Source of the DNA: Nitzschia sp. pyKryTriq1
Lineage: Eukaryota > Bacillariophyta > Bacillariophyceae > Bacillariales > Bacillariaceae
Reading direction: 5' to 3'
DNA: 64,000 nucleotides
Assembly (NCBI GenBank): GCA_956465555.1
Contig: OY101120.1
Coordinates: 620,001-684,000 of the forward strand
Part shown: piece after piece, positions 1 to 64,000 of the stretch
Layout: each line of letters begins with the position of its first letter
Position numbering within the stretch: position 1 is the first letter of the stretch
Translations under genes and position numbers: made by a program
Notes under the pieces: model-generated
Seen by the model: only the letters and a program-made list of their open reading frames with translations
What the model was told of the DNA's origin: nothing
The model's database searches: none

Positions 1-174
1 CAGCGGCATCACCTTCGTTGTCGCCGGCTTCTTCTTTGATGGCTGCTTCTTGGAGGGACGATATAGATCCGAAACTCGGAAGCGATTCTGAGAGACCTTC
101 GCGATTGCAACGCTTTCGCCGACTGGTAGATCGTGCAACGCTTGAAGGAGACCTGCGACTTCGGACAGATCCAT
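1..174 (-). CDS. Partial gene running off the left edge, unknown function
   Basis: An open frame starts at the ATG at 174-172 on the minus strand and is still open at base 1, giving 58 codons. The visible N-terminus reads as one amphipathic helix (MDLSEVAGLLQALHD) followed by a basic, lysine/proline-rich stretch (KKQPSKKKPATTK), which would suit a nuclear or nucleic-acid-binding protein. That role is inference. No family is recognised. The frame is clean over all 174 bases, but it is short and has no independent support. It would be transcribed away from the small plus-strand ORF at 450. Confidence 0.45.
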   Translation of the reverse strand, partial: MDLSEVAGLLQALHDLPVGESVAIAKVSQNRFRVSDLYRPSKKQPSKKKPATTKVMPL

Positions 175-449
175 GGTCGAGAAAGAACAAGAATTGTGTA
201 CCTTTTCACGGACGGTCTTGAAATTTTATGACCTTCAAAGCAACCCTTTCCACACAAGGCCAATGAAAAGATTTTCGACTCCAAACGGTTTGGAGACTCC
301 ATACGGTTTGCTCCGACGAGTGAGTTGGAGTCTCCTCGGTGGTTGGAGTGGTTGGAGTCGCGCAGAGTTTGTCTGTTGACATGCTTTCTCAGCAGCGTCG
401 CTGGCGAACTTACAAAAATATTCATGCATCAATCAATCAATCAGCAACC

Positions 450-884
450 ATGAGTACTCTCGACTTCCCCATCGTTTTTGCAACCAGGATTGCGTGTTTC
501 AACAATCGAATTGATTGTTTTACCACGAGCTGGGACGTTGGGGATATGGTTGTTGCCGATGGTCGGCTGGCGCTCCTCGACGGAAGCAGACTTGGACTCT
601 ACCCCAGCGATCAGCAGCATGTCCCGTTCAGTCAGCGCAGATACCTCATGTTGATCTGGATTTCAAAGATCGAGAAAATGATTTGCAAACCGTTCCGTTC
701 AGCGGGAGGAAACTACGTGGGCTACAGGATCGAAATCTTCGGCGAGTTTGGTCGGGTGTCGCAAGAAGGACCACTGAAGGAGAGGCTCCTTCTCAAGGTC
801 GCATATGCTGAGGTCGAACGGATTGTCGATGCTATTGAGCACGCAAGCGAGGCATTGGCTCGTCAAGCATCCAACCAACACTAG
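450..884 (+). CDS. Small hypothetical protein
   Basis: A 144-aa frame starts at an ATG in a reasonable context (CAACCATGAG). The frame is open further upstream, but 450 is the first well-placed ATG. The C-terminal third looks protein-like: a beta-type stretch (YVGYRIEIFGEFGRV) followed by a helix (LLLKVAYAEVERIVDAIEHA). The rest is undistinguished and no domain is recognised. It could also be one exon of a larger gene. It is divergent from the partial gene at 1-174, about 275 bp away, so the two may share a promoter region. Confidence 0.35.
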   Translation: MSTLDFPIVFATRIACFNNRIDCFTTSWDVGDMVVADGRLALLDGSRLGLYPSDQQHVPFSQRRYLMLIWISKIEKMICKPFRSAGGNYVGYRIEIFGEFGRVSQEGPLKERLLLKVAYAEVERIVDAIEHASEALARQASNQH

Positions 885-1469
885 CTACCGGTAGGCACAA
901 TGGCGTCTGCAAGCGCAACGCAATGCAAGACTGCTACAGTACCGGTATCATGGTCGGCATTGGTTTTTTACATTCATTTCTCTGCGTTATGCGTGCGCGG
1001 GAGCGGTATCGACGTCGGAGGGTGAGGCACGCGTTAAGTGGGTATTTTAGCGTTAATTTTTTGCCGATATTTTGTAAATTGTTAATACTCGCAAAACGTG
1101 TACCGTAGTACATATACAATACACAAGAATAGACCTGCTCTACTACTACTAGTCCTAAAGCAGCAGCGACGAGGAAAGACAAGCAAGAACAACAAGCACC
1201 ACCACAGTCTACAATCATTAACTACTTCACACACTACCTTCTCGACAATACTACTACTACTACTACTAGCAAACAAGAACAAGAAGAAGAAAAAATAATG
1301 ATGAGAGGAAGAAACGAATCATGTATAGCCAAGAAGAATCCTCCTCCCTCCTTATTACTACTAATACTAGTAGTAGCTAGTAGCTTTTACTCTAGTACTA
1401 CTTTCTCTAGTGCTAAATAAATATCATCTAGAGTACTAGCTATTACTGCACGTAGTACTACTAGTCGTA
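885..1469. other. Intergenic, low complexity
   Basis: No gene seen. TACCGGTA palindromes occur at 886-893 and 940-947, followed by long TACTACTACT and CAAGAAC-type microsatellite stretches between about 1130 and 1470. Short open frames here are low-complexity artefacts. Confidence 0.6.
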
Positions 1470-2531
1470 TCACCCCAAGATATCCAATACAATATCGGCG
1501 TCGCCGTAGCTTTCAAAGATGTTCGCGGACGCAAGCGTAGCTGCTAGAGGCAGAGGAGCGAGATTTGTTTGCTGCTGATCGTTGCTGTCCTCTGTCTCCT
1601 GCTCGATCTTAACGGAGCTTTCGCTTTCGCTCTCGCTCTCGTCGACACCGGCATTTTCGTCACCGCTGAAACACGAGGATAAAAGTGGTGGTGCCATCAT
1701 GAGGCGATCAGACAACGAAAACAGCATGCTGCTGCTGGAGGGGCCGCGACCGGGGTCGTCCCCCATCATCATCGACAGAAACACGTCTAGAGGAGGACCG
1801 CTGGGCGGTGAGAGGTTAGTAAGGAGGTCTTCATGGAATTCTCCCGAAACGTTCAAGGCGGCACTGGTAATGCTCTCTGGTCGTGCTGCCGTTGTTTCGA
1901 TCGGCGCGGCGGTCCTCCTTCGGCACCAAGAATTTGAGGACGGCGGGGGCTTGGTGGAGAGGGCGGCCGGCGATGGTGAGAAAGCACAAGCAGCACCGTC
2001 TTCCTTTTTGTTGATATTCTTCTTGTTGGCCACCTTCTTTGCGTTGTTTTTGTTACTAGTAGTAGTGCTTCTTGATTTATCCGTGTCCTTCTTCTTGCCG
2101 AGACCTGCAGCATGTTTTCCTTGTTGTTGCAACTCTACCGGATTCTTCTTGAGAACATCTCGAATGGCATGACTGACTTTCTCGTGAGTTGCATCGTCGT
2201 TCAATACAAACCATGATTGTCCTGTAGCAGTTCTTGAGGATTTGCTGTTGTCAAGTTTCACAAATCGATGACCTGATTCTTGAAGTTCCATGACAACAGA
2301 TGCGACCACGATGCTCCTGTCAATACGCGTCGGGGCTTGCAAATAACACTGTAAGTATCCTCGGATGGCCCGTGCATATTTGCGGTTTCCCGGATGCATG
2401 GAGTACAATTTGCCTCGTCCACACACGATGTCACTATCTGACGGGACATAGTTCTGTGGGAGAAGGAGTACTTTTCCTTTTTGGCTGACTTGCTTCGTCG
2501 TCGTGGTGAAGAATGGGAATTGAGGAGTCAT
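1470..2531 (-). CDS. DUF6824-domain protein (diatom-type putative regulator)
   Basis: A 353-aa single-exon protein starting at the ATG at 2531. Residues about 30-130 carry the DUF6824 signature common in diatom genomes: SDIVCGRGK, a HPGNRKYARAI motif, a TRIDRSIVV segment, RFVKLD, GQSWFVL and a final EKVSHAIRDVL helix. The molecular role of DUF6824 is not established; a DNA-binding or regulatory role is often assumed from its sequence style. The remainder is low complexity: a basic Lys/Asn stretch (about 145-180) that could be a nuclear localisation signal, a Pro/Ser-rich linker, then an acidic Ser/Glu region (ESESESESS). This architecture of one folded domain plus a disordered acidic tail would suit a transcriptional regulator (inference). 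Confidence 0.85.
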   Translation of the reverse strand: MTPQFPFFTTTTKQVSQKGKVLLLPQNYVPSDSDIVCGRGKLYSMHPGNRKYARAIRGYLQCYLQAPTRIDRSIVVASVVMELQESGHRFVKLDNSKSSRTATGQSWFVLNDDATHEKVSHAIRDVLKKNPVELQQQGKHAAGLGKKKDTDKSRSTTTSNKNNAKKVANKKNINKKEDGAACAFSPSPAALSTKPPPSSNSWCRRRTAAPIETTAARPESITSAALNVSGEFHEDLLTNLSPPSGPPLDVFLSMMMGDDPGRGPSSSSMLFSLSDRLMMAPPLLSSCFSGDENAGVDESESESESSVKIEQETEDSNDQQQTNLAPLPLAATLASANIFESYGDADIVLDILG

Positions 2532-4073
2532 GATTGCGGAATGATATGAATTGCTGGTGGTGGCTGATTCTTGGTTGGTCTGTCTGCGAGTGCTCTACTA
2601 GCGGATACAACTGTGAGCTATGATCTTTGTCGTCTTCTTGTGTGGTGTTTGGAGTTTGGAATTATTGTGTGTGGTGGCCGTCCTCGTGCTGTGCTTGCTG
2701 GTGGTATCTTCTATCGGGGCGCGGGGAGGAGGATCCTACGGGTAGAGTACTACTGTAGCTACCTAGTTTTTTTCACTCGTTTTCAGGTAGTTTGCTTGGT
2801 CGGCATGTTCTTCGTGGCGTTGAAGTATATTTGCTTTGACTATTTCCACCGTGAAGTACAAGTACCGTACGTAGAACCACCGAGAGCCGCGAGGAAGAAT
2901 GCTGTATGCAGTAATACGGTCCTTCGTCCTTGCACTACATAACAATGATGGGACAAAGGAGAACTCGGAGATTCTTGTGAAGTCTCGTTCTTGACCGCAG
3001 ACCTCTTTATTTATCCTCACATTTCACGTTTGTTTTCATTTTTTTAGAAACGATCCATCTTCTCACCTGCTGCCGCTAGCTGGCCGCTGAAGCTCGTTGT
3101 TGTTGTGCTGGTCGATCTCAAGCCAAAGACTACTACCGTAGTCTGTACTACTAGTCTAACATTTTCGATTCTTCTACTGCATCAAGATAGAGAGTGTTCT
3201 TCACCAGCACGAGTATTTTGGTACCGGTACATACCGGTAGCAGGGACCTACCCGTACTGCACGTACCAGCAGAGAATTCTCGGACCGACCTGCCGGCCGC
3301 CTCTCCAAAAAACAACAGTAGTACGATTGTCTTTATGTACTCGTCGATGACTAATTATGGATTTCCTGGATAGTCAGACCTGATTGATTTTGTCCTTATG
3401 TACTCATCAACGATTATTTATTATCGTAGTGTGTCCGTCGTTGTTGTGCCCCCTCCACCGACCACCACCACGTGCTACTCGTAAAAAAAAAGAAAACTCT
3501 CTGCGTGTTTGATCCCGCCTTCACGGGCCCAGCCATACGTATAGCGGACAGACAGATAAAGTTGATTGAGTCTGAGGGAATCTGGGATCAAGAATCTCAA
3601 AAACAAAAACAAAATTCCCACCATTCTTTTCCGTCACTGTCTGTCCAGCGGGTCCAACGGCCGGTCGGTGGGTGGGCCGGTGTGCATCGCGCACGCCAAT
3701 CGTTTCTTTTGTTTAGGCGCAATTTTGAAATTCTTTGCAATGCGCTTACGTAACACGCCAAAAATATATGCCGACGCACGCCAGCAGGGAACACTCAAAC
3801 CTCACAAGACACACCTCTCTCTTGCTCGGCGGCAGAACAACTCGTACTCGTAAAACACATGATGTTTGTGCGTACCACCCCATACCGTAGTCCGTGCTGC
3901 AACTAGACTAGCTGCAACAAATTTATCATCATCCATCCATTCCCACCTCCTTCCGTTTTAACTGTACTCTCTGTACAGGTAGTCTATTTGAACCATCAGT
4001 TCAGGACGACGTAACAGAGGCAAGATATCCCATACACATACACAACCCCATACCCAGGAAGTGCACACCCACC
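2532..4073. other. Long divergent intergenic region
   Basis: This 1.5-kb region separates the minus-strand DUF6824 gene from the plus-strand glycosyltransferase fusion and must hold both promoters. It contains TACCGGTA palindromes (3222-3229 and 3232-3239) and TACT-rich tracts. Frames of up to about 120 codons occur, but none shows protein-like composition. No gene is supported. Confidence 0.5.
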
Positions 4074-7000
4074 ATGGCGATTCTTCCTTATTTTCGTCAG
4101 TCATCCAATCCGACGCGCCAGAGGTCTGATCTAAAATTGTACAAACAACCGAGCAGCAGAGAGAAGACGGGCAATGTGCTCCTCCGCAACAAAGTACCTG
4201 CGGCCTTGCTTGCTTTGGCACTGGTGGGTGTGTTTTGCGCATTGTCGTCTTCTCAGGAGGCCGTCGTGTTATCCGAAGCCAGCCTGCAGTTTAGGTCAAA
4301 GTTTCCTGTGCAACGAGAGACGGATAACAGTAACAACAACTACGGGGACAGCTCGTCATTTGGAGACAGACCAGAGTCAAAGGCGCAGCAGCAAAAGGAC
4401 AAATTGAGTCTAGAACAATGGCAACAGGTCCAGAAAAGCACTGTCAGCATGGAAGAACACTCTACCATGGAATGCAAACCACTGCTGCCGTCCAATGATA
4501 CAAGTGCCATGGCCTTGATGGTATGGGCCTACGATGGACCTCCCGACAGTCAGCGGTTGCAAGACAGCATTGCTAGTTTGCCCAAGGACACCAAAGTCCA
4601 GCTACTGTGTGGCTCTACGGCCTGCCTAGAACGTGCGAATCGAATTCGCATGACCGAACACAACGCCTGTCTGGAAATTAGTCGCCTCAACGTACCCGAA
4701 CTCGCCAAGGGTACCCCACTGGCCACCTGGGCGGATCACCATGTGCTAGCGAAATTGCTTTCGGGGCATCATTACGAGTATCATCTGCAGGTGGCAATGC
4801 AGCTTGCAGCTCTCTGGAAGTTTGGGGGGATTCTCTTGCAGCCTGGTGTCAGTTATAAAGCAGGCCAACTGGACAAGGCCGACACTGTTGGGACTTGTCA
4901 GGGGTCCATCGCACGGGCAGCGCCCCTCTTTGGCGGTCTCTGGGGCTTATCGGCGTCCCCGCACAGCCCAGCGATAGAAAAGATGATTGAGAACTTTCTC
5001 GGGGCATACAGTTGGGATAAAACTATCCGAGAACGATACGATCAAGGCACCTGGCCCATTGACATGAGCTTTGAAACCTTGATGGCTCCCGCTTCGACCA
5101 GAAAGCCTCTGGGGAAGGCCTGCCCGGACTGGGCGTTTATGGATGGTCACGGGGGACCTGACAAGTATTACGGGACCTTGAATTACGATGAACGGCACAA
5201 GTATTTGGTAGAATCCCTGGGAAATCATGGCATGAACTTGGGAGACGAAACTCAAGGTTTAGCTGGAATTCAGGCATTACCGCGATTGGATGCATTTGTG
5301 GAAAGAGATCGCCTCGAGATGGTCAAATTTTCAGACCGCTCCACGCCGCCTTTGTTTCAGCCAAACGCCACTCAACCAGGTGACGGCAGACGAGTGCAAG
5401 TGTTTTTCAACGCGTGGTGGGGCACACCGTCAATGACATGGCCTCCGCCCCAGTACATTGATCCCATATCGCTATCCATGCACTTTCAACCGAGGGCTGC
5501 AATCCAAAACAAGATCAAGGAAATACCCGAGCCGTCTATGATTCCAGTCCCAGAAACGCCCTCATGGATCAAGCGCACCATCAATTCGATTCACCACTTT
5601 TTTGTTAAAGACAAGAAGAATATCCCTTTCAAATTTGTACCGATTGCGCCCTATCTGAAGAGCCAGGCACCGATTGGGGCCCGCGATACCAAGACTCTTG
5701 CATTCCTTCGCGAAAACGGAATTCAAGCCTTGTTTTCCGCCTGCATGACAATGACTTTGTCGCTCCCCAAGATGAAACGTGACGGCAGTGTCCTGATCGT
5801 AGACGTAGACGCTGAGAAACAGCTCAAAGGATTGGTACCCGATAGTGTCTTGGACAAATCAATATTCTTGACGCAAAAACTGCTGGGTCAAGATGCCGAT
5901 GATAATGTCCTTCGATTTGTGCTGGCCTTCGAACGGCTCTTGGCTTACTCTCGTGCGCGGTTGGTCATCACCAATCGCTTACACGTGGCCATGCCTTGTG
6001 TGGCACTCGGAACCCCTGTTATTTTTGTCCATGGAAAGACTCTTCCAGGTGGTGGTGGCAACCGAATGGATGGACTGGATGTATTTATGCATCAAATGAA
6101 AGAAGAGGAGCCTCTACCTGCCGACTTTAATTGGGAGGACCCACCCATCAATCCCCGCGGGGATGATTTCAAGAAACAAGTCAAGCGGATACAGCAACTC
6201 GCGACTTGCCACTCAGGCATCTCTGATTCTTCACGCAAGTTTGGGGTTATGCCAGCAGATTGGACGGCCGGAGAGGAAGACCAGGTCTGTACAAGAGAAA
6301 GTGCATGGTCCGCAAACCCCGATGCCATTCACATCGCAACCTCGATCGACGCGAATTTCTTTGAACTCGTATTTCCCTCATGGGTGCACGCGTTGTCCAA
6401 ATCGAACCCCGAAGAGCCCCTTGTACTTTACATTTTGACCGTCAAGCTATCAGAGAAGCAGCGCTGCCTGCTGAGACTGATGGTCTTAAAAATGTTGCCC
6501 AACGCCAAGGTCTTCACAATACCAACAAACGTTGCTGAGTTCGAGCAGAGCTACAATACCAGGAAACGGGGTCACATTTCGATTGCCACGCAAGCCCGCC
6601 TTCTCATGCCATCAATACTTCCATGTGTTCGTAAGCTGTTATGGCTCGATTTAGATGCATTTGTTGTCGGACCCATACGCCGGGCGTGGAACGAACCCAC
6701 AGGGAAATGTGGGATCACGGCGCGGAGCTCAGTTGTGCCCTACATGGGTCATTACAAGAAATACCATCCTACACTCGCTACATGGCACGAGGACTACGGA
6801 AAGAGCTTCAACGCGGGTGTCATGATTATCGACTTGCAACAACTTCGAGACATGAAGTTTGAAGAGGAAATTGTACGATACTGGGCTGCCGAACTAGGCG
6901 CCAATGACCAGGTCACTTTCAACGTCGCATGCAACGCCTCGCATGCTGAGTTAAACCCCATCTATAATGTATTCCAGGGCCAAAAGGCAGAATATACACC

Positions 7001-7145
7001 TGCGCGAAGCGAGTGGATCATTGCCCATTTTCAAAGTTCGAAGAAGCCTTGGTCAGATGGATGGGACGAGTCATGGAGCTCACTCGACTTCTGGCAGACA
7101 TGGGAGGAAAACAAAATGACATTTGAGCAGGTTCTTGACCTGTAG
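4074..7145 (+). CDS. Multidomain glycan enzyme: GT-like + pyruvyl-transferase-like + GT8-like
   Basis: A 1023-aa, single-exon, probable type II membrane protein. It has a short basic N-terminus and a hydrophobic anchor at about residues 40-60 (VPAALLALALVGVFCAL), which suggests the Golgi. Three parts follow. Residues about 145-400 resemble GT32-type enzymes (a WADHHVLAKL helix, then LAALWKFGGILLQPG, the position of the acceptor-side G-G-hydrophobic motif). Residues about 438-690 match the polysaccharide pyruvyl transferase family (FNAWWG, IGARDTKTLAFL, FSACMTMTLS, LVITNRLHVAMPCVALGTPVIF). Residues about 750-1010 are GT8-like, with the metal-binding DLDA motif in LLWLDLDAFVVGP and the late HF...KPW signature (IAHFQSSKKPWSDGW). 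The N-terminal segment lacks an obvious DXD and may be structural. Substrates are unknown. The gene converges with the putative glycosyltransferase at 7268-8731. Confidence 0.8.
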   Translation: MAILPYFRQSSNPTRQRSDLKLYKQPSSREKTGNVLLRNKVPAALLALALVGVFCALSSSQEAVVLSEASLQFRSKFPVQRETDNSNNNYGDSSSFGDRPESKAQQQKDKLSLEQWQQVQKSTVSMEEHSTMECKPLLPSNDTSAMALMVWAYDGPPDSQRLQDSIASLPKDTKVQLLCGSTACLERANRIRMTEHNACLEISRLNVPELAKGTPLATWADHHVLAKLLSGHHYEYHLQVAMQLAALWKFGGILLQPGVSYKAGQLDKADTVGTCQGSIARAAPLFGGLWGLSASPHSPAIEKMIENFLGAYSWDKTIRERYDQGTWPIDMSFETLMAPASTRKPLGKACPDWAFMDGHGGPDKYYGTLNYDERHKYLVESLGNHGMNLGDETQGLAGIQALPRLDAFVERDRLEMVKFSDRSTPPLFQPNATQPGDGRRVQVFFNAWWGTPSMTWPPPQYIDPISLSMHFQPRAAIQNKIKEIPEPSMIPVPETPSWIKRTINSIHHFFVKDKKNIPFKFVPIAPYLKSQAPIGARDTKTLAFLRENGIQALFSACMTMTLSLPKMKRDGSVLIVDVDAEKQLKGLVPDSVLDKSIFLTQKLLGQDADDNVLRFVLAFERLLAYSRARLVITNRLHVAMPCVALGTPVIFVHGKTLPGGGGNRMDGLDVFMHQMKEEEPLPADFNWEDPPINPRGDDFKKQVKRIQQLATCHSGISDSSRKFGVMPADWTAGEEDQVCTRESAWSANPDAIHIATSIDANFFELVFPSWVHALSKSNPEEPLVLYILTVKLSEKQRCLLRLMVLKMLPNAKVFTIPTNVAEFEQSYNTRKRGHISIATQARLLMPSILPCVRKLLWLDLDAFVVGPIRRAWNEPTGKCGITARSSVVPYMGHYKKYHPTLATWHEDYGKSFNAGVMIIDLQQLRDMKFEEEIVRYWAAELGANDQVTFNVACNASHAELNPIYNVFQGQKAEYTPARSEWIIAHFQSSKKPWSDGWDESWSSLDFWQTWEENKMTFEQVLDL

Positions 7146-7267
7146 CGAGTGGGAGGGCATAAGCAGCGAAACCAAGCAAAAACACTGCCACACTACACAC
7201 GCGCATGTATTCAATTGCATTCATAGCTAAATAATCACAAGTCACTAAGTGTCAAATACCAATAATA

Positions 7268-8731
7268 CTACTGTTTCACTACAACTACATTATTTTCCCA
7301 CTCAGTGGTTTTGTGAGCATAGAAATCGAGCATTCGTTGAAAGGCTAGAATGAAAGACGAAGGGTTTTCTGTTTCGTTGTATTCAAAAATCGGCGCTGTA
7401 AACAAATCGCGGTAAATGTCCGCTACTGCCGAGTGGACCAACGCTGGAATTCCATTTCCAATCGTCTGAGTGATCATGCCTGACAGTTTCCCTTTCTGTC
7501 TAAAGTAGTCTGCTGAAGCGCCATTGGGGTGGATCAAAGGAACCATGACATGGCACTGACAGATTGTGTGTTGGTAGTCGTAAAAGGCAGTGTGGGAAGA
7601 CTCCAGCACGACATAGTGTGATATATCTTTTGCCGCTTGAATGCGCTTGGGGATTCTGGCATCGCGCCCAATGACCGCTATTTGCACATTTTTGGGACGA
7701 AGTGTTTCAAGTGCCTGGGCCACCAGACCCGTATCACGATGTTCCATTATAACTCTACCGCGCTGGTCCTGGTTCGCCTTCCATCCGATGCAAATACGAA
7801 CCGGGATGCTGGTACCATTCGACAATGATGATATTGATGGAGTATTTGGAGGAGGAAACTTTGGCAAATCAGAAGGGAGAAACCAGCAGCGTGGGGCATG
7901 TTGTGGGTTCAGGTTGCATACCTGAGGCTCCAGTTTCATTTCCGCGACTTTCTTGGGATTGGACGAGTGGAGTACACAGTAGTTTCTCGTTATGTCTTGT
8001 TTTAATCGTCTTTCCCAGTTTTTGAAAAAGCCACAGTTCGCTTCAATATTGAAGTCATATGCTGCCCAGTCAATGACAGTTCCAGGAGTAGCATCCACAA
8101 TCCTCCGAAAGAAAATCCACCGCTGATCTTCATCAAACGACACATTTCCGTGTTTGTCAAAAGTATCGGTGCGGAACCGAGCATGCCGCTGTACGATGTT
8201 CCCTTGCAAATGCTTTTCAAAGTAGTCCTTCCATCCCCAGGCTTCCGTGCTGTTCGAATATCCCTTGAGCTTGAAATCCAACAAAAAGTCGACCACGATG
8301 GGCGTCGAGGCAGTGCTGTTTCTCGTACTCTTGCGACACCCCAGTGCTTTCGGGTTGCGTTCCCAGTCAATGGGATACTGAAGCGCGATACTCTCCAGGA
8401 TTTCGTAATGATAGTCTTTGAGTCGGCTAGTAATCAAGATATGGCACGCAGATGCTGGGTCATTGATCGTCCGTACTGGTACAGCTGGTAGAATTGATCG
8501 TGGTGCCTTGGTACCGCTACCTGTAGGAGTACTGATAGTACTGGTGTTGATACTGGATACATCAAAGACCATACCAAAATGCATACCTTTCTGAGCATTA
8601 CTCGCAGGCAACCATTCCTTACTCGTTTTTCCAAGACGGAAGATTCCAATCGCCAAGAGAGTGCACATTGCTCCTACGTGATGGCGTCTCTTTGTTCTCT
8701 TGCCTCGGAGAAGGAGGAGCAACCACCTCAT
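7268..8731 (-). CDS. Putative GT-B-fold glycosyltransferase
   Basis: A 487-aa protein starting at the ATG at 8731. A basic N-terminus followed by a hydrophobic segment (VGAMCTLLAIGIF, about 19-32) predicts a type II Golgi membrane protein. The C-terminal half reads like a GT-B enzyme: an ALETLRPKNVQIAVIGRD strand-turn, YDYQHTICQCHVMVPLIHP, then SGMITQTIGNGIPALVHSAVADIYRD, where a nucleotide-sugar-binding loop and the 'GxPxxxxxxx(D/E)xY' end of such proteins usually lie. The exact GT family is not identified. It lies tail-to-tail with the multidomain glycan enzyme, only 122 bp apart, and the two may serve the same pathway (inference). Confidence 0.6.
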   Translation of the reverse strand: MRWLLLLLRGKRTKRRHHVGAMCTLLAIGIFRLGKTSKEWLPASNAQKGMHFGMVFDVSSINTSTISTPTGSGTKAPRSILPAVPVRTINDPASACHILITSRLKDYHYEILESIALQYPIDWERNPKALGCRKSTRNSTASTPIVVDFLLDFKLKGYSNSTEAWGWKDYFEKHLQGNIVQRHARFRTDTFDKHGNVSFDEDQRWIFFRRIVDATPGTVIDWAAYDFNIEANCGFFKNWERRLKQDITRNYCVLHSSNPKKVAEMKLEPQVCNLNPQHAPRCWFLPSDLPKFPPPNTPSISSLSNGTSIPVRICIGWKANQDQRGRVIMEHRDTGLVAQALETLRPKNVQIAVIGRDARIPKRIQAAKDISHYVVLESSHTAFYDYQHTICQCHVMVPLIHPNGASADYFRQKGKLSGMITQTIGNGIPALVHSAVADIYRDLFTAPIFEYNETENPSSFILAFQRMLDFYAHKTTEWENNVVVVKQ

Positions 8732-9239
8732 GCTGTCTGTCTCGTCGATTGATGATGATTCGTATGTAGTACGCTAGAGAACCGTAGCTACTATGGTGTC
8801 ACCATGGTGCCTCTGCTTCTTCTTCCGCATTTCATGTTCATGCTTGTTATGTTTTTTGAGGTTGAGGAGACACTGAAGACTGAAGGCATTGCCGCGGAAA
8901 ATGTCGTTTTCACCGCGAAGGTCCCAGATCCCAGGGGTCATGTTCGAAATCCAGTCAGTCGTCCCTTTTTCGATTTTTTCATTCGACACCGGTAATACAT
9001 CTACCGTATTACCTGTGGTATTTTTAATCTACCGTACCTCTGGTACCTGTTCGGTACAAGGTACGAATTATTATGTATGTGCGCAGTACGTGCGCAGTAC
9101 GTCTACACGACGATGTGGCGACGTACTTGGAGATCGGGGCAACTGTGGCCACACGTGTCAGACAGATATTGCAGGAAATTGCCAAGGAAATTCCAAACAT
9201 CTCTCGAGGCTCCCATTTCCAGCCTAGGATTAGCGAGAT
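8732..9239. other. Intergenic between glycosyltransferase and Copia fossil
   Basis: Upstream region of the minus-strand glycosyltransferase. It contains GTAC-rich repeats (about 8990-9110). From about 9170 it grades into sequence that may belong to the Copia fossil. No gene is supported. Confidence 0.5.
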
Positions 9240-9715
9240 CGGACGAGTGGACTACGTTTTGGAGGGTGCGGCACCCGATGAAAGACGCCAAAGAGTCCTA
9301 CCCGGTACAACTCGCGGAATACTACGCCGTCGAGAATGGGATATAGCACCTACCCGCGTTCCAATGGTGGATCCCTTTCACCCTGAAGAAGAGGGATCGT
9401 ATCATCAGCAAAACCAGGGTGTATTATTGGCAGAAGAACCATAAATACGGTTTGGAGATCCCTAAAGACTACAAAGACTGCATCCGCATAGATCTCGAGA
9501 ACGGGGACACTCTATGGCAGGATGCAGTCAAAGACGAGATGAAGACCGTGCGGCCTGCCTTCGAGGTACACGAGGGCGCCGTAACTGAACTGATTGGGTA
9601 CCAGAAGATCACGTGCCACTTCGTATTTGATGTCAAGTTGGGTGAGAACTTCCGCCGGAAGGCTCGGTATGTCGCCGGGGGACACACCACCATCAGATCC
9701 GTACCTCCACATATA
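9240..9715 (+). mobile_element. Fossil Ty1/Copia retrotransposon, pol fragment
   Basis: Plus-strand remnants resemble the region from the integrase C-terminus to the start of the reverse transcriptase in Copia elements of stramenopiles. The clearest part is a stretch with the family's order of W..A...EM, HFVFDVK and RRKARYVAGGH. The copy is broken and partial: only a few hundred bases of pol are recognisable, and no LTR, gag, protease or RNase H was seen. It appears old. Copia family assignment is confident; the exact lineage is not. Confidence 0.65.
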
Positions 9716-9719
9716 TAAT

Positions 9720-9962
9720 AGCATCGTCCAAGTTGATCATAGAAAATAGATTCAAAATGTATTGATTGAATCTCTCATCGTTGTTCGCCTCTTTTCTTTC
9801 TTTTGTCACTGTAAAGTTGCTCACGTCTCGCTTTACCAAGTTCCGTTCCATGTTCATGATGTACAACAAGATGCCGAGTAAGGTTCGTACGCTCAAGTCA
9901 GTACCCACAGGTGAGTAGGAGTTGTTGAAGTGGATACCAGGCATCATGTTATATCCAAGCAT
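9720..9962 (-). mobile_element. Fossil Copia reverse-transcriptase fragment, opposite strand
   Basis: A second Copia remnant on the minus strand matches a central reverse-transcriptase segment (SYSPVGTDLSVRTLLGI resembles the family's 'tyaPVa...siR.ll' block). It abuts the plus-strand fragment at 9240-9715 head to head, so this is either an inversion within one old copy or two nested insertions. It is broken and partial. Confidence 0.5.
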
Positions 9963-10666
9963 TACGATCGGTGTCTTATATGGTACCAGGTCTGTGGGGT
10001 CGCTCTCTACTACCTATGATAGCTAGTAGTACTACATAGCAGAGAGACAGATCGCTCTCTACTACTACTCTATACTCTACTCTACTCTACTGGAGAGAGA
10101 GAGAGTAGTAGTAGAGAGAGTAGAAAAAGAGTAGAGAGACTCTCTCTAATCTAAGTAGAGACATGTATGCGATACGAACGTACCGCACGGGTACAGTATA
10201 CCGGTAGTACTGTAGACCTGGTACCGGTACAACAAGTAGTCTACTCGTAGTTAGAGGGTGCCGGCCACGACCCACTAAACGTATCATGGTGCGGGCCGCC
10301 GGACCCGATGCGATGACAGCAGACACCATCACACAGACATTAATTCCACCCCCACACCTCTACCGTACCCTACTGTACCGGTACATTTCGGTACGTACGT
10401 ACAGGTAGAAATTACACCCGAGGACCTGCCCGTGCGTGCGTGCGTTGTTCAAGCGGGTCTGTCGCATCTCGTATCTCGTCGCCTTTTCCGCGTTTGACCT
10501 GCAACCTGTAATAGGAACGATGACCATTGACCATGACCAGGACGGACACACCGCCTGCAAAAAGCAAACACAGAGTGCTGGACTTAAAAGCGTTGCTCGG
10601 TACAGTAGTCAGCAGTACCGTTGAATTAATTAGTAGAGGTACGAACGAACGCCATACCATTCCAGA
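9963..10666. other. Intergenic, microsatellite-rich
   Basis: A dense CT/AG and TACT satellite-like stretch at about 10000-10150 is followed by TACCGGTA palindromes at 10199-10206, 10222-10229 and 10376-10383. No gene is seen. The 3' part is the likely promoter region of the gene at 10667. Confidence 0.55.
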
Positions 10667-11941
10667 ATGGTCCACCACGCCAGCAGGGAAGAAGATGCGA
10701 ACGTATCAGCTTCTCAGCAGCAGCACCGGCAGCCTCCTCATCTAGACCTGTTTCGATCGGAAGTGGGAGGCCTTCAAAGCCTTCGAAGGACCTGGGACAA
10801 ACTACTAGCTTCAGGACCGGGTGGTGGTATGTTTTGTGATCCATTTCGTCAACATACGAATAATAATCATGGCATAGAGAGCAGCGGGCGGCGAAGTATC
10901 ATCAAGACAAATAGAAATAGTAATAATCGGCATCATGATTATGAGGGTGACACGCTCCCATTGACTCCTCTTGTGACGGAAGTAACCCCCAACCACGTAT
11001 CACCCTCTCTTCGAGAGATGAGTGTGGCCGTGTATGAGTCTCCCAGTCGCCAAAATCGGCTTACTCCAGAACAATGGCGATCCACACCGGGATCGAATAC
11101 CATTTCTCCCTTGACTACTCCTAGGGAACTTAAAGTGCACACTTATGATGATGATCGCCGTCGTGGTCGTCATCAAGTCAATCTCGCGCAAGGTGATGGT
11201 GATGATGCGTCTGCTCTTACTGCCAGGAGAAGACTCTTTGCGACTGCTTCAAAAGAGGATGATGAAGAGGACGGGGACAGTGGGAAACGACGGCAACCTC
11301 GATTGTGGGTCGGCAGCATGATGATGATGATGATGATTCTAGTGCTATCGTTTGGGATGCTGCGTGGCTTGTCGCCCAAAACCACAATGGACCCCGGCGC
11401 CACGATGAGCTTTCCCGACGACTTTTGGGATTCCCTCAAGGCGGATTGGGCTGCGGCAGGATTATTAGAAGGGAAGACAGCAACCAGGAGTACTTGTAAT
11501 GTGACTGCAAACAAGGGCGGATGCACCAAAAATTCGCAAAATGAAGCTCGAGCCAAACTTCAACGACAGAGTCAAACTTCTTTACAGGTAGGACCCTCAA
11601 AGAGTCGTCAGCAATCATCGACGGCCAATACCCTCCTCGCCCGGGCAACGGCGATGTCTCCTGGCTTATCTCTGCTACAAGGCTTTGTACAAAAGACGCC
11701 TACGATTCTCAGCGAAGAATCTTCATCTACTACCAGCATCATACCTCCGAACCAGAATGATGATACTGATCGAAAGTTTCGTCTTGGGCGACCGAATTTC
11801 AAGTCCTTTTTCAAACGTCGCCTAGTCCCAAATATTCACTGGGTGTTACCAATTGCTCTTGTTCCATGGGCGAACTGGGTCCTCATTGTCTCCATTCTTG
11901 GCCGATTAGCAATGGTTGGAACTGTTCCAAAACAACAATAA
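10667..11941 (+). CDS. Hypothetical membrane protein
   Basis: A 424-aa frame starting at the ATG at 10667 (CAGAATGG). Residues 1-210 are polar and low complexity, rich in Asn, Arg, Ser and Gln and probably disordered. A hydrophobic segment at about 222-237 (MMMMMMILVLSFGML) could be a transmembrane helix, and a second lies near the C-terminus (WVLPIALVPWANWVLIVSILGRLAMV, about 391-416). Together these suggest a two-pass protein with a lumenal or extracytoplasmic loop. No family is recognised. The methionine run comes from an ATG microsatellite, so the gene may have gained this segment by repeat expansion. Confidence 0.55.
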   Translation: MVHHASREEDANVSASQQQHRQPPHLDLFRSEVGGLQSLRRTWDKLLASGPGGGMFCDPFRQHTNNNHGIESSGRRSIIKTNRNSNNRHHDYEGDTLPLTPLVTEVTPNHVSPSLREMSVAVYESPSRQNRLTPEQWRSTPGSNTISPLTTPRELKVHTYDDDRRRGRHQVNLAQGDGDDASALTARRRLFATASKEDDEEDGDSGKRRQPRLWVGSMMMMMMILVLSFGMLRGLSPKTTMDPGATMSFPDDFWDSLKADWAAAGLLEGKTATRSTCNVTANKGGCTKNSQNEARAKLQRQSQTSLQVGPSKSRQQSSTANTLLARATAMSPGLSLLQGFVQKTPTILSEESSSTTSIIPPNQNDDTDRKFRLGRPNFKSFFKRRLVPNIHWVLPIALVPWANWVLIVSILGRLAMVGTVPKQQ

Positions 11942-12379
11942 TAGATGAGCTACGCTATGAACGGTACTACTGCTGTACTTCTGGATCACTACTCTCGATG
12001 CATGGAGGAATTTTAAATAAAAAACTCTACCGTACTCTAGAGAGGCGAGAGAAGGTGGGAAATAGCGGTGCAGAGTATGACAAGAGATCTTTCTTGTCGG
12101 TGGTGCGTGCGGTGCGCAATCGATTCGTGACCCAAACAAGACTAACGTCACTAAAAGAGATCGATGACGTCACAGCAGCTATGCAAAACTACATAAGTAC
12201 AGGTACCGGTACCGAACCGAACCGCCGCCCGCGGACCACAAACAAACACATTTTTTCTTTTTCTGATGCTAGCTTCCGACGAAAAATGGGGAGCTTTGTC
12301 AATTTCATTTCTCCTGGGTGGCATCGTATCCATCACACTCTTTTGATTGCGAGGGAATGCAAAGAAACAAACTCACACC
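11942..12379. other. Intergenic upstream of the EamA-type transporter
   Basis: No gene is supported. The stretch holds a TACCGGTA palindrome (12204-12211) and the promoter and 5' leader of the transporter gene starting at 12380. Confidence 0.5.
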
Positions 12380-13776
12380 ATGAGTCGAAATATTGTACCA
12401 GGCGTGGCGAAAGACGTGTCGCTTGCGGATGATCTAATGATGTCGGATAGCGATAACGACGACGATATGATGGAAGGGCTCGATTTGGCATCTCAGCGGA
12501 ATTTGATGTCTCGTCTCGTGATGGAGAGTTGGCATGCTGTCGAGGTGGCAGCCATGTCGATTCCTGATGAGCACACGCACTCTATTGGATCTCGTTTGGG
12601 TGGTACTATAGTGGATTCCATCCGAAGTAGCGGTGGACGAAGGACGCCACTTCGGTCGCCGATCGTCAATGAGAAAACTCGACTGGTTCTAGAAGGGGGT
12701 GGAAGTGCAGGTCGATATGAAGGGTCGCCACCACTGATGAAATGGCTTTGGGTAGCGCTCCTTTGCGCCGGATGTTATGCCCTGTACAATATTAGCATCA
12801 AGAAAGGATCAGCATCTATCAACCCCATCATGGGTGGCGTGATTCTCCAGTTTGTGGCCGCCTTGTTGGGCACCGCTCTGTTGAGTGCTATGATTATCGA
12901 TGGGAAAGGCAGTCAGATTCACTATGATAAAAAGGGCTTACTCTGGTCGGTGGCTGCTGGTTTGTGGGTAGGAACGGCAGAAATGGTTTCTTTTGTCGTG
13001 AGTGGAATGGGTGTGCCGGCGACTCAGTTCATCCCCATTATCATTGGTGGAAGTGTCATGTTTGGATCCGTTTTGGGGGTTGTAGCCCTGGGAGAGACAG
13101 TTATGCTTCATGGATGGTCCGGAGTGGTAATGCTATGTTTCGGTATAATAATGGTCGCCACCGACCCAGGGGGGAAAGTGGAAGAAGGGGGCGAGGCCAA
13201 GCAAGTTGACGTGGAAGTTGCTCCACCACCCCTGTCACTTTGGATTGGTCCAGCTTTATTTTGTGCCTTGGCATATGCACTGGTACGTTTTTCTTGATGG
13301 ATGGATTTTGCGTCTCGATTAAGCAGATACAAGGAGTACTGACAAATCATATCTGCGGCGTTCCTCACTATCAGTACAATATATGCATCAAGAAAGGAAG
13401 CGCGTCCATCAATCCTATTGTTGGAGCAGTTATTCTACAGTTTGTCGCAGCGGTATATGGCACCTGTATCTTGGGTGTCATCTATTTGAATGGAGTACGA
13501 CCAGAGTATGACGGAACGGGGATTCTTTGGGCATGCTGGGCGGGTCTATTTGTCGGCGGCGCGGAATTGCTCAGTTTTTGCGTCAGTGGAATGGGAGTCC
13601 AAGCCAGTCAAAGTATTCCAATTATCATTGGAGGCAGTGTTGGTGTCGGTGCCGTGCTTGGTATTATCATGCTTGGGGAAGAGTTGAAAATGCAGGGCTG
13701 GTCTGGTGTGGCCGTACTGATGACTGGGATTGTTTTCGTGGCAACCGACCCTGGCGAAAAGGTTGAAGGCCATTGA
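12380..13776 (+). CDS. EamA/DMT-type transporter with two homologous halves, 2 exons
   Basis: Exons 12380-13282 and 13375-13776 are joined by a 92-bp GT-AG intron in phase 0, giving 434 aa. The ATG at 12380 (CACACCATGAG) is chosen; the frame extends upstream only with non-ATG codons. After a polar N-terminal tail (about 1-115) come two closely similar membrane modules. Each begins YNI(S/C)IKKGSASINPI, continues GG/AVILQFVAA and V(V/C)SGMGV.A(T/S)Q.IPIIIGGSV, and ends ATDPG. Each module has four to five hydrophobic helices, as expected for a drug/metabolite transporter superfamily protein. The modules are joined by a soluble linker (about 275-295). The substrate is unknown. The intron falls in the first helix of the second module, and the first module has no intron there. 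Confidence 0.75.
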
Positions 13777-14353
13777 GCGGAGGATTTCTCTCTCTAGAAT
13801 TCGAATCAGACAGTGGACTGTTATTTTAGACCAGCCGGTTAGAATTTAGAACAAGAAGGCACAAAGCATAGTACTACCTGGCGCCTCGACGACTGACAAC
13901 TCGATCACGCTGCAAGTACCAGCTCTCTCTCTCTCTCTCTCTAGTAGAGTAGAGTAGAGTAGAGTAGAGAGAGCCAGTGCAGTACGTACGGGTACCAGGT
14001 ATGAGTACGATACAAGTACTGTACCAGGTACCAGGTACCAGGTCTACTCTAAAATTTTAAAAATATATAGGCTCCTCGAGGAGTCGTCCTGCATGCTGCC
14101 CGTGACTGACTGACTCACTGCCGTGCGCCGCGCGGTCTTCAGTCGCACAAAATCGCTGCGTGATATTTTCGCGTGAATCAGCATGCATCTCGTACAGCAT
14201 GCATGCTGTCATTGCGACTTGCGACCCCGCCCGCAGCGACGATGATGACGATGAGAGCGACAAGAAAAGGAGACTTGTGACTTGTTGCCTTGCATCTATT
14301 GAACATCGCGTGCTCCCGTACTATCAACATTTGCCTATCACGTTTCGAGTAGA
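13777..14353. other. Intergenic, CT/AG microsatellite
   Basis: Contains a (CT)n tract followed by GTAGA repeats at about 13923-13970 and GTAC/ACCAGGT repeats at about 13981-14045. No gene is seen. The end is the TraB-family promoter region. Confidence 0.55.
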
Positions 14354-15553
14354 ATGAAACTAGCGACGATAATCTCGTTTGTCCTACTGGACTGTCTGTC
14401 GCAAACAACGTATGTCATCGCGTGGACCCCAACCAGGTCGCCGACCAAATCGGGTCGGCACCCTCTGACTGCGTTGCACATGTCACCTCTAAACGATGAT
14501 GAGGCATCGATCTGTCGTCGGCAATGGCTGGTGGGAGTTGCATCCGTCGCTATTAGCGCCTGCTACTTACCAAATGTGGCTAATGGTGCCGATTTGGTGT
14601 CGTCTTCCTCCGTCTGCGACGCCGGTGTGTCGGTCTGGAAAAAAGATGGGCGTTTGGTGTACCTTCTGGGAACGGCGCATATTTCATCAGCATCGGCAGC
14701 TCTTGCTGGTGACTTGGTCAAAGATGTCCACCCTAATGGAGTTTTTGTCGAATTGGATCCAAAGCGCATCAAGGGCACTGGTGTCCTAGCTGGAAGAGTT
14801 CAAGGCGATATGGAGGAAGACGGTCCCAGGTCGAGGATCATCGTTCCCGATATTCAGGCTCTTTCTTCTTTGCCGCTAGAGGCATCGTCGGTATCATCAT
14901 CACCAGCACCAGCACCACTATCATCGGCCAAATCCACTCCACCCGCTGTTTCAAAACCGAATCCAGTCATGAAAGCGGCGTCGGCGGCAGTAGGAAATTC
15001 TATTAAGGGCATGTACAAAAAGTTGGATACTGCCGGATTTCAAGCGGGTGAGGAATTCGTCGTGGCGATGCGAGAAGGACAAAAGATCGGTTCAGATATC
15101 GTCTTGGGGGATCGAGATGTGGAGGTTACGCTTCGTCGTGTCACGGAGGGTTTAGCGCGCACTGACCTCAAAGCGCTCCTGAACCCGGATTCGGAACTGG
15201 AACAATCCCTGAAGGAGCTTGTTCCGTCCCAGGTTGCTTCGGGGGGCAATGGTGCAGATATTGGAGACCTCAGCGACGAGGAGTTTCGAAAAGAATTCTC
15301 GACCTTTGTGGAAACCATGAAAGCCAAAGAAAATGTGAAAAAAATCATGTTTCAACTGGAACGAGTTGCTCCTGCGCTGTACGAAGCTCTTGTCAGTGAA
15401 AGAGATGCCTACATGGCTGCAGGGTTGAATGGATTGAATGAGATAGAGACTATCGTAGCAGTCATGGGCGTTGCTCACGTTGATGGAGTCGAACGAAACC
15501 TGTCTATAAATGGGTGGAAAGCTGTGCAACCAAAATGTGCCGCACGAAGCTAG
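14354..15553 (+). CDS. TraB-family protein, probably plastid-targeted
   Basis: A 399-aa protein starting at the ATG at 14354. Residues 1-24 form a signal peptide ending at IA|WTPT, with an aromatic residue at +1 and a Ser/Thr/Arg-rich stretch behind it. This is the pattern of a bipartite plastid presequence in algae with secondary plastids. The mature protein shows the TraB/PrgY/GumN superfamily marks: VYLLGTAHISSASA near the N-terminus (the GTAH motif), VFVELDPKR, a GDRDVEVTLRRV block, and a final IVAVMGVAHVDGVERNL (the second conserved H). The two halves are separated by a Ser/Pro/Ala-rich insertion (about 170-205). TraB proteins are thought to be membrane-associated metalloprotease-like or mitochondrial/plastid dynamics factors. 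The function here is not proven. Confidence 0.8.
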   Translation: MKLATIISFVLLDCLSQTTYVIAWTPTRSPTKSGRHPLTALHMSPLNDDEASICRRQWLVGVASVAISACYLPNVANGADLVSSSSVCDAGVSVWKKDGRLVYLLGTAHISSASAALAGDLVKDVHPNGVFVELDPKRIKGTGVLAGRVQGDMEEDGPRSRIIVPDIQALSSLPLEASSVSSSPAPAPLSSAKSTPPAVSKPNPVMKAASAAVGNSIKGMYKKLDTAGFQAGEEFVVAMREGQKIGSDIVLGDRDVEVTLRRVTEGLARTDLKALLNPDSELEQSLKELVPSQVASGGNGADIGDLSDEEFRKEFSTFVETMKAKENVKKIMFQLERVAPALYEALVSERDAYMAAGLNGLNEIETIVAVMGVAHVDGVERNLSINGWKAVQPKCAARS

Positions 15554-16392
15554 CATGATAACATATCTCTAGTCTAGCTGGATAGAAAGCGACATTACAG
15601 AATATATATGAGATGTTACATGTAGTCGAAGTGCACCTACTACATCTATGGAAGATGCATCCTTCGAGTCGAGTCAGTGCCGGAACGAGATCAGCTGTCC
15701 GGCACAGTATCAAGATATGCCTTGTTCGGGGGGGGGGGGGGGGGGGGCTACTACCCTAGACCTCGCTCATGTAGTACCAAGTGTGGAACAATCTCCAGTC
15801 TAGATATATGATATAGTCTACTCGATACCGAGTTTTACGAGCCAAAGCTATGGTCACGAGGTTGTTATCTCTAGTCTACTAGAGTATTAGAGCCATGTCG
15901 TGCGAGAGCAGGAGAGATGCGATGCGTACCGGTACCAGGAGGTACCAGTACGCCAGGTACTGTACCCTACTCGTACTGTTCGTACGTACCAGATAGTCTA
16001 CCTAGTAGAGGGAGAGCGACAGGAGAGAGATGCTGATGGATTGACACATTGATGATGATTGATGATGATGATGATGATGATGATTCTTCCCTTCTTCGAT
16101 CGAGTACATTTTGGGGGAATTCTCACAGTTAGTGGGACGTATCTACCCCTGAATTCGGCGCGAAGCGTATTACTTATGGGTGGGGTGTCGTCTCCATGTC
16201 CTATTCATATCGGATTCGTTTCAGTAGGAAATTTTCCGTAGAAACATCCGTTCAAACTCCATCTTGTTCGTCGATGATCCAACAGAAGATGGTCGAGAAG
16301 GAAATAATCTTTGATCGATCAATCCACTCTTTTCGTCGTCACCTCTCATAAAACTCGAGACCGTTACATACAACCAAATCGAAGAAACGATC
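15554..16392. other. Intergenic with poly-G run and GAT microsatellite
   Basis: Contains a 20-base G homopolymer (15728-15747), GTACC-rich repeats (about 15925-15990) and a (GAT)n tract at about 16050-16085. No gene is supported. The last 100 bp hold the aldo-keto reductase promoter. Confidence 0.6.
15728..15747. repeat. G20 homopolymer
   Basis: An uninterrupted run of about 20 guanines. Runs this long are prone to sequencing length error and can form G-quadruplex structures. Confidence 0.9.
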
Positions 16393-17585
16393 ATGAGCTC
16401 ACCAACAATGTATTACAGGACTCTAGGGAACACCGGAATGGTCACATCCGTCTTCGGTTTTGGTTTCTGGGCCACGTTCGGTGTGAAGGTGAGTGATAGT
16501 ATTTTGTTCCGTGTCACGTCCGATGATTCTCGGTTGGCCTGTTCTCATAACATGATGTGTGTTGCTCCTATTGACACTGGTGCAATAAATTTTACATGTA
16601 GAACGGCCTTTTGGATCGCGAGGGGATTGATAATGCGAAAAAGATCCTTTCTATCGCTCGCAAGGGAGGAATCAATTTCTTCGACAACGCCGAGACTTAT
16701 GGAAATCCTGTCGGAGAGGCCGAGAGAATCTTTGGTCACGCCTACAAAGAACTTCGTGCGGAAGAACCGGAATTGTGGCGACGCAGCGAGGTATTGGTCA
16801 CCACCAAGCTATTTTGGGGAGGTTCCGGTCTCAACGAACGTGGATTGAGCCGCAAACATCTCATCGAGGGCATGAACGCATCCTTGGAGCGGTTGCAGTT
16901 GGACTACGTGGACTTGATTTACTGCCATCGCCCCGATTCTTTGACTACGACGGAAAACGTAGTCCGAGCCATGACCGACTTGGTTCGTCAGAACAAAGCC
17001 ATGGCGTGGGGTACCAGTGAATGGAGTGCACAACAAATTACTGAAGCTTGTTGGATTGCGAAGACAGAAGGGTTGGAGCCACCTCAAGTGGAGCAGCCAC
17101 AATACCACATGTTCCATCGCGAACGTGTCGAAAAGGAATATTTTCCCATGTACAAGCGCCCTTACACACTTGGATTGACGACTTGGAGTCCATTGGCAAG
17201 CGGCCTCTTAACTGGAAAGTACAATGATGGGAATCTTCCTGAGGATTCTCGTGCCAAGCAACAAGGTTACACCTGGCTGGAAAGTGTCATCAAATCCTGG
17301 GAGGAAGAAGGGAAGCTCGCCAAGGTGAAAGAACTCACTGAGTATGCCAAGACCAACTTTGACTGTAACATGGCCGAACTCGCCTTGGCATGGTGTGTCA
17401 AAAACCCGAATGTGAGTACTGTCCTGCTTGGGGCTACCAAAGAACACCAGATCGAATCGAATCTCAAGGCGATCGAGATCGTGGAAAAGTTGACGGATGA
17501 GCACATGGAGGCCATCGAGAAGATCCTCGGGAACAAGCCTGATAGCTACTGGGGGAACGGTGATCGCAAGATCCCGACCATCTAA
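16393..17585 (+). CDS. Aldo-keto reductase (Kv-beta-like), 2 exons
   Basis: Exons 16393-16488 and 16602-17585 flank a 113-bp phase-0 GT-AG intron and give a 359-aa protein. The family is clear: MYYRTLGNTGMVTSVFGFG at the N-terminus, then the catalytic tetrad as Asp and Tyr in INFFDNAETYG, Lys in VTTKLFWGG and His in IYCHRPDS. The cofactor-binding end is STVLLGATKEHQIESNLKAI. Length and motifs fit the AKR6-like potassium-channel beta-subunit/bacterial YghZ group, soluble NADPH-dependent carbonyl reductases. The start is the first ATG of exon 1 and fits the family's usual N-terminus. The first exon encodes only beta strand 1, a common place for an intron. The endogenous substrate is unknown. 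Confidence 0.92.
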
Positions 17586-17737
17586 TCAATTGTGTGGAAT
17601 TCTCTAAGAAAAGTAAATACCGGTCTTCTGGTCAAGTAGACAACGCTGTTTTGGTACCGTCCTTTCTTGGTAGTTCGTGTGGAAAGGTTCTCTTCTCTCT
17701 CGCTCCTCATCCTCCATGCGATACCATACAGAATGTG

Positions 17738-19030
17738 CTACAGAAAAACTGTGGAAAGTAAGCATAACCACACCGGTATTCCTGCAGTTACACTCACAGT
17801 GAATTTCTTTCCAAGAAAACGCGGATCTGCTGCCGCTGATGATGAAGAAGTAGCGACCGTCGAGCTTTCAAACAACGATTGTAGAGTGACATTGGGCGCC
17901 AGCTGGAAGTCAAATGTTTCCATTAGATACGCTTGAGTCAACACAATCTCTCGTAAGATATCCCCGGGTCGCTCGTCTTGTGGATTGAGAGATATTTCAC
18001 GCAGGGTCACGTTCGTACTCAGATACGGGCAAAGGGTATAGTCCCCAATTTCTTTAGGAGCCGGGTAACAGACTGACGAATCTTCGTTGTAGTAAAAGCC
18101 CTCTTGGATGGTAATCCCAGTAGGTTCTACCACGCCGTTTTCGATATCGATTGCTCGGATGGACTTGTCAAAGCCAAAGGGACCAAAATTTGAATCGCTG
18201 GTGAGAATCGTAACTCCCTTTTCATGGTAGAGTGCGTAAGTGTTTCCGCACCCTCCTTCCAATTTGAGTAAGTGGCTATCTTCGTATATGGCACTCAATG
18301 TTCCATATGTGATGGTTTCACCCACAGATCTTTGGACATTGCAAGAACCACCACCACCACCACCACCAGTAGTAGCAATGTCCAGGACCGTCCAGACACT
18401 CGGCGCACGTTCATTCGGTCTGGTTTCGATGAAATGCAAGTTCAATTTGGGACTGTAGAAGTAATCCATACGAAAGTAATTGTTATAATCGGAAGGATCG
18501 GAGTACACGTATTTCCCAGGATCCAGCACCAAGTCCTTTCCATCGGGGGTTTGAAACCGAAACTCACAGAATTCACCGCTGTTGTTGTCGTCCGCTTGGA
18601 GTCTTGCCACTGGCCAATCCATCACGGCAAGACTGTATCCAGGGTTGTAATCCTCTCCCCCAATTGGCTCGCTTGTCAGAGGTGGTAGACTGTTGACAAT
18701 AGTATAATCGCTGGAGTTGGGATAGGATAGAAAGCCGTTGTCATCGTCTAGTAGTCGTTCCAAAGGTTCGACTTGGGCAGTGTCCAGATGGATATGTGCC
18801 GTGTGCCACTGGACCGAATCAAAATTGTTGATTCCGGGACCGTACGATTCAAAGATCATAAATGACGCCCAAAGTTTGTTAGGATCCGAGGCCAAAGGTC
18901 GAACTTGGTAGGTGAAGACACCATATCGGTCACTGGGTAGACATCCCAAGACAAACAACATCGTCGTACTCTTGTCGTTGAGCCACGTTGTTGTCAACGT
19001 GAGCACTATCAACAGCCAAAGCAATATCAT
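17738..19030 (-). CDS. Secreted hypothetical protein with hydrophobic tail
   Basis: A 430-aa protein starting at the ATG at 19030. It opens with a strong signal peptide (MILLWLLIVLTLTTTW) and ends in a hydrophobic segment (TAGIPVWLCLLSTVFL) preceded by small residues, the form of a GPI-anchor signal or a single C-terminal membrane helix. The mature domain has scattered cysteines (GGCGNTYALY, SSVCYPAP, YTLCPYLS), many Asn-X-Thr sites and beta-rich composition, so it is probably a cell-surface glycoprotein. A poly-glycine run (TTGGGGGGGSCNV) sits mid-protein. No family is recognised. It is convergent with the aldo-keto reductase, about 150 bp away. Confidence 0.65.
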   Translation of the reverse strand: MILLWLLIVLTLTTTWLNDKSTTMLFVLGCLPSDRYGVFTYQVRPLASDPNKLWASFMIFESYGPGINNFDSVQWHTAHIHLDTAQVEPLERLLDDDNGFLSYPNSSDYTIVNSLPPLTSEPIGGEDYNPGYSLAVMDWPVARLQADDNNSGEFCEFRFQTPDGKDLVLDPGKYVYSDPSDYNNYFRMDYFYSPKLNLHFIETRPNERAPSVWTVLDIATTGGGGGGGSCNVQRSVGETITYGTLSAIYEDSHLLKLEGGCGNTYALYHEKGVTILTSDSNFGPFGFDKSIRAIDIENGVVEPTGITIQEGFYYNEDSSVCYPAPKEIGDYTLCPYLSTNVTLREISLNPQDERPGDILREIVLTQAYLMETFDFQLAPNVTLQSLFESSTVATSSSSAAADPRFLGKKFTVSVTAGIPVWLCLLSTVFL

Positions 19031-19637
19031 ATTTTCTGTACCGATATGTACTATGTAGACGATGGAGTCCCAAAATGGAAAGTATGTCAGCGGTTTGTTG
19101 TGTCCCTACCTGTTGGCAAAGTGGTACTGTAAAGATGATGATGATGATGATGATGATGGTTGTGCGTGTGATGTTGTGGCTCCTTGTTATTGTGACTGCA
19201 AATCCTCTCTATTATTCTGCTGGCACCCATGGCAGTTTATTTCTCTCGTATTTATGGTACACTTCATCGCTTCCGAACTAAAAGATTTCGCTCATTCATC
19301 AGAAATCGAGAAACAGGCGGGAGTACGTGTACAGATCGAGAAGGTCCATCGTGTCGACTCTTCGATTCGTTCGTGTGTCGTCCGTTGAAAGCGACAAAAA
19401 CGTGAGCGCGCGAGCCGGCCAAAAGTCAAAATCGATGCGTCGCGATCCCATCGAAGCGAAAAGATGATCGAGGAGCGAGCGGCGACACACAACCAAACCC
19501 ACTTTCACTCACTCTTCACTCTCTCTCCCTCACTCTTCTCTCCTTTCAAGCATACTTATACCGTACTTGTATTATTGTGCCATTGCAGCAGCACTGCTAG
19601 CTATTAGACCAGTACTGTCTGTATTGTAAAGCTCGTA
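19031..19637. other. Divergent intergenic region
   Basis: Lies between the minus-strand secreted protein and the plus-strand acidic protein. It has a (GAT)n run at about 19134-19160 and pyrimidine-rich CTCTC tracts near 19500-19550 just upstream of the plus-strand gene. No gene is supported. Confidence 0.5.
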
Positions 19638-20865
19638 ATGACACTCTTATCAGATGCCTTTACGGCCTACCTGGCCCCGCTGTTGAAAAAACATTCGGCC
19701 GGTCAACCATTAGTGTGGGAAGACCTGGAAGCCTCCCGTGCGGCTTCCCAGGAGGTCCTCAAGAATAGCGACAATGCGTTCGTCTCGGTACGTTAGATGA
19801 TTGATTAGTCTAGAGTTCAGTTTGTCGAAGAATTTTATAGGTACGTACTACGTGAGCAGAGCAGAGCAGAACTTCATCATGCAGTCATCCTCACAGCAAA
19901 TGCTCACCGTGTGCTGTGTTGTGTTGTGTTGTGCTTATCTTTGCTTTGCTTCTTTTCTCTAGCGTAAGTATGCCAGTCCATATTCGTCCTTCTCATGCTC
20001 CCAACTCAACCATCGAAACCACATAAAAATGAATCAATGGAATGAATGAATCAATCAATCAACCAATGAAATACTCTAGAAACGAGTCGAAGATTTGCAT
20101 CAGTCTCAAATTCAGGCCTATCGTGAGGCCGCCGTCAAAGCCCTGCGAGACTGGGCGCAATCGTCGGAAGGTGCTCCATTGGCACCCATGGAAGACAATG
20201 ATACGGAAGACTCCTTTGTGGATCGATGCATTAGCCGTACCACTTCGTGGCCGAATTGGCGACTGGATTCCGCTAAAATGGTAGTGGTCATGGAACTTCG
20301 TAAGCGTGCGCGAGCCACCTTTGCCAAGTATCATCCAGAGGATAGCCACAGTAAGAAAAACCACAGCAATGCCATGGACGCAAATGGGTCAACCACCACC
20401 ACCGCTGCCGTCAAGGCAATCATGGCTGCCAACACCGCAAAAAATAATGATGTGGATCCAAAAAATATTGAGGAGGAAGAAAATAATAATGACGATGATG
20501 AAGCGGATGATGATGATGACGACGACGAAGAAGACGGTGAAATGGATGAAGACGATGATGATGACGGCGATCAAGATGACGGACAGGTGGTTGACGCCAC
20601 CAAACCGAGTAGTAACGGTGGAGGACAGCAACCAAAGGCCAGTGCTCCTGCTGGTGATGCAGCCGCCGGATCAACCAACAAAAAGAAGGCATCCAATTCC
20701 AAGAATACTGGCACCAAAAAGCGCAAGGTGACTGTTCGCAAAAAGGGGACGAACGCAAAGCAAACAGGCCAGACGCGCAACAGTAAGGGGGGAGGACCTT
20801 CCAATCGCGGCCGAAGATCAGGACGGGGAGGCGGAGCTGCCGGGGCCAGCACCAAGAGTGGATGA
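19638..20865 (+). CDS. Acidic/basic low-complexity, probably nuclear protein, 2 exons
   Basis: Exon 1 (19638-19787, 50 codons) starts at TAATGACACTC. It joins exon 2 (20080-20865) through a 292-bp phase-0 intron, giving 311 aa. The N-terminal 130 residues look folded and helical (DAFTAYLAPLLKKH, WEDLEASRAASQEVL, IQAYREAAVKALRDWA, DSAKMVVVMELRKRARATF). A long Asp/Glu tract follows (about 190-225), and then a Lys- and Gly/Arg-rich tail (NTGTKKRKVTVRKK, NRGRRSGRGGG) with good nuclear-localisation and RGG-type RNA-binding character. No family is recognised. The architecture suggests a chromatin or ribosome-biogenesis factor (inference). The intron contains an unusual internal splice-like site at 19961-19969, reported as a finding. 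Confidence 0.65.
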
Positions 20866-21374
20866 TTGATGAGAGGTCGCCCTACTGGGGGCTAGACTAG
20901 ATTCTTCAACGATTGATCCATCGGTTGCCCCTTCTTTCTCTTTCTTCCTCGGCTGCGTGGTGCCAGAATGGGATTACTTGGTCTACTTCTTTTGGAAAAG
21001 AAGATCCTGCTGCTGGGCTTGTAGGATGGGCCGCAACGACAGGTTTCAACGACAACTGCAGCTGCATCACTATAAATAATAGTCATCCTAGAGAGACGTT
21101 ACCAATTCATGACTTCAATGAGTTTTATATTTCAATGATTTGACATAGTCGATCCCATCTTCGTTCGTTCCAAGAGCACGGTGTCCATGACATGGTAGAA
21201 GAGGTTGATACATTACGAGAGAGGTTGATACATTTACGAGAGTATCTACCAACATAGCCTCTTACTGTAGCGATTATTTATTGTTAAAGCGAGTCTGGAG
21301 AGGAAACTCCCGTACTCGCATGAAACGACATCAAGATAGTCTATAGATACTACGTCCAGTAGAGTAAAAAATAA
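20866..21374. other. Convergent intergenic region
   Basis: Lies between the 3' ends of two convergent genes. Only short AT-rich stretches and a short direct repeat near 21198-21240 (GAGAGGTTGATACATT-like, twice) are visible. No gene is seen. Confidence 0.5.
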
Positions 21375-22115
21375 TCAAAGCAGGAACAGGAGCGGAACCA
21401 GGCCAAAGAACCCTGCCATCATGGCATTGATCATACTCGCTCCGCCCGAAGGATTCGGAGTGGGTGATCCAGTAGCGGAAGCCCCAGACGAAGAATCGCC
21501 GCCACCGCCGCCACCACTACAACCATCGACTAGCTCTGGCATGTACAAAAATTGTAGAATGGAATCGTCTGTGTTATTGTCCCCACAAGCTGTTCGGTCC
21601 TCGTACCCCAAATTGGTGCAATCGAAGGAAATGAGGTTGATGGGGCAAAAACGGCAGACATTACACGAATCACTTCCAACTTGAATCTCGCACGTAGCAA
21701 CAGTTCCCAGTCCATCTTGAACAGTGGATACACATACTTTCTTTCCGTCGTATACATCACTCGGGTACGTGAAACAAGTGGAGACGGTTATGGCCTGATA
21801 ATAGGCAGTAGTGTCCCCGTCTTTTGTAAAAGTGGCCAAAAAATCGCCTTGCATAGGGTCACCACCGTCAGAGGAAATGCAGGCATTCTTACTCCGGCAT
21901 GCAAGGCGAGTATCGCCTCCAGAAATTGTGGAGCATTCGCAGGAACCTTGGATGTCCATTGTCGTAGTACCCGCCTCAATTTCTCCTTTGAGCTCGTCAC
22001 AGATCGATTGATCTGCTTGCAGCTGTCTGGGTACTGATGATTGTCCTACAGCTGCAAAAGCTCCATCATCGGAGCAAAGCGAAGTCAATAGTGCCGCCAA
22101 GAGATAATATCGCAT
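21375..22115 (-). CDS. Secreted cysteine-rich protein, probable GPI anchor
   Basis: A 246-aa protein from the ATG at 22115. Residues 1-21 are a signal peptide (MRYYLLAALLTSLCSDDGAFA). The mature region contains about 16 cysteines, including a CECSTISGGDTRLACRSKNACI block, CDELKGEIEAG, TCEIQVGSDSCNVCRFCP and FDCTNLGYEDRTACGD, which suggests a disulphide-bonded extracellular fold. A Ser/Gly/Pro-rich linker and a hydrophobic tail (MINAMMAGFFGLVPLLFLL) at the very end form a textbook GPI-attachment signal. No named family is recognised; similar small Cys-rich surface proteins are common in diatoms. It is not obviously related to the secreted protein at 17738-19030. Confidence 0.7.
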   Translation of the reverse strand: MRYYLLAALLTSLCSDDGAFAAVGQSSVPRQLQADQSICDELKGEIEAGTTTMDIQGSCECSTISGGDTRLACRSKNACISSDGGDPMQGDFLATFTKDGDTTAYYQAITVSTCFTYPSDVYDGKKVCVSTVQDGLGTVATCEIQVGSDSCNVCRFCPINLISFDCTNLGYEDRTACGDNNTDDSILQFLYMPELVDGCSGGGGGGDSSSGASATGSPTPNPSGGASMINAMMAGFFGLVPLLFLL

Positions 22116-22648
22116 TATTGATGTTCATAAAGCGTGAATGGTGTGCTTTGGTTTCGTTTTGGCAACTATCGAACTCTCGGTCGAGTAGTCTCTCATGTAC
22201 GGTACTGTTACTATTACCGATAGCAGAGAGCAGAGCAGGATTATGGGATCTTGCGAAAACGGACGGCGCGGACATTGTGACCGACCCCCGTCGTCGCACG
22301 ACTACGTACTTGTACCTATGTACTGGATCGACGACCAAACCTTGGAAGAAGCACATACGCCAGATTATGATAGTAATGCTAGGCTAACCTTCATTTTTTC
22401 AGCGGATGATACATTCTTCAGAGAGCAGGAGAAGTGACCACCGACCATGATGGATGACCCCTTGTTCATAGTGTACAGAATTTTTAAAACATTGATACTA
22501 TTGTATGATACTACTTCGTACTTTCCGCTAGAAATGGCATCTTCGAGGGGCTGATAGAGGAGGCAAGAGAGTCCAACTCTCTGTCCTTAATCGGCAGTCT
22601 TCTACGCGTTGGCCATTCTGAAGGGATGACTGTGAAACGTCAACTCCT
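22116..22648. other. Intergenic between two minus-strand genes
   Basis: Holds the upstream region of the Cys-rich gene and the 3' flank of the poly-ubiquitin-like gene. Nothing distinctive beyond AT-rich patches. No gene is supported. Confidence 0.5.
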
Positions 22649-25600
22649 CTAAGTTGTTGCTTTGATACCAAATATTGCGCGAATCTCAGTCACATATTTG
22701 TCGTAAATCCGAGTGTTTTGCTCAGCCTCTTTCAAAGTCTCAGTTTTACCATGTCCGACAGGTGTTATGAATTTCTTTTCCATAGCTTTCGTTCGATCAG
22801 CAAGGCCCACAGCTCCGGTCTTAATGTCGACAAAAATGAATTCTTCGCCACGTTTGTTCTTTTGGGTCTTTTTGAGTTGGACGCCCCATTTACTTTTAAC
22901 CTGCTCGGCCTCTTCAAGGTCGTAGTCTTCGACCTCCATCTTCTCGACAACGATCTGCGGCTTGACACCAAGATTCGGCGAATCCAGCATCGCTTTGAGA
23001 AGCCTTTCTTTTCCAAAAGCTCCCTTTTCGGCTTCGTTGAATTCCAATTTGTTTCCTTGGTTTGGTGTCAACATTTCCTTGTCGATCACTTCGTCACGAT
23101 CAACACCAAATAGGGTGCCATACTTGACATCGACAAAAACAATACGATCATCCCTAGGCTCCAGATACAAGACAGACCCCTTTCGAATTCCATACTCCGT
23201 GGCTGTTCGCTTGCCGACATCCAACTCCTCTTCGTTGAAGGTGAGCACTTGTTTGCGCGGTGCCAGGCCCGATTCCTCTTCCAATAATTCCTTGATACCA
23301 TCGATCGTCTCGATTGGTTCAATTTGAAGTGGGAGTTTTTTGCCGTCTTTGGTTTCGACTGTGATAGGGATTTTGAAAAGAGTGCATTGGATTGTTGACT
23401 GGTGCTTGATCCCCATTCCCCTAACTGTAGTATTGGCCAGAATTTCCTTCTGGTTGAACCGCAAGACTTGGCGAGGTGCCGCTACACCGGTTTTTTCTGC
23501 GATCTTTTCTTTGATGTCATCGCCTGAGGAGTCCGCAGTCACCTCGAATGAGCAAGATGACCCGTCTGGCATTGCAACAGTGAGTTCAATATACCGCGGC
23601 TCAACGTACATGATTGAGCCTCCCTTGATGCCGTATGCATTGGCTCGCTTGTTATCATCGCGAAGTACTGTGTCATTCATGGATAAGATCTGATTTTTTG
23701 GAGGAATAGACGACTCTGGTTCCAACAAGTTCTTGATTTCGATGAGCTTGTCTGTAGGATCCACCATGATTTTGATCACATTCCCGTCCCATGTCTTCAC
23801 AGTTACTGGAACCTTGAAAATTTCCACGTTAATGTTTGATCCTTCTCGGAGGCCAACGGTCCTTGCTTTGCCGTCCTTCGGAATCTCGTTTCCGTTAAAT
23901 TTGAGGACCTGTCGAGGTGCTTCCATCCCCGTCTCATTTTCGATTTTCATCTTGATAGCATCGCCGTCGTCCGATGGAGAAATTTTGATGTCGTGCTTCT
24001 TGCCATCGGGCATGGTCACTGTGATATTGATGATTTTGGGCTCTAGGTCAAGGAACGAACCAGCCTTGATACCATGGTCGTGGGCCGTTTTGTCATCGCC
24101 GACAAGCTCAGCGCCAAGCCTGGATAGAGATTGATTTGATGGAGCGATTCCAGACTCCGGTTCCAGCTGAGATTTTATGCTTGATAATTTCGCGGTTGGT
24201 TCTACCAGTGTATCAATTTTTTTACCGTCCCAGCAATTGACGGTCACGGGAATTGTGAAGATGTCTGCTTTGATGGACGACCCGTCCCGAATTCCCAACT
24301 CTTTTGCCGTGACTCCTTTGGATGGGATTGCCTTGCCGTCAAAACTGATTGCCTGTCTGGGAGCCTGCAAGCCTGTCTGAGCTTCAATCTTATTTTTTAT
24401 GGCATCACTGTCGTCCGACGGCGAAATTTCGACTTCTCTTGTTTCTCCATCTGGCATGGAAACATTCACATTGATTACTTTTGGCTCCAAGTCCAAAACT
24501 GTTCCTGCTTGTATACCTAGCTCTTGGGCTGATTTGCCATCGCCCTGCAGCTCATCTCCTTCGCGCGAGAGCACTTGGTTGTTGGCAGAAATGCCAGATT
24601 CGGGCTCCAGCATCTTCTTGATAGCCGCCACTTTGTCTGATGGTTCCACTTCAATCTCAATAACCTGCCCATTCCAATTGTTAACTGTTACAGGAATCTT
24701 GAGAACATCAACAGTGAGGTCAGAACCGTCTTTCAAGCCCATGTCTTTTGCTGATGTGCCAGCAGGCAATTCCGTGCCATCGTGCCTCAGGACCTGTCGA
24801 GGCACGGTGATCCCGGTCTTTTCCTCGATCTTTTGCTTGATTGTATCCTCGGTATCGGTAAGAGCGATGTCGACGTCATATTTCTGTCCATCAGGAGTCT
24901 GGACCTTAACGGATATGTTTCGTGGTTCTAGATCCAAGATATCTCCTGCTTTGATGCCAAGCTCTTCAGCAGATTTTTCGTCACCTGTCAGCTCGTCTCC
25001 TTCCCGAGAAAGCACTTGGTTGTCGACAGGAATGCTTGATTCGGGTTCCAACATTTTCTTGATAGCCGTGAGATCATCCGACGGCTCTACCTCAATCTCA
25101 ATTGATTTGCCGTCCCAGTTGTTGACCGTGACTGGAATCTTGAAAATGTCAACGGCGAGATCACTGCCATCTTTCAGACCCATGTCTTTTGCTGACTGAC
25201 CGGCGGGTAGTTCTTCCCCATTGTGCTTCACAACTTGACGGGGCACCGAAATTTCAGTCTTCTCCTCAATCTTTTGCTTGATTTGATCCTCAGTATCGGC
25301 CAATGCAATGTCGATATCATGGGTCTGCCCATCAGGAGTCACGACCTTCACGGATATGTTTCGTGGTTCTAAATCCAACACATCGCCCGCTTTGATGCCG
25401 AGATCTTGTGCAGATTTCTCGTCACCTGTCAACTCATCTTTTCCGCGTGAGAGAAGTTGGTTCTTGGGAGCAATGCCAGATTCTGGCTCCAGCATCTTCT
25501 TGATAGTCATGAGATCATCTGACGGTTCTACCTCAATCTCAATAACCTTCCCATCCCAATTGTTGACAGTCACAGGGATCTTAAAAATATCAACCGTGAG

Positions 25601-28600
25601 GTCAGAACCTTCTTTCAAGCCCATGTCTTTTGCTGATGTGCCAGCAGGCAATTCCGCGCCATCGTGCTTCAGGACCTGTCGAGGCACGGTGATCCCGGTC
25701 TTTTCCTCGATCTTTTGCTTGATTGTATCCTCGGTATCGGTAAGAGCGATGTCGACATCGTGGGTTTGTCCATCGGGAGTCTGTACCTTGACAGCGATGG
25801 TTCTTGGTTCTAGATCCAAGACATCTCCTGCTTTGATTCCAAGATCGTCCGCTGACTTTTCGTCACTGGCTAGCTCGGCGCCATCGCGTGAGAGAACTTG
25901 GTTGCTGGGGGGAATAGCAGATTCTGGTTCCAGCATCTTCTTGATTGATATCAGGCTGTCAGTTGGCTCAACCTCGATGGCGATCGGTTTGCCATCCCAG
26001 TTGTTGACTGTCACAGGAATTTTGAAAATGTCAACAGTGAGGTCGGAACCGTCTTTCAAGCCCATATCCTTCGCTGATCTGCCAGCTGGTAGTTCCTCGT
26101 CGTTGTGTTTGACAACTTGTCGAGGCACAGTGATTCCAGTCTTCTCTTCAATCTTTTGCTTAATTTGGTCCTCAGTATTGGCCAACGCAACGTTGATGTC
26201 ATGGGTCTGCCCGTCGGGCGTAACGACATTGACATTGATCACCCGAGGCTCCAAATTCAAGACGGAACCCCCCATAATGCCATGATCGAAAGCCGTTGTA
26301 GAGTCACCCTCCAGTTCCTTACCTTCTTGTGAAAGAACCTGGTTGTCGGAAGCAATACCAGATTCTGGCTCCAGCATCTTCTTGATAGTCATGAGATTAT
26401 CTGACGGTTCTACCTCAATCTCAATAACCTTCCCATCCCAATTGTTGACAGTCACAGGGATCTTAAAAATATCAACCGTGAGGTCAGAACCTTCTTTCAA
26501 GCCCATGTCTTTTGCTGATGTGCCAGCAGGCAATTCCGCGCCATCGTGCTTCAGGACCTGTCGAGGCACGGTGATCCCGGTCTTTTCCTCGATCTTTTGC
26601 TTGATTGTATCCTCGGTATCGGTAAGAGCGATGTCGACATCGTGGGTTTGTCCATCAGGAGTCTGTACCTTGACAGCGATGGTTCTTGGTTCTAGATCCA
26701 AGATATCTCCTGCTTTGATGCCGAGGTCTTCCGCTGATTTTTTGTTGCCCTCGATTTCTTTGCCTTTCCTTGAGAGAACTTGGTTCTCGGGAGCAATCCC
26801 AGATTCTGGTTCAAGCATTTTGCGGATGGTAGCGAGGTCGTCCGACGGTTCAACCTCGATGGCGATCGGTTTGCCATCCCAATTGTTTACAGTGACAGGA
26901 ATCTTGAATACTTCGACGTCAATAGTGGATCCATCCTTTATTCCCATGTCCTTACTTGGCACTCCCTCTGCCGGTAACAGATCACCATTGTGCTTCAAAA
27001 CTTGCCTTGGTACAGCCATGCCTGAGTTTGCTGCAATCTTGTCCTTGATTGTCGGAGTGTCGTCTTTGGGGGAGATTTCCATCTCGATCGATTTTCCATC
27101 TGGCATCTGAACATTGATTTTGATGGATTTCGGTTCTAAGTCCAATACGGCTCCTGCTTCAATCCCATACTCATCAAGTTTCTTGTTGGGATCTGCCAGC
27201 TCCTCACCTGCCATGGTGAGATTCTGATTCTTTGCAGGAATGCCCGATTCCGGTTCGAGTTGCCGCTTCAAATCTGATAAGTAGTTGGTTGGGTCTACCG
27301 TCAATTCAATCGGCCCATCGGGGGCATTGACAGTGATGGGAATCTTGAAAATGTCAACCACGATTGTTGAGCCATCTGTGATCCCCATGTCTTTGCTCGA
27401 CGTGTCATCTGGGGGAAGCTCCTCGCCATTGTATTTCAAAACCTGACGAGGTACCGCCATGCCCGTCTTGGCTGCGATTTTGTCCTTAATCGTTGGAGTG
27501 TCATCTTTTGGGGAGATCTCCAACTGGAAGGATCCTCCTTCTCCTTCCGGCATTTCGACATTTACGCTGATAACTTTCGGTTCCAAGTCCAACACAGTGC
27601 CCGCCAAGATACCGTAATCCTCTAGCTTCTTGTTGGGGTCGTCAAGTCCCTGACCAGCCTTGGTGATATTTTGGTTCTTTGCAGGAATACCCGATTCGGG
27701 TTGGAGTAGTCGTTTAAGATCGGACAAGTAGTCGCTGGGGTCCACCATTAACTCAATTGACCCACCCGGAGCGTTGACAGTGATGGCTATTCGTAATGGC
27801 TCCACAAAAAAAACATCGTTATCTTTGACACCAAGTGCCTCCATGTCCTTTCCACCATCTTCCATCAAGGTGCCTTTGTACTTGAGAATTTGTCTTGAAG
27901 TTGGAACGTTCAGGCCAGCCGCAATTGCATCCTTGATGCTATCAATGGTATCTCTCGTATCAACCTCCATGGGAAGCTTCCTTCCATCAGAATGTTCCAC
28001 GACAATTTGAAGATATTCTGGTTCCTCGCTTTCGTCATCATCAGGTGGTGTACTAAACTCCACGCACTTGAGCATGATGGCGTAGAGATTCAAATCAGCC
28101 ATAACATCACAAAAACGCTGGACTTGTGTGCGATAATAGGCAAACAGTTCATGATGTTGCCGATCCGCAACATTTTCCAATTTATCACCTATCTCAGTGA
28201 CCGCATCTTCGACCGCCTTCATGGAGACATATTGGTGAAAGCCTTGCCGGATCAGGGCAGCACCAAGGTGGAACTTGCTGAACCCTTTTTTCTTTTCATC
28301 AGCCTTGAGCGCAGGAACTAAAACTTCGATCTCATTTCTCACTTGTTCCAATGAGTTGCACATTTCGTTCAGAGCTAAGGAAGCCTTGACAGTCTTTTTG
28401 TCCTCGCCTAAATCTCCTTTGTGAATGAAATCGAGCACTTTGGTCGTTTTGGTAACCAATGTTTTGAGCTTGGCCTCCAGGTCGTTACACGACTTTTCGG
28501 CCGGCTCCATGCCTTTATCATACAAAAATTCCTCGAGACGAGATAAAAACTGACCTTTCCATCGTTGGAATGTCTTGTACTTTTTGACCCGGTCCAACTT

Positions 28601-28702
28601 CTGCACGAGCATTTGAAGCTCCGCATCGGATTTGATGGGGTTACTCTCTTCCACGATACTACCATGTCTAGTCGGGACACCGGTACGAGCTGGCCTACTC
28701 AT
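22649..28702 (-). CDS. Giant poly-ubiquitin-like protein: 22 tandem UBL domains plus C-terminal domain
   Basis: A 2017-aa single-exon protein. The ATG at 28702 is used because the frame upstream has only a non-ATG start. Residues 1-228 are helical and charged (unrecognised). Residues about 229-1848 are 22 ubiquitin-like domains of about 73-74 aa, alternating between two types. One type reads VKVQTPDGQTHDVDIAL...IKQKIEEKTGI..PRQVLKH and ends DIFKI. The other reads PVTVNNWDGK.IEIEVEPSD...IKKMLEPESGI...NQ and ends LDLEPR.I. The ubiquitin core pattern (I..K..IE...GI....Q.L...G.EL......LGI..GS.L.L) is plain. No domain ends in Gly-Gly, so the array should not be processed or conjugated like polyubiquitin. 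Residues about 1850-2017 form a further domain shared with the MDR oxidoreductase at 30993-32720. Function is unknown; a non-cleavable binding scaffold is the simplest inference. Confidence 0.88.
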   Translation of the reverse strand: MSRPARTGVPTRHGSIVEESNPIKSDAELQMLVQKLDRVKKYKTFQRWKGQFLSRLEEFLYDKGMEPAEKSCNDLEAKLKTLVTKTTKVLDFIHKGDLGEDKKTVKASLALNEMCNSLEQVRNEIEVLVPALKADEKKKGFSKFHLGAALIRQGFHQYVSMKAVEDAVTEIGDKLENVADRQHHELFAYYRTQVQRFCDVMADLNLYAIMLKCVEFSTPPDDDESEEPEYLQIVVEHSDGRKLPMEVDTRDTIDSIKDAIAAGLNVPTSRQILKYKGTLMEDGGKDMEALGVKDNDVFFVEPLRIAITVNAPGGSIELMVDPSDYLSDLKRLLQPESGIPAKNQNITKAGQGLDDPNKKLEDYGILAGTVLDLEPKVISVNVEMPEGEGGSFQLEISPKDDTPTIKDKIAAKTGMAVPRQVLKYNGEELPPDDTSSKDMGITDGSTIVVDIFKIPITVNAPDGPIELTVDPTNYLSDLKRQLEPESGIPAKNQNLTMAGEELADPNKKLDEYGIEAGAVLDLEPKSIKINVQMPDGKSIEMEISPKDDTPTIKDKIAANSGMAVPRQVLKHNGDLLPAEGVPSKDMGIKDGSTIDVEVFKIPVTVNNWDGKPIAIEVEPSDDLATIRKMLEPESGIAPENQVLSRKGKEIEGNKKSAEDLGIKAGDILDLEPRTIAVKVQTPDGQTHDVDIALTDTEDTIKQKIEEKTGITVPRQVLKHDGAELPAGTSAKDMGLKEGSDLTVDIFKIPVTVNNWDGKVIEIEVEPSDNLMTIKKMLEPESGIASDNQVLSQEGKELEGDSTTAFDHGIMGGSVLNLEPRVINVNVVTPDGQTHDINVALANTEDQIKQKIEEKTGITVPRQVVKHNDEELPAGRSAKDMGLKDGSDLTVDIFKIPVTVNNWDGKPIAIEVEPTDSLISIKKMLEPESAIPPSNQVLSRDGAELASDEKSADDLGIKAGDVLDLEPRTIAVKVQTPDGQTHDVDIALTDTEDTIKQKIEEKTGITVPRQVLKHDGAELPAGTSAKDMGLKEGSDLTVDIFKIPVTVNNWDGKVIEIEVEPSDDLMTIKKMLEPESGIAPKNQLLSRGKDELTGDEKSAQDLGIKAGDVLDLEPRNISVKVVTPDGQTHDIDIALADTEDQIKQKIEEKTEISVPRQVVKHNGEELPAGQSAKDMGLKDGSDLAVDIFKIPVTVNNWDGKSIEIEVEPSDDLTAIKKMLEPESSIPVDNQVLSREGDELTGDEKSAEELGIKAGDILDLEPRNISVKVQTPDGQKYDVDIALTDTEDTIKQKIEEKTGITVPRQVLRHDGTELPAGTSAKDMGLKDGSDLTVDVLKIPVTVNNWNGQVIEIEVEPSDKVAAIKKMLEPESGISANNQVLSREGDELQGDGKSAQELGIQAGTVLDLEPKVINVNVSMPDGETREVEISPSDDSDAIKNKIEAQTGLQAPRQAISFDGKAIPSKGVTAKELGIRDGSSIKADIFTIPVTVNCWDGKKIDTLVEPTAKLSSIKSQLEPESGIAPSNQSLSRLGAELVGDDKTAHDHGIKAGSFLDLEPKIINITVTMPDGKKHDIKISPSDDGDAIKMKIENETGMEAPRQVLKFNGNEIPKDGKARTVGLREGSNINVEIFKVPVTVKTWDGNVIKIMVDPTDKLIEIKNLLEPESSIPPKNQILSMNDTVLRDDNKRANAYGIKGGSIMYVEPRYIELTVAMPDGSSCSFEVTADSSGDDIKEKIAEKTGVAAPRQVLRFNQKEILANTTVRGMGIKHQSTIQCTLFKIPITVETKDGKKLPLQIEPIETIDGIKELLEEESGLAPRKQVLTFNEEELDVGKRTATEYGIRKGSVLYLEPRDDRIVFVDVKYGTLFGVDRDEVIDKEMLTPNQGNKLEFNEAEKGAFGKERLLKAMLDSPNLGVKPQIVVEKMEVEDYDLEEAEQVKSKWGVQLKKTQKNKRGEEFIFVDIKTGAVGLADRTKAMEKKFITPVGHGKTETLKEAEQNTRIYDKYVTEIRAIFGIKATT
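25479..25837 (-). repeat. Copy 1 of a near-identical 359-bp segment in the UBL array
   Basis: Matches 26361-26719 with only about three differences seen by eye. The offset is exactly 882 bp (294 codons), that is, four UBL domains or two A/B pairs. Neighbouring units are clearly more diverged, which indicates recent duplication or gene conversion. Confidence 0.85.
26361..26719 (-). repeat. Copy 2 of a near-identical 359-bp segment in the UBL array
   Basis: Partner of 25479-25837, 882 bp apart and in the same reading frame. It covers most of a B-type UBL, a complete A-type UBL and the edge of the next one. Confidence 0.85.
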
Positions 28703-29384
28703 TGCGCCGAAAGGATTATGTTTTGGCTCCGTGCACAACACCAGAAGGAATGAATCGAAACCATACAATGAATTCAACGGAAAGATAGATATTTGACTTC
28801 GGGCGTGTGTCTACTTCCGAGAGAAAGATGCATGACTTGACGCATGTACGAATCATCATCATCGAATCGATCTATCTTCCGTGTGCTTTGGGCCTTTTTC
28901 CCCGTCGGCATCAAATCAAAAATTTTGAAGATCGGGTCATTATTCATTATTTATCTATTCTCTCTATTGTGCGTGACTACTCGTCGACGACTCGTACGAA
29001 TACTTTATTGTGAATGACGAATGACGCCATCAGCGTCTGGACGTCATCCTGACTATGACAAATGACAACTGACTCATCCGATCCATCATTTACTGTACCA
29101 GTACGAACCCCAGGTGTACTGCGTACAGCGTATTGTACAAGTACAGTACTGTACTGTACAAGTGTACCTCGTACGACGTTCAAACACCAGATCGATCTTT
29201 TTGTTTCAAACTTAGGACGCAGCGAGATCTACCGTACCGGTACCGGTACATCATCTCAGACTTCTTGTTTCATTTCATCGTCTGTACTCGTATCTGGCTC
29301 CTGGCTATCATTACTTCTTTATCAGGCAGTGCCAGCAAAAGACCCGTTCATTAAAAAAGAGGGAAGCTTCTGTAGAAGGATAGA
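28703..29384. other. Divergent intergenic region
   Basis: Separates the minus-strand poly-UBL gene from the plus-strand DUF1415 gene. It contains GTAC-rich, self-complementary repeats at about 29097-29165 and a doubled ACCGGT block near 29233-29248. No gene is seen. Confidence 0.5.
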
Positions 29385-30917
29385 ATGGGATTTCTGCGTT
29401 TTCGCGAGGGCGGCATTTACCCCCGTTTGGCATCTTTTGCTGGTGTTATTGCGATGATGTTGTTCTTTCAAAGTGGTCCGTTTCATCATTTGGCTATGGG
29501 ATTTACGCTGTCATATCGGGGTTACCAGTCAAGCACTTCCAGGCAAAAGTTTCTTGTTCTAAGGATTGGATCACAATCGCTAGATGCCGCCAACAGCAGC
29601 GAGGAACGAAATTCAACCGTTGTATCATCTCCAACAACCACTTCGAGCAGTACCGGTACAAGTCAGTGCCCCTTTGTCAAATTCTTTCCCCGGTATCGAA
29701 TTGATCTGACAAGTCGAAAATCAAGGAATAAAGAGACAACTTCGTGGTTTTCCCTGCCCTCCTTACCTTTGAAAGGCATGTCCCAGTCGCTCGAAAAAGC
29801 CAGAATTGAACGACAGGTCCAACCGGGAGGAGACTTCGTTTGGATCCCCAATGTCGATGGAATTTCCGCCTTGGCACAGCTTTGGAGTCACACGGATCGT
29901 CTACTACAATCTACGACGGAAAGCCAAGCTTCATCAGTGGTCCTTTCGTTGCCCGATGCCTCCCCTCCATTGGTTCAAAATTGGGTCGAAATTGTCGAGT
30001 GGATGATGTCGCGTTACCCTTTTGCAGATGACACTTCCATTATTTTGGAGGCGACACTGCTGAAAACTCCAGAGAAAGATGATTCTACGCAAAGAAATAC
30101 TGTCCAAATACGGAAACGGGTTGGAGACGATTCCTCATCAAGGTCCACCATTGGCGACTTTGAAGTTGAGGCTATCAATCGACGGACCCAAGCTTGGGTC
30201 AAACGCATCCTGGTGGATACAGGGATTTGTCCTTTTACCAAGAGCGTCAAAAAGAGTGGCCAAGGCTTGGCCGACGTGGGTGTGCCGGTGGGGACGATTG
30301 CGTATCATGCAAGTCCTGCTATTCACCCCGTATCACTCTTTGCGGACACATTCCAAGCCATCGAGGATATGATTCAAGCAGGCCCAAGTGGCAAGTCCGG
30401 TGTAAGTAGTATACTCTTGGCCGCACCTGCCTTTGACGATAACTTTGACCTTTGGTCTGGTCCCATTTTTGCCATGCTAGAAGCCAGTGTGGTTGCCGCC
30501 ATGGCCGAGGCCCAGGTTGGAGTGGTGTGCTTTCATCCGAACTATGCTTGTCCCGATGGTTCTTCCTGGCCTGGTTTTGGACATATGCACTCTGTGACGC
30601 GACTGGAGAAATGGTACAGGGAGTCATTGGTTGTACCCTCTTCAGCATCAACAGCAATAACCACTGCTCCCAGTGAGGATGAAAGGGAAGCATCTTGTCC
30701 ACTGAGCACCGAAGATATTGCAGCGGGTGGTGCTTGGCAACGGCGGACGCCCCATGCTACGATAAATGTGTTGCGTGCCGACCAATTGGAAGCTGCCGAA
30801 GCGAAACGATCCTCGGGAAACCTATACCCGATCAACATTGAAAAGCTAGTTGGCTCACGGGGCATTGGCTCAGATCAACTGGCTCGTGATCTGGAAAGGG
30901 AGCGACAGTTGCCGTAG
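29385..30917 (+). CDS. DUF1415-family protein, probably organelle-targeted
   Basis: A 510-aa protein from the ATG at 29385. The first 45 residues form a hydrophobic leader (LASFAGVIAMMLFFQS, then AMGFTLSY), compatible with a signal or plastid presequence. The conserved part begins near residue 265 with RRTQAWVKRILVDTGICPFTKSVKK, the defining 'W....(V/I)....CPF' region of DUF1415. It continues with a TTLLV-like beta block (VSSILLAAPAFDDNFDLWSG), VGVVCFHPNYACPDG, and the late PHATINVLRADQLEAAE, equivalent to the bacterial 'PYPMLHLLRE' end. Bacterial members are about 180-200 aa. Here the domain carries a roughly 250-residue N-terminal extension of unknown role. Biochemical function of the family is not established. 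Confidence 0.78.
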   Translation: MGFLRFREGGIYPRLASFAGVIAMMLFFQSGPFHHLAMGFTLSYRGYQSSTSRQKFLVLRIGSQSLDAANSSEERNSTVVSSPTTTSSSTGTSQCPFVKFFPRYRIDLTSRKSRNKETTSWFSLPSLPLKGMSQSLEKARIERQVQPGGDFVWIPNVDGISALAQLWSHTDRLLQSTTESQASSVVLSLPDASPPLVQNWVEIVEWMMSRYPFADDTSIILEATLLKTPEKDDSTQRNTVQIRKRVGDDSSSRSTIGDFEVEAINRRTQAWVKRILVDTGICPFTKSVKKSGQGLADVGVPVGTIAYHASPAIHPVSLFADTFQAIEDMIQAGPSGKSGVSSILLAAPAFDDNFDLWSGPIFAMLEASVVAAMAEAQVGVVCFHPNYACPDGSSWPGFGHMHSVTRLEKWYRESLVVPSSASTAITTAPSEDEREASCPLSTEDIAAGGAWQRRTPHATINVLRADQLEAAEAKRSSGNLYPINIEKLVGSRGIGSDQLARDLERERQLP

Positions 30918-30992
30918 CATAGAGGAACGACAAGATGAAATAGCACAATTATAAGAGACTATCCAATCATGCCAGAAGAGGGAGTCTAGATA

Positions 30993-32720
30993 TTACGTCG
31001 CCTCCAAATTCAGTTTCAAACTAGTGCGCACTAATTGAACCAGCTTGTCGCGCTCGACAAGGTCCTTGACTGCACCCTTGATGCTCTCCTCGCCCTGCTC
31101 GTCGCTTTCCGATACGAACAAGCCCGCACTGATGCATGTCTTGCGAGAAACCTCTCCCAAGGCGTCACTACCGGCATCCAAAAACAATAGCTCTTCCCCT
31201 TTGACATTTTTGGAACGTTTTTTCAGCTCGACACCCCACAGATTTTTGACATTTACAGCCTCCTGCATTTCCAAGCCATCCTCGTAGTCTGTGCACTGTT
31301 TGCCCGTCACCTTGACGATACCAAGCTCTTTGTGCTGGAGAATCTTTTGAACAAGTTCTTCTCGTTCTGTGGCACTACTTTGTTCTTTCCAATCCATTCT
31401 ACCCTCCTCGGTTTTTACCGAATTCAATAGCTTGGACTTGATACAATCTTGTCGCGATAGCCGCAGTATCGACGAGGTTTTCAAGTCCAGGAATATTAAT
31501 TCCTCGTCTGCTTGAATTCTCATGACATACTTGCCGCGTCGCCCGCCCTGCTGATTATTACTTAATGCATGGAGTACACCGTCGTTTTGGAGTGCGTCTT
31601 TGAATCGCTCGGACACCTTGCCCGATGGTTCCAAGTCGGGGGATAACGGAGCACGTATTGTCTGCTTGGAAAGCAGCTGTAGAATGACCGCCAACTCGTC
31701 GGATGGAACAATTTGTTGAAAATTGGTTCGAATCGACGAAAACACGGTTACCATCGAAACGGTAGCACATTTGAAAAAGAGAAAGCTCAGATCCAAGGAC
31801 TGAATACTCTGGCCAGCCACAACCAGACATATATGTCCATATGGTTTGAGGACTTCGGCGCAAGCACCAAACAAGAGCTGCGTCGGTTCGGCAAGACAAA
31901 TGATAGCATCCACGGAGCCCTCTCGACCTCCATGCAATTTGTCACGAATCTCTTCATGTTTGAACACTTGGTTGGCACCTAAATGCGATTGACACCATTC
32001 CTGCTGTTCGGTGGTAGAGGCCGTCGCTATAATGTTCAGATGAGGATGCCAAGCTCTAGCCAAGGTAATGATCCAACTTCCTACCCCACCGGCTCCTCCA
32101 ACGACCAATAGTGTCTTGAGAGACGATTTCGTGATCTCCTTTGCACCGTGACTACTGATTGTACCATCTGTGGCAACATGACCCACTGTTTCCATTATCT
32201 TTCCATTCTGTATTCGTTTTTCGGCAGCCGATAAGCCCACCTTGGCTAAACACTCAAAGGCCGTCAAACCAGCAATTGGGATAGACGCCGCCTCTCTGAG
32301 TTCGACGGTGACACCCGATGATGACGGTGGTAATAGTGCCGCGCATCGATAGTCCACCAAAATATGAGTCGCATAGGACCCTTGCCGCGTTGGATCTGCC
32401 AGGAAACAAACTTGCTTTCCTTTCCAGTGTGCTGGAGCTTCACCTCCCACATCCAGTACTGTTCCACTTCCTCCGAATCCTGGAACAAATGGAGCCTTGT
32501 TGGGAGTGGTGATGGGCGTTCCAATCGGTTTGTTGGCGTGTAGTTTTTGTAGGTCGACTGGATTGATATCGCTGTAGGCCACCTGAATCAATACATCCGT
32601 TGAAGACGATGGCGACGACTCCTCTTGTTCCTTATTTGAAGAAGAGAGTGTCGGCAGCGGGAGGGTCATCCATTCCAGCACGTCATATTCCCCATGCTTC
32701 TTAGCACCCAACACTTCCAT
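30993..32720 (-). CDS. MDR-type quinone oxidoreductase-like protein with novel C-terminal domain
   Basis: A 575-aa single-exon protein from the ATG at 32720. Residues 1-400 are a medium-chain dehydrogenase/reductase. They include the GroES-like half (YSDINPVDLQKL, FVPGFGGSGTVLDVG), the AASIPIAGLTAFECL helix, and the Rossmann nucleotide-binding motif VVGGAGGVGSWI. The zinc-ligand set of classical alcohol dehydrogenases is not evident, which favours a zinc-free quinone-oxidoreductase-like NADPH enzyme. Residues about 402-575 are a tail absent from ordinary MDR proteins: DEELIFLDLK...LSRQDCIKSKLL, a middle DYEDGLEM, NLWGVELKK, then a second ELLFLD unit. This tail matches the C-terminus of the poly-UBL protein about 2.3 kb away, including the internal duplication. 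The 3' end lies 75 bp from the convergent DUF1415 gene. Confidence 0.85.
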   Translation of the reverse strand: MEVLGAKKHGEYDVLEWMTLPLPTLSSSNKEQEESSPSSSTDVLIQVAYSDINPVDLQKLHANKPIGTPITTPNKAPFVPGFGGSGTVLDVGGEAPAHWKGKQVCFLADPTRQGSYATHILVDYRCAALLPPSSSGVTVELREAASIPIAGLTAFECLAKVGLSAAEKRIQNGKIMETVGHVATDGTISSHGAKEITKSSLKTLLVVGGAGGVGSWIITLARAWHPHLNIIATASTTEQQEWCQSHLGANQVFKHEEIRDKLHGGREGSVDAIICLAEPTQLLFGACAEVLKPYGHICLVVAGQSIQSLDLSFLFFKCATVSMVTVFSSIRTNFQQIVPSDELAVILQLLSKQTIRAPLSPDLEPSGKVSERFKDALQNDGVLHALSNNQQGGRRGKYVMRIQADEELIFLDLKTSSILRLSRQDCIKSKLLNSVKTEEGRMDWKEQSSATEREELVQKILQHKELGIVKVTGKQCTDYEDGLEMQEAVNVKNLWGVELKKRSKNVKGEELLFLDAGSDALGEVSRKTCISAGLFVSESDEQGEESIKGAVKDLVERDKLVQLVRTSLKLNLEAT

Positions 32721-33534
32721 CGTGATGCGGTATGCGGTGTGAATTTTTGAATGAATTGGCCAAGTGCGTGATGTACCTCTAGTTTTCTATCGATGACGGT
32801 ACTGTAGGCAGGCGGCGACTGACGACCCGTCCGTGGTGGCAGTAGAAAATTCTTGGTAGGTTTTTTTCTCGTTTTTTGCTCTTCTGACTTCTTTGCTCCA
32901 TACCGGTACGTGTATGCAATATGGTACAGTGCAGTCAGTAGTCAACCGACGAACTCACTCGGAGGATCCACTTGTTTTGTTACAATGACTTTCCTAGCTA
33001 GGCCACAGTGTACTGTACCGGTACTCTGTGATGGATTTGGCAAAGTCTGTATTCTGGGATGCCTGTGAGCACCGGACGGAGCGCATCATGGGTAAGACGG
33101 AGGGATAGACAAGGAAGGGATGATTCTTCTTCGCCCATTGCACGTGTCGTGAATTGGATTCGCGATGTACAGAAACAGTCCCAAATGGAGATCCAATCGG
33201 ATGAGTCTGCGATTCAATCGGACGGTAGTCTTGGAAGCGACGTTCCAGCGGAAACTATTGTTTACTATACATGAAGAATGAACAATACAATCCAACGATT
33301 GTGATTCCCTAAACGGAGCGAAAGGCTACCATAACAGGAAAGAATGTGGGATAGAGATATAGACAGTTGGGAGCGAATATTAGTATCTTCATCGCGGAAG
33401 ATATGATTAATTGGATCCAGCAGTTCCAAGACTGATCAGCGAGAGCAAAGATCCAAATCCAACAAGTGGAGTTATCAAAAGTAGAATAACATTGTCATAA
33501 TCTCGAGTTTGAGACGAAGGTTTACTTTACTTGA

Positions 33535-33573
33535 GACAGGTTCGTGCATCGGAAGATCAGACGAACTACCAGT
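33535..33573. repeat. 39-bp direct repeat, copy 1
   Basis: Begins GACAGG and ends ACCAGT. It matches 33618-33656 with one visible difference; the copies start 83 bp apart. Confidence 0.8.
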
Positions 33574-33617
33574 ACTACTACACGACACGGGACTGAGGAA
33601 GTAGTCCCACGAGTCAT

Positions 33618-33656
33618 GACAGGCTCGTGCATCGGAAGATCAGACGAACTACCAGT
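33618..33656. repeat. 39-bp direct repeat, copy 2
   Basis: Second copy of the repeat at 33535-33573. No coding role is visible. Confidence 0.8.
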
Positions 33657-34185
33657 GTAGCTACTGGGTCTGATAAACCAAATAGAAACAGTCTTACAAA
33701 ATAGGAAAGTAAACAAGATTATAACAACATTAACAAGCCATACAAGCCATCGATCGGTAACAGCAAGTCGAGATGAGTTGCGGCATGCGTTGGGTCATCG
33801 TCGCATCGGCACTTCAATAAGAAGCGATGACCACCCAATCACACATCACGGCTCCCATGACTCACGACCGACGGCCAGACTATTTGACCAAATCAATTCG
33901 CACGAGTACAACGGCTCTAACTGCTGTAACTACTCTCTCTACTACAAATACTCTCAACTACTACTGGTAGAGTAGAGAGCGAGTCAAACTACCGGTATTA
34001 CTCGTTCGTACCATGGGGAAAATTATTGATGATCCCACACAAAGTAATCATACAGTACACGTAAATTACTATATCAGAGACTAATAAATTAACAATCACA
34101 ACACAATATGCATTGGGCTTCTCTCTTGTCCCCTTCGTTCTTGCGAGTTCCTTCAAGTTTCCGTTCCAGTCACAACGATGATTCT

Positions 34186-36030
34186 TCAGCACTCTCCGCA
34201 CATTTTTGCCTTCATCGACGGCAAGGCCGACGCGAAAGAGACGTATTGTCGGATGAACGTGTGACTGAGATCACCCGCTTTACCAAACGTTTCTTCGTTT
34301 GCCTTGAGTACGGCGTGCTTGGCCGCCCAAAAGATGGATTCTTCTCGAAAGAAGTGAAACTTTACCAGAGTAGTGTTTGCCTGAAGGGCCTCCATGATGA
34401 TGTCGTTGGCAATCTCAACTGAAATGACGACCGCATCGTGCGTGTAGTTGGAGATATGTGTCAAGGTAGTGTTGGCATGAAGCAGCTCGGCCAGTTCAAC
34501 GGTAGCGGCATTTCGTTCCTCCATGGAGGCGCCCATGAAGCTCATCTTCAGCGTACGCACGCTGAAGTTGTGTCGCAGGGCTGTCGCTAGACTCTTCCAA
34601 CCAGACAAGTCCATAGTTGGCTGAATATCCAAAGTCTCCAGAGGGCTGTCTAGGTTGGAGTGCAGCGAATCCGCAAGACCTTGCATGTGATGTGCATCCA
34701 TTTCGTGCCAGATTCCACAAACCCCCAACGTTTTGATACTAGGACTGTTAACCAGTCGTCCTAGTTCCATGCTTTCTTTTGTTTCCAACTGAACGTTTTT
34801 CAAATTCTCCTTTTCGGCAATTGTGTCCAAGACGAAGTTGGGGACAGATCCATCAATCACTTGTAGACAGAGCTTGGACACGCTACGAGGGAGATTTTCC
34901 GCCATCGTTGGAAGAATATCCGATCGCGCATTCCAGACGATCAGGGTCTCCAAGTGAGGCAGGCAGCGGATGGCTTCGAACAAACAGGCCATCTCAGCAA
35001 GTGTTCGATGCGAGCCAAGCTGTACTTCCTTGTTGCGCGAAATAGTAAGGCTCTTGAGGCTTGTGTTCCCGTAGAAGCTTTCCACAATCCGGTCGAAAAT
35101 AGAGGCTTGGTAGTCGTCAATGTACAATTTGAGTGTATCATCTTCGGTCCTCTTGAGGAAGTTCTGAAGAGCCTGGTGAGACTCGTGCTGACGATGTCCT
35201 TTTGCGATTCCGGTGCGTTCCTCAACCGAGGATTTCTTCTGTAGAGAGTTCTGGATGATCGGTGCGAGCGGCGCACAAACCACTCTTATCGGAGCGGACG
35301 GTACGCATCCACTTGAATGGTTATTCTGCGCGCTGATTGGAGAGACATTTACCGCAGGAGGGCGATACGAGTACGGTGTTTCAGTATTGTTCGCTGAATC
35401 ACCCGAGGAGGACGATCTGGACAGCTTGAAGGTAACATTACGGCGCCTGCCGCTCCCTTGTTTCTTCAACGATGTACCTCCGCGCGGCGGAGTGCAAATC
35501 ATGACTTCGTCCACTGGCGCATTGCCGGCAGCATCCTCTGTTTCCTCCACCATATCAGTTCCACCACAAGTGGTCCTCCACAGGTTGCACGGAGATATGT
35601 TTTCCGCGGTCTCGTCGTGAGGACTCATCAAGTCTTCATCGCTCACAGCAGGGTCATAATATATCGAATCCTGAATGCACTTTCGCGTGGGCGAGGGAGT
35701 ACGCATTTCTGGCGAGACCACGTGGGGAGTTCTCAAGGAAGTCACAGAAGAAGCAAAGCTCTCCGTCCCACAAAACAATTGGATCCTCTTCCTAGAAGGG
35801 TACGGTCGATTGTATTCATTCTCATAGATCCTGCGTCGTCGAGCCTCACTTTGTTCTACCGCATCCCTGCGTTGGTTGTGGCGTGAAGGCGTTGAATCGT
35901 AGGAGAAATGTTCCACGCCTAACTTTCGGGAGAGATCGGAAGCTTCTTTGCGACCCGCAAGGGTTTCACTCAAAGGATAGGGCTGCTTCTCAATGGCCTC
36001 ATAGAGCCGTCGCTGACGTTCGGTCGCCAT
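34186..36030 (-). CDS. DDY-box RNI/LRR-like protein, paralog 1
   Basis: A 614-aa protein. The ATG at 36030 (MATERQRRLYEAIEKQ) is preferred over the frame's further non-conserved upstream extension. Residues 1-290 are polar and disordered with Arg/Ser-rich segments. At about 300 the family's anchor begins: LKLYIDDYQASIFDRIVESF, then LKSLTISRNKE. Repeats with leucine-rich, ribonuclease-inhibitor-like spacing follow (FEAIRCLPHLETLIVWNA, NLPRSVSKLCLQV, ALRHNFSVRTLKMSF, LLHANTTLTHISNY). The C-terminal signature is MEALQANTTLVKFHFFREESIF, with K and L further on. It shares this order with three other minus-strand genes in the window (54660, 57404, 61253). It is probably a protein-interaction scaffold; no catalytic motif is seen. 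Confidence 0.75.
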   Translation of the reverse strand: MATERQRRLYEAIEKQPYPLSETLAGRKEASDLSRKLGVEHFSYDSTPSRHNQRRDAVEQSEARRRRIYENEYNRPYPSRKRIQLFCGTESFASSVTSLRTPHVVSPEMRTPSPTRKCIQDSIYYDPAVSDEDLMSPHDETAENISPCNLWRTTCGGTDMVEETEDAAGNAPVDEVMICTPPRGGTSLKKQGSGRRRNVTFKLSRSSSSGDSANNTETPYSYRPPAVNVSPISAQNNHSSGCVPSAPIRVVCAPLAPIIQNSLQKKSSVEERTGIAKGHRQHESHQALQNFLKRTEDDTLKLYIDDYQASIFDRIVESFYGNTSLKSLTISRNKEVQLGSHRTLAEMACLFEAIRCLPHLETLIVWNARSDILPTMAENLPRSVSKLCLQVIDGSVPNFVLDTIAEKENLKNVQLETKESMELGRLVNSPSIKTLGVCGIWHEMDAHHMQGLADSLHSNLDSPLETLDIQPTMDLSGWKSLATALRHNFSVRTLKMSFMGASMEERNAATVELAELLHANTTLTHISNYTHDAVVISVEIANDIIMEALQANTTLVKFHFFREESIFWAAKHAVLKANEETFGKAGDLSHTFIRQYVSFASALPSMKAKMCGEC

Positions 36031-37114
36031 GGTAGAAGCACCGAATATATTATTTGTGGAGTACAGTACGAGTATTGTACAAGCAGTAGACTGCAGTGCC
36101 GTTACCGATACCGGTATGGTACTGTACTCGTACAGAACCGGTACAGTACCAGGTACCCGTAGAAGTGGGATTTCCGACACGGGAGGTGCTCCAAGACCCA
36201 AGACGGTTAGATTTTAGATTTGCTTCACAAGAGCGGGTCTCATTTGAACAAGATGGCTGTTGGCACATGAGCTGGGACGGCTCGAATGAATGATAGATTA
36301 TTAATGCCTCCACAGTATCTCCCATCCAATGTTCTACGAGTAGTAGACGTGAAAGTTCTTTGCCAGAAGTTTGAACAGTTTGGCGCCACGAGCAAATTGT
36401 GATTGGCGCCCTTTTCCTTTACTGGTAGCAATTGGTCGTAGCATTGTACGGGATCTTTCCTTTCGAATTGAAAGACGAGCCCGCCAGCCTCTCAAATTAG
36501 GAGTTGCAATTTATTTGCATGGGATGCACGCCTGCGGGTCCCCGATCGTCTCACAACATCCATACCTGTACTGGTACAGTACTCACTACTGGTACTGCTA
36601 CTAGTAGCTACTACTAGAGTAGCTACTACTACTGCACTACCGGTAGTAGTAGTAGTAGTAGAGTACCAGAGAGTAGAGTACTGTAGAGTGCTTGTAGAAG
36701 AGTAGATAGAGTAGAGGTACATAGAGCTCTCTCTCTCTCTCTACACTACACTACACTACACTACAAGTAGTTCTGTAGCTACTACTCACCGGTAGTGGAG
36801 AGTACCAGGTACCGGTACGAGTAGTATCGGTACTTGTACTTGTAGAGAGGGGCTACCGAGTATTCTTACCGGTACAGTACAAGCACTGAGTACGAGTAGA
36901 GTACAGTAGAGAAGAGGGTAGTGAGAGAGAGATGGCCCTACGTACAGTACCGGCAGTACCGGTAGAGAGTCTACTACCACAGTACCAGGTATAGGGTAGT
37001 CCCTACTTGCACCATGAAGCACAGAAGAGATGCGCAGGTCCTGTTTCTCAAGATTATTTATACTCTACCCTCTAGAGACTTATAGATGACTTGTATTTCC
37101 AATCCATCACAAAC
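36031..37114. other. Intergenic, dense microsatellites
   Basis: Contains GTAC/ACCGGT-type repeats (about 36060-36160) and long TACT/CTCT/CTACACTACA tracts (about 36560-36970). No gene is seen. This is among the most repetitive stretches of the window. Confidence 0.6.
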
Positions 37115-40045
37115 TCATGCAGCGTATGCGACCGTGGGCGTTTTCTGCTCAACAGACGACTCATTGCTGCCCCTTGTTGTCTTGGACCATCCGTGCACTC
37201 CAGCTTCCAGCCACGCCTCCTCTAAGCTCTTAAAGCACAGGGGCTTGGGTAAAATCCTGTCAGCCCCGCATTTTCGGAAGTGCTGAACATCCTCGCTGAA
37301 AATGTTCCCAGTGATCCCGACGATGAACGAAGTACAGCCCAACTTCTGACGCATAACGCTGGCTGCCTCCGGCCCGTTCATATTGGGCATTTCATAGTCC
37401 AGCAAAATGGAATTATATGGCCTTCCTGTTTCGATCGCTTCCTGCACTTTTGCAACAGCCGCTACACCATCTTCCGCTTGATCACATTCGTGGTCATGGT
37501 TCTGCAATAATCGCATGAGCAACTTTCGGTTAATGGCAGCATCATCCACCACCAGCACACGAAGAGGATTTGTCAGTGAAAATTGTATCTTGTGAGAAGA
37601 AACTGGCTCTGCCTCGCTTGTCAGCTCCAGTCCACCACCGTTGGGGGATTCCACGCTAGCCATACGGTACAGTGGGAGAGTCATCGTAAACGTCGTTCCC
37701 AAACCGAGGCCTCGGGACGATACAGTCAATGAACCCCCATGTAAATTCACAATTCCTTTCGCGATGTACAAACCCAGCCCACTGCCTTGTCCCGACTGTA
37801 GCTTGTTGACGTTGAATTGGACGCCCTTCCCGAACATTTGCTTGGCCTGTGCTGTCGATAAACCGGCTCCACTGTCCGTCACCGCGACGGTGAGAATTCC
37901 CCGCTGGACGCAATTTACTTGGACTTCATCTTGCAATAGAAAGGAAGACGCGACTTCTTCACAGTCGCATGGTATCCAACTACTTTTTATGGTCACGTTT
38001 CCTGGTTCGAAAGAGTATTCGAGGAATTGTCGAGGAGATGAGATGGGCGAGCATCAAAATCAAGACAACCCGTCAGTATTCGGACGTACCTTTCTCGGGT
38101 GTGAACTTAAGTCCATTGGAAATTAAATTTCGAATCACCTGCGTGATGCGAACACCATCTCCAATGACTTTAAGGCCCTCGACTCCCCGCGCCCATTTCC
38201 ATTGACCCTCCACATCCACATCCCGAGCGTTCCCGAAGTCAACCTTGAAATCGACGCTCTTCTGCCGGGCTTGTAGGACGAACTCGGACGCAGCGCGATC
38301 AAGTAAAGACCAGATGGAAACGATGCCAAGCTCCAAAACCATAGTGCCTGTCTCAATCTTGTCGTAGTTGAGCAAATCATTGAGCACGTCAACCGCATTT
38401 TGGGTGTTGCTATGAATATCTTCACTGAGTTTGATCCACTCCTCAACTTCTTTGCGGGCGTCCATTGCATCTCCTTTCATACTTATGATGGAGGATCTGC
38501 TCATTTCGCTTTGCATCAATTGAAGTCCCATATTTACAGCATTCAGAGGTGTGCGCACTTCATGTGAGATGTAGCGCACGTGCTGCTTTTTGGCCTGAAG
38601 GATGACTTTCTTCGAATTAATCTTTTTCCGAACAAAGCGGTCATAGACCAAGAAGAGACATGATGTGAAAAGGATGATCAAGATCGCCCCTGTAGCAGCA
38701 GCGCTAGGGTTTGATGTGCGATAAACACTGAAGAATTCTTCGTTGGGGTACAGTGTCAGTCTGTATGTAGCAGAATAGTTACTATACACCCCCGGGCTAT
38801 TCAGAACGACCGTTTTACCAAATTCATTGAATCGGTTATCATGTAAATCTCCCTCGCCCCTGTTATGCAATAAATGAGTGAGTGTATCGGATGATTCATG
38901 GTCTGATCGATGTGGGCTGGGAATACTTACCTCGTGGTTGCAATGCCATGCTGAATCTGGTAAGTGTATGCTTTGGTATCTGTTTCCAACACACAGTCAA
39001 TGCCGATGACCCTACTTGAAAACACGTTGAACAAGATATCCGACCATTCAATGGTGGAAGAAATCATCCCGACCAACTCCCGGTTATCGTTTTCTGGATG
39101 AATTGCTTGTATCAGGACTGCAGCTGGAGTTGATTTCGAGGATTTGGCTTGTCCGTAGAGGAAGGTCAAGTCCGACAGGGTGCTACACTCGATGTTTGCT
39201 TCCTCCTCGGGTCCCTCCTCGTCTCTCTGTTCCCACAGGAGGTTGGCACGTTCCTTTGAGCAGGTGATTACGTCGTCGATCACTCGACCGAAGATCTCAT
39301 AGGAATGCAAATTGAAAGTCAGGATCGCGCAGCCATAGCTGTGGTACAAGTACGGTGTCATGACATGGTAGGGACTTCCCCAGTATGTTTCGCCGTCGGT
39401 TTCATGATACAGATTGTCGGAGGTATTCAATGCCGGGTTATTTCCATTCACGCCTTTTCCGAAGGAATGGACGCCAGTTCCGTTTGGGCAGTTCTTCGCT
39501 ATGACTTCGTCATAAAGAAAGGCTTCAAAGTCACCAAGTTGGTCTTCAGTGACCAGCGGCAGTAGTCCCATTGAGCGTCCATTTGAGGTTGCGATGATAT
39601 TGTTGGAGACCTTCTCAAAGCCATTAATCTTCACATTTGGCCACATATCAGCGTCTGGAAAAGCGGTTGAAGCAACCGAGGCCAAAGTGGCAGCCCCCAT
39701 CCCTTGCCGCTTAGTTATCTCAACGGTTGCTTTCAACGCCCGCCCGCTTATTGCTTTAAACTGCTCACAGGCCAAAGTGACCTCGGCGTCGGACAAAAGT
39801 CGATCTGCACTATATCCAAGCACAGCCGCCACCCCGGCTAGGCAGAAGATAAATACAATACGGCTTGCTGTCACAAATGATAAACGCGAAAGGCAAATGC
39901 TGCTAGATTCTTCTTCTGAAACTAAAGATGAACATGGCGATGAAACTGATATTGCCGAACTTGTTGTATCCATACCGATATTCCAACTGCTTCTCTTGTT
40001 TCGGGCTTCAGAAGTGCATCGACTATTATATTCTTTCGAGGTCAT
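37115..40045 (-). CDS. Hybrid sensor histidine kinase with receiver domain, 3 exons
   Basis: Exons 40045-38931, 38859-38090 and 38001-37115 are joined by GT-AG introns of 71 and 88 bp (phases 2 and 1). Frames close exactly to 923 aa. A membrane helix lies at about 58-78. An extracytoplasmic CHASE-like sensor region (about 85-420) follows, with repeated cysteines and a DADMWPNVKINGFE segment, then a second helix at about 428-445. The kinase core has the H box SHEVRTPLN (His about 471), the N box NLISNGLKFTPEKG spanning the second intron, the G1 box VTDSGAGLS and the G2 box GQGSGLGLYIAKG. A receiver domain follows (VLVVDDAAINRKL; phospho-acceptor Asp about 830 in ILLDYEMPNMNG; the Thr of GITGN and the Lys of LPKPL). 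All residues for autophosphorylation and phosphotransfer are present. Downstream output would need a separate phosphotransfer protein. The ligand is unknown. Confidence 0.9.
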
Positions 40046-40932
40046 GGTTGCTTTGTGATTATGTGCCGATAGAGGATATAATCATCAACGCACACTACTT
40101 CATGTGTTGTACGGGAAGGGCTGTGAGCTGTGAGAGAAGATAATAATCAATTAATCAATAACGCCGAACGTTCGGTATTATAGGCTGAATATAATCAGGC
40201 CCTACGGGTTTCTGTTCGTGTACGAACCGAACTCTTCGCATACATCCAGTTAGTGCAGTACGTACTGTAGTTAGTGGCAACTCTCCTCCCCGCCCCATGA
40301 TGCAAGCACCGATGGATGTAGAGTACCTGGTACCTGATACTTGTACATATGCCCATGCTTTGCAAAGCGAACCTGCGATCCATGCATCATCTCTTTATTC
40401 CTCATCAGTCTACAGTACCGGTAGTCTCTGGGTAGTCTCTTTACGGGCTGTCGGTGGCTGTTTTTGCGCGCGTTTTTATTTCATCTTTACCAGATGTTCC
40501 TCTCATTCTTCGTGTTCTTTCCGATTCCGTTCACCGACCTCTCTAGATGATAAAGGCACCTTGTTGTCGGTCTTGTTTGCATTCAACAGCCCGCTATTAC
40601 CGGTACAGGCGGCAGGTAGTCTACTGTACCGGTAAGCCGGCGGGGCAGCTATTGTACAACACAAGAAAACGAGCGCTACTACTGTAGTAGGCTGCTACTA
40701 GGTCCGAGCCTAACATGGTTGAGAGCTAGCGAAGGGCGAGGCTTCAATCCCAAGTCCACAAAGGTCGGCTTACCCCCGGGTACGTAGGTAGCTAAAATTT
40801 TATAAAGGAAAAAGGAAGAAAAAGAAAGGAAAGAATTCCACTGTGCGTTAATCGTAGAAAATGCTTTATCAAGGATCACATTTTAACGCGCATGAAATTC
40901 AAGGATCCTTGAAGATGCTTCCCGAACAACCT
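40046..40932. other. Intergenic, start of an accessory region
   Basis: Upstream region of the histidine kinase, with GTAC repeats near 40320-40350 and 40405-40430. From about 40680 the sequence character changes to AT-rich accessory DNA (a TATAAAGG-like box near 40800). No gene is supported. Confidence 0.45.
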
Positions 40933-41086
40933 CGTCGCCAGATGGTGCGCTCCATGTTGGAAGTGAAATAGTAATAGTTGATGTCGCTTGCATCCGAGAC
41001 GCAACCTCGGCGGATGTGAACAAGGAACTGATAGTACTAGACCTTCCAGCTTTGCTTTGAAAAAAGGGGTTCACCAGTCTTATCAT
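40933..41086. repeat. 154-bp tandem duplication, copy 1
   Basis: Begins CGTCGCCAGATGG and is nearly identical to 41087-41240, with one difference noticed. 154 is not a multiple of three, so any frame crossing the boundary changes phase. Confidence 0.9.
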
Positions 41087-41240
41087 CGTCGCCAGATGGT
41101 GCGCTCCATGTTGGAAGTGAAATAGTAATAGTTGATGTCGCTTGCATCCGAGACGAAACCTCGGCGGATGTGAACAAGGAACTGATAGTACTAGACCTTC
41201 CAGCTTTGCTTTGAAAAAAGGGGTTCACCAGTCTTATCAT
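41087..41240. repeat. 154-bp tandem duplication, copy 2
   Basis: Directly follows copy 1 without a spacer. The unique sequence CCTTTAAATTCG follows at 41241. Confidence 0.9.
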
Positions 41241-41445
41241 CCTTTAAATTCGCAATAAACTTTGCGACGGCGGTGAAGCGTTCCTCCAGGAGCTTTGGGT
41301 CCGGGATGACACGCTCGATATCCTGAAGAATCTTGCTGCTCGGACAGGCCATCCTCCTCTCTGCCTCCTCTCGAGATTTGCTCACATCACCAAAACGAAG
41401 GGCACTTTTCGTAAAATTGAAGCATTCATGCCCATTTTCACTCAT
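41191..41445 (-). CDS. Small hypothetical ORF entering the 154-bp duplication
   Basis: An 84-aa frame from the ATG at 41445 (MSENGHECFNFTKSALRFGDVS) with protein-like composition: helical EEAERRMACPSSKILQDIERV, then KLLEERFTAVAKFIANLKD. It runs into the duplicated unit and stops just inside it. The other frame of the duplicated unit is also open in both copies and ends ILEFHAR near 40883, so the duplication may have disrupted a longer gene, or an unrecognised splice may join the frames. No family is recognised. Confidence 0.35.
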   Translation of the reverse strand: MSENGHECFNFTKSALRFGDVSKSREEAERRMACPSSKILQDIERVIPDPKLLEERFTAVAKFIANLKDDKTGEPLFSKQSWKV

Positions 41446-41954
41446 AATATTGAGTTTTGACTGATAATGTTTAGTTTTGACACTGCGCTTACACTTTTAT
41501 TGCATCCGCTTACACTTTTATTTCATTTATTCTGTCCAGATCGAGATATTTTAGTCGATAATGTGCTCTTTTTGTAAAAAGCTTACACTACGCTACCTAC
41601 GTGGCCGGGGTATCCCCCAAAGGGGCTTACCCCCTGGCCGGGGTATCCCCCAAAGGTCCACGTTCTCGAATAGTTGATCTCGGAGAGGGAGTGAGGGATT
41701 ATTTGACTCCAGTTAGTCAAAATGATCATCCGTTGGGTCATTCCGGATCCTCCGGAAATTTAATGGATTTTGATTGGTGAAAACGATGTTCTTTGAGTAA
41801 AAGGTATTGTTCCTCGAGTAAAAGGTCTTGTCGTTTCGTTATGTAAAGATGTCGCAACGACAAGCCCTTTTACTCAAGGAACAAACTGACAACAGGGAGC
41901 GCATCATGTCGATATACGCACTATACGTAGGTATATGAATACCTAGTTCAATAA
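41446..41954. other. AT-rich accessory DNA
   Basis: No gene is seen. Short repeats are present: a GCTTACACTTTTAT-type motif twice near 41485-41520, and a GGCCGGGGTATCCCCCAAAG motif twice at about 41602 and 41635. Confidence 0.5.
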
Positions 41955-42137
41955 TACAATAATGCGAAAAGCACGCGCTTTCACCGCGGTAAAACATTGA
42001 TACAATAATGCGAAAAGCACGCGCTTTCACCGCGGTAAGAACATTGATACAATAATGCGAAAAGCGCGCGCTTTCACCGCGGTAAGAACATTGATACAAT
42101 AATGCGAAAAGCACGCGCTTTCACCGCGGTAAGAACA
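41955..42137. repeat. Tandem repeat, about four copies of a 46-47-bp unit
   Basis: Units start at about 41955, 42001, 42048 and 42095. Each contains GCGCTTTCACCGCGGTAA, and so the perfect 8-bp palindrome ACCGCGGT. Copies differ at only a few bases. There are no variable spacers, so this is a minisatellite rather than a CRISPR-like array. It ends about 130 bp before the left terminus of the TIR element. Confidence 0.9.
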
Positions 42138-42267
42138 GATATAATAATGGGTGCTTTGTTACGGCTAGAGTAGTAGTAATAGCCTGTCTACCCCCTTCTC
42201 TCTATGTAGAAACAGTACCAGAATAAATATTGCAGTGCCTTGCAGGGACTTGCAGGGTTCTTGCAGA

Positions 42268-42414
42268 GAGCCCCTCAATGCCACCTTTTTGTAGCCGGCC
42301 CGGTCCTGTTCAAACCAACTCGTCCTGGCCTACTCCGACTAAACAGTGGTACTCCGACCGTCCGGCACACTCACCAATCAGGAATTAGGAATCAGAAAAT
42401 TCAATAGAAAAATC
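42268..42414 (+). repeat. Left terminal inverted repeat, 147 bp
   Basis: Perfect inverted match to 45048-45194. Sequence identity ends sharply at position 42414 on the inner side and at 42268 on the outer side. Confidence 0.95.
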
Positions 42415-42512
42415 GAATTTTTCCCTTGTCAGCAGAGGGAGCAGGTGGCGCTCACTCACTCCACAACAATAAAAAAAGGGCACACAATTTCCCATCACAT
42501 CGCCGGAACAAC

Positions 42513-44134
42513 ATGTCCAGGTCGAACTTCGAGCCCCTTCCAAAAAAATACATCAAAAGACAGCAGCCTGCCATCGTCAAGCATGATGGCAAGTTCTTTG
42601 TCTTCCTTCATCCAGGGCAGATGGTAGTATGTGCCTTGTGTGGATTCGTGAGTATGCCGACCGACCGGTCGAATTTAATTCGAGTTAACTTATTCCTGTG
42701 TATTTTTGTATTCAACATAAATTCTTATTCATTTTTCTGTTCTGTTTTTCCGATCTTTTTTCTGATCTATTTTTCGATCTATTTTTCGAATTTAATTTCG
42801 AATCTCGTCTTGCATTTGCAGACATCAAGGAGTATGGAGTCCCTTTCGAAACACTTCGTGTACAAGTGCCCTGTAGCTGTCCCTAGTAAGGCAAGGCTGG
42901 TAATCAAGCCTAAACTCAACACTAATTTGATGTTGGATAAGGTAAAGGTAAGTTGTTCGTGTTGTGTCTCTACTGCAGTTCCTGCGAATTCGATTTCGAA
43001 TTCGAATTCGAATTTTCTAATTATTACTTTTCACTTTAGGTAAAAAAAACCGATTCTGATAGTGATGATGATGGTGACGAGGAGAGTGATGATGATAGTG
43101 ATGACGACGATGATGATGATGATGATGATGAGGAAGAAGAAGAAGTGCCCAAGAGCAAGAAGAAGTCAAAGAACAAGAAGAAGAAATCAGCCAAAGTAAG
43201 TTCTCGACTAGTGTGTGCGTCTTTACTGCAGGCTTGAATTCGAATTCTAATTCTAATTCGAATTCGAATTCTCTAATTGTTACTTTTGACTTTAGGCTAA
43301 AAAATCCGATTCGGGTAATGATGATGGCGGTGACGATGAGAGTGATGATGATGATGATGATGATGATGAGGAAGAAGAAGAAGTGCCCAAGAGCAAGAAG
43401 AAGTCAAAGAACAAGAAGAAGAAATCAGCCAAAGTAAGTTCTCGACTAGTGTGTGCGTCTTTACTGCAGGCTTGAATTCGAATTCTAATTCTAATTCTAA
43501 TTCGAATTCTCCAATTGTTACTTTTGACTTTAGGCTAAAAAATCCGATTCGCCCGCCACTGATGATGAGGAAGAAGAAGAAGAAGAAGTGTCCAAGACCA
43601 AGAAGAAGTTGAAGAAGAAGAATCCTCCTCCTCCTCCTGCTAGTGCCGATGCTGATGATGATGATGAAGATGATGATGAAGAAGAAAAAGAAGAAGAAGC
43701 GCCCAAGACCAAGAAGAAGTTGAAGAAGAAGAAGAATCCTCCTCCGCCTGCTAGTGCCGATGCTGATGCTGATGATGATGATGATGATGAAGACGTAAAT
43801 GAAGAAGAAGCGCCCAAGAAGAAGTTGAAGAAGAATCCTCCTGCTAGTGACGACGATGATGATGTTCCTACTCCTCATGATGACGATGATGAGGGTGAGG
43901 CCAAGGTGAGTTGTCGACTAGCGTGAAACAGTCTGTTTCCTCCAGACTGTTTCTCACAACATCGAATTATTGCAACAGAACAACATGGATGAGGATGGTG
44001 CTGATGATGGCCCTCGCCTCTGGTGCACTACCCTCACAGGGCATCCATGCAAGGCTGGGATGAAATTGAAGGATTATTGTGCTATGCACTCTTCCCAACG
44101 TGTCAAGGCCAAGAGTAGCAGCCATACTTTCTAA
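42513..44134 (+). CDS. Element gene 1: Asp/Glu-Lys repeat protein with terminal Cys/His motifs, 6 exons
   Basis: Exons: 42513-42647, 42822-42947, 43040-43195, 43296-43433, 43534-43905 and 43979-44134. All introns are GT-AG and phase 0, and the sum is exactly 360 aa. The start is ACAACATGTCC, and the next frame change would destroy the reading. Exons 1-2 encode a compact domain with CALCGF and HFVYKCPVAVP, a possible zinc site. Exons 3-5 are alternating acidic (poly-Asp/Glu) and lysine-rich blocks (KKKSKNKKKKSAK, KTKKKLKKK) with PPPPASADAD spacers. Exon 6 ends with WCTTLTGHPCKAG and YCAMHSSQ, matching the short C-x5-C...C-x2-H motif seen in DUF5763-like zinc modules. It is probably a nuclear or nucleic-acid-associated protein (inference). 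Introns 3 and 4 and adjoining exon parts are a recent 238-bp tandem duplication. Confidence 0.75.
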
Positions 44135-44893
44135 GGAACCAACGTTTGTTGTCATAACAAAAGAAGATGCTAAATACAAAGGGGCAGAGGTCCTTAGCGT
44201 CAGAGGGTCGTTTGGTGGTGGATGCACGGTTACTACCCCCACCAGACTGCATGAAATGAGCAACGTGAAGTTAGTACAGAAAATTATTATGTTACTACCC
44301 CCACCAGACTGCATGAAATGAGCAACGTGAAGATAGTACAGAAAATTATTATGCATTTTCGAACTCGACATCGAATTCGAATTCGATGTTGAATTACGTA
44401 TTCGAATTCGAATTCGATATTTCGAATTCAATTTTCATATTTCCGAAGTGCTTACCTCTCGTAGCAGAAACCCCCTGCTGCAAATAAGTCTAATTTTCCT
44501 AAAGGCACCTTGCTTTTCAACAGTCCTCGTTACAAGAGAAAAGCCCACAGGGATGCATGCCTTGGCGCAGAGGGCAACAACTAGTTCTCTGACGGAAGCG
44601 CTATCCTCGTTGTATTGGGGGGGAAACCAGAGCTTGTGTTGTTCCTACATCGGGGTAAAAAACGTAAGGGAAATTCGAACTTTCGAGAGAAAATACTATT
44701 TTTCGAATTCGAACAATCTGAGTGCAGTACTTACACGGTCAGACTTAGACGCAGAATCAACCATGGTCGACGCGACATCATACCTGACTGTAGCTGTTGA
44801 TGTCAGGTCCTCATGGAGGTCAAGGAAAATACCATCAGCCCTCCAAGTATTCTCCTCATCCAGTGATGAAAGGAGCTCGTCATAGGTTGACAT
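44103..44893 (-). CDS. Element gene 2: possible FAR1-like DNA-binding protein, 3 exons
   Basis: Exons 44893-44735, 44644-44456 and 44246-44103, with GT-AG phase-0 introns of 90 and 209 bp, give 163 aa. The start is the ATG at 44893 (MSTYDELLSSLDEE). Exon 2 encodes SVRELVVALCAKACIPVGFSL, then FRKIRLICSRGF. Exon 3 encodes DAKDLCPFVFSIFF and RWFLRKYGCYSWP before the stop. The spacing of GFS, C-x-(R/K)-G, CPF and W resembles the FAR1/WRKY-GCM1-like zinc-binding module of Mutator-type transposases, but the terminal His pair is not reached, so it may be truncated. No catalytic domain follows. The last 32 bp overlap the end of element gene 1 on the other strand. The family call is tentative; the exon structure is better supported. 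Confidence 0.6.
44231..44352. repeat. 61-bp tandem duplication carrying a duplicated 3' splice site
   Basis: Copies 44231-44291 and 44292-44352 differ at one base. Each contains, on the minus strand, the candidate acceptor TTTCATGCAG|TCTGG of element gene 2. Because 61 is not a multiple of three, the two acceptors lead into different frames. Confidence 0.9.
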
Positions 44894-45047
44894 GATAATG
44901 GTGAGGTGTGTTTGATGGAGTAATGTAGAGATGATGTGATGTGAGAGTGATGCAGAGAATGAACACAAAATAAACACAAAACTTGCGGGGCGCAATGGTT
45001 GGATGTTGTTGCTTGGAAATTCGAAAGCGGAATTTTGGGAATTATCT

Positions 45048-45194
45048 GATTTTTCTATTGAATTTTCTGATTCCTAATTCCTGATTGGTGAGTGTGCCGG
45101 ACGGTCGGAGTACCACTGTTTAGTCGGAGTAGGCCAGGACGAGTTGGTTTGAACAGGACCGGGCCGGCTACAAAAAGGTGGCATTGAGGGGCTC
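45048..45194 (-). repeat. Right terminal inverted repeat, 147 bp
   Basis: Perfect inverted match to 42268-42414. Confidence 0.95.
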
Positions 45195-45619
45195 CCTTCC
45201 ACTGCCAGTGGACTTATTCGGCGAAGGAGCGGCGAATTCGCCAAACCTACGAAGAATCTGCCAGGAGGCAGATCTACCAACTTCCTTCGGTGGCCTGCCT
45301 GGGCATTAGGACCTATACTCTAGAGCCCCACCAGAATAGCAACAATCGTACCTCTCCTATCTATCGAACCTTACATATGTAACCTTCAATATTAACCACG
45401 TGTAGTAGAACGAGAATTACAACATATGTCAGAGTAATGAAATTTGTACAAGACTTATAATTTTCTTTTCAAGACTCAATGTATGTGCAACTCTATCACC
45501 TCTATTTCCTACGAGCACACTGTTGAAGCTCAATGGTAGTCCCTGTTGAAGCTCAATGGTATTCCCCATTGAGTGTGTTACATTGAATAAGTTGCAGGAT
45601 ATCTTTTATCTCTCTCCTA
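45195..45619. other. Intergenic between TIR element and GT10 gene
   Basis: No gene is seen. A 21-bp tandem repeat (TTGAAGCTCAATGGTA twice, about 45523-45563) lies near the GT10 gene's promoter. The right flank of the TIR shows no obvious duplicate of the left flank. Confidence 0.5.
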
Positions 45620-46854
45620 ATGGGGTCTCTTGTGAAGAAGAAAGAAGAACCGGTTGAAGGATGCTTTCACGTCGGTATAGGTGGCCTTCGTGCTCGTACA
45701 CGTACCTGGAAATTTAGGCTTCTTGTCACTCTGTTTCCCGCTGGGATGGCATGGGCCATTCTGTTGGCAACACAAGACATGGTACTGTTACCGCAACAGG
45801 AGTATACATCACAGCAAAAAAAAAAGCCTTCCCCAGCAATATCTCAACAAGAACTGCCCCCACGAATACCCCAGAAATCACCAAACCACGTCTATTGGTG
45901 TGGCTACCACAACATGTTTGATCAGTTCGATTTCAATGTCGGAAACAACTTGTTCCCAGAAGTCAATGTTTCAGAGCTGGAAAAGGATTCTCCGCTGGAC
46001 CCAAACGATGTTCTCTTGTACCCATGTGGTGGTCCTTGTGCACTAAGATTGAACCAAGAAAGCGCTGCAGAATTTCCCGGAAAGATTCTCACATTCAATG
46101 GTGAATCCTCCTCTTCCACATGCATTCAGTCATCCCACGACAAGGTATTTACCGTGAGTCCAGTGGATCGGGGGCACATCAAGAAGAAACAGCACAATCC
46201 CAGAGCGCCTATCCCGTATCGATGCACCTCCAAAGTCTCTCTCACGAATGGCAAAACAAAATCTATGATCCTCAACATCATCCCAGGAATAATACAAGAG
46301 AACGATTTCTGATTTATGCCGTTTCGAATTGTGTGTCCTACCGAGAAATTGCCTTTTCCCAATTGTCTGGAATTGGAAAAGTCGACTACGCTGGTCGATG
46401 CAAAGGGAGGAGCGACCAGTATGGGAACAAGAGCAATATCCAAGAAGCACCACGGGATGGAAATGGTGGATATGGCTCTTGGGGGATGAATCACGTATAT
46501 TTTAATCGTTTTCGGTTTGCCCTCGTCATGGAAAACAAAAAGGCGTCCGGTTATATTACGGAAAAGATTCTCAATGCATTTTTGGCAGGTTGCATTCCGA
46601 TTTACTATGGCACCGAAGAAGTGTTTGATTTATTCAACAAGGATGCCTTTATCTATTGGAACATTTCCGATTCAACGCCATCCCTTGAAAAGATTGCTTA
46701 TCTTGAAAATAATATCACAGCCTATGATGAAATGACGAAGCAACCCGTACTGGCCCATGGTCGAGCGACGATAGAGCAGCATTTTTCATGGTCTGACCAA
46801 ATCGGAGGAGGGCGGCTAAAATGGGAAATACGCGAAATGCTGGGATATGGGTAA
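45620..46854 (+). CDS. GT10 fucosyltransferase-like gene, one frame change at about 46145-46203
   Basis: The ATG at 45620 begins a type II membrane protein with a helix at about 36-55 (LLVTLFPAGMAWAILLA). The stem contains NHVYWCGYHNMFDQFDFNVG. The catalytic part lies in a second frame: RFLIYAVSNCVSYREIAFSQLS, then the hallmark of GT10, FALVMENKKASGYITEKILNAFLAGCIPIYYGT, and a terminal HFSWSDQ. The two frames overlap between 46120 and 46312. A GT-AG intron of 50 bp (46154-46203) or 59 bp (46145-46203), both phase 0, restores the frame and would give about 394-397 aa. Those would be shorter than every other intron here, so a true frameshift (a recent pseudogene) or an assembly error remains possible. 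It probably acts in the Golgi on fucosylated glycans. Confidence 0.7.
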
Positions 46855-47284
46855 TCTAACTCCACCGACCGTGAAAAGGTCTACGAGTACGTCTCCTGAA
46901 TTTCTCAAGTACCAGGTACCGTACTACTATACCGGTAGAGCTAGCCGACGTAAGTAATTTTGACTAGTAGAGAAACATCTCTCTACAAATACTCTCTCTC
47001 TCTCTCGCTGTCTGTGTGAGAGAGAAGTGGCATGTTATCGAACTCCGCGCTTTGACATGGGCGGTGGACTGAGAAACGATCATGTTCAAAGTTCAAATAT
47101 GTAATATGTGTAGGCTGTCTGATGTCTTCGTCTTGGCTGTCGGGCCTGATGCTCATCGGGCCCTCATCACCTCACGACTCCTAATAACTCACGACTCGCG
47201 GTAATCGTATCTTTTATTCTAAAATACTTGGCCGCCATCACACCTCTCCCACCGACCTACACCCGCATCTCCTCCATCCCGACG
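46855..47284. other. Intergenic, CT microsatellite
   Basis: Contains a (CT)n tract at about 46975-47025 and an ACCAGGTACC-type block at 46910-46935. No gene is seen. Confidence 0.5.
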
Positions 47285-47311
47285 ATGTCACTATCACTTT
47301 TCACTTTGTGA
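47285..47311 (+). other. Upstream ORF of 8 codons before the 764-aa gene
   Basis: ATGTCACTATCAC... encodes MSLSLFTL and stops at 47309-47311, only 5 bases before the main ATG at 47317. If transcribed with the main frame, it would be a natural regulator of its translation. The transcription start is unknown. Confidence 0.35.
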
Positions 47312-47316
47312 CTCCA

Positions 47317-49611
47317 ATGTTGCCTCTGCAGCGCTGGCAACGAATTATGACACCTTATACGATAGCTCGTACGTGCAACGCCCGCATTCTTGCTTTACTA
47401 CACGCGCAGCCTTGCAGATCTTCCGCGTTCCAGCAGCACCACAAACCTTCTTGTAGGCAAAAAAATAGTATCCGACGCCTCTCTTCGTCGGCTGTCATAT
47501 TTTCAGCTTCACGGAAACGGCCGCGATTATCAGCGTTGCATTTGCGTGACACGGCGACTATTCTATCACCCGAATGGCGGCATTTAGCTCCTTGTTTGGG
47601 TGCTGCATTGACGGCGTCGCCGTTGGCTGGAAATTTGACTCGAATGGGCGAGTTAGTGCACCCTGACGCTATCCAATACTACCATCCTTCTTCTTCATCG
47701 CTATCGACCGAGTTATTCAAAGCGTCCCGGCTTTCTAGTAGCTTGTTCTTTCAACTGATACGGGAATCCCCTCTGCATGTCACTCGCACAAGATCGCTAC
47801 CAGCTTCGTATTTAACACCGTCAGTTATGGGCACTTTGCTTGGATTATCTCTCTCCAAACACCATGCCGACGACGACACCTCGGCGACGATTCGAAGCAT
47901 CTTGCGAGAACGTCATGGCATCAAGTCAAACTACATTGATACCAACAGATGGACAGGGGTGTCATTGACACGGTGGATGGATCTGATACCCACTAATGCT
48001 TGTGGTTCAATAGTGCCAGCAAATTCTCCCTCAACGGAATTTCCGTTGGTGTCTTCCGTCTGGCTTATGGCTCTGTGGGAGCTCTCTGGATCCAAAACGG
48101 ACTTTTTGGACTTTTTGATTTCTCTAGAGCAGAGTATGACACTGGCCACGAAGGACCATCAATCTAGCAGAATTCGAATATTGGACCATTCGAAGCCTTT
48201 AGTGCAAGCGATTGTCCACGATCCCATCGCTCGTCAGGAATGGGCCAGTCAAGAATTCGACCATGTTCTCGATTTGTCGCCCGATTCGATTGGGACTTCG
48301 CTGGATCGACTGCTATGGAAGGGGGGTCAAGGAAACGACGATCCCACTGCAGCTTCATGGGAATGTACAAAAGCGCTGGAGATTATTTGCGCCGCCGCTT
48401 CGCTGAACCATCTTCCACTTTCTGGCAAACCAGCTTGTCCGACGGGGTACTATGGCTTTGACGGCGGTGGCATTCAAGCCGATTGTGCTGAACTTACCGC
48501 ACGTGAAATCGTCAACTTACTCTTGTGGGATGAACGTCGAGGTGACTTTGATATTGATCGGCTGCCCCCGACAGTCTCCCCTCAACTTGTTCTCTTGTAT
48601 GACGAATCGACTCATCCCTTTGACCAGTCAGGTGACGCGTGGTTTCAGATATTGAGTGATTTACCTGGCTGCGAATACTTGGCTCAAAGTCCTAATGGAA
48701 GACCTTATGAATTAGCACCGACCGTCTCTAACGTTTTGCGTGCCCTTCAAGTCCTTCTGTTCGGTGGTGGTACAAGGAGAGTCGAACCAGAGTGGACCAG
48801 TTTCCAGGATTTGGCGGACGCCTGGAAGGCCGATATACTTCAAGTCTATGAGAGTACTTTGACGCACCAATCTTCCAAGACTGGAGAATTGATCCATCAT
48901 GAATTTGCGACACTGCGGCTGGAGCATTCCACCTCGGGTATTGAACTGAGATTGCGCTACAACAAGGCTGACAACTCAGGCATGTCAAAAGTCACTCATT
49001 TACAAGAACGAAAAGTTCTGATCGACAAAGATCAATTAAATTCTTTACTGGCACCAGAGAATCCCATGACGATGAAAGTACTTGGACTAGCCCTCGGAGG
49101 AGACGTACTTTTGGAACAGGGTGAGAGAGATCGGGCGACAAATCCAGTCCAGCAACTAGTGCACATTCTGTCGACACCGTATGGCTGCGATCGTCGCTGG
49201 CTGCTCACATCGGATCTCGATGAGTCTATTCAGCTAGCAGCATTGAAGGAGAGCGAATCGATTCTCAAAACCTCTATTCACGAAACCTGCCAGTGGTCCA
49301 GCTCAGACGAACTTATGGGCGCCACCCTCTTACCATGGCTCTTCTCAGAACGGCCTTCCGTGTTCGAAGGCAAGCTGCCGGCCGTGCGAAGAGCCGATCC
49401 TCACATCGAAGACTCGGTTCTAGAGTTACCACATAGTATCCTGGGGAACAACACTGTACACAAAGCTTTGGAATACAACTGGGCCGTCGACGGTCGACCA
49501 TTGTCCGCTTGGGCCCGCTGGAAAGCCGGTTGTTCGTCCTTGGCCACAGAGGCTTCGCGCCTCCGAGTGACTGATCTCGTACCATTCGTGGCCTTGTTGC
49601 TCACGAAATGA
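47317..49611 (+). CDS. Large hypothetical protein, 764 aa
   Basis: A single-exon frame. The ATG at 47317 (CTCCAATGTTGC) is chosen; upstream codons in frame are non-ATG. The N-terminal 60 residues are Arg/Ser/Ala-rich and nearly free of acidic residues (ARTCNARILALLHAQPCRSSAFQQH), like a mitochondrial or plastid transit peptide. The remainder is an even, folded-looking sequence with no low-complexity stretch. Recognisable local blocks include YYGFDGGGIQADCAELTAREIVNLLLWDERRGDFD, a PQLVLLYD strand, and a C-terminal WARWKAGCSSLATEASRLRVTDLV. No family is recognised. Length and composition argue for a real enzyme-like or structural protein. Confidence 0.7.
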   Translation: MLPLQRWQRIMTPYTIARTCNARILALLHAQPCRSSAFQQHHKPSCRQKNSIRRLSSSAVIFSASRKRPRLSALHLRDTATILSPEWRHLAPCLGAALTASPLAGNLTRMGELVHPDAIQYYHPSSSSLSTELFKASRLSSSLFFQLIRESPLHVTRTRSLPASYLTPSVMGTLLGLSLSKHHADDDTSATIRSILRERHGIKSNYIDTNRWTGVSLTRWMDLIPTNACGSIVPANSPSTEFPLVSSVWLMALWELSGSKTDFLDFLISLEQSMTLATKDHQSSRIRILDHSKPLVQAIVHDPIARQEWASQEFDHVLDLSPDSIGTSLDRLLWKGGQGNDDPTAASWECTKALEIICAAASLNHLPLSGKPACPTGYYGFDGGGIQADCAELTAREIVNLLLWDERRGDFDIDRLPPTVSPQLVLLYDESTHPFDQSGDAWFQILSDLPGCEYLAQSPNGRPYELAPTVSNVLRALQVLLFGGGTRRVEPEWTSFQDLADAWKADILQVYESTLTHQSSKTGELIHHEFATLRLEHSTSGIELRLRYNKADNSGMSKVTHLQERKVLIDKDQLNSLLAPENPMTMKVLGLALGGDVLLEQGERDRATNPVQQLVHILSTPYGCDRRWLLTSDLDESIQLAALKESESILKTSIHETCQWSSSDELMGATLLPWLFSERPSVFEGKLPAVRRADPHIEDSVLELPHSILGNNTVHKALEYNWAVDGRPLSAWARWKAGCSSLATEASRLRVTDLVPFVALLLTK

Positions 49612-49789
49612 TGCTACCGTATTTTTGCCCTCTCTATACTCAGAGATCCTACGTGTATTTAGCTATAGTGTGAAATCCACATATTATCTAGCTATCATAT
49701 TAGTATTTTTTTTAACAACATACGAGTATTCGTAACTCGCGAGTTCTTGCTCGGCAATCTCACGTTGATCTCCAAGTAGTATTGTACTT

Positions 49790-51916
49790 CTACACTTGAT
49801 TCGTTTCAAAGACTAACTCATGAAGCCCATCCTCCACACTTTCGCTGGTTCCTTGTCCAACGCCTTGGAGGCGTTCATAATCATGGTTGGGCGTCATGAC
49901 ATTAGACCTGAGCAGAGCCCTCGAGGAGAGCCTTGCGGCCCTGCTTGTCGTAGTGGATCGATCGGTACCACGGCTGATCGCCACACATGCCACCGCAATT
50001 AGCAAGACGCCACCCAACACAATGCTCCAGAAAGTCCAGGGCAAAATATTAAACTCGACTTGTAGGCACGATCCGTCATCTGAAATCTTTTCGCAGACTT
50101 TATTTTGAATGATCGTATTCGTGATGGATGGCATCAGCATTTGTACCATCACAATAGCAATGGCAAATACTTCCCACGAACAAAAAGCACCAATAAAGTT
50201 CACGAGATTTGCGACAGGTTCAACAGGCAATCGACAACGATCCAACAAGGCGACCAGCAGCAACAAAACGGCTCGAATCACAGGTCCTAGCACACAAAAC
50301 AATCCAAATGTCGTCATCAGCATATAATCCCATCCTCCATGAGCGCCCGTGGTCCACATGAGACTGCGAAGCGAGTAGTTTCGTTCCCAATCAACACCCA
50401 GAATATCATGCAGCATCTGAGGACCGGCACCGAAGAGCTTTCGTTCCATAGTATCCCAGTCAACAGCCGCCATGACAAGCATCGTAGTTCCAGTGGCCAT
50501 CACAAAGAATCGATATGTAAACAATGAAGCATTTGGTCGCTGATTATTGTTCGAGATCATAAAATGCTCGTCGTCCCCAGTGTCCAATTCCAACGGCGTG
50601 GCTCGTCCGGCGTCCCCGCCAAGCAGCGGCTCTTGCAATTGTTGTTCCGCGCTAATAATCGGGCTGGACGTTTCTCGCACAGCCTGTTGTCCCTGCGGGC
50701 GTGCACGTTGCGTTTCACCCATCACCAATGCACGCTCCCGTTCTTGCTGCCTTCGCAGTTCTCGTTTGGCACGATGGTCAAAGATATCGACCATCAAACT
50801 CAACAAAATCGAGACAATGACGGCACCACAAAAGGCATAGATGCCCCGCATACCCAAAACACGGAGCGTGGCCGTACCACCTCCACTGGTATCGACACCC
50901 GCTAGTAAGGACTTGCCCGTCGATTGCGCCCAATCCGGCCGTGTATAAGCCTCCGTGACCACGCTCGTGCAAGCTCGGCATTTGGCACGGGTCGCGGCCT
51001 TTTTGGCATTCTGACAATGCAATTTGAGCAATTTGTTGCACAAACCCGTCTCATCGTATTGCGACTCGACAATTTGCAAAATGGCGGGCAAATCGGAAAT
51101 GACTCCATCTTTGATGGCTGCCGGATCGACGATCCAATCCAAATTCAAAACGCCCACCATCACACACACTACTAGAACATCCGCCAAGGACCATTTGCCC
51201 AGTGTACTCAACCACTGTAAGGTGGTTGTTCGGGCCGCCGCTTGCTTCCGAAAGAACCACGTGGCTTGCAACCAGGCTAATTTCACGTGCGGCCAAATGC
51301 CCGAAAACACAATCAAGAGCACTGCCGCTAGGCGAGGGAGCATGGTGCCTTGAAGTCCCTTGGCCTGCCACAAGTGATGAATGGCGAAATAATACGTAAA
51401 TGTCTGAACATCGCGATCTTCTTGATAGAGAAAATGATTGTCGTACTTGAGACCGACCAAGTTGAAGGTTTGTTTCGTGGTAAAATCGGTCGCGTTGGCC
51501 CAGACATCAATGTCGGCCACCATGCGTAACTTCCACATGGGCGCCGTTTGCCCGTAGTAAAACAAAAAATGAGTGATGATGCACACCGAGGGAAACAAAA
51601 TGCGTGCCAGCCAGGGAGTGGTATCGCAAAAGGCGAGTGCCGTAGGGGACCAGCGAAAGGAAGGAGCGAGAGCACCGGCGGTGGAACTCGCCCAGGAAGA
51701 CAACGACGCGGCTGCTCCTGTCATCGTGATCATCATCGCTGGTTCTGGTTCTTCTTCGTCACTGTCAAATTCATCCTCCTCTATGATCACTACTTCACGA
51801 TTGTTGCTGGTAGCGTTGTTCGAAGTACTGGAAAACAGTGGCTCCGTGGCTTGCTGGTCGCTTGAAGCTTCGATAGGAGAACTACCAGTACCGGTAGACG
51901 ATGGAGCGTCCGCCAT
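49790..51916 (-). CDS. Multi-pass membrane protein, PqiA-like repeats
   Basis: A 708-aa protein from the ATG at 51916. After an acidic Ser-rich N-terminus (EEDEFDSDEEEPEP) there are about eight hydrophobic helices in two groups. Each group contains a block of the form seen in paraquat-inducible protein A: first VFSGIWPHVKLAWLQA...LGKWSLADVLVVCVMVGVL, later NFIGAFCSWEVFAIAIVMVQML. Between them are a Cys-containing loop (GLCNKLLKLHCQNAKKAATRAKCRACTS) and a disordered, Arg/Gln-rich cytosolic linker (RELRRQQERERAL) ending in a di-leucine-like QEPLLGG. PqiA proteins are linked to lipid transport and membrane stress in bacteria; the eukaryotic role is uncharacterised. The PqiA relation is tentative. 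Confidence 0.6.
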   Translation of the reverse strand: MADAPSSTGTGSSPIEASSDQQATEPLFSSTSNNATSNNREVVIIEEDEFDSDEEEPEPAMMITMTGAAASLSSWASSTAGALAPSFRWSPTALAFCDTTPWLARILFPSVCIITHFLFYYGQTAPMWKLRMVADIDVWANATDFTTKQTFNLVGLKYDNHFLYQEDRDVQTFTYYFAIHHLWQAKGLQGTMLPRLAAVLLIVFSGIWPHVKLAWLQATWFFRKQAAARTTTLQWLSTLGKWSLADVLVVCVMVGVLNLDWIVDPAAIKDGVISDLPAILQIVESQYDETGLCNKLLKLHCQNAKKAATRAKCRACTSVVTEAYTRPDWAQSTGKSLLAGVDTSGGGTATLRVLGMRGIYAFCGAVIVSILLSLMVDIFDHRAKRELRRQQERERALVMGETQRARPQGQQAVRETSSPIISAEQQLQEPLLGGDAGRATPLELDTGDDEHFMISNNNQRPNASLFTYRFFVMATGTTMLVMAAVDWDTMERKLFGAGPQMLHDILGVDWERNYSLRSLMWTTGAHGGWDYMLMTTFGLFCVLGPVIRAVLLLLVALLDRCRLPVEPVANLVNFIGAFCSWEVFAIAIVMVQMLMPSITNTIIQNKVCEKISDDGSCLQVEFNILPWTFWSIVLGGVLLIAVACVAISRGTDRSTTTSRAARLSSRALLRSNVMTPNHDYERLQGVGQGTSESVEDGLHELVFETNQV

Positions 51917-52655
51917 TTTCCTCCCGATGATGATGATGATTCTTCTTCTTCTTCAACTCCGCAGAATGAATGGATCGTCAATAGAGATATGCGAGGATGA
52001 CGGAAGGCGTATGCTCTCAGTTGTTCTTCTTCTTGCTCTCTACTTCCTCTCTCTAGTAGAGCTCTCTACTAGCTAGTAGTAGTAGAGAGTTGTATCAATA
52101 CAAAAGACAAACGAATAATGCATGTCGCATTTTTCCTTCCGTTGACGATGGCGACGATGAAGAGGCGCCGCCGAGTGATTTCGGAGCCTCTGCCCCTGGC
52201 GAACAAGCACCCCGATAACTTGGATCTCATACTACGATGAACTAATGCGATAAGGCGTGCCTCTGGACGAAACAGTAGGCATTTCAACGATCGATCGCCC
52301 AAGGGGAGAGCGAGATGCGAAGCTGGACCGCCAGCAGTCGGATGGTTCGTACAATGTGGTCGTAGGAATCAAAATCACGAATCACCGACCAATCAATCAC
52401 GGACCAAGTACAGTACCACATACAGGTACAGTACTACGTACGTACCAGTACTGGTACAATAGTACCAGTATACTAACTACCGCCGGCAATACGGGGGCAA
52501 GCTAGCAAGAAGTTTGTCGAACTTCGAAAAACACAAAACAAACCTTTGTCCCTTATTGTTGGCTTGTCGGCACAAGCTACTGTAATGCTCATCATCTGTT
52601 CCTGATACGAGTCCTCATCCTATCCTATGACGCTCTGCTAATAGTATGGGGTAAA
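51917..52655. other. Divergent intergenic region
   Basis: Lies between the minus-strand membrane protein and the plus-strand pyruvyl-transferase-like gene. It contains (GAT/TTC)n at about 51927-51956, CT/TAG tracts at about 52040-52090 and GTAC-rich repeats at about 52400-52480. No gene is supported. Confidence 0.5.
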
Positions 52656-54356
52656 ATGGACTACGAGGGCGAAACTCTCACCAGAGGACCTCCTCTACTA
52701 GTAGTAGCAAAAAGGCTAGATCGTCGTGGACGACGACTCACGATGAGGAAGCCTCATGGTGAAGGAAGAGCCGCTTGGGTGTTTGTGTGCATGATTATGA
52801 TGGTCGCTCCGGCCTTCTTTCTGTCCAGTAACTATATTGACGCGTTGCATGGTCGATATCATGATAGCTCTATCGACTTTCCAACGCTCACCAGCACACG
52901 CATGCCAGTACCACAACAACAACAACAACAAGTACAAGTGCCGATGTTCATTTCTCGTAGCACGGCTATTCGGAATAGAAAGGTTTGCTTGGAACGAATT
53001 CGACAACGACATCGAGATTCTTTGGCGCCGTTCTTTTATGGTGCAAAACACCCAACTGGTGGAGTTTCCGAGACCAATCCCCTACTGTTGGTAGACCCTG
53101 CCTATCATGGAAATTTTGGAGACACTCTCCTGCTATTAGCGGAACATGCCTTCTTGCGACGGACTTGGGAGGAGGACGACACAGAGCCGAGGACGACCCA
53201 ATCTACTATGAGGACTACTCGTATGAATACGAACACAAATACGAATACGAATACGAATACGAGTGCGACTAATATTAGTACAGGACCATCATCAGAAATG
53301 CCGCCCTCCTCGATGGTAATACGAGAATGCTGGTATGCTCAAGCTATCACCATGAAGGGGAAAATGGTGCGTTGTGCGCAATGGTTGCGTGACCAGAAGA
53401 ACAAAAAAGACTCGACGGCCAGGAGGAGATTCAGCATGTGGCAGGCCGGTGGGAACTGGGGTGATTTGTATCCATGGTATCAAGAACAACGCATTTTATC
53501 CTTTCAACATCTCATCGAGGCGAACTATTCGGTGTTGGGAATGCCGCAGTCGCTCTTTTACCAAAACAAGACAACACAAAGCCGTGATACCCTTCAGATC
53601 AAAGACAATATTGCCCGCGGACTAGGACTGCTCATACCTGGCAAGAAGAATACCGGTACAAACGAAGCGAAAGCATCCGTACATCCTCTCGACACACCAG
53701 AGGGTCAAGCTACTGCCCAATCTCGAGTGATCTTCACTTGGCGCGAACTTTCAAGCTACGAGGAAGGCCTCCAGCTGTACCCCTTTGTCAAGAACATATT
53801 GATTCCGGATATTGCCTTTCAGGAGGGCCCTTTTTGGGACGATCCTCGATACGAGCCCTCAAACCACCAAAATTTAACAGTCGACGTCCTGTTTTTTCTT
53901 CGAAATGATCGAGAATCGAAATGGATTAGATTCAGAAAAAAGCAAACCAGCCTTGGCCTCCTCTTGAACCAAAACCATTCCCACGACGACAAGACAAATC
54001 TCACTTTCCGGGTTGTCGATTGGCAATCTCGTTTTTCCTTCTTTAATAACAACGACATGCGAAGTCTAGAGACGGCTGTTCAACTACTGAAGTTGGGCCG
54101 TGTCATGATTTGCGACCGCCTTCATGCAGCGATATTGGCCTATGTTTCTGGAGTACCATTTATTTACTTGGATCAGTCGACCAACAAGGTTACGAAATCA
54201 CTAAGTGTCGCATTTGCCCCCTACCAAACAAAATCTGGGCACGATGATGGTGATCATGACTGCATGGACAGCCGTCAACATATGTGGGCCAAAGCGACCG
54301 GGATGGAAGATGCCGTTGCCAAGGCGCTACAGATGATCGACGTATTCAACTTGTAG
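52656..54356 (+). CDS. Polysaccharide pyruvyl transferase-family protein
   Basis: A 566-aa single-exon protein from the ATG at 52656. A signal anchor lies at about 46-62 (AAWVFVCMIMMVAPAFFL), so it is type II and probably Golgi. The pyruvyl-transferase signature follows: NPLLLVDPAYHGNFGDTLLLLAEHAFL (the 'N.GD......' opening), MWQAGGNWGDLYPWYQEQR, then VIFTWRELSSYEEG and the closing VMICDRLHAAILAYVSGVPFIYLDQS, equivalent to the family's 'RLH....A...G.P.i..d'. An (Asn-Thr)n run between them (about 188-200) comes from an AATACG microsatellite. The same family occurs inside the fusion protein at 4074-7145. Pyruvylated or similarly modified wall polysaccharides are the likely target (inference). 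Confidence 0.82.
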   Translation: MDYEGETLTRGPPLLVVAKRLDRRGRRLTMRKPHGEGRAAWVFVCMIMMVAPAFFLSSNYIDALHGRYHDSSIDFPTLTSTRMPVPQQQQQQVQVPMFISRSTAIRNRKVCLERIRQRHRDSLAPFFYGAKHPTGGVSETNPLLLVDPAYHGNFGDTLLLLAEHAFLRRTWEEDDTEPRTTQSTMRTTRMNTNTNTNTNTNTSATNISTGPSSEMPPSSMVIRECWYAQAITMKGKMVRCAQWLRDQKNKKDSTARRRFSMWQAGGNWGDLYPWYQEQRILSFQHLIEANYSVLGMPQSLFYQNKTTQSRDTLQIKDNIARGLGLLIPGKKNTGTNEAKASVHPLDTPEGQATAQSRVIFTWRELSSYEEGLQLYPFVKNILIPDIAFQEGPFWDDPRYEPSNHQNLTVDVLFFLRNDRESKWIRFRKKQTSLGLLLNQNHSHDDKTNLTFRVVDWQSRFSFFNNNDMRSLETAVQLLKLGRVMICDRLHAAILAYVSGVPFIYLDQSTNKVTKSLSVAFAPYQTKSGHDDGDHDCMDSRQHMWAKATGMEDAVAKALQMIDVFNL

Positions 54357-54659
54357 AGTGCTATACTACTATGGTCTTCGTCCTCTGTGGTGCCCGAGCG
54401 CAGGTGTACTAGCCCCTGCAACACTGCTAGTCTACAGTATCACTCTACTGTATGTAAACTTCTCTACCATATAGCAGGTCGGCAGTATAATCGCAATTAA
54501 ATAATATTACTGAACGAATAGAATAAAGAATGGTAGTGGGCTAGCTGGTGGGAATGGGTGGCGGAAAAATGTGAAAATCAGCCTTCGCAATTTGTTGTTG
54601 CCAAATCAATAATTTAGCAGAACGAGCGGTGCGTTGTGGCCTCATGCACGCCCCACCAC
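54357..54659. other. Convergent intergenic region
   Basis: About 300 bp between the pyruvyl-transferase-like gene and the 3' end of DDY paralog 2. Nothing distinctive is seen. Confidence 0.5.
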
Positions 54660-56468
54660 CTATTGCTCTTCGTGCTCCGGAGTATCAGTGGTCATGTTCT
54701 TCTCGAGGACGTTGTATTTCTTGTACCAATACTCAGCTGCTTCGGGAAAAACATGAAATTGCTGAATGGTCTTGTTCTTTTCCAGCGCTCGAAGTACCTT
54801 TTGTCGCATATTGGTACTGACCATCCAGGACTCGTAGTGATTGTTCCATAACACCCGCAGGCGAGAGTTGACTTGCAACGTGTCCAGAATATGTTGTAGG
54901 GCCAAGTCGCCTTGCTCGTGGGTCGATGCTTCGCAAGAAAATTGAAATGTCTCAAGTGTTCGATTTCTGGAAATCAGTGCCTCTAGAATTGCGGGTAGCG
55001 ACACGTCAGGCGAGATGCGGGGTCCAAGATGAAGGACCGACAAGGTCCGGTTTTCTTTTAGTTTGTTGGAGAGCTCCAATATCTCGTTGGTGTCAAAGTC
55101 AAACACTTGCTCAGAGCAAACAACTGTAAGAATGCCGAGAGACTTTGAGTTTAAGAGTGTCGAGATCGGAAAGCTGCTGGAGACTTCCAGCTCCAGCGAT
55201 ATCAACTTTGGCAGTGCCGCCATCGCCTTGACCAACGACGAAGAAATTGCCCCAGTCTCAAGATGAAGCTGAATGTACTCGAGGGATGCCTTGTTAGCGA
55301 GCCCACGCGATAGCGAATGCTGGTCGTCGTGTGCAAAGTTCCAAAGATGCAGTTCAGCAAGCGTCGACGAAGACGGCCGATTCATCAACACCCGAAACAA
55401 ACAATCCATTTCTGTATGTGTGCGGACGCGAGCTCCATCGCCAGTTCGGTTTCGGAACAGCACTAGCTTACGTAGACATTTGTTAAAGTAGAGGCTGTCG
55501 AGCAAAGGCCAGAAATTTGCTTCGGAATAGTCGTCAACAAAGAGTCTCAAGTCTGTCGATTCCCGGATATCGTGGATTGCATGTGTGCCCCTCCCCACAC
55601 CTTTCCATTCCAACAAGGCGGCGATCCTATCCATGGGTGCGACCGCCTTTTTTGCAGCCTGAGAAGTAAGGATAGTTGATGCCAGCTTTGCGAAAGAAAC
55701 GTTGGAGACGTGATCAGTAGTGGCTTCGCTTCTTCGAGAGGACACCGAATCATCATCATCGTCTTGGGCAATCAGTTCTCTTCTGATGGGTCCATGTTCT
55801 TCGGGTAGAGAATGGCGGGCACGGGTAAGACTGACTGCACGATGCAAAGCCTTCAGAGGTGCACGGGAAAGGCGGGCACGGGTAAGACTGGCTGTACAAT
55901 GCAAAGCCTTCAGGGGCGGTGCTTTGGAATTGCTTTCCTGCAATGAACCACACAGGAATGCCTCTGAAAAAGTTGTCTCTCCGAATATCTGCGTGATGCT
56001 ACTACTTGTGTGCGGCTGCTGCCGTACGGCCTTGTCATCTTCTTCCGTATCCGAGTCGTCGTCATCGGCGTCAGCAAGAGAGATTGCATCGCACGAGTCT
56101 TCAAATCCACAGGAGAAGGATGGAAAGCCTCGGGGTTGGATTATCACTTTCGTCTCCTTCGATGATTCGTTGATTTTCGGTGGAAGGTTTTCCTTCGAAG
56201 ATGAGGAGGTAGAGGCAGACAATGATGAAGTCGAACTAAACGTCAATGAGCTCTCGTCGGCCTGGATACTGTTGGAGAGGTTGCTGTGTTCGGTCGATGA
56301 TCCTTCTTCTTCCTCCGAACTCACGATACGCAACACGTCTGCCTTCGATCCGTCTTGGTCAGCAAAACTAACACAGCAGGAACCCTCGTTGTCTGTTTCT
56401 AGCAATACAAGCTCCAACGAAGGGTCGAGATGCGACCATTGATGGTGGCTGCCAACTTTGTTGACCAT
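54660..56468 (-). CDS. DDY-box RNI/LRR-like protein, paralog 2
   Basis: A 602-aa protein from the ATG at 56468 (MVNKVGSHHQW); eight more codons upstream lack an ATG. The first 280 residues are Ser/Glu-rich and disordered, with a doubled Ala/Leu-Lys-Ala-Leu-His segment (KALHCTASLTRARLSRAPL, then KALHRAVSLTRARHSL), evidence of a small internal duplication. The family anchor at about 305 reads LRLFVDDYSEANFWPLLDSLYF with LRKLVLFRNRTGD. Leucine-rich repeats (LAELHLWNFA, NKASLEYIQLHLET, ENRTLSVLHLGPR, LETFQFSCEAS) and the terminal QKVLRALEKNKTIQQFHVF...EYWYKK complete the pattern. It lies about 1 kb from paralog 3. Confidence 0.75.
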   Translation of the reverse strand: MVNKVGSHHQWSHLDPSLELVLLETDNEGSCCVSFADQDGSKADVLRIVSSEEEEGSSTEHSNLSNSIQADESSLTFSSTSSLSASTSSSSKENLPPKINESSKETKVIIQPRGFPSFSCGFEDSCDAISLADADDDDSDTEEDDKAVRQQPHTSSSITQIFGETTFSEAFLCGSLQESNSKAPPLKALHCTASLTRARLSRAPLKALHRAVSLTRARHSLPEEHGPIRRELIAQDDDDDSVSSRRSEATTDHVSNVSFAKLASTILTSQAAKKAVAPMDRIAALLEWKGVGRGTHAIHDIRESTDLRLFVDDYSEANFWPLLDSLYFNKCLRKLVLFRNRTGDGARVRTHTEMDCLFRVLMNRPSSSTLAELHLWNFAHDDQHSLSRGLANKASLEYIQLHLETGAISSSLVKAMAALPKLISLELEVSSSFPISTLLNSKSLGILTVVCSEQVFDFDTNEILELSNKLKENRTLSVLHLGPRISPDVSLPAILEALISRNRTLETFQFSCEASTHEQGDLALQHILDTLQVNSRLRVLWNNHYESWMVSTNMRQKVLRALEKNKTIQQFHVFPEAAEYWYKKYNVLEKNMTTDTPEHEEQ

Positions 56469-57403
56469 TGTCCCTGTACCTGTATCCCACAACGATTTTA
56501 ATGGATCGAGTGTTGCGAGAGAACAAGACAGATGTCTGGATTTCGATACGATTACAGCAGTACGAGTACAAGTACCGGTAGACTACCAGTACCGTACATA
56601 TATACGAGTACAAGCGAAATTAATTTCTATCTGTGGAACAGCGCGGGATTTGTTCTACCAGTTAGTCCTCACCACATCTGCTGCCATCATCATCTGGGAA
56701 CAGATGCTATCCCTCAGCAAAGCATGCAGAAAAGAGAACACTCATCGTATCTTGTCTATCAATCAGACATCTCCAATTCAAACAAACAGATACATCAATG
56801 ACGCGACCCAATGGATTTGTAGTGCTCCCATTCGCAAGACTGGGACTTTTGAACTGAAAAAGTGGCGGACGGCACTCGTTTGAGATGAGGGCTGCCATCC
56901 TCGAGATACACATGAAGAAAAATCGGAGGCACGTCGTAAGTCGTAAGTACCGGTAGTCGAAGTAGTCAAATACATCATCAGTCGTCATGACTAACACGAT
57001 CAGACCTTAAAACTACATAATACTACTACTCTACTATATCGTAAAGCAGCGAAAAAGTGCACTGTCTAATTTAGCTGCTACCTTGACGGTCGAGAGCAAT
57101 GCATCTCTCTTGCGCCGGAACGATGTCAGCGACACTAGACAGTCCGCTACTACTAGAGTATTCAATTATTCCGCTGGATGGTACACCAGATTACTGTACT
57201 GGTACCAGAGAGAGAGAGAAAGAGAGAGGAGTATTGTACGAGGGCATTCCGAATACGAGAAACGGAAATCAAGAGCGATTCAACTATCCATTGTGACAAG
57301 TAGTATACTTCGTACATCTTTATGAACCAGCTCTTCCCGGGAAAAATGGACCAGTAGTGTTTCAAACATACACCGGTAGTGAAGGTTCGTCGTGTTTTGT
57401 TTT
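56469..57403. other. Intergenic between DDY paralogs 2 and 3
   Basis: GTAC/ACCGGT repeats occur near 56560-56610, and there are CATC-rich and GA-rich tracts (about 57205-57230). Frames of up to 141 codons exist on the plus strand, but they have unprotein-like composition and no shared family. No gene is supported. Confidence 0.5.
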
Positions 57404-59127
57404 TCAATGTGAGCCTTTCCACTGCAAAAAACTACTTCGAATACGGGCAGTTGTTTCGGTGACAACAGAGACATATTTGTTTGTTCTTATGGTCCGACAA
57501 GGCCCTGGGGAAAGCGGGGCGCCATCCGTGGGTCGAAAACAACGTAGTGCTTGATCTGACAAGTGTGAAAATGATACATCAGAGTGGCACATCAATTTGG
57601 CCATAAAGTCATCGTGGTCATCCAAGGGTTGATCGTTGCAATCTGCTTGACCCTTTTGTTCGCGAAAGATCTGCAAAGTCTTCAAAGAATTCTTGCTAGT
57701 CTGGATGCGGTATGCATCACCCGGTTTCAAATTGAGTAATTTTGCGTAGTAATTTTCAACCGTTCGCAGCGCCGAGTTGCGGGAAAGTGATCCACATAGA
57801 TGAACCAGTGCCGCTCCAGCCTCCCCTTCGTCTGCCAGAAACGAAAATCGCAAGACTTGCAGACAAGAGTTATCCCGAATCCCAAAAGCCAACAGGCGTA
57901 CATCAGATGCTGTCAACTTTGGCTTCAAATCCAATATTTGCAAGGTTTGGTTCTTTTCCAGAGCGTTCATGGCAAAAACTAAATGGCGCTCTTCGAATTG
58001 GAATGTCTCTGATGGAACTGTGATCCGAGTGAGTGTTCGGGAGGCAACCAGAAGATGGAGAGGAAAACTGGCCTGAACATCTAAAGATACTTCCTTCAGG
58101 GCGGGAGCCTCGGCCAGAATATCAAGAAGAGACGATTCAACGGTACTACTGGTGAGGTGGACGTGAAATCTTTCCAGTGTAGGGTGACCTTTTACCATGA
58201 AGATGATCGGGCCGATATCCTGGCGGCTAAAATTGGTCAACACCAATGTCTTCAAATTCGGAAGTCTTCTCAACATCGCGAAAAAATGAGAAATTTCGTC
58301 GTAAGTCCTCACCCGCTTGTTTGAAATGATGCGTTGTCGATAAATCTCTAACGTTTCCAGATCAGAGTTTCCTTCTAGGCGTCTGATGAGCTTCTCGAAA
58401 GTAACAACTTTGTAGTCGTCCACACGGATAGTCAATGAACTTTCAGAATGGCGCCTGTATTTGCTCCCATCCGAGACGCCGTCATCGTCGTCCATTGGCG
58501 CTGTATCAGGCGTTGTTACTTGGGAGCGATTCATACGGTTTTTCTTTGGTGTCTCAAAAAGAGATTCTTGCGTTTGATTCATTGATGGCAGCGACATTTC
58601 CTGGACTGCTGTATCGCCTTTCTCTCCGAGGACATCGTTCAGTTTACTGTCGTCTGTCAAGTGGGAAACTTCTAACATTGGATCCATCTCCCCTTTGACT
58701 TCAAGTATCTGTCCTGTCATTGCATGCAACGTGTCTTCTTCAAAAGAATCAGCGGGGCATGCATTCTCAAACTGAAGAAAACAAGATTTCGATTCATCAA
58801 TGAGTGGTGGTGTATTACTGTGATTCGTATTTGGAGGATTCAGACGGAAGTACGTACCAGATCATTTTCCCTGTACATGAAAGGAATGTTGAGACTGAAT
58901 GCGGAGTAGTCAAAGACGTCACATCTACTCTGCTCGACCGCATCCAAACCACCATCCTCCTCCTTCAATTCAAATTTAGGGTTGCAGGGCATTGTTGCGA
59001 GGAATGGAGTCTCCATTTCAAAGTGTCGAGAGGAAGAAGTGTGAGCTTGGTCAGCCGCCGAGGGCAGTACAATGCTTGTGAGTGTGAGCCTCCTGGTTTC
59101 GTCGCTCTTGTCGACCATAATGTCCAT
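57404..59127 (-). CDS. DDY-box RNI/LRR-like protein, paralog 3, 2 exons
   Basis: Exon 1 (59127-58858, 90 codons) and exon 2 (58771-57404) join over an 86-bp GT-AG intron in phase 0, giving 545 aa. The exon 1 start is MDIMVDKSDETRR, and exon 2 begins FENACPADSFEED. The N-terminal 190 residues are polar and disordered. The DDY anchor at about 200 reads LTIRVDDYKVVTFEKLIRRLEGNSDLETLEIYRQR. Leucine-rich units follow (LRRLPNLKTLVLTNFS, LFHVHL-type, ALEKNQTLQILDLKPKL, CLQVLRFSFLAD). The terminal segment is shorter than in the other three and lacks the FHxF signature apart from KTLQIFREQ. Confidence 0.75.
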
Positions 59128-59724
59128 GGCGATGACGCAATCGAGGTGGAATTATGAAGTGCAGCAGTCCAATTTTGAGACGCAACCAAGGACGTCGCGC
59201 TTTGAACATCGGTCCGATGCGCAAAAAGTGAGACCACCTCGGAACACGCGAGCAAAGGTCTTTATTGATTGTAAACCAGACTGTATATTATTGAATGTTT
59301 GGAGACATGGATCAGATATATTTGTATTTTTAGGGCCATATTATCTTTCTTCGTTCCCGCCTCGTTTCGTTCCGAGCGCGACTTTGAACTGGGCGGCAAC
59401 TGCTTGACGACCGGCGGGTGGACTTTTGAAAAAATCATCATATTACATGTGCAGATTGAGAGACGATGCGACGACTTATTCCCTCTTGACTGTACGAACG
59501 GTACAAGTACGGTATACCGGTATGGATACCTGTTTGATGGTATGGGTTTAAGTAGGGTAGTGACGCACCCCATTTCGGACAATAAAATCCGGATTTTATT
59601 TAGGGTATTCTTTTCTACTGATTTCGCCTTCTGAGACTGTCTATTCTACTCGCTTTTTGTACCACTGGCAAGAGGAGTTCAAGAGCTTTCCAACGGTGTG
59701 CTGATCATTGGCATCGCTCCGAAA
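59128..59724. other. Intergenic upstream of DDY paralog 3
   Basis: Promoter region of paralog 3 on the minus strand. A GTACGG/TACCGG block lies at about 59497-59523. No gene is supported. Confidence 0.5.
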
Positions 59725-60330
59725 ATGCCTCCTCCACGGCCAACGATGCACAGTGGATGCAGTCTCGCCACGCCGATGAAACTCGAAATTCTTTTGTCCG
59801 ATCCGCTTTTGGACTTGTTGCCGTCGATTATATCGCGACAACACTATTGCAAAAGTCTACCATCATGCCAAAGATAGTGGCTGATGATGGTAGAGTTGCA
59901 GCAGCAGCTCGGTTGCTGCTGAAGACTGCTGGGGTTTTGTCGGTCCCCAAAGCGATGTTGGCGGAAGGTTTTAAAGGAAATACCCGTCTCTGAACTATCA
60001 AATATCCAACTTGAAAAGCTTTTGTCATGGCATGGACTGCAAAAGAATAAAATGGGCAAGGTAGAGGAAAGGAGGGAGAAGTGGTTGGCGATAAAGGCCA
60101 ACATCAAGCCTCCGCCTGTGTTTGAGAAGTGGACGGAAGACGATGAGCGCAAGCTAGAGGAACTGAAGTCCAACGAAATTCATATTTCTGATACTGCTCT
60201 GGGAAGACTTCAGCAAACAAACATTAGACAATTCGAAGCATCATTTAAATCTTTGTCAAAGGTAGAGCAAAAGAAGTGGTTGGAGAAGCTTCAGAGCTCT
60301 ACCAACGAACAAAATGAGGAATCAGCATAA
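59725..60330 (+). CDS. Small gene with uncertain exon structure or pseudogene
   Basis: Two stretches in the same frame look coding. One runs from the ATG at 59725 to about 59870 (MPPPRPTMHSG..., including LEILLSDPLLDLLPSIIS). The other runs from about 59968 to the stop at 60330 (KEIPVSELSNIQLEKLLSWHGLQ, then KNKMGKVEERREKW, TEDDERKLEELKSNEIHISD and SKVEQKKWLEKLQ). The second begins with a SAP-like helix-turn-helix and is rich in charged helices, typical of small DNA- or RNA-associated proteins. Between them the shared frame has stop codons (first near 59875) and no convincing GT-AG intron of the right phase was found. Either an unusual splice joins them or the gene is broken. No family is assigned with confidence. 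Confidence 0.4.
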
Positions 60331-61252
60331 TCTGACAAAATCGGACAAAAAAATGGAGTGCATTACAATGGCTGGTACGACTCACATACTTGAAATTTAA
60401 TAATACCCTTCTATGATATAGTCTATCACTATCATAGTCACACATGTTGACAGTTGATAGTCTTAAGAACTGACCGTATTGTTGCTTTCGGAGTGCCATT
60501 GTCAAGTGAGGTGCTTTTCGTCCAAAAATGTTTTGAGTAGTGTCGCGCGGGCCACCGTAGAAACTCGTAGGGTTTGTACGTGCCGCGACAGTACCCTACT
60601 TAAACCCATACTGTAGCACCGACCTGTAATGTACCAGGTATGCCGGTACAAGTAGAGTACCGGTACACAGTACTCACCGCGACGACGACGATGACGACTC
60701 CAAAGCACGCGTTTTCGGAGAAACTAACGTTTGTTCTAATTTATCCACTACTTTGACAGTCGAGAGGGAATCGAATCATCTCTACTACGCTCTACTGTAG
60801 AGGGGGGGGGGGGGGGGGAGAGGGAGAGAGAGAGAAGGAGGACAAGTAGCACAGGGTACAGGTAGAGAGTGAGAAGCGGCTGACTTCTCTCTAGCTAGAG
60901 CATTTACCGACACTGTACTCCGGTACTCGTTGGATTTGACCTGGTACCAGAGAAGACAACTATGATCTCCTTGTTGGCTCTAGAGTAGAGACGCAATTTA
61001 GGAGTACCAGACTGCATGGTGCCACGTGTTGTGCTGCCATTGTTACCGCGCTTCTTCGTCGGATCCTACTTGACTTGACTCTGCTCTCTGGCTTGATCGC
61101 ACAGGTCAGACGCCTTCGACGATGATAAAGAACACTCTAGAGAGCTAGTCTACAATACTTCATTTATAGTATCAAGCAACAAGTATGAATACAAAATGGA
61201 AAAAGTCGCTCAACTGTAAATACGTCCACAACGAAGTCCGAAAATATCAAAA
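60331..61252. other. Intergenic, poly-G run and GA tract
   Basis: Contains GTAC repeats near 60630-60670, a 17-base G run (60802-60818) followed by a GA-rich tract, and CT/TAG repeats. No gene is seen. Confidence 0.55.
60802..60818. repeat. G17 homopolymer
   Basis: An uninterrupted run of about 17 guanines, followed by a GAGAGGGAGAGAG tract. It is similar to the run at 15728-15747. Confidence 0.9.
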
Positions 61253-63247
61253 TTATCTCCGTGATCCACGTGACTTCAAAGAGCCTTTCTTGGTCGGGCG
61301 TTTTTGACCAAAAGCGCTATAAAACGCAATCGAAAACTGTTCCGTGACATCGTCAAAGACTTGTTTCGACACCCTGGCAAAGTCAGCCTTGGTAAATTCC
61401 ATCGAATCAAACGCTCCACAAAAACCGGGTAAGAAGTCGGCATCTTTATTTGCAGTGGTTTCGTCATCGGTGGCACCCTCGGACCCCTGTGTATAATAGG
61501 AGGCCATGAATGATCGGTAGGTGGTTCCGTCGCCCGTCGATCGAATAGCAGTACTAGTCTGAGAAGTGTCCGTTTCCCGGAGGATTTCACGTTTGCGATT
61601 GCCAAAAGTTGCATCTTCGTGAAACAAGTGGAAGTATTCAATGTTCACATTAGTCTCCATGGCTCGCAAGATTTTGCGGCAGCTGGATACGCCAACGTGT
61701 AGGCTTCGATAATGTCTGTTGTTCAGCACACGAAGGGTTGGATTCATTGCGAGCACGTTGGCGATCTCGCCCATGGCCTGCTCTACTAGCAGCTGACTGG
61801 AAGTTCCTTCAATGGCGACTTGGAGGACTTCTACAGATCGATTGATCTTCATAGAGTAGGCCAGAAACTTGAATGCCATAAAGGACATGTCGGGTTCCAG
61901 ATCGAGCTCCCTGAGAACGCGATTGCATTCCAGTACTGGCACCATGGACATAATGTGTGAGTCCTCAAAAGCAAAAGATCCATCGGAAGTGATGTGCAGT
62001 TTACGCAGCGTGGTGGACCGTAGCAAGGGGCTGAAATCAAAGCTTTTGGCAGTCGCGAAGGTTACAACCGACAAGCGTGGGAGGGTGTTGAGCGCTTCCA
62101 GAGTGGATGCATCAATTCCACCACTCGCCATGTGAAGTTTGACAAACTGGAGTTTGCGATGACCGAATACGGCGTCGTGAAAGTGTTCTAGATCGCTCCC
62201 GGCATCCATGTGGGACAGGTGCAACGTTGCCAAGTTGGGCAGTGACTTCACGACCTGGAAGAAGAGTTCAATATCCGCAGGAGTCCGCTTGCGCTCAGAG
62301 ATTTTACCACTGCTTCGGTGGATATCCAGCTTCTCGACACAAGGCTGGGCCTTGATATCATTCATTATTTTGCAGAAAAAAGCATGATCATAGTCATCAA
62401 TGTAGAGTCTCAGCTTGGAAGTCAGGACATCTTGCACTTGCATGGTGTTGCTAGCTGAGAGGGGTGAAAGAGTTTCAGGTGAAGTGGCTTGTTGTTCGGC
62501 CACGGGTTCCTGAGGCTTTCTGGGAGGCACCTCCTCACTAGCCGAGGCTTGGCCGACCTCGTCGTCTTCAAGGGTTACTGCTTTCACAGCGGATGGTGAT
62601 TCTGGCCGTGACGGCTCCCCCTTAGTGATTCCGTTCGAAATGCCACCAGTCAACGAATTGGGGCTGACTGGAGGAGCTACTGCTTCAGCCGCCGGCGACG
62701 ACACCACGGGCGAGTCATCACCAGTAGGCTCTGCTCTGGCTTCCTTCGACGGGCTTGTGGCCACCGCGCTCGTCATGACCTTTTGAAATTTGGGTTTATT
62801 GGAAGCAGGCGAGGCACGGAATGGATTCTTCTCGTCACGGAACAACTCCGTACCAAATGACTCGAGAGAGAAAACGCTCGAGTCAATCTCCTCCACACCT
62901 GTGGGCGAACCCGGCGGAAGTGAACTATCGTCCTTACCATCTTTCCACAAATCGGCAGCAGACGTAGGCTCAGGCACGGAAGCAGCTACAGCGGCTTCTG
63001 CTTCTTGCTTAGTGGAAAAGTGATGGTTTTGCGCCACCACAGTCTCCTCCTCCTCCTCTCCGCAGCCCTCGTCCTCTGCAAGCACTTCCATATTTATGTC
63101 ATTTATTATTTGATCGCCATCCAGAGATGATGCCTGTGAATGTTCCTCCACAGAATCGTGCTCATACTTGGTCCTCCTGACGACGTACTTGAGGGTAGTT
63201 GTCGAGGAAGGGTGCGATTGTTTCTTCTCGGGTTCTAACCACCACAT
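61253..63247 (-). CDS. DDY-box RNI/LRR-like protein, paralog 4
   Basis: The first in-frame ATG is at 63247 (MWWLEPEKKQ), giving 664 aa. The frame is open for at least 90 codons further upstream without an ATG, so an upstream exon may exist. Residues 1-270 are Ser/Pro/Glu/Ala-rich and disordered. The anchor at about 275 reads LRLYIDDYDHAFFCKIMNDIKAQPCVEKLDIHR. Repeats include FFQVVKSLPNLATLHLSHM, TLRKLHITSDG, LECNRVLRELDLEPDM and VEVLQVAIEGTS. The C-terminal signature is clear: CRKILRAMETNVNIEYFHLFHEDATF. A Thr/Ser-rich stretch and a basic tail (KRPTKKGSLKSRGSRR) that could be a nuclear signal follow. Confidence 0.75.
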   Translation of the reverse strand: MWWLEPEKKQSHPSSTTTLKYVVRRTKYEHDSVEEHSQASSLDGDQIINDINMEVLAEDEGCGEEEEETVVAQNHHFSTKQEAEAAVAASVPEPTSAADLWKDGKDDSSLPPGSPTGVEEIDSSVFSLESFGTELFRDEKNPFRASPASNKPKFQKVMTSAVATSPSKEARAEPTGDDSPVVSSPAAEAVAPPVSPNSLTGGISNGITKGEPSRPESPSAVKAVTLEDDEVGQASASEEVPPRKPQEPVAEQQATSPETLSPLSASNTMQVQDVLTSKLRLYIDDYDHAFFCKIMNDIKAQPCVEKLDIHRSSGKISERKRTPADIELFFQVVKSLPNLATLHLSHMDAGSDLEHFHDAVFGHRKLQFVKLHMASGGIDASTLEALNTLPRLSVVTFATAKSFDFSPLLRSTTLRKLHITSDGSFAFEDSHIMSMVPVLECNRVLRELDLEPDMSFMAFKFLAYSMKINRSVEVLQVAIEGTSSQLLVEQAMGEIANVLAMNPTLRVLNNRHYRSLHVGVSSCRKILRAMETNVNIEYFHLFHEDATFGNRKREILRETDTSQTSTAIRSTGDGTTYRSFMASYYTQGSEGATDDETTANKDADFLPGFCGAFDSMEFTKADFARVSKQVFDDVTEQFSIAFYSAFGQKRPTKKGSLKSRGSRR

Positions 63248-64000
63248 CTCGTTATTGTTGTTGTTGTTGTTGTTTGTCGAATGAGGGCCTTCAAGAGGAT
63301 AGTTGTAAATTTGTGTTGGCTGTCTGCTGTTGGCGGTTGGAATTTTCGATCCGATCGAGCATTCCCCTGCGCCTTCGGGCTTGACCAAAAGCCAAACCCG
63401 TTTAGCTTTATTTGAAGACGAAAAAGACCAGACTGGCTTGTGGCTTGGCTTCTTCCCGTTCTTCGTCTCTGATGAATGCTGGGTCCTGTGTCGGAGGGAG
63501 GTATGCCATCCTCTTTTTGCGCCCGGCTTTCAAATCTGGTGGGGCAAGGCTGGGCGAAAGGCGCATGACCAATCACACGTGCCAGTTCACCGGACGTCCC
63601 AGAAACTGCCAATCAACGTAGGTTTAGTTCGTAAAAAAGCTGGCTGATTCCGAGGTGGTTCCGTTGGGCATATTGCGGTTTTTCAAATGGGACGAAATAA
63701 TGCCTCCTTATTTGCACTTTGGCGCCCACTTTTGACGGACATTATCGGTCATCTCAGGGGTAAATAAGAGTCGGGGTATCGCACCAGAGAACCATACTGT
63801 TTCGCACTCCCATGGAAGGCCGCGGACGATGTATTGACGGACAGACGGGACGAATCATCCGGGTTACTTTCTTTGCTTCCGCCCTTTTTCTCCATCCGCG
63901 GTGGGTCTGGAACCCAAAAAGAAGTTGTCCTCTGAAATCTGTCGTTATGATCTAGAGAGGCTGAAGCAGTGCGGGCCCGTCCCCCAAAAAGAACGACGGA
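63248..64000. other. Right edge, upstream region of DDY paralog 4
   Basis: The first 140 bp are part of the open but ATG-less upstream frame of paralog 4 (including an Asn-rich GTT repeat at 63253-63275). The rest shows no convincing gene. Confidence 0.45.

Follow-up and report, generated by a model that had tools for sequence, protein, structure and literature searches.

What kind of genetic unit lies between positions 42268 and 45194 of this stretch of diatom DNA (the window, 64 kb in its whole length), where two genes that face each other are enclosed by matching inverted repeats? The original prediction offered two answers: a young element of undescribed compact architecture, or a gene-carrying derivative of a MULE. 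The features from which an answer can be built are listed below.

42268-42414, plus strand: left terminal inverted repeat (TIR), 147 nt, beginning GAGCCCCTCAATGCC; pairs 147/147 with the reverse complement of 45048-45194
42331-42358, plus strand: 9-nt direct repeat TACTCCGAC within the TIR (42331-42339 and 42350-42358), weak candidate protein-binding sites
42513-44134, plus strand: gene model of six exons (42513-42647, 42822-42947, 43040-43195, 43296-43433, 43534-43905 and 43979-44134), all phase 0; 360 aa, pI 4.7
43109-43551, plus strand: 238-nt unit of exon and intron sequence, duplicated in tandem within the plus-strand gene, 1.9 copies with 99% matches; also found as 208 nt at 99%
44103-44134, no strand assigned: overlap of the coding ends of both gene models, 32 bp
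44229-44353, no strand assigned: 62-nt tandem duplication across the 3' splice site (44247/44246) of minus-strand intron 2
44103-44893, minus strand: gene model of three exons (44893-44735, 44644-44456 and 44246-44103), all phase 0; 163 aa
45048-45194, minus strand: right TIR, 147 nt, outer end exactly 45194

Comparison of the two arms showed that they were identical at 147 of 147 positions, with outer ends at 42268 and 45194, which bears out the perfect 147-bp TIRs that had been predicted. Ungapped extension of the pairing reached 161 nt at 97% identity, the similarity ended abruptly both outward and inward of each arm, and a search of the window (64 kb, exact seed of 14) found no other inverted repeat that reaches 40 nt. 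The absence of differences places a 95% upper bound of 2.0% on divergence between the arms. The description of the element as young agrees with this identity, which is its sole basis, but gene conversion between the arms could be an alternative source of the same result. The direct repeat TACTCCGAC within the TIR is weak evidence for binding sites, because a direct repeat of at least 9 nt also arose in 51 of 2000 base-shuffled versions of the TIR.

Two convergent spliced genes with a 32-bp overlap of their coding ends had been proposed, and both could be rebuilt, sharing 44103-44134, with splice sites selected by eye for an open frame. In the two models, each of the nine exons has a length divisible by 3, and the seven introns (73-209 nt) all begin with GT and end with AG. 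Since the splice sites were picked to hold the frame open, these open exon chains represent consistency and not independent proof. Both models run inward, from predicted start codons that lie 98 and 154 bp inward of the TIRs.

The plus-strand protein has the composition described for it, with blocks of Asp/Glu and Lys between Cys/His motifs at both ends. The N-terminal motif is C-x2-C-x12-H-x4-C and the C-terminal motif is C-x7-C-x9-C-x2-H, and between them the repeated acidic/Lys blocks make the protein largely low-complexity. Pfam scans of its N- and C-terminal pieces, on either side of the low-complexity middle, found no family above the cut-off. These scans, like those of the other protein pieces of the element, allowed a maximum E of 10, with filters that drop most matches above about 0.1. 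Across the protein pieces of the element, matches to DUF2464, DUF6857, Srj, zf-C2H2_9 and a ZHX finger (E 0.01-0.12) were all below the cut-offs and were treated as chance; the weak zf-C2H2_9, ZHX finger and Srj matches overlap the N-terminal Cys/His motif of the plus-strand protein.

The minus-strand protein had been called FAR1-like. By eye, against the FAR1 consensus, a resemblance could be followed through GFS..C-SRG..T-KRP..CPF..RWFL. The frame meets a TGA stop directly ahead of HVG, and therefore the two last expected zinc ligands, a His pair, are missing. Pfam found no family above the cut-off in this protein, and no FAR1 or SWIM, also when the stop was read as X; the FAR1 label is a resemblance of motif only. 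The 62-nt duplication at 44229-44353 doubles the 3' splice site of intron 2 and creates two possible acceptors. An alternative last exon, also sought by eye, was dropped because the intron would measure about 46 nt.

No FAR1, MULE or any transposase profile matched the scanned protein pieces of the element, and no transposase was found among the open reading frames of at least 150 aa in the window (29 of 40 scanned). A DDE MULE transposase was thus not recognized in the element pieces or in these 29 frames, and the original statement that no transposase catalytic domain is visible holds for the scanned element pieces, where no Pfam family rose above the cut-off. PHROGs and NCBIfam yielded nothing. 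Sequence searches of the PDB gave no match at all or matches to zinc fingers and unrelated proteins, none with an E below 0.3. Scans of the window for tRNA genes and Rfam families were empty. Elsewhere in the window, the scanned frames included a DUF6824 gene and a single open frame of 2042 aa (22649-28777, minus strand) in which Pfam finds 22 ubiquitin-type stretches; 8 stretches also match the SUMO-like Rad60-SLD model, and the region ahead of them, at the N-terminus, is non-ubiquitin. At 37115-38870 (minus strand), an open frame with HisKA is followed by another with HATPase and a response regulator, probably the two parts of a hybrid histidine kinase that an intron or a frame change divides. 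The many open frames, the GC content of 48%, the spliced genes and the DUF6824 gene would suit a diatom-like stramenopile as host.

The terminal 18-mer of the TIR, with up to 3 mismatches, matched the window only at the two arms (2 matches, 0.02 expected). It had no exact match in viral_contigs and three in genome_contigs, where 7.5 would be expected by chance at even base composition; all three were prokaryote MAG contigs, which showed no similarity to the element there beyond 18-19 nt. Three protein queries against viral_contigs gave 5, 3 and 7 pattern matches, none of which was confirmed by tblastn (the first query contained six wrong residues). Such null results in viral and prokaryote contigs are expected for a eukaryotic element and have no bearing on its copy number in the host.

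No exact target-site duplication (TSD) of 3-12 nt was present at the exact ends of the element. The best TSD-like match there was 5 of 9, which 5% of random pairs attain, and with each end free to move by as much as 6 nt, no match of 6 nt or more surpassed CTTGCA/CTTCCA (5 of 6), which is the chance level for so many shifts. A degenerate TSD was rejected on these figures, and a decayed TSD is unlikely because the TIRs are identical. PIF/Harbinger elements have a 3-bp TSD and a Myb-like second protein; this assignment was also rejected, as the ends are AGA and CCT and no Myb-like family appeared in the scanned protein pieces. MULEs in general are described with a TSD of 8-11 bp (PMC6446971), and none of that length lies at the ends of this element. 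Table 1 of the same paper enters its group 37, 'MULE-Diatoms', as 'No TSD and not indicated', with TIRs of 123-124 bp and one ORF plus a SWIM finger. For diatom LTR elements that have no TSD, exchange between two copies has been invoked (PMC2806351). The missing TSD could therefore reflect either a TSD-less lineage of diatom MULEs or a later exchange between two copies.

Tandem repeats occur on the left side of the element. A 47-nt unit forms an array of 4.2 copies (96%) at 41954-42149, about 120 nt away, and a 154-nt duplication of two copies (99%) lies at 40932-41241. Short imperfect TTGCAG-based repeats (42230-42267) reach the left TIR, such that an insertion, if any, adjoins a simple repeat.

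Composition set the element apart from the rest of the window. In the 2.9-kb element there are 20 of the 47 TTCGAA and 16 of the 30 AATTCG in the window, densities 15.5 and 23.8 times those of the remaining 61 kb, in a comparison with all neighboring sequence rather than intron against intron and for motifs that were picked after the introns had been seen. Eighteen of the 20 TTCGAA fall within the seven introns, on both strands, and among the same-length segments listed that do not overlap the element (250-nt steps) none had more than 4. The GC content of the element is 43%, versus 48% for the window. That genes on opposite strands share a sequence style which is rare nearby favors a common origin as one unit, and in their sequence the two genes do look like one unit distinct from its surroundings.

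This composition bears on two alternatives in which the genes belong to the host. The first is that there is no transposon, and that a 147-bp promoter segment was recently duplicated in inverted orientation, or converted, at both ends of a convergent pair of host genes. The missing TSD, and a TIR end that recurs nowhere in the window beyond the two arms, would suit such an origin. However, abrupt copies that lie outside two facing genes and enclose a unit with an intron composition of its own are more in keeping with a TIR element, and we regard the duplicated promoter as unlikely, though worth weighing. A Pack-MULE or an element like it, in which the TIRs enclose one or two captured host genes or fragments as passengers, is likewise unlikely. 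MULEs are described as prone to acquire fragments of host genes (PMC6446971), and neither protein matches a transposon family in the scanned pieces. Against this, both genes have one unusual intron style that is rare elsewhere in the window, both read inward from the TIRs in the manner of element genes, and no parental gene copy lies within the window.

The remaining alternatives are weaker. A distinct autonomous type of TSD-less element, moved by an unrecognized activity of one of its small proteins, would account for the open state of both frames, for the lack of a TSD and for the failure to recognize a known family, but proteins of 163 aa and of a largely low-complexity 360 aa offer scant space for a catalytic domain, which makes this highly improbable. 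An assembly artefact in the form of a false palindrome is hardly credible and was rejected because of the 2.6-kb non-palindromic interior and the unrelated flanks, which with arms of only 147 nt make an unusual shape for a hairpin misassembly.

Known elements provide a closer model. The convergent two-gene layout of MuDR, which is about 4.9 kb long, is best known from plants. In maize, MuDR is described as two convergent genes, mudrA, which encodes the transposase, and mudrB, whose function is unknown, between TIRs of about 215 bp that hold promoters and a transposase-binding site (PMC3440606). Table 1 of PMC6446971 gives several MULE groups a second ORF, which is often antisense. In diatoms, MuDR1_TP and MuDR2_TP are reported for Thalassiosira pseudonana (PMC2725143). 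The claim that the compact two-gene architecture is undescribed is not supported, since the MuDR layout and the second ORFs of MULE groups were already known. Among the literature matches listed, titles and the starts of abstracts described no diatom element that is two-gene, transposase-less and TSD-less.

As in MuDR, long TIRs enclose two convergent genes, here predicted, the second of unknown function. The present element differs in its length of 2.9 kb, in the overlap of its coding ends, and in that no transposase domain or TSD was recognized. Its TIRs are of the same order as those of the group 37 MULE-Diatoms (147 versus 123-124 bp), for which no TSD is recorded either. That group has one ORF with a SWIM finger, whereas the present element has two genes and no recognized SWIM or DDE, in a comparison made with the published description only. 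Mutyl of Yarrowia lipolytica is also a MULE with a second gene, antisense, beside the transposase (PMC6446971, Table 1; PMC5014426), but its TIRs are imperfect and 22 bp long, its TSDs are 9 bp, and it carries a transposase in 7.4 kb. A further parallel is offered by plant FRF proteins, truncated FAR1-related factors described as keeping the FAR1-type DNA-binding region without the transposase and SWIM domains (PMC6000157). The minus-strand protein, if it is of the FAR1 type, is likewise reduced to the DNA-binding region. FRFs are host genes of plants, and the minus-strand protein differs from them in having neither a FAR1 profile match nor the terminal His pair.

As the anatomy fits the MuDR plan minus the transposase, a non-autonomous MuDR-like element is favored. 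We hold with moderate confidence that this is a MuDR-like two-gene TIR element without a transposase, which it either lost or never carried, and that it is predicted to be mobilized in trans. The lack of a TSD, of a profile match and of any further copy of the TIR end in the window or in viral contigs weakens this reading, as does the single ORF with a SWIM finger listed for the diatom MULEs. Of the two answers first offered, the MULE derivative that carries genes is preferable, although neither the TSD nor the transposase of a MULE was found, and of the features expected of a MULE the long TIRs are present (147/147 nt). The element was not filed as a MULE because of these two absences and because the FAR1 resemblance was seen by eye without profile support. 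It is probably a crippled relative of known elements, or a look-alike, and not a new class.

In the proposed mechanism, another locus of the genome would make a transposase, and the ends that this enzyme recognizes would lie in the identical TIRs. We infer mobilization in trans by that enzyme, transcription of both convergent genes from promoters that the TIRs would also supply, and FAR1 ancestry of the minus-strand gene. That gene would derive from a FAR1/MULE-type transposase and retain, in truncated form, its N-terminal DNA-binding part. The plus-strand gene, in the mudrB position, is predicted to encode an accessory protein. For FRF proteins without a transposase domain, competition for binding sites has been suggested (PMC6000157), and by analogy the truncated minus-strand protein might, as a conjecture, compete for sites in the TIRs; two ligands short, it may equally be dead. 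A bolder version is distinctly doubtful, namely that an alga or other stramenopile harbors a family of TIR elements that leave no TSD and carry two genes, neither of them for a transposase. The same TIR would drive both a truncated DNA-binding protein of the transposase type and a charged protein with two zinc motifs, and the element would regulate or parasitize an unlinked transposase from its own ends.

If the MuDR-like element is mobile, the convergent MuDR layout also exists in a compact form without a transposase, in a host lineage that is probably one whose MULEs are recorded without a TSD. It would then offer a small system in which to study both the role of the gene in the mudrB position and the insertion of MULEs that leave no TSD.
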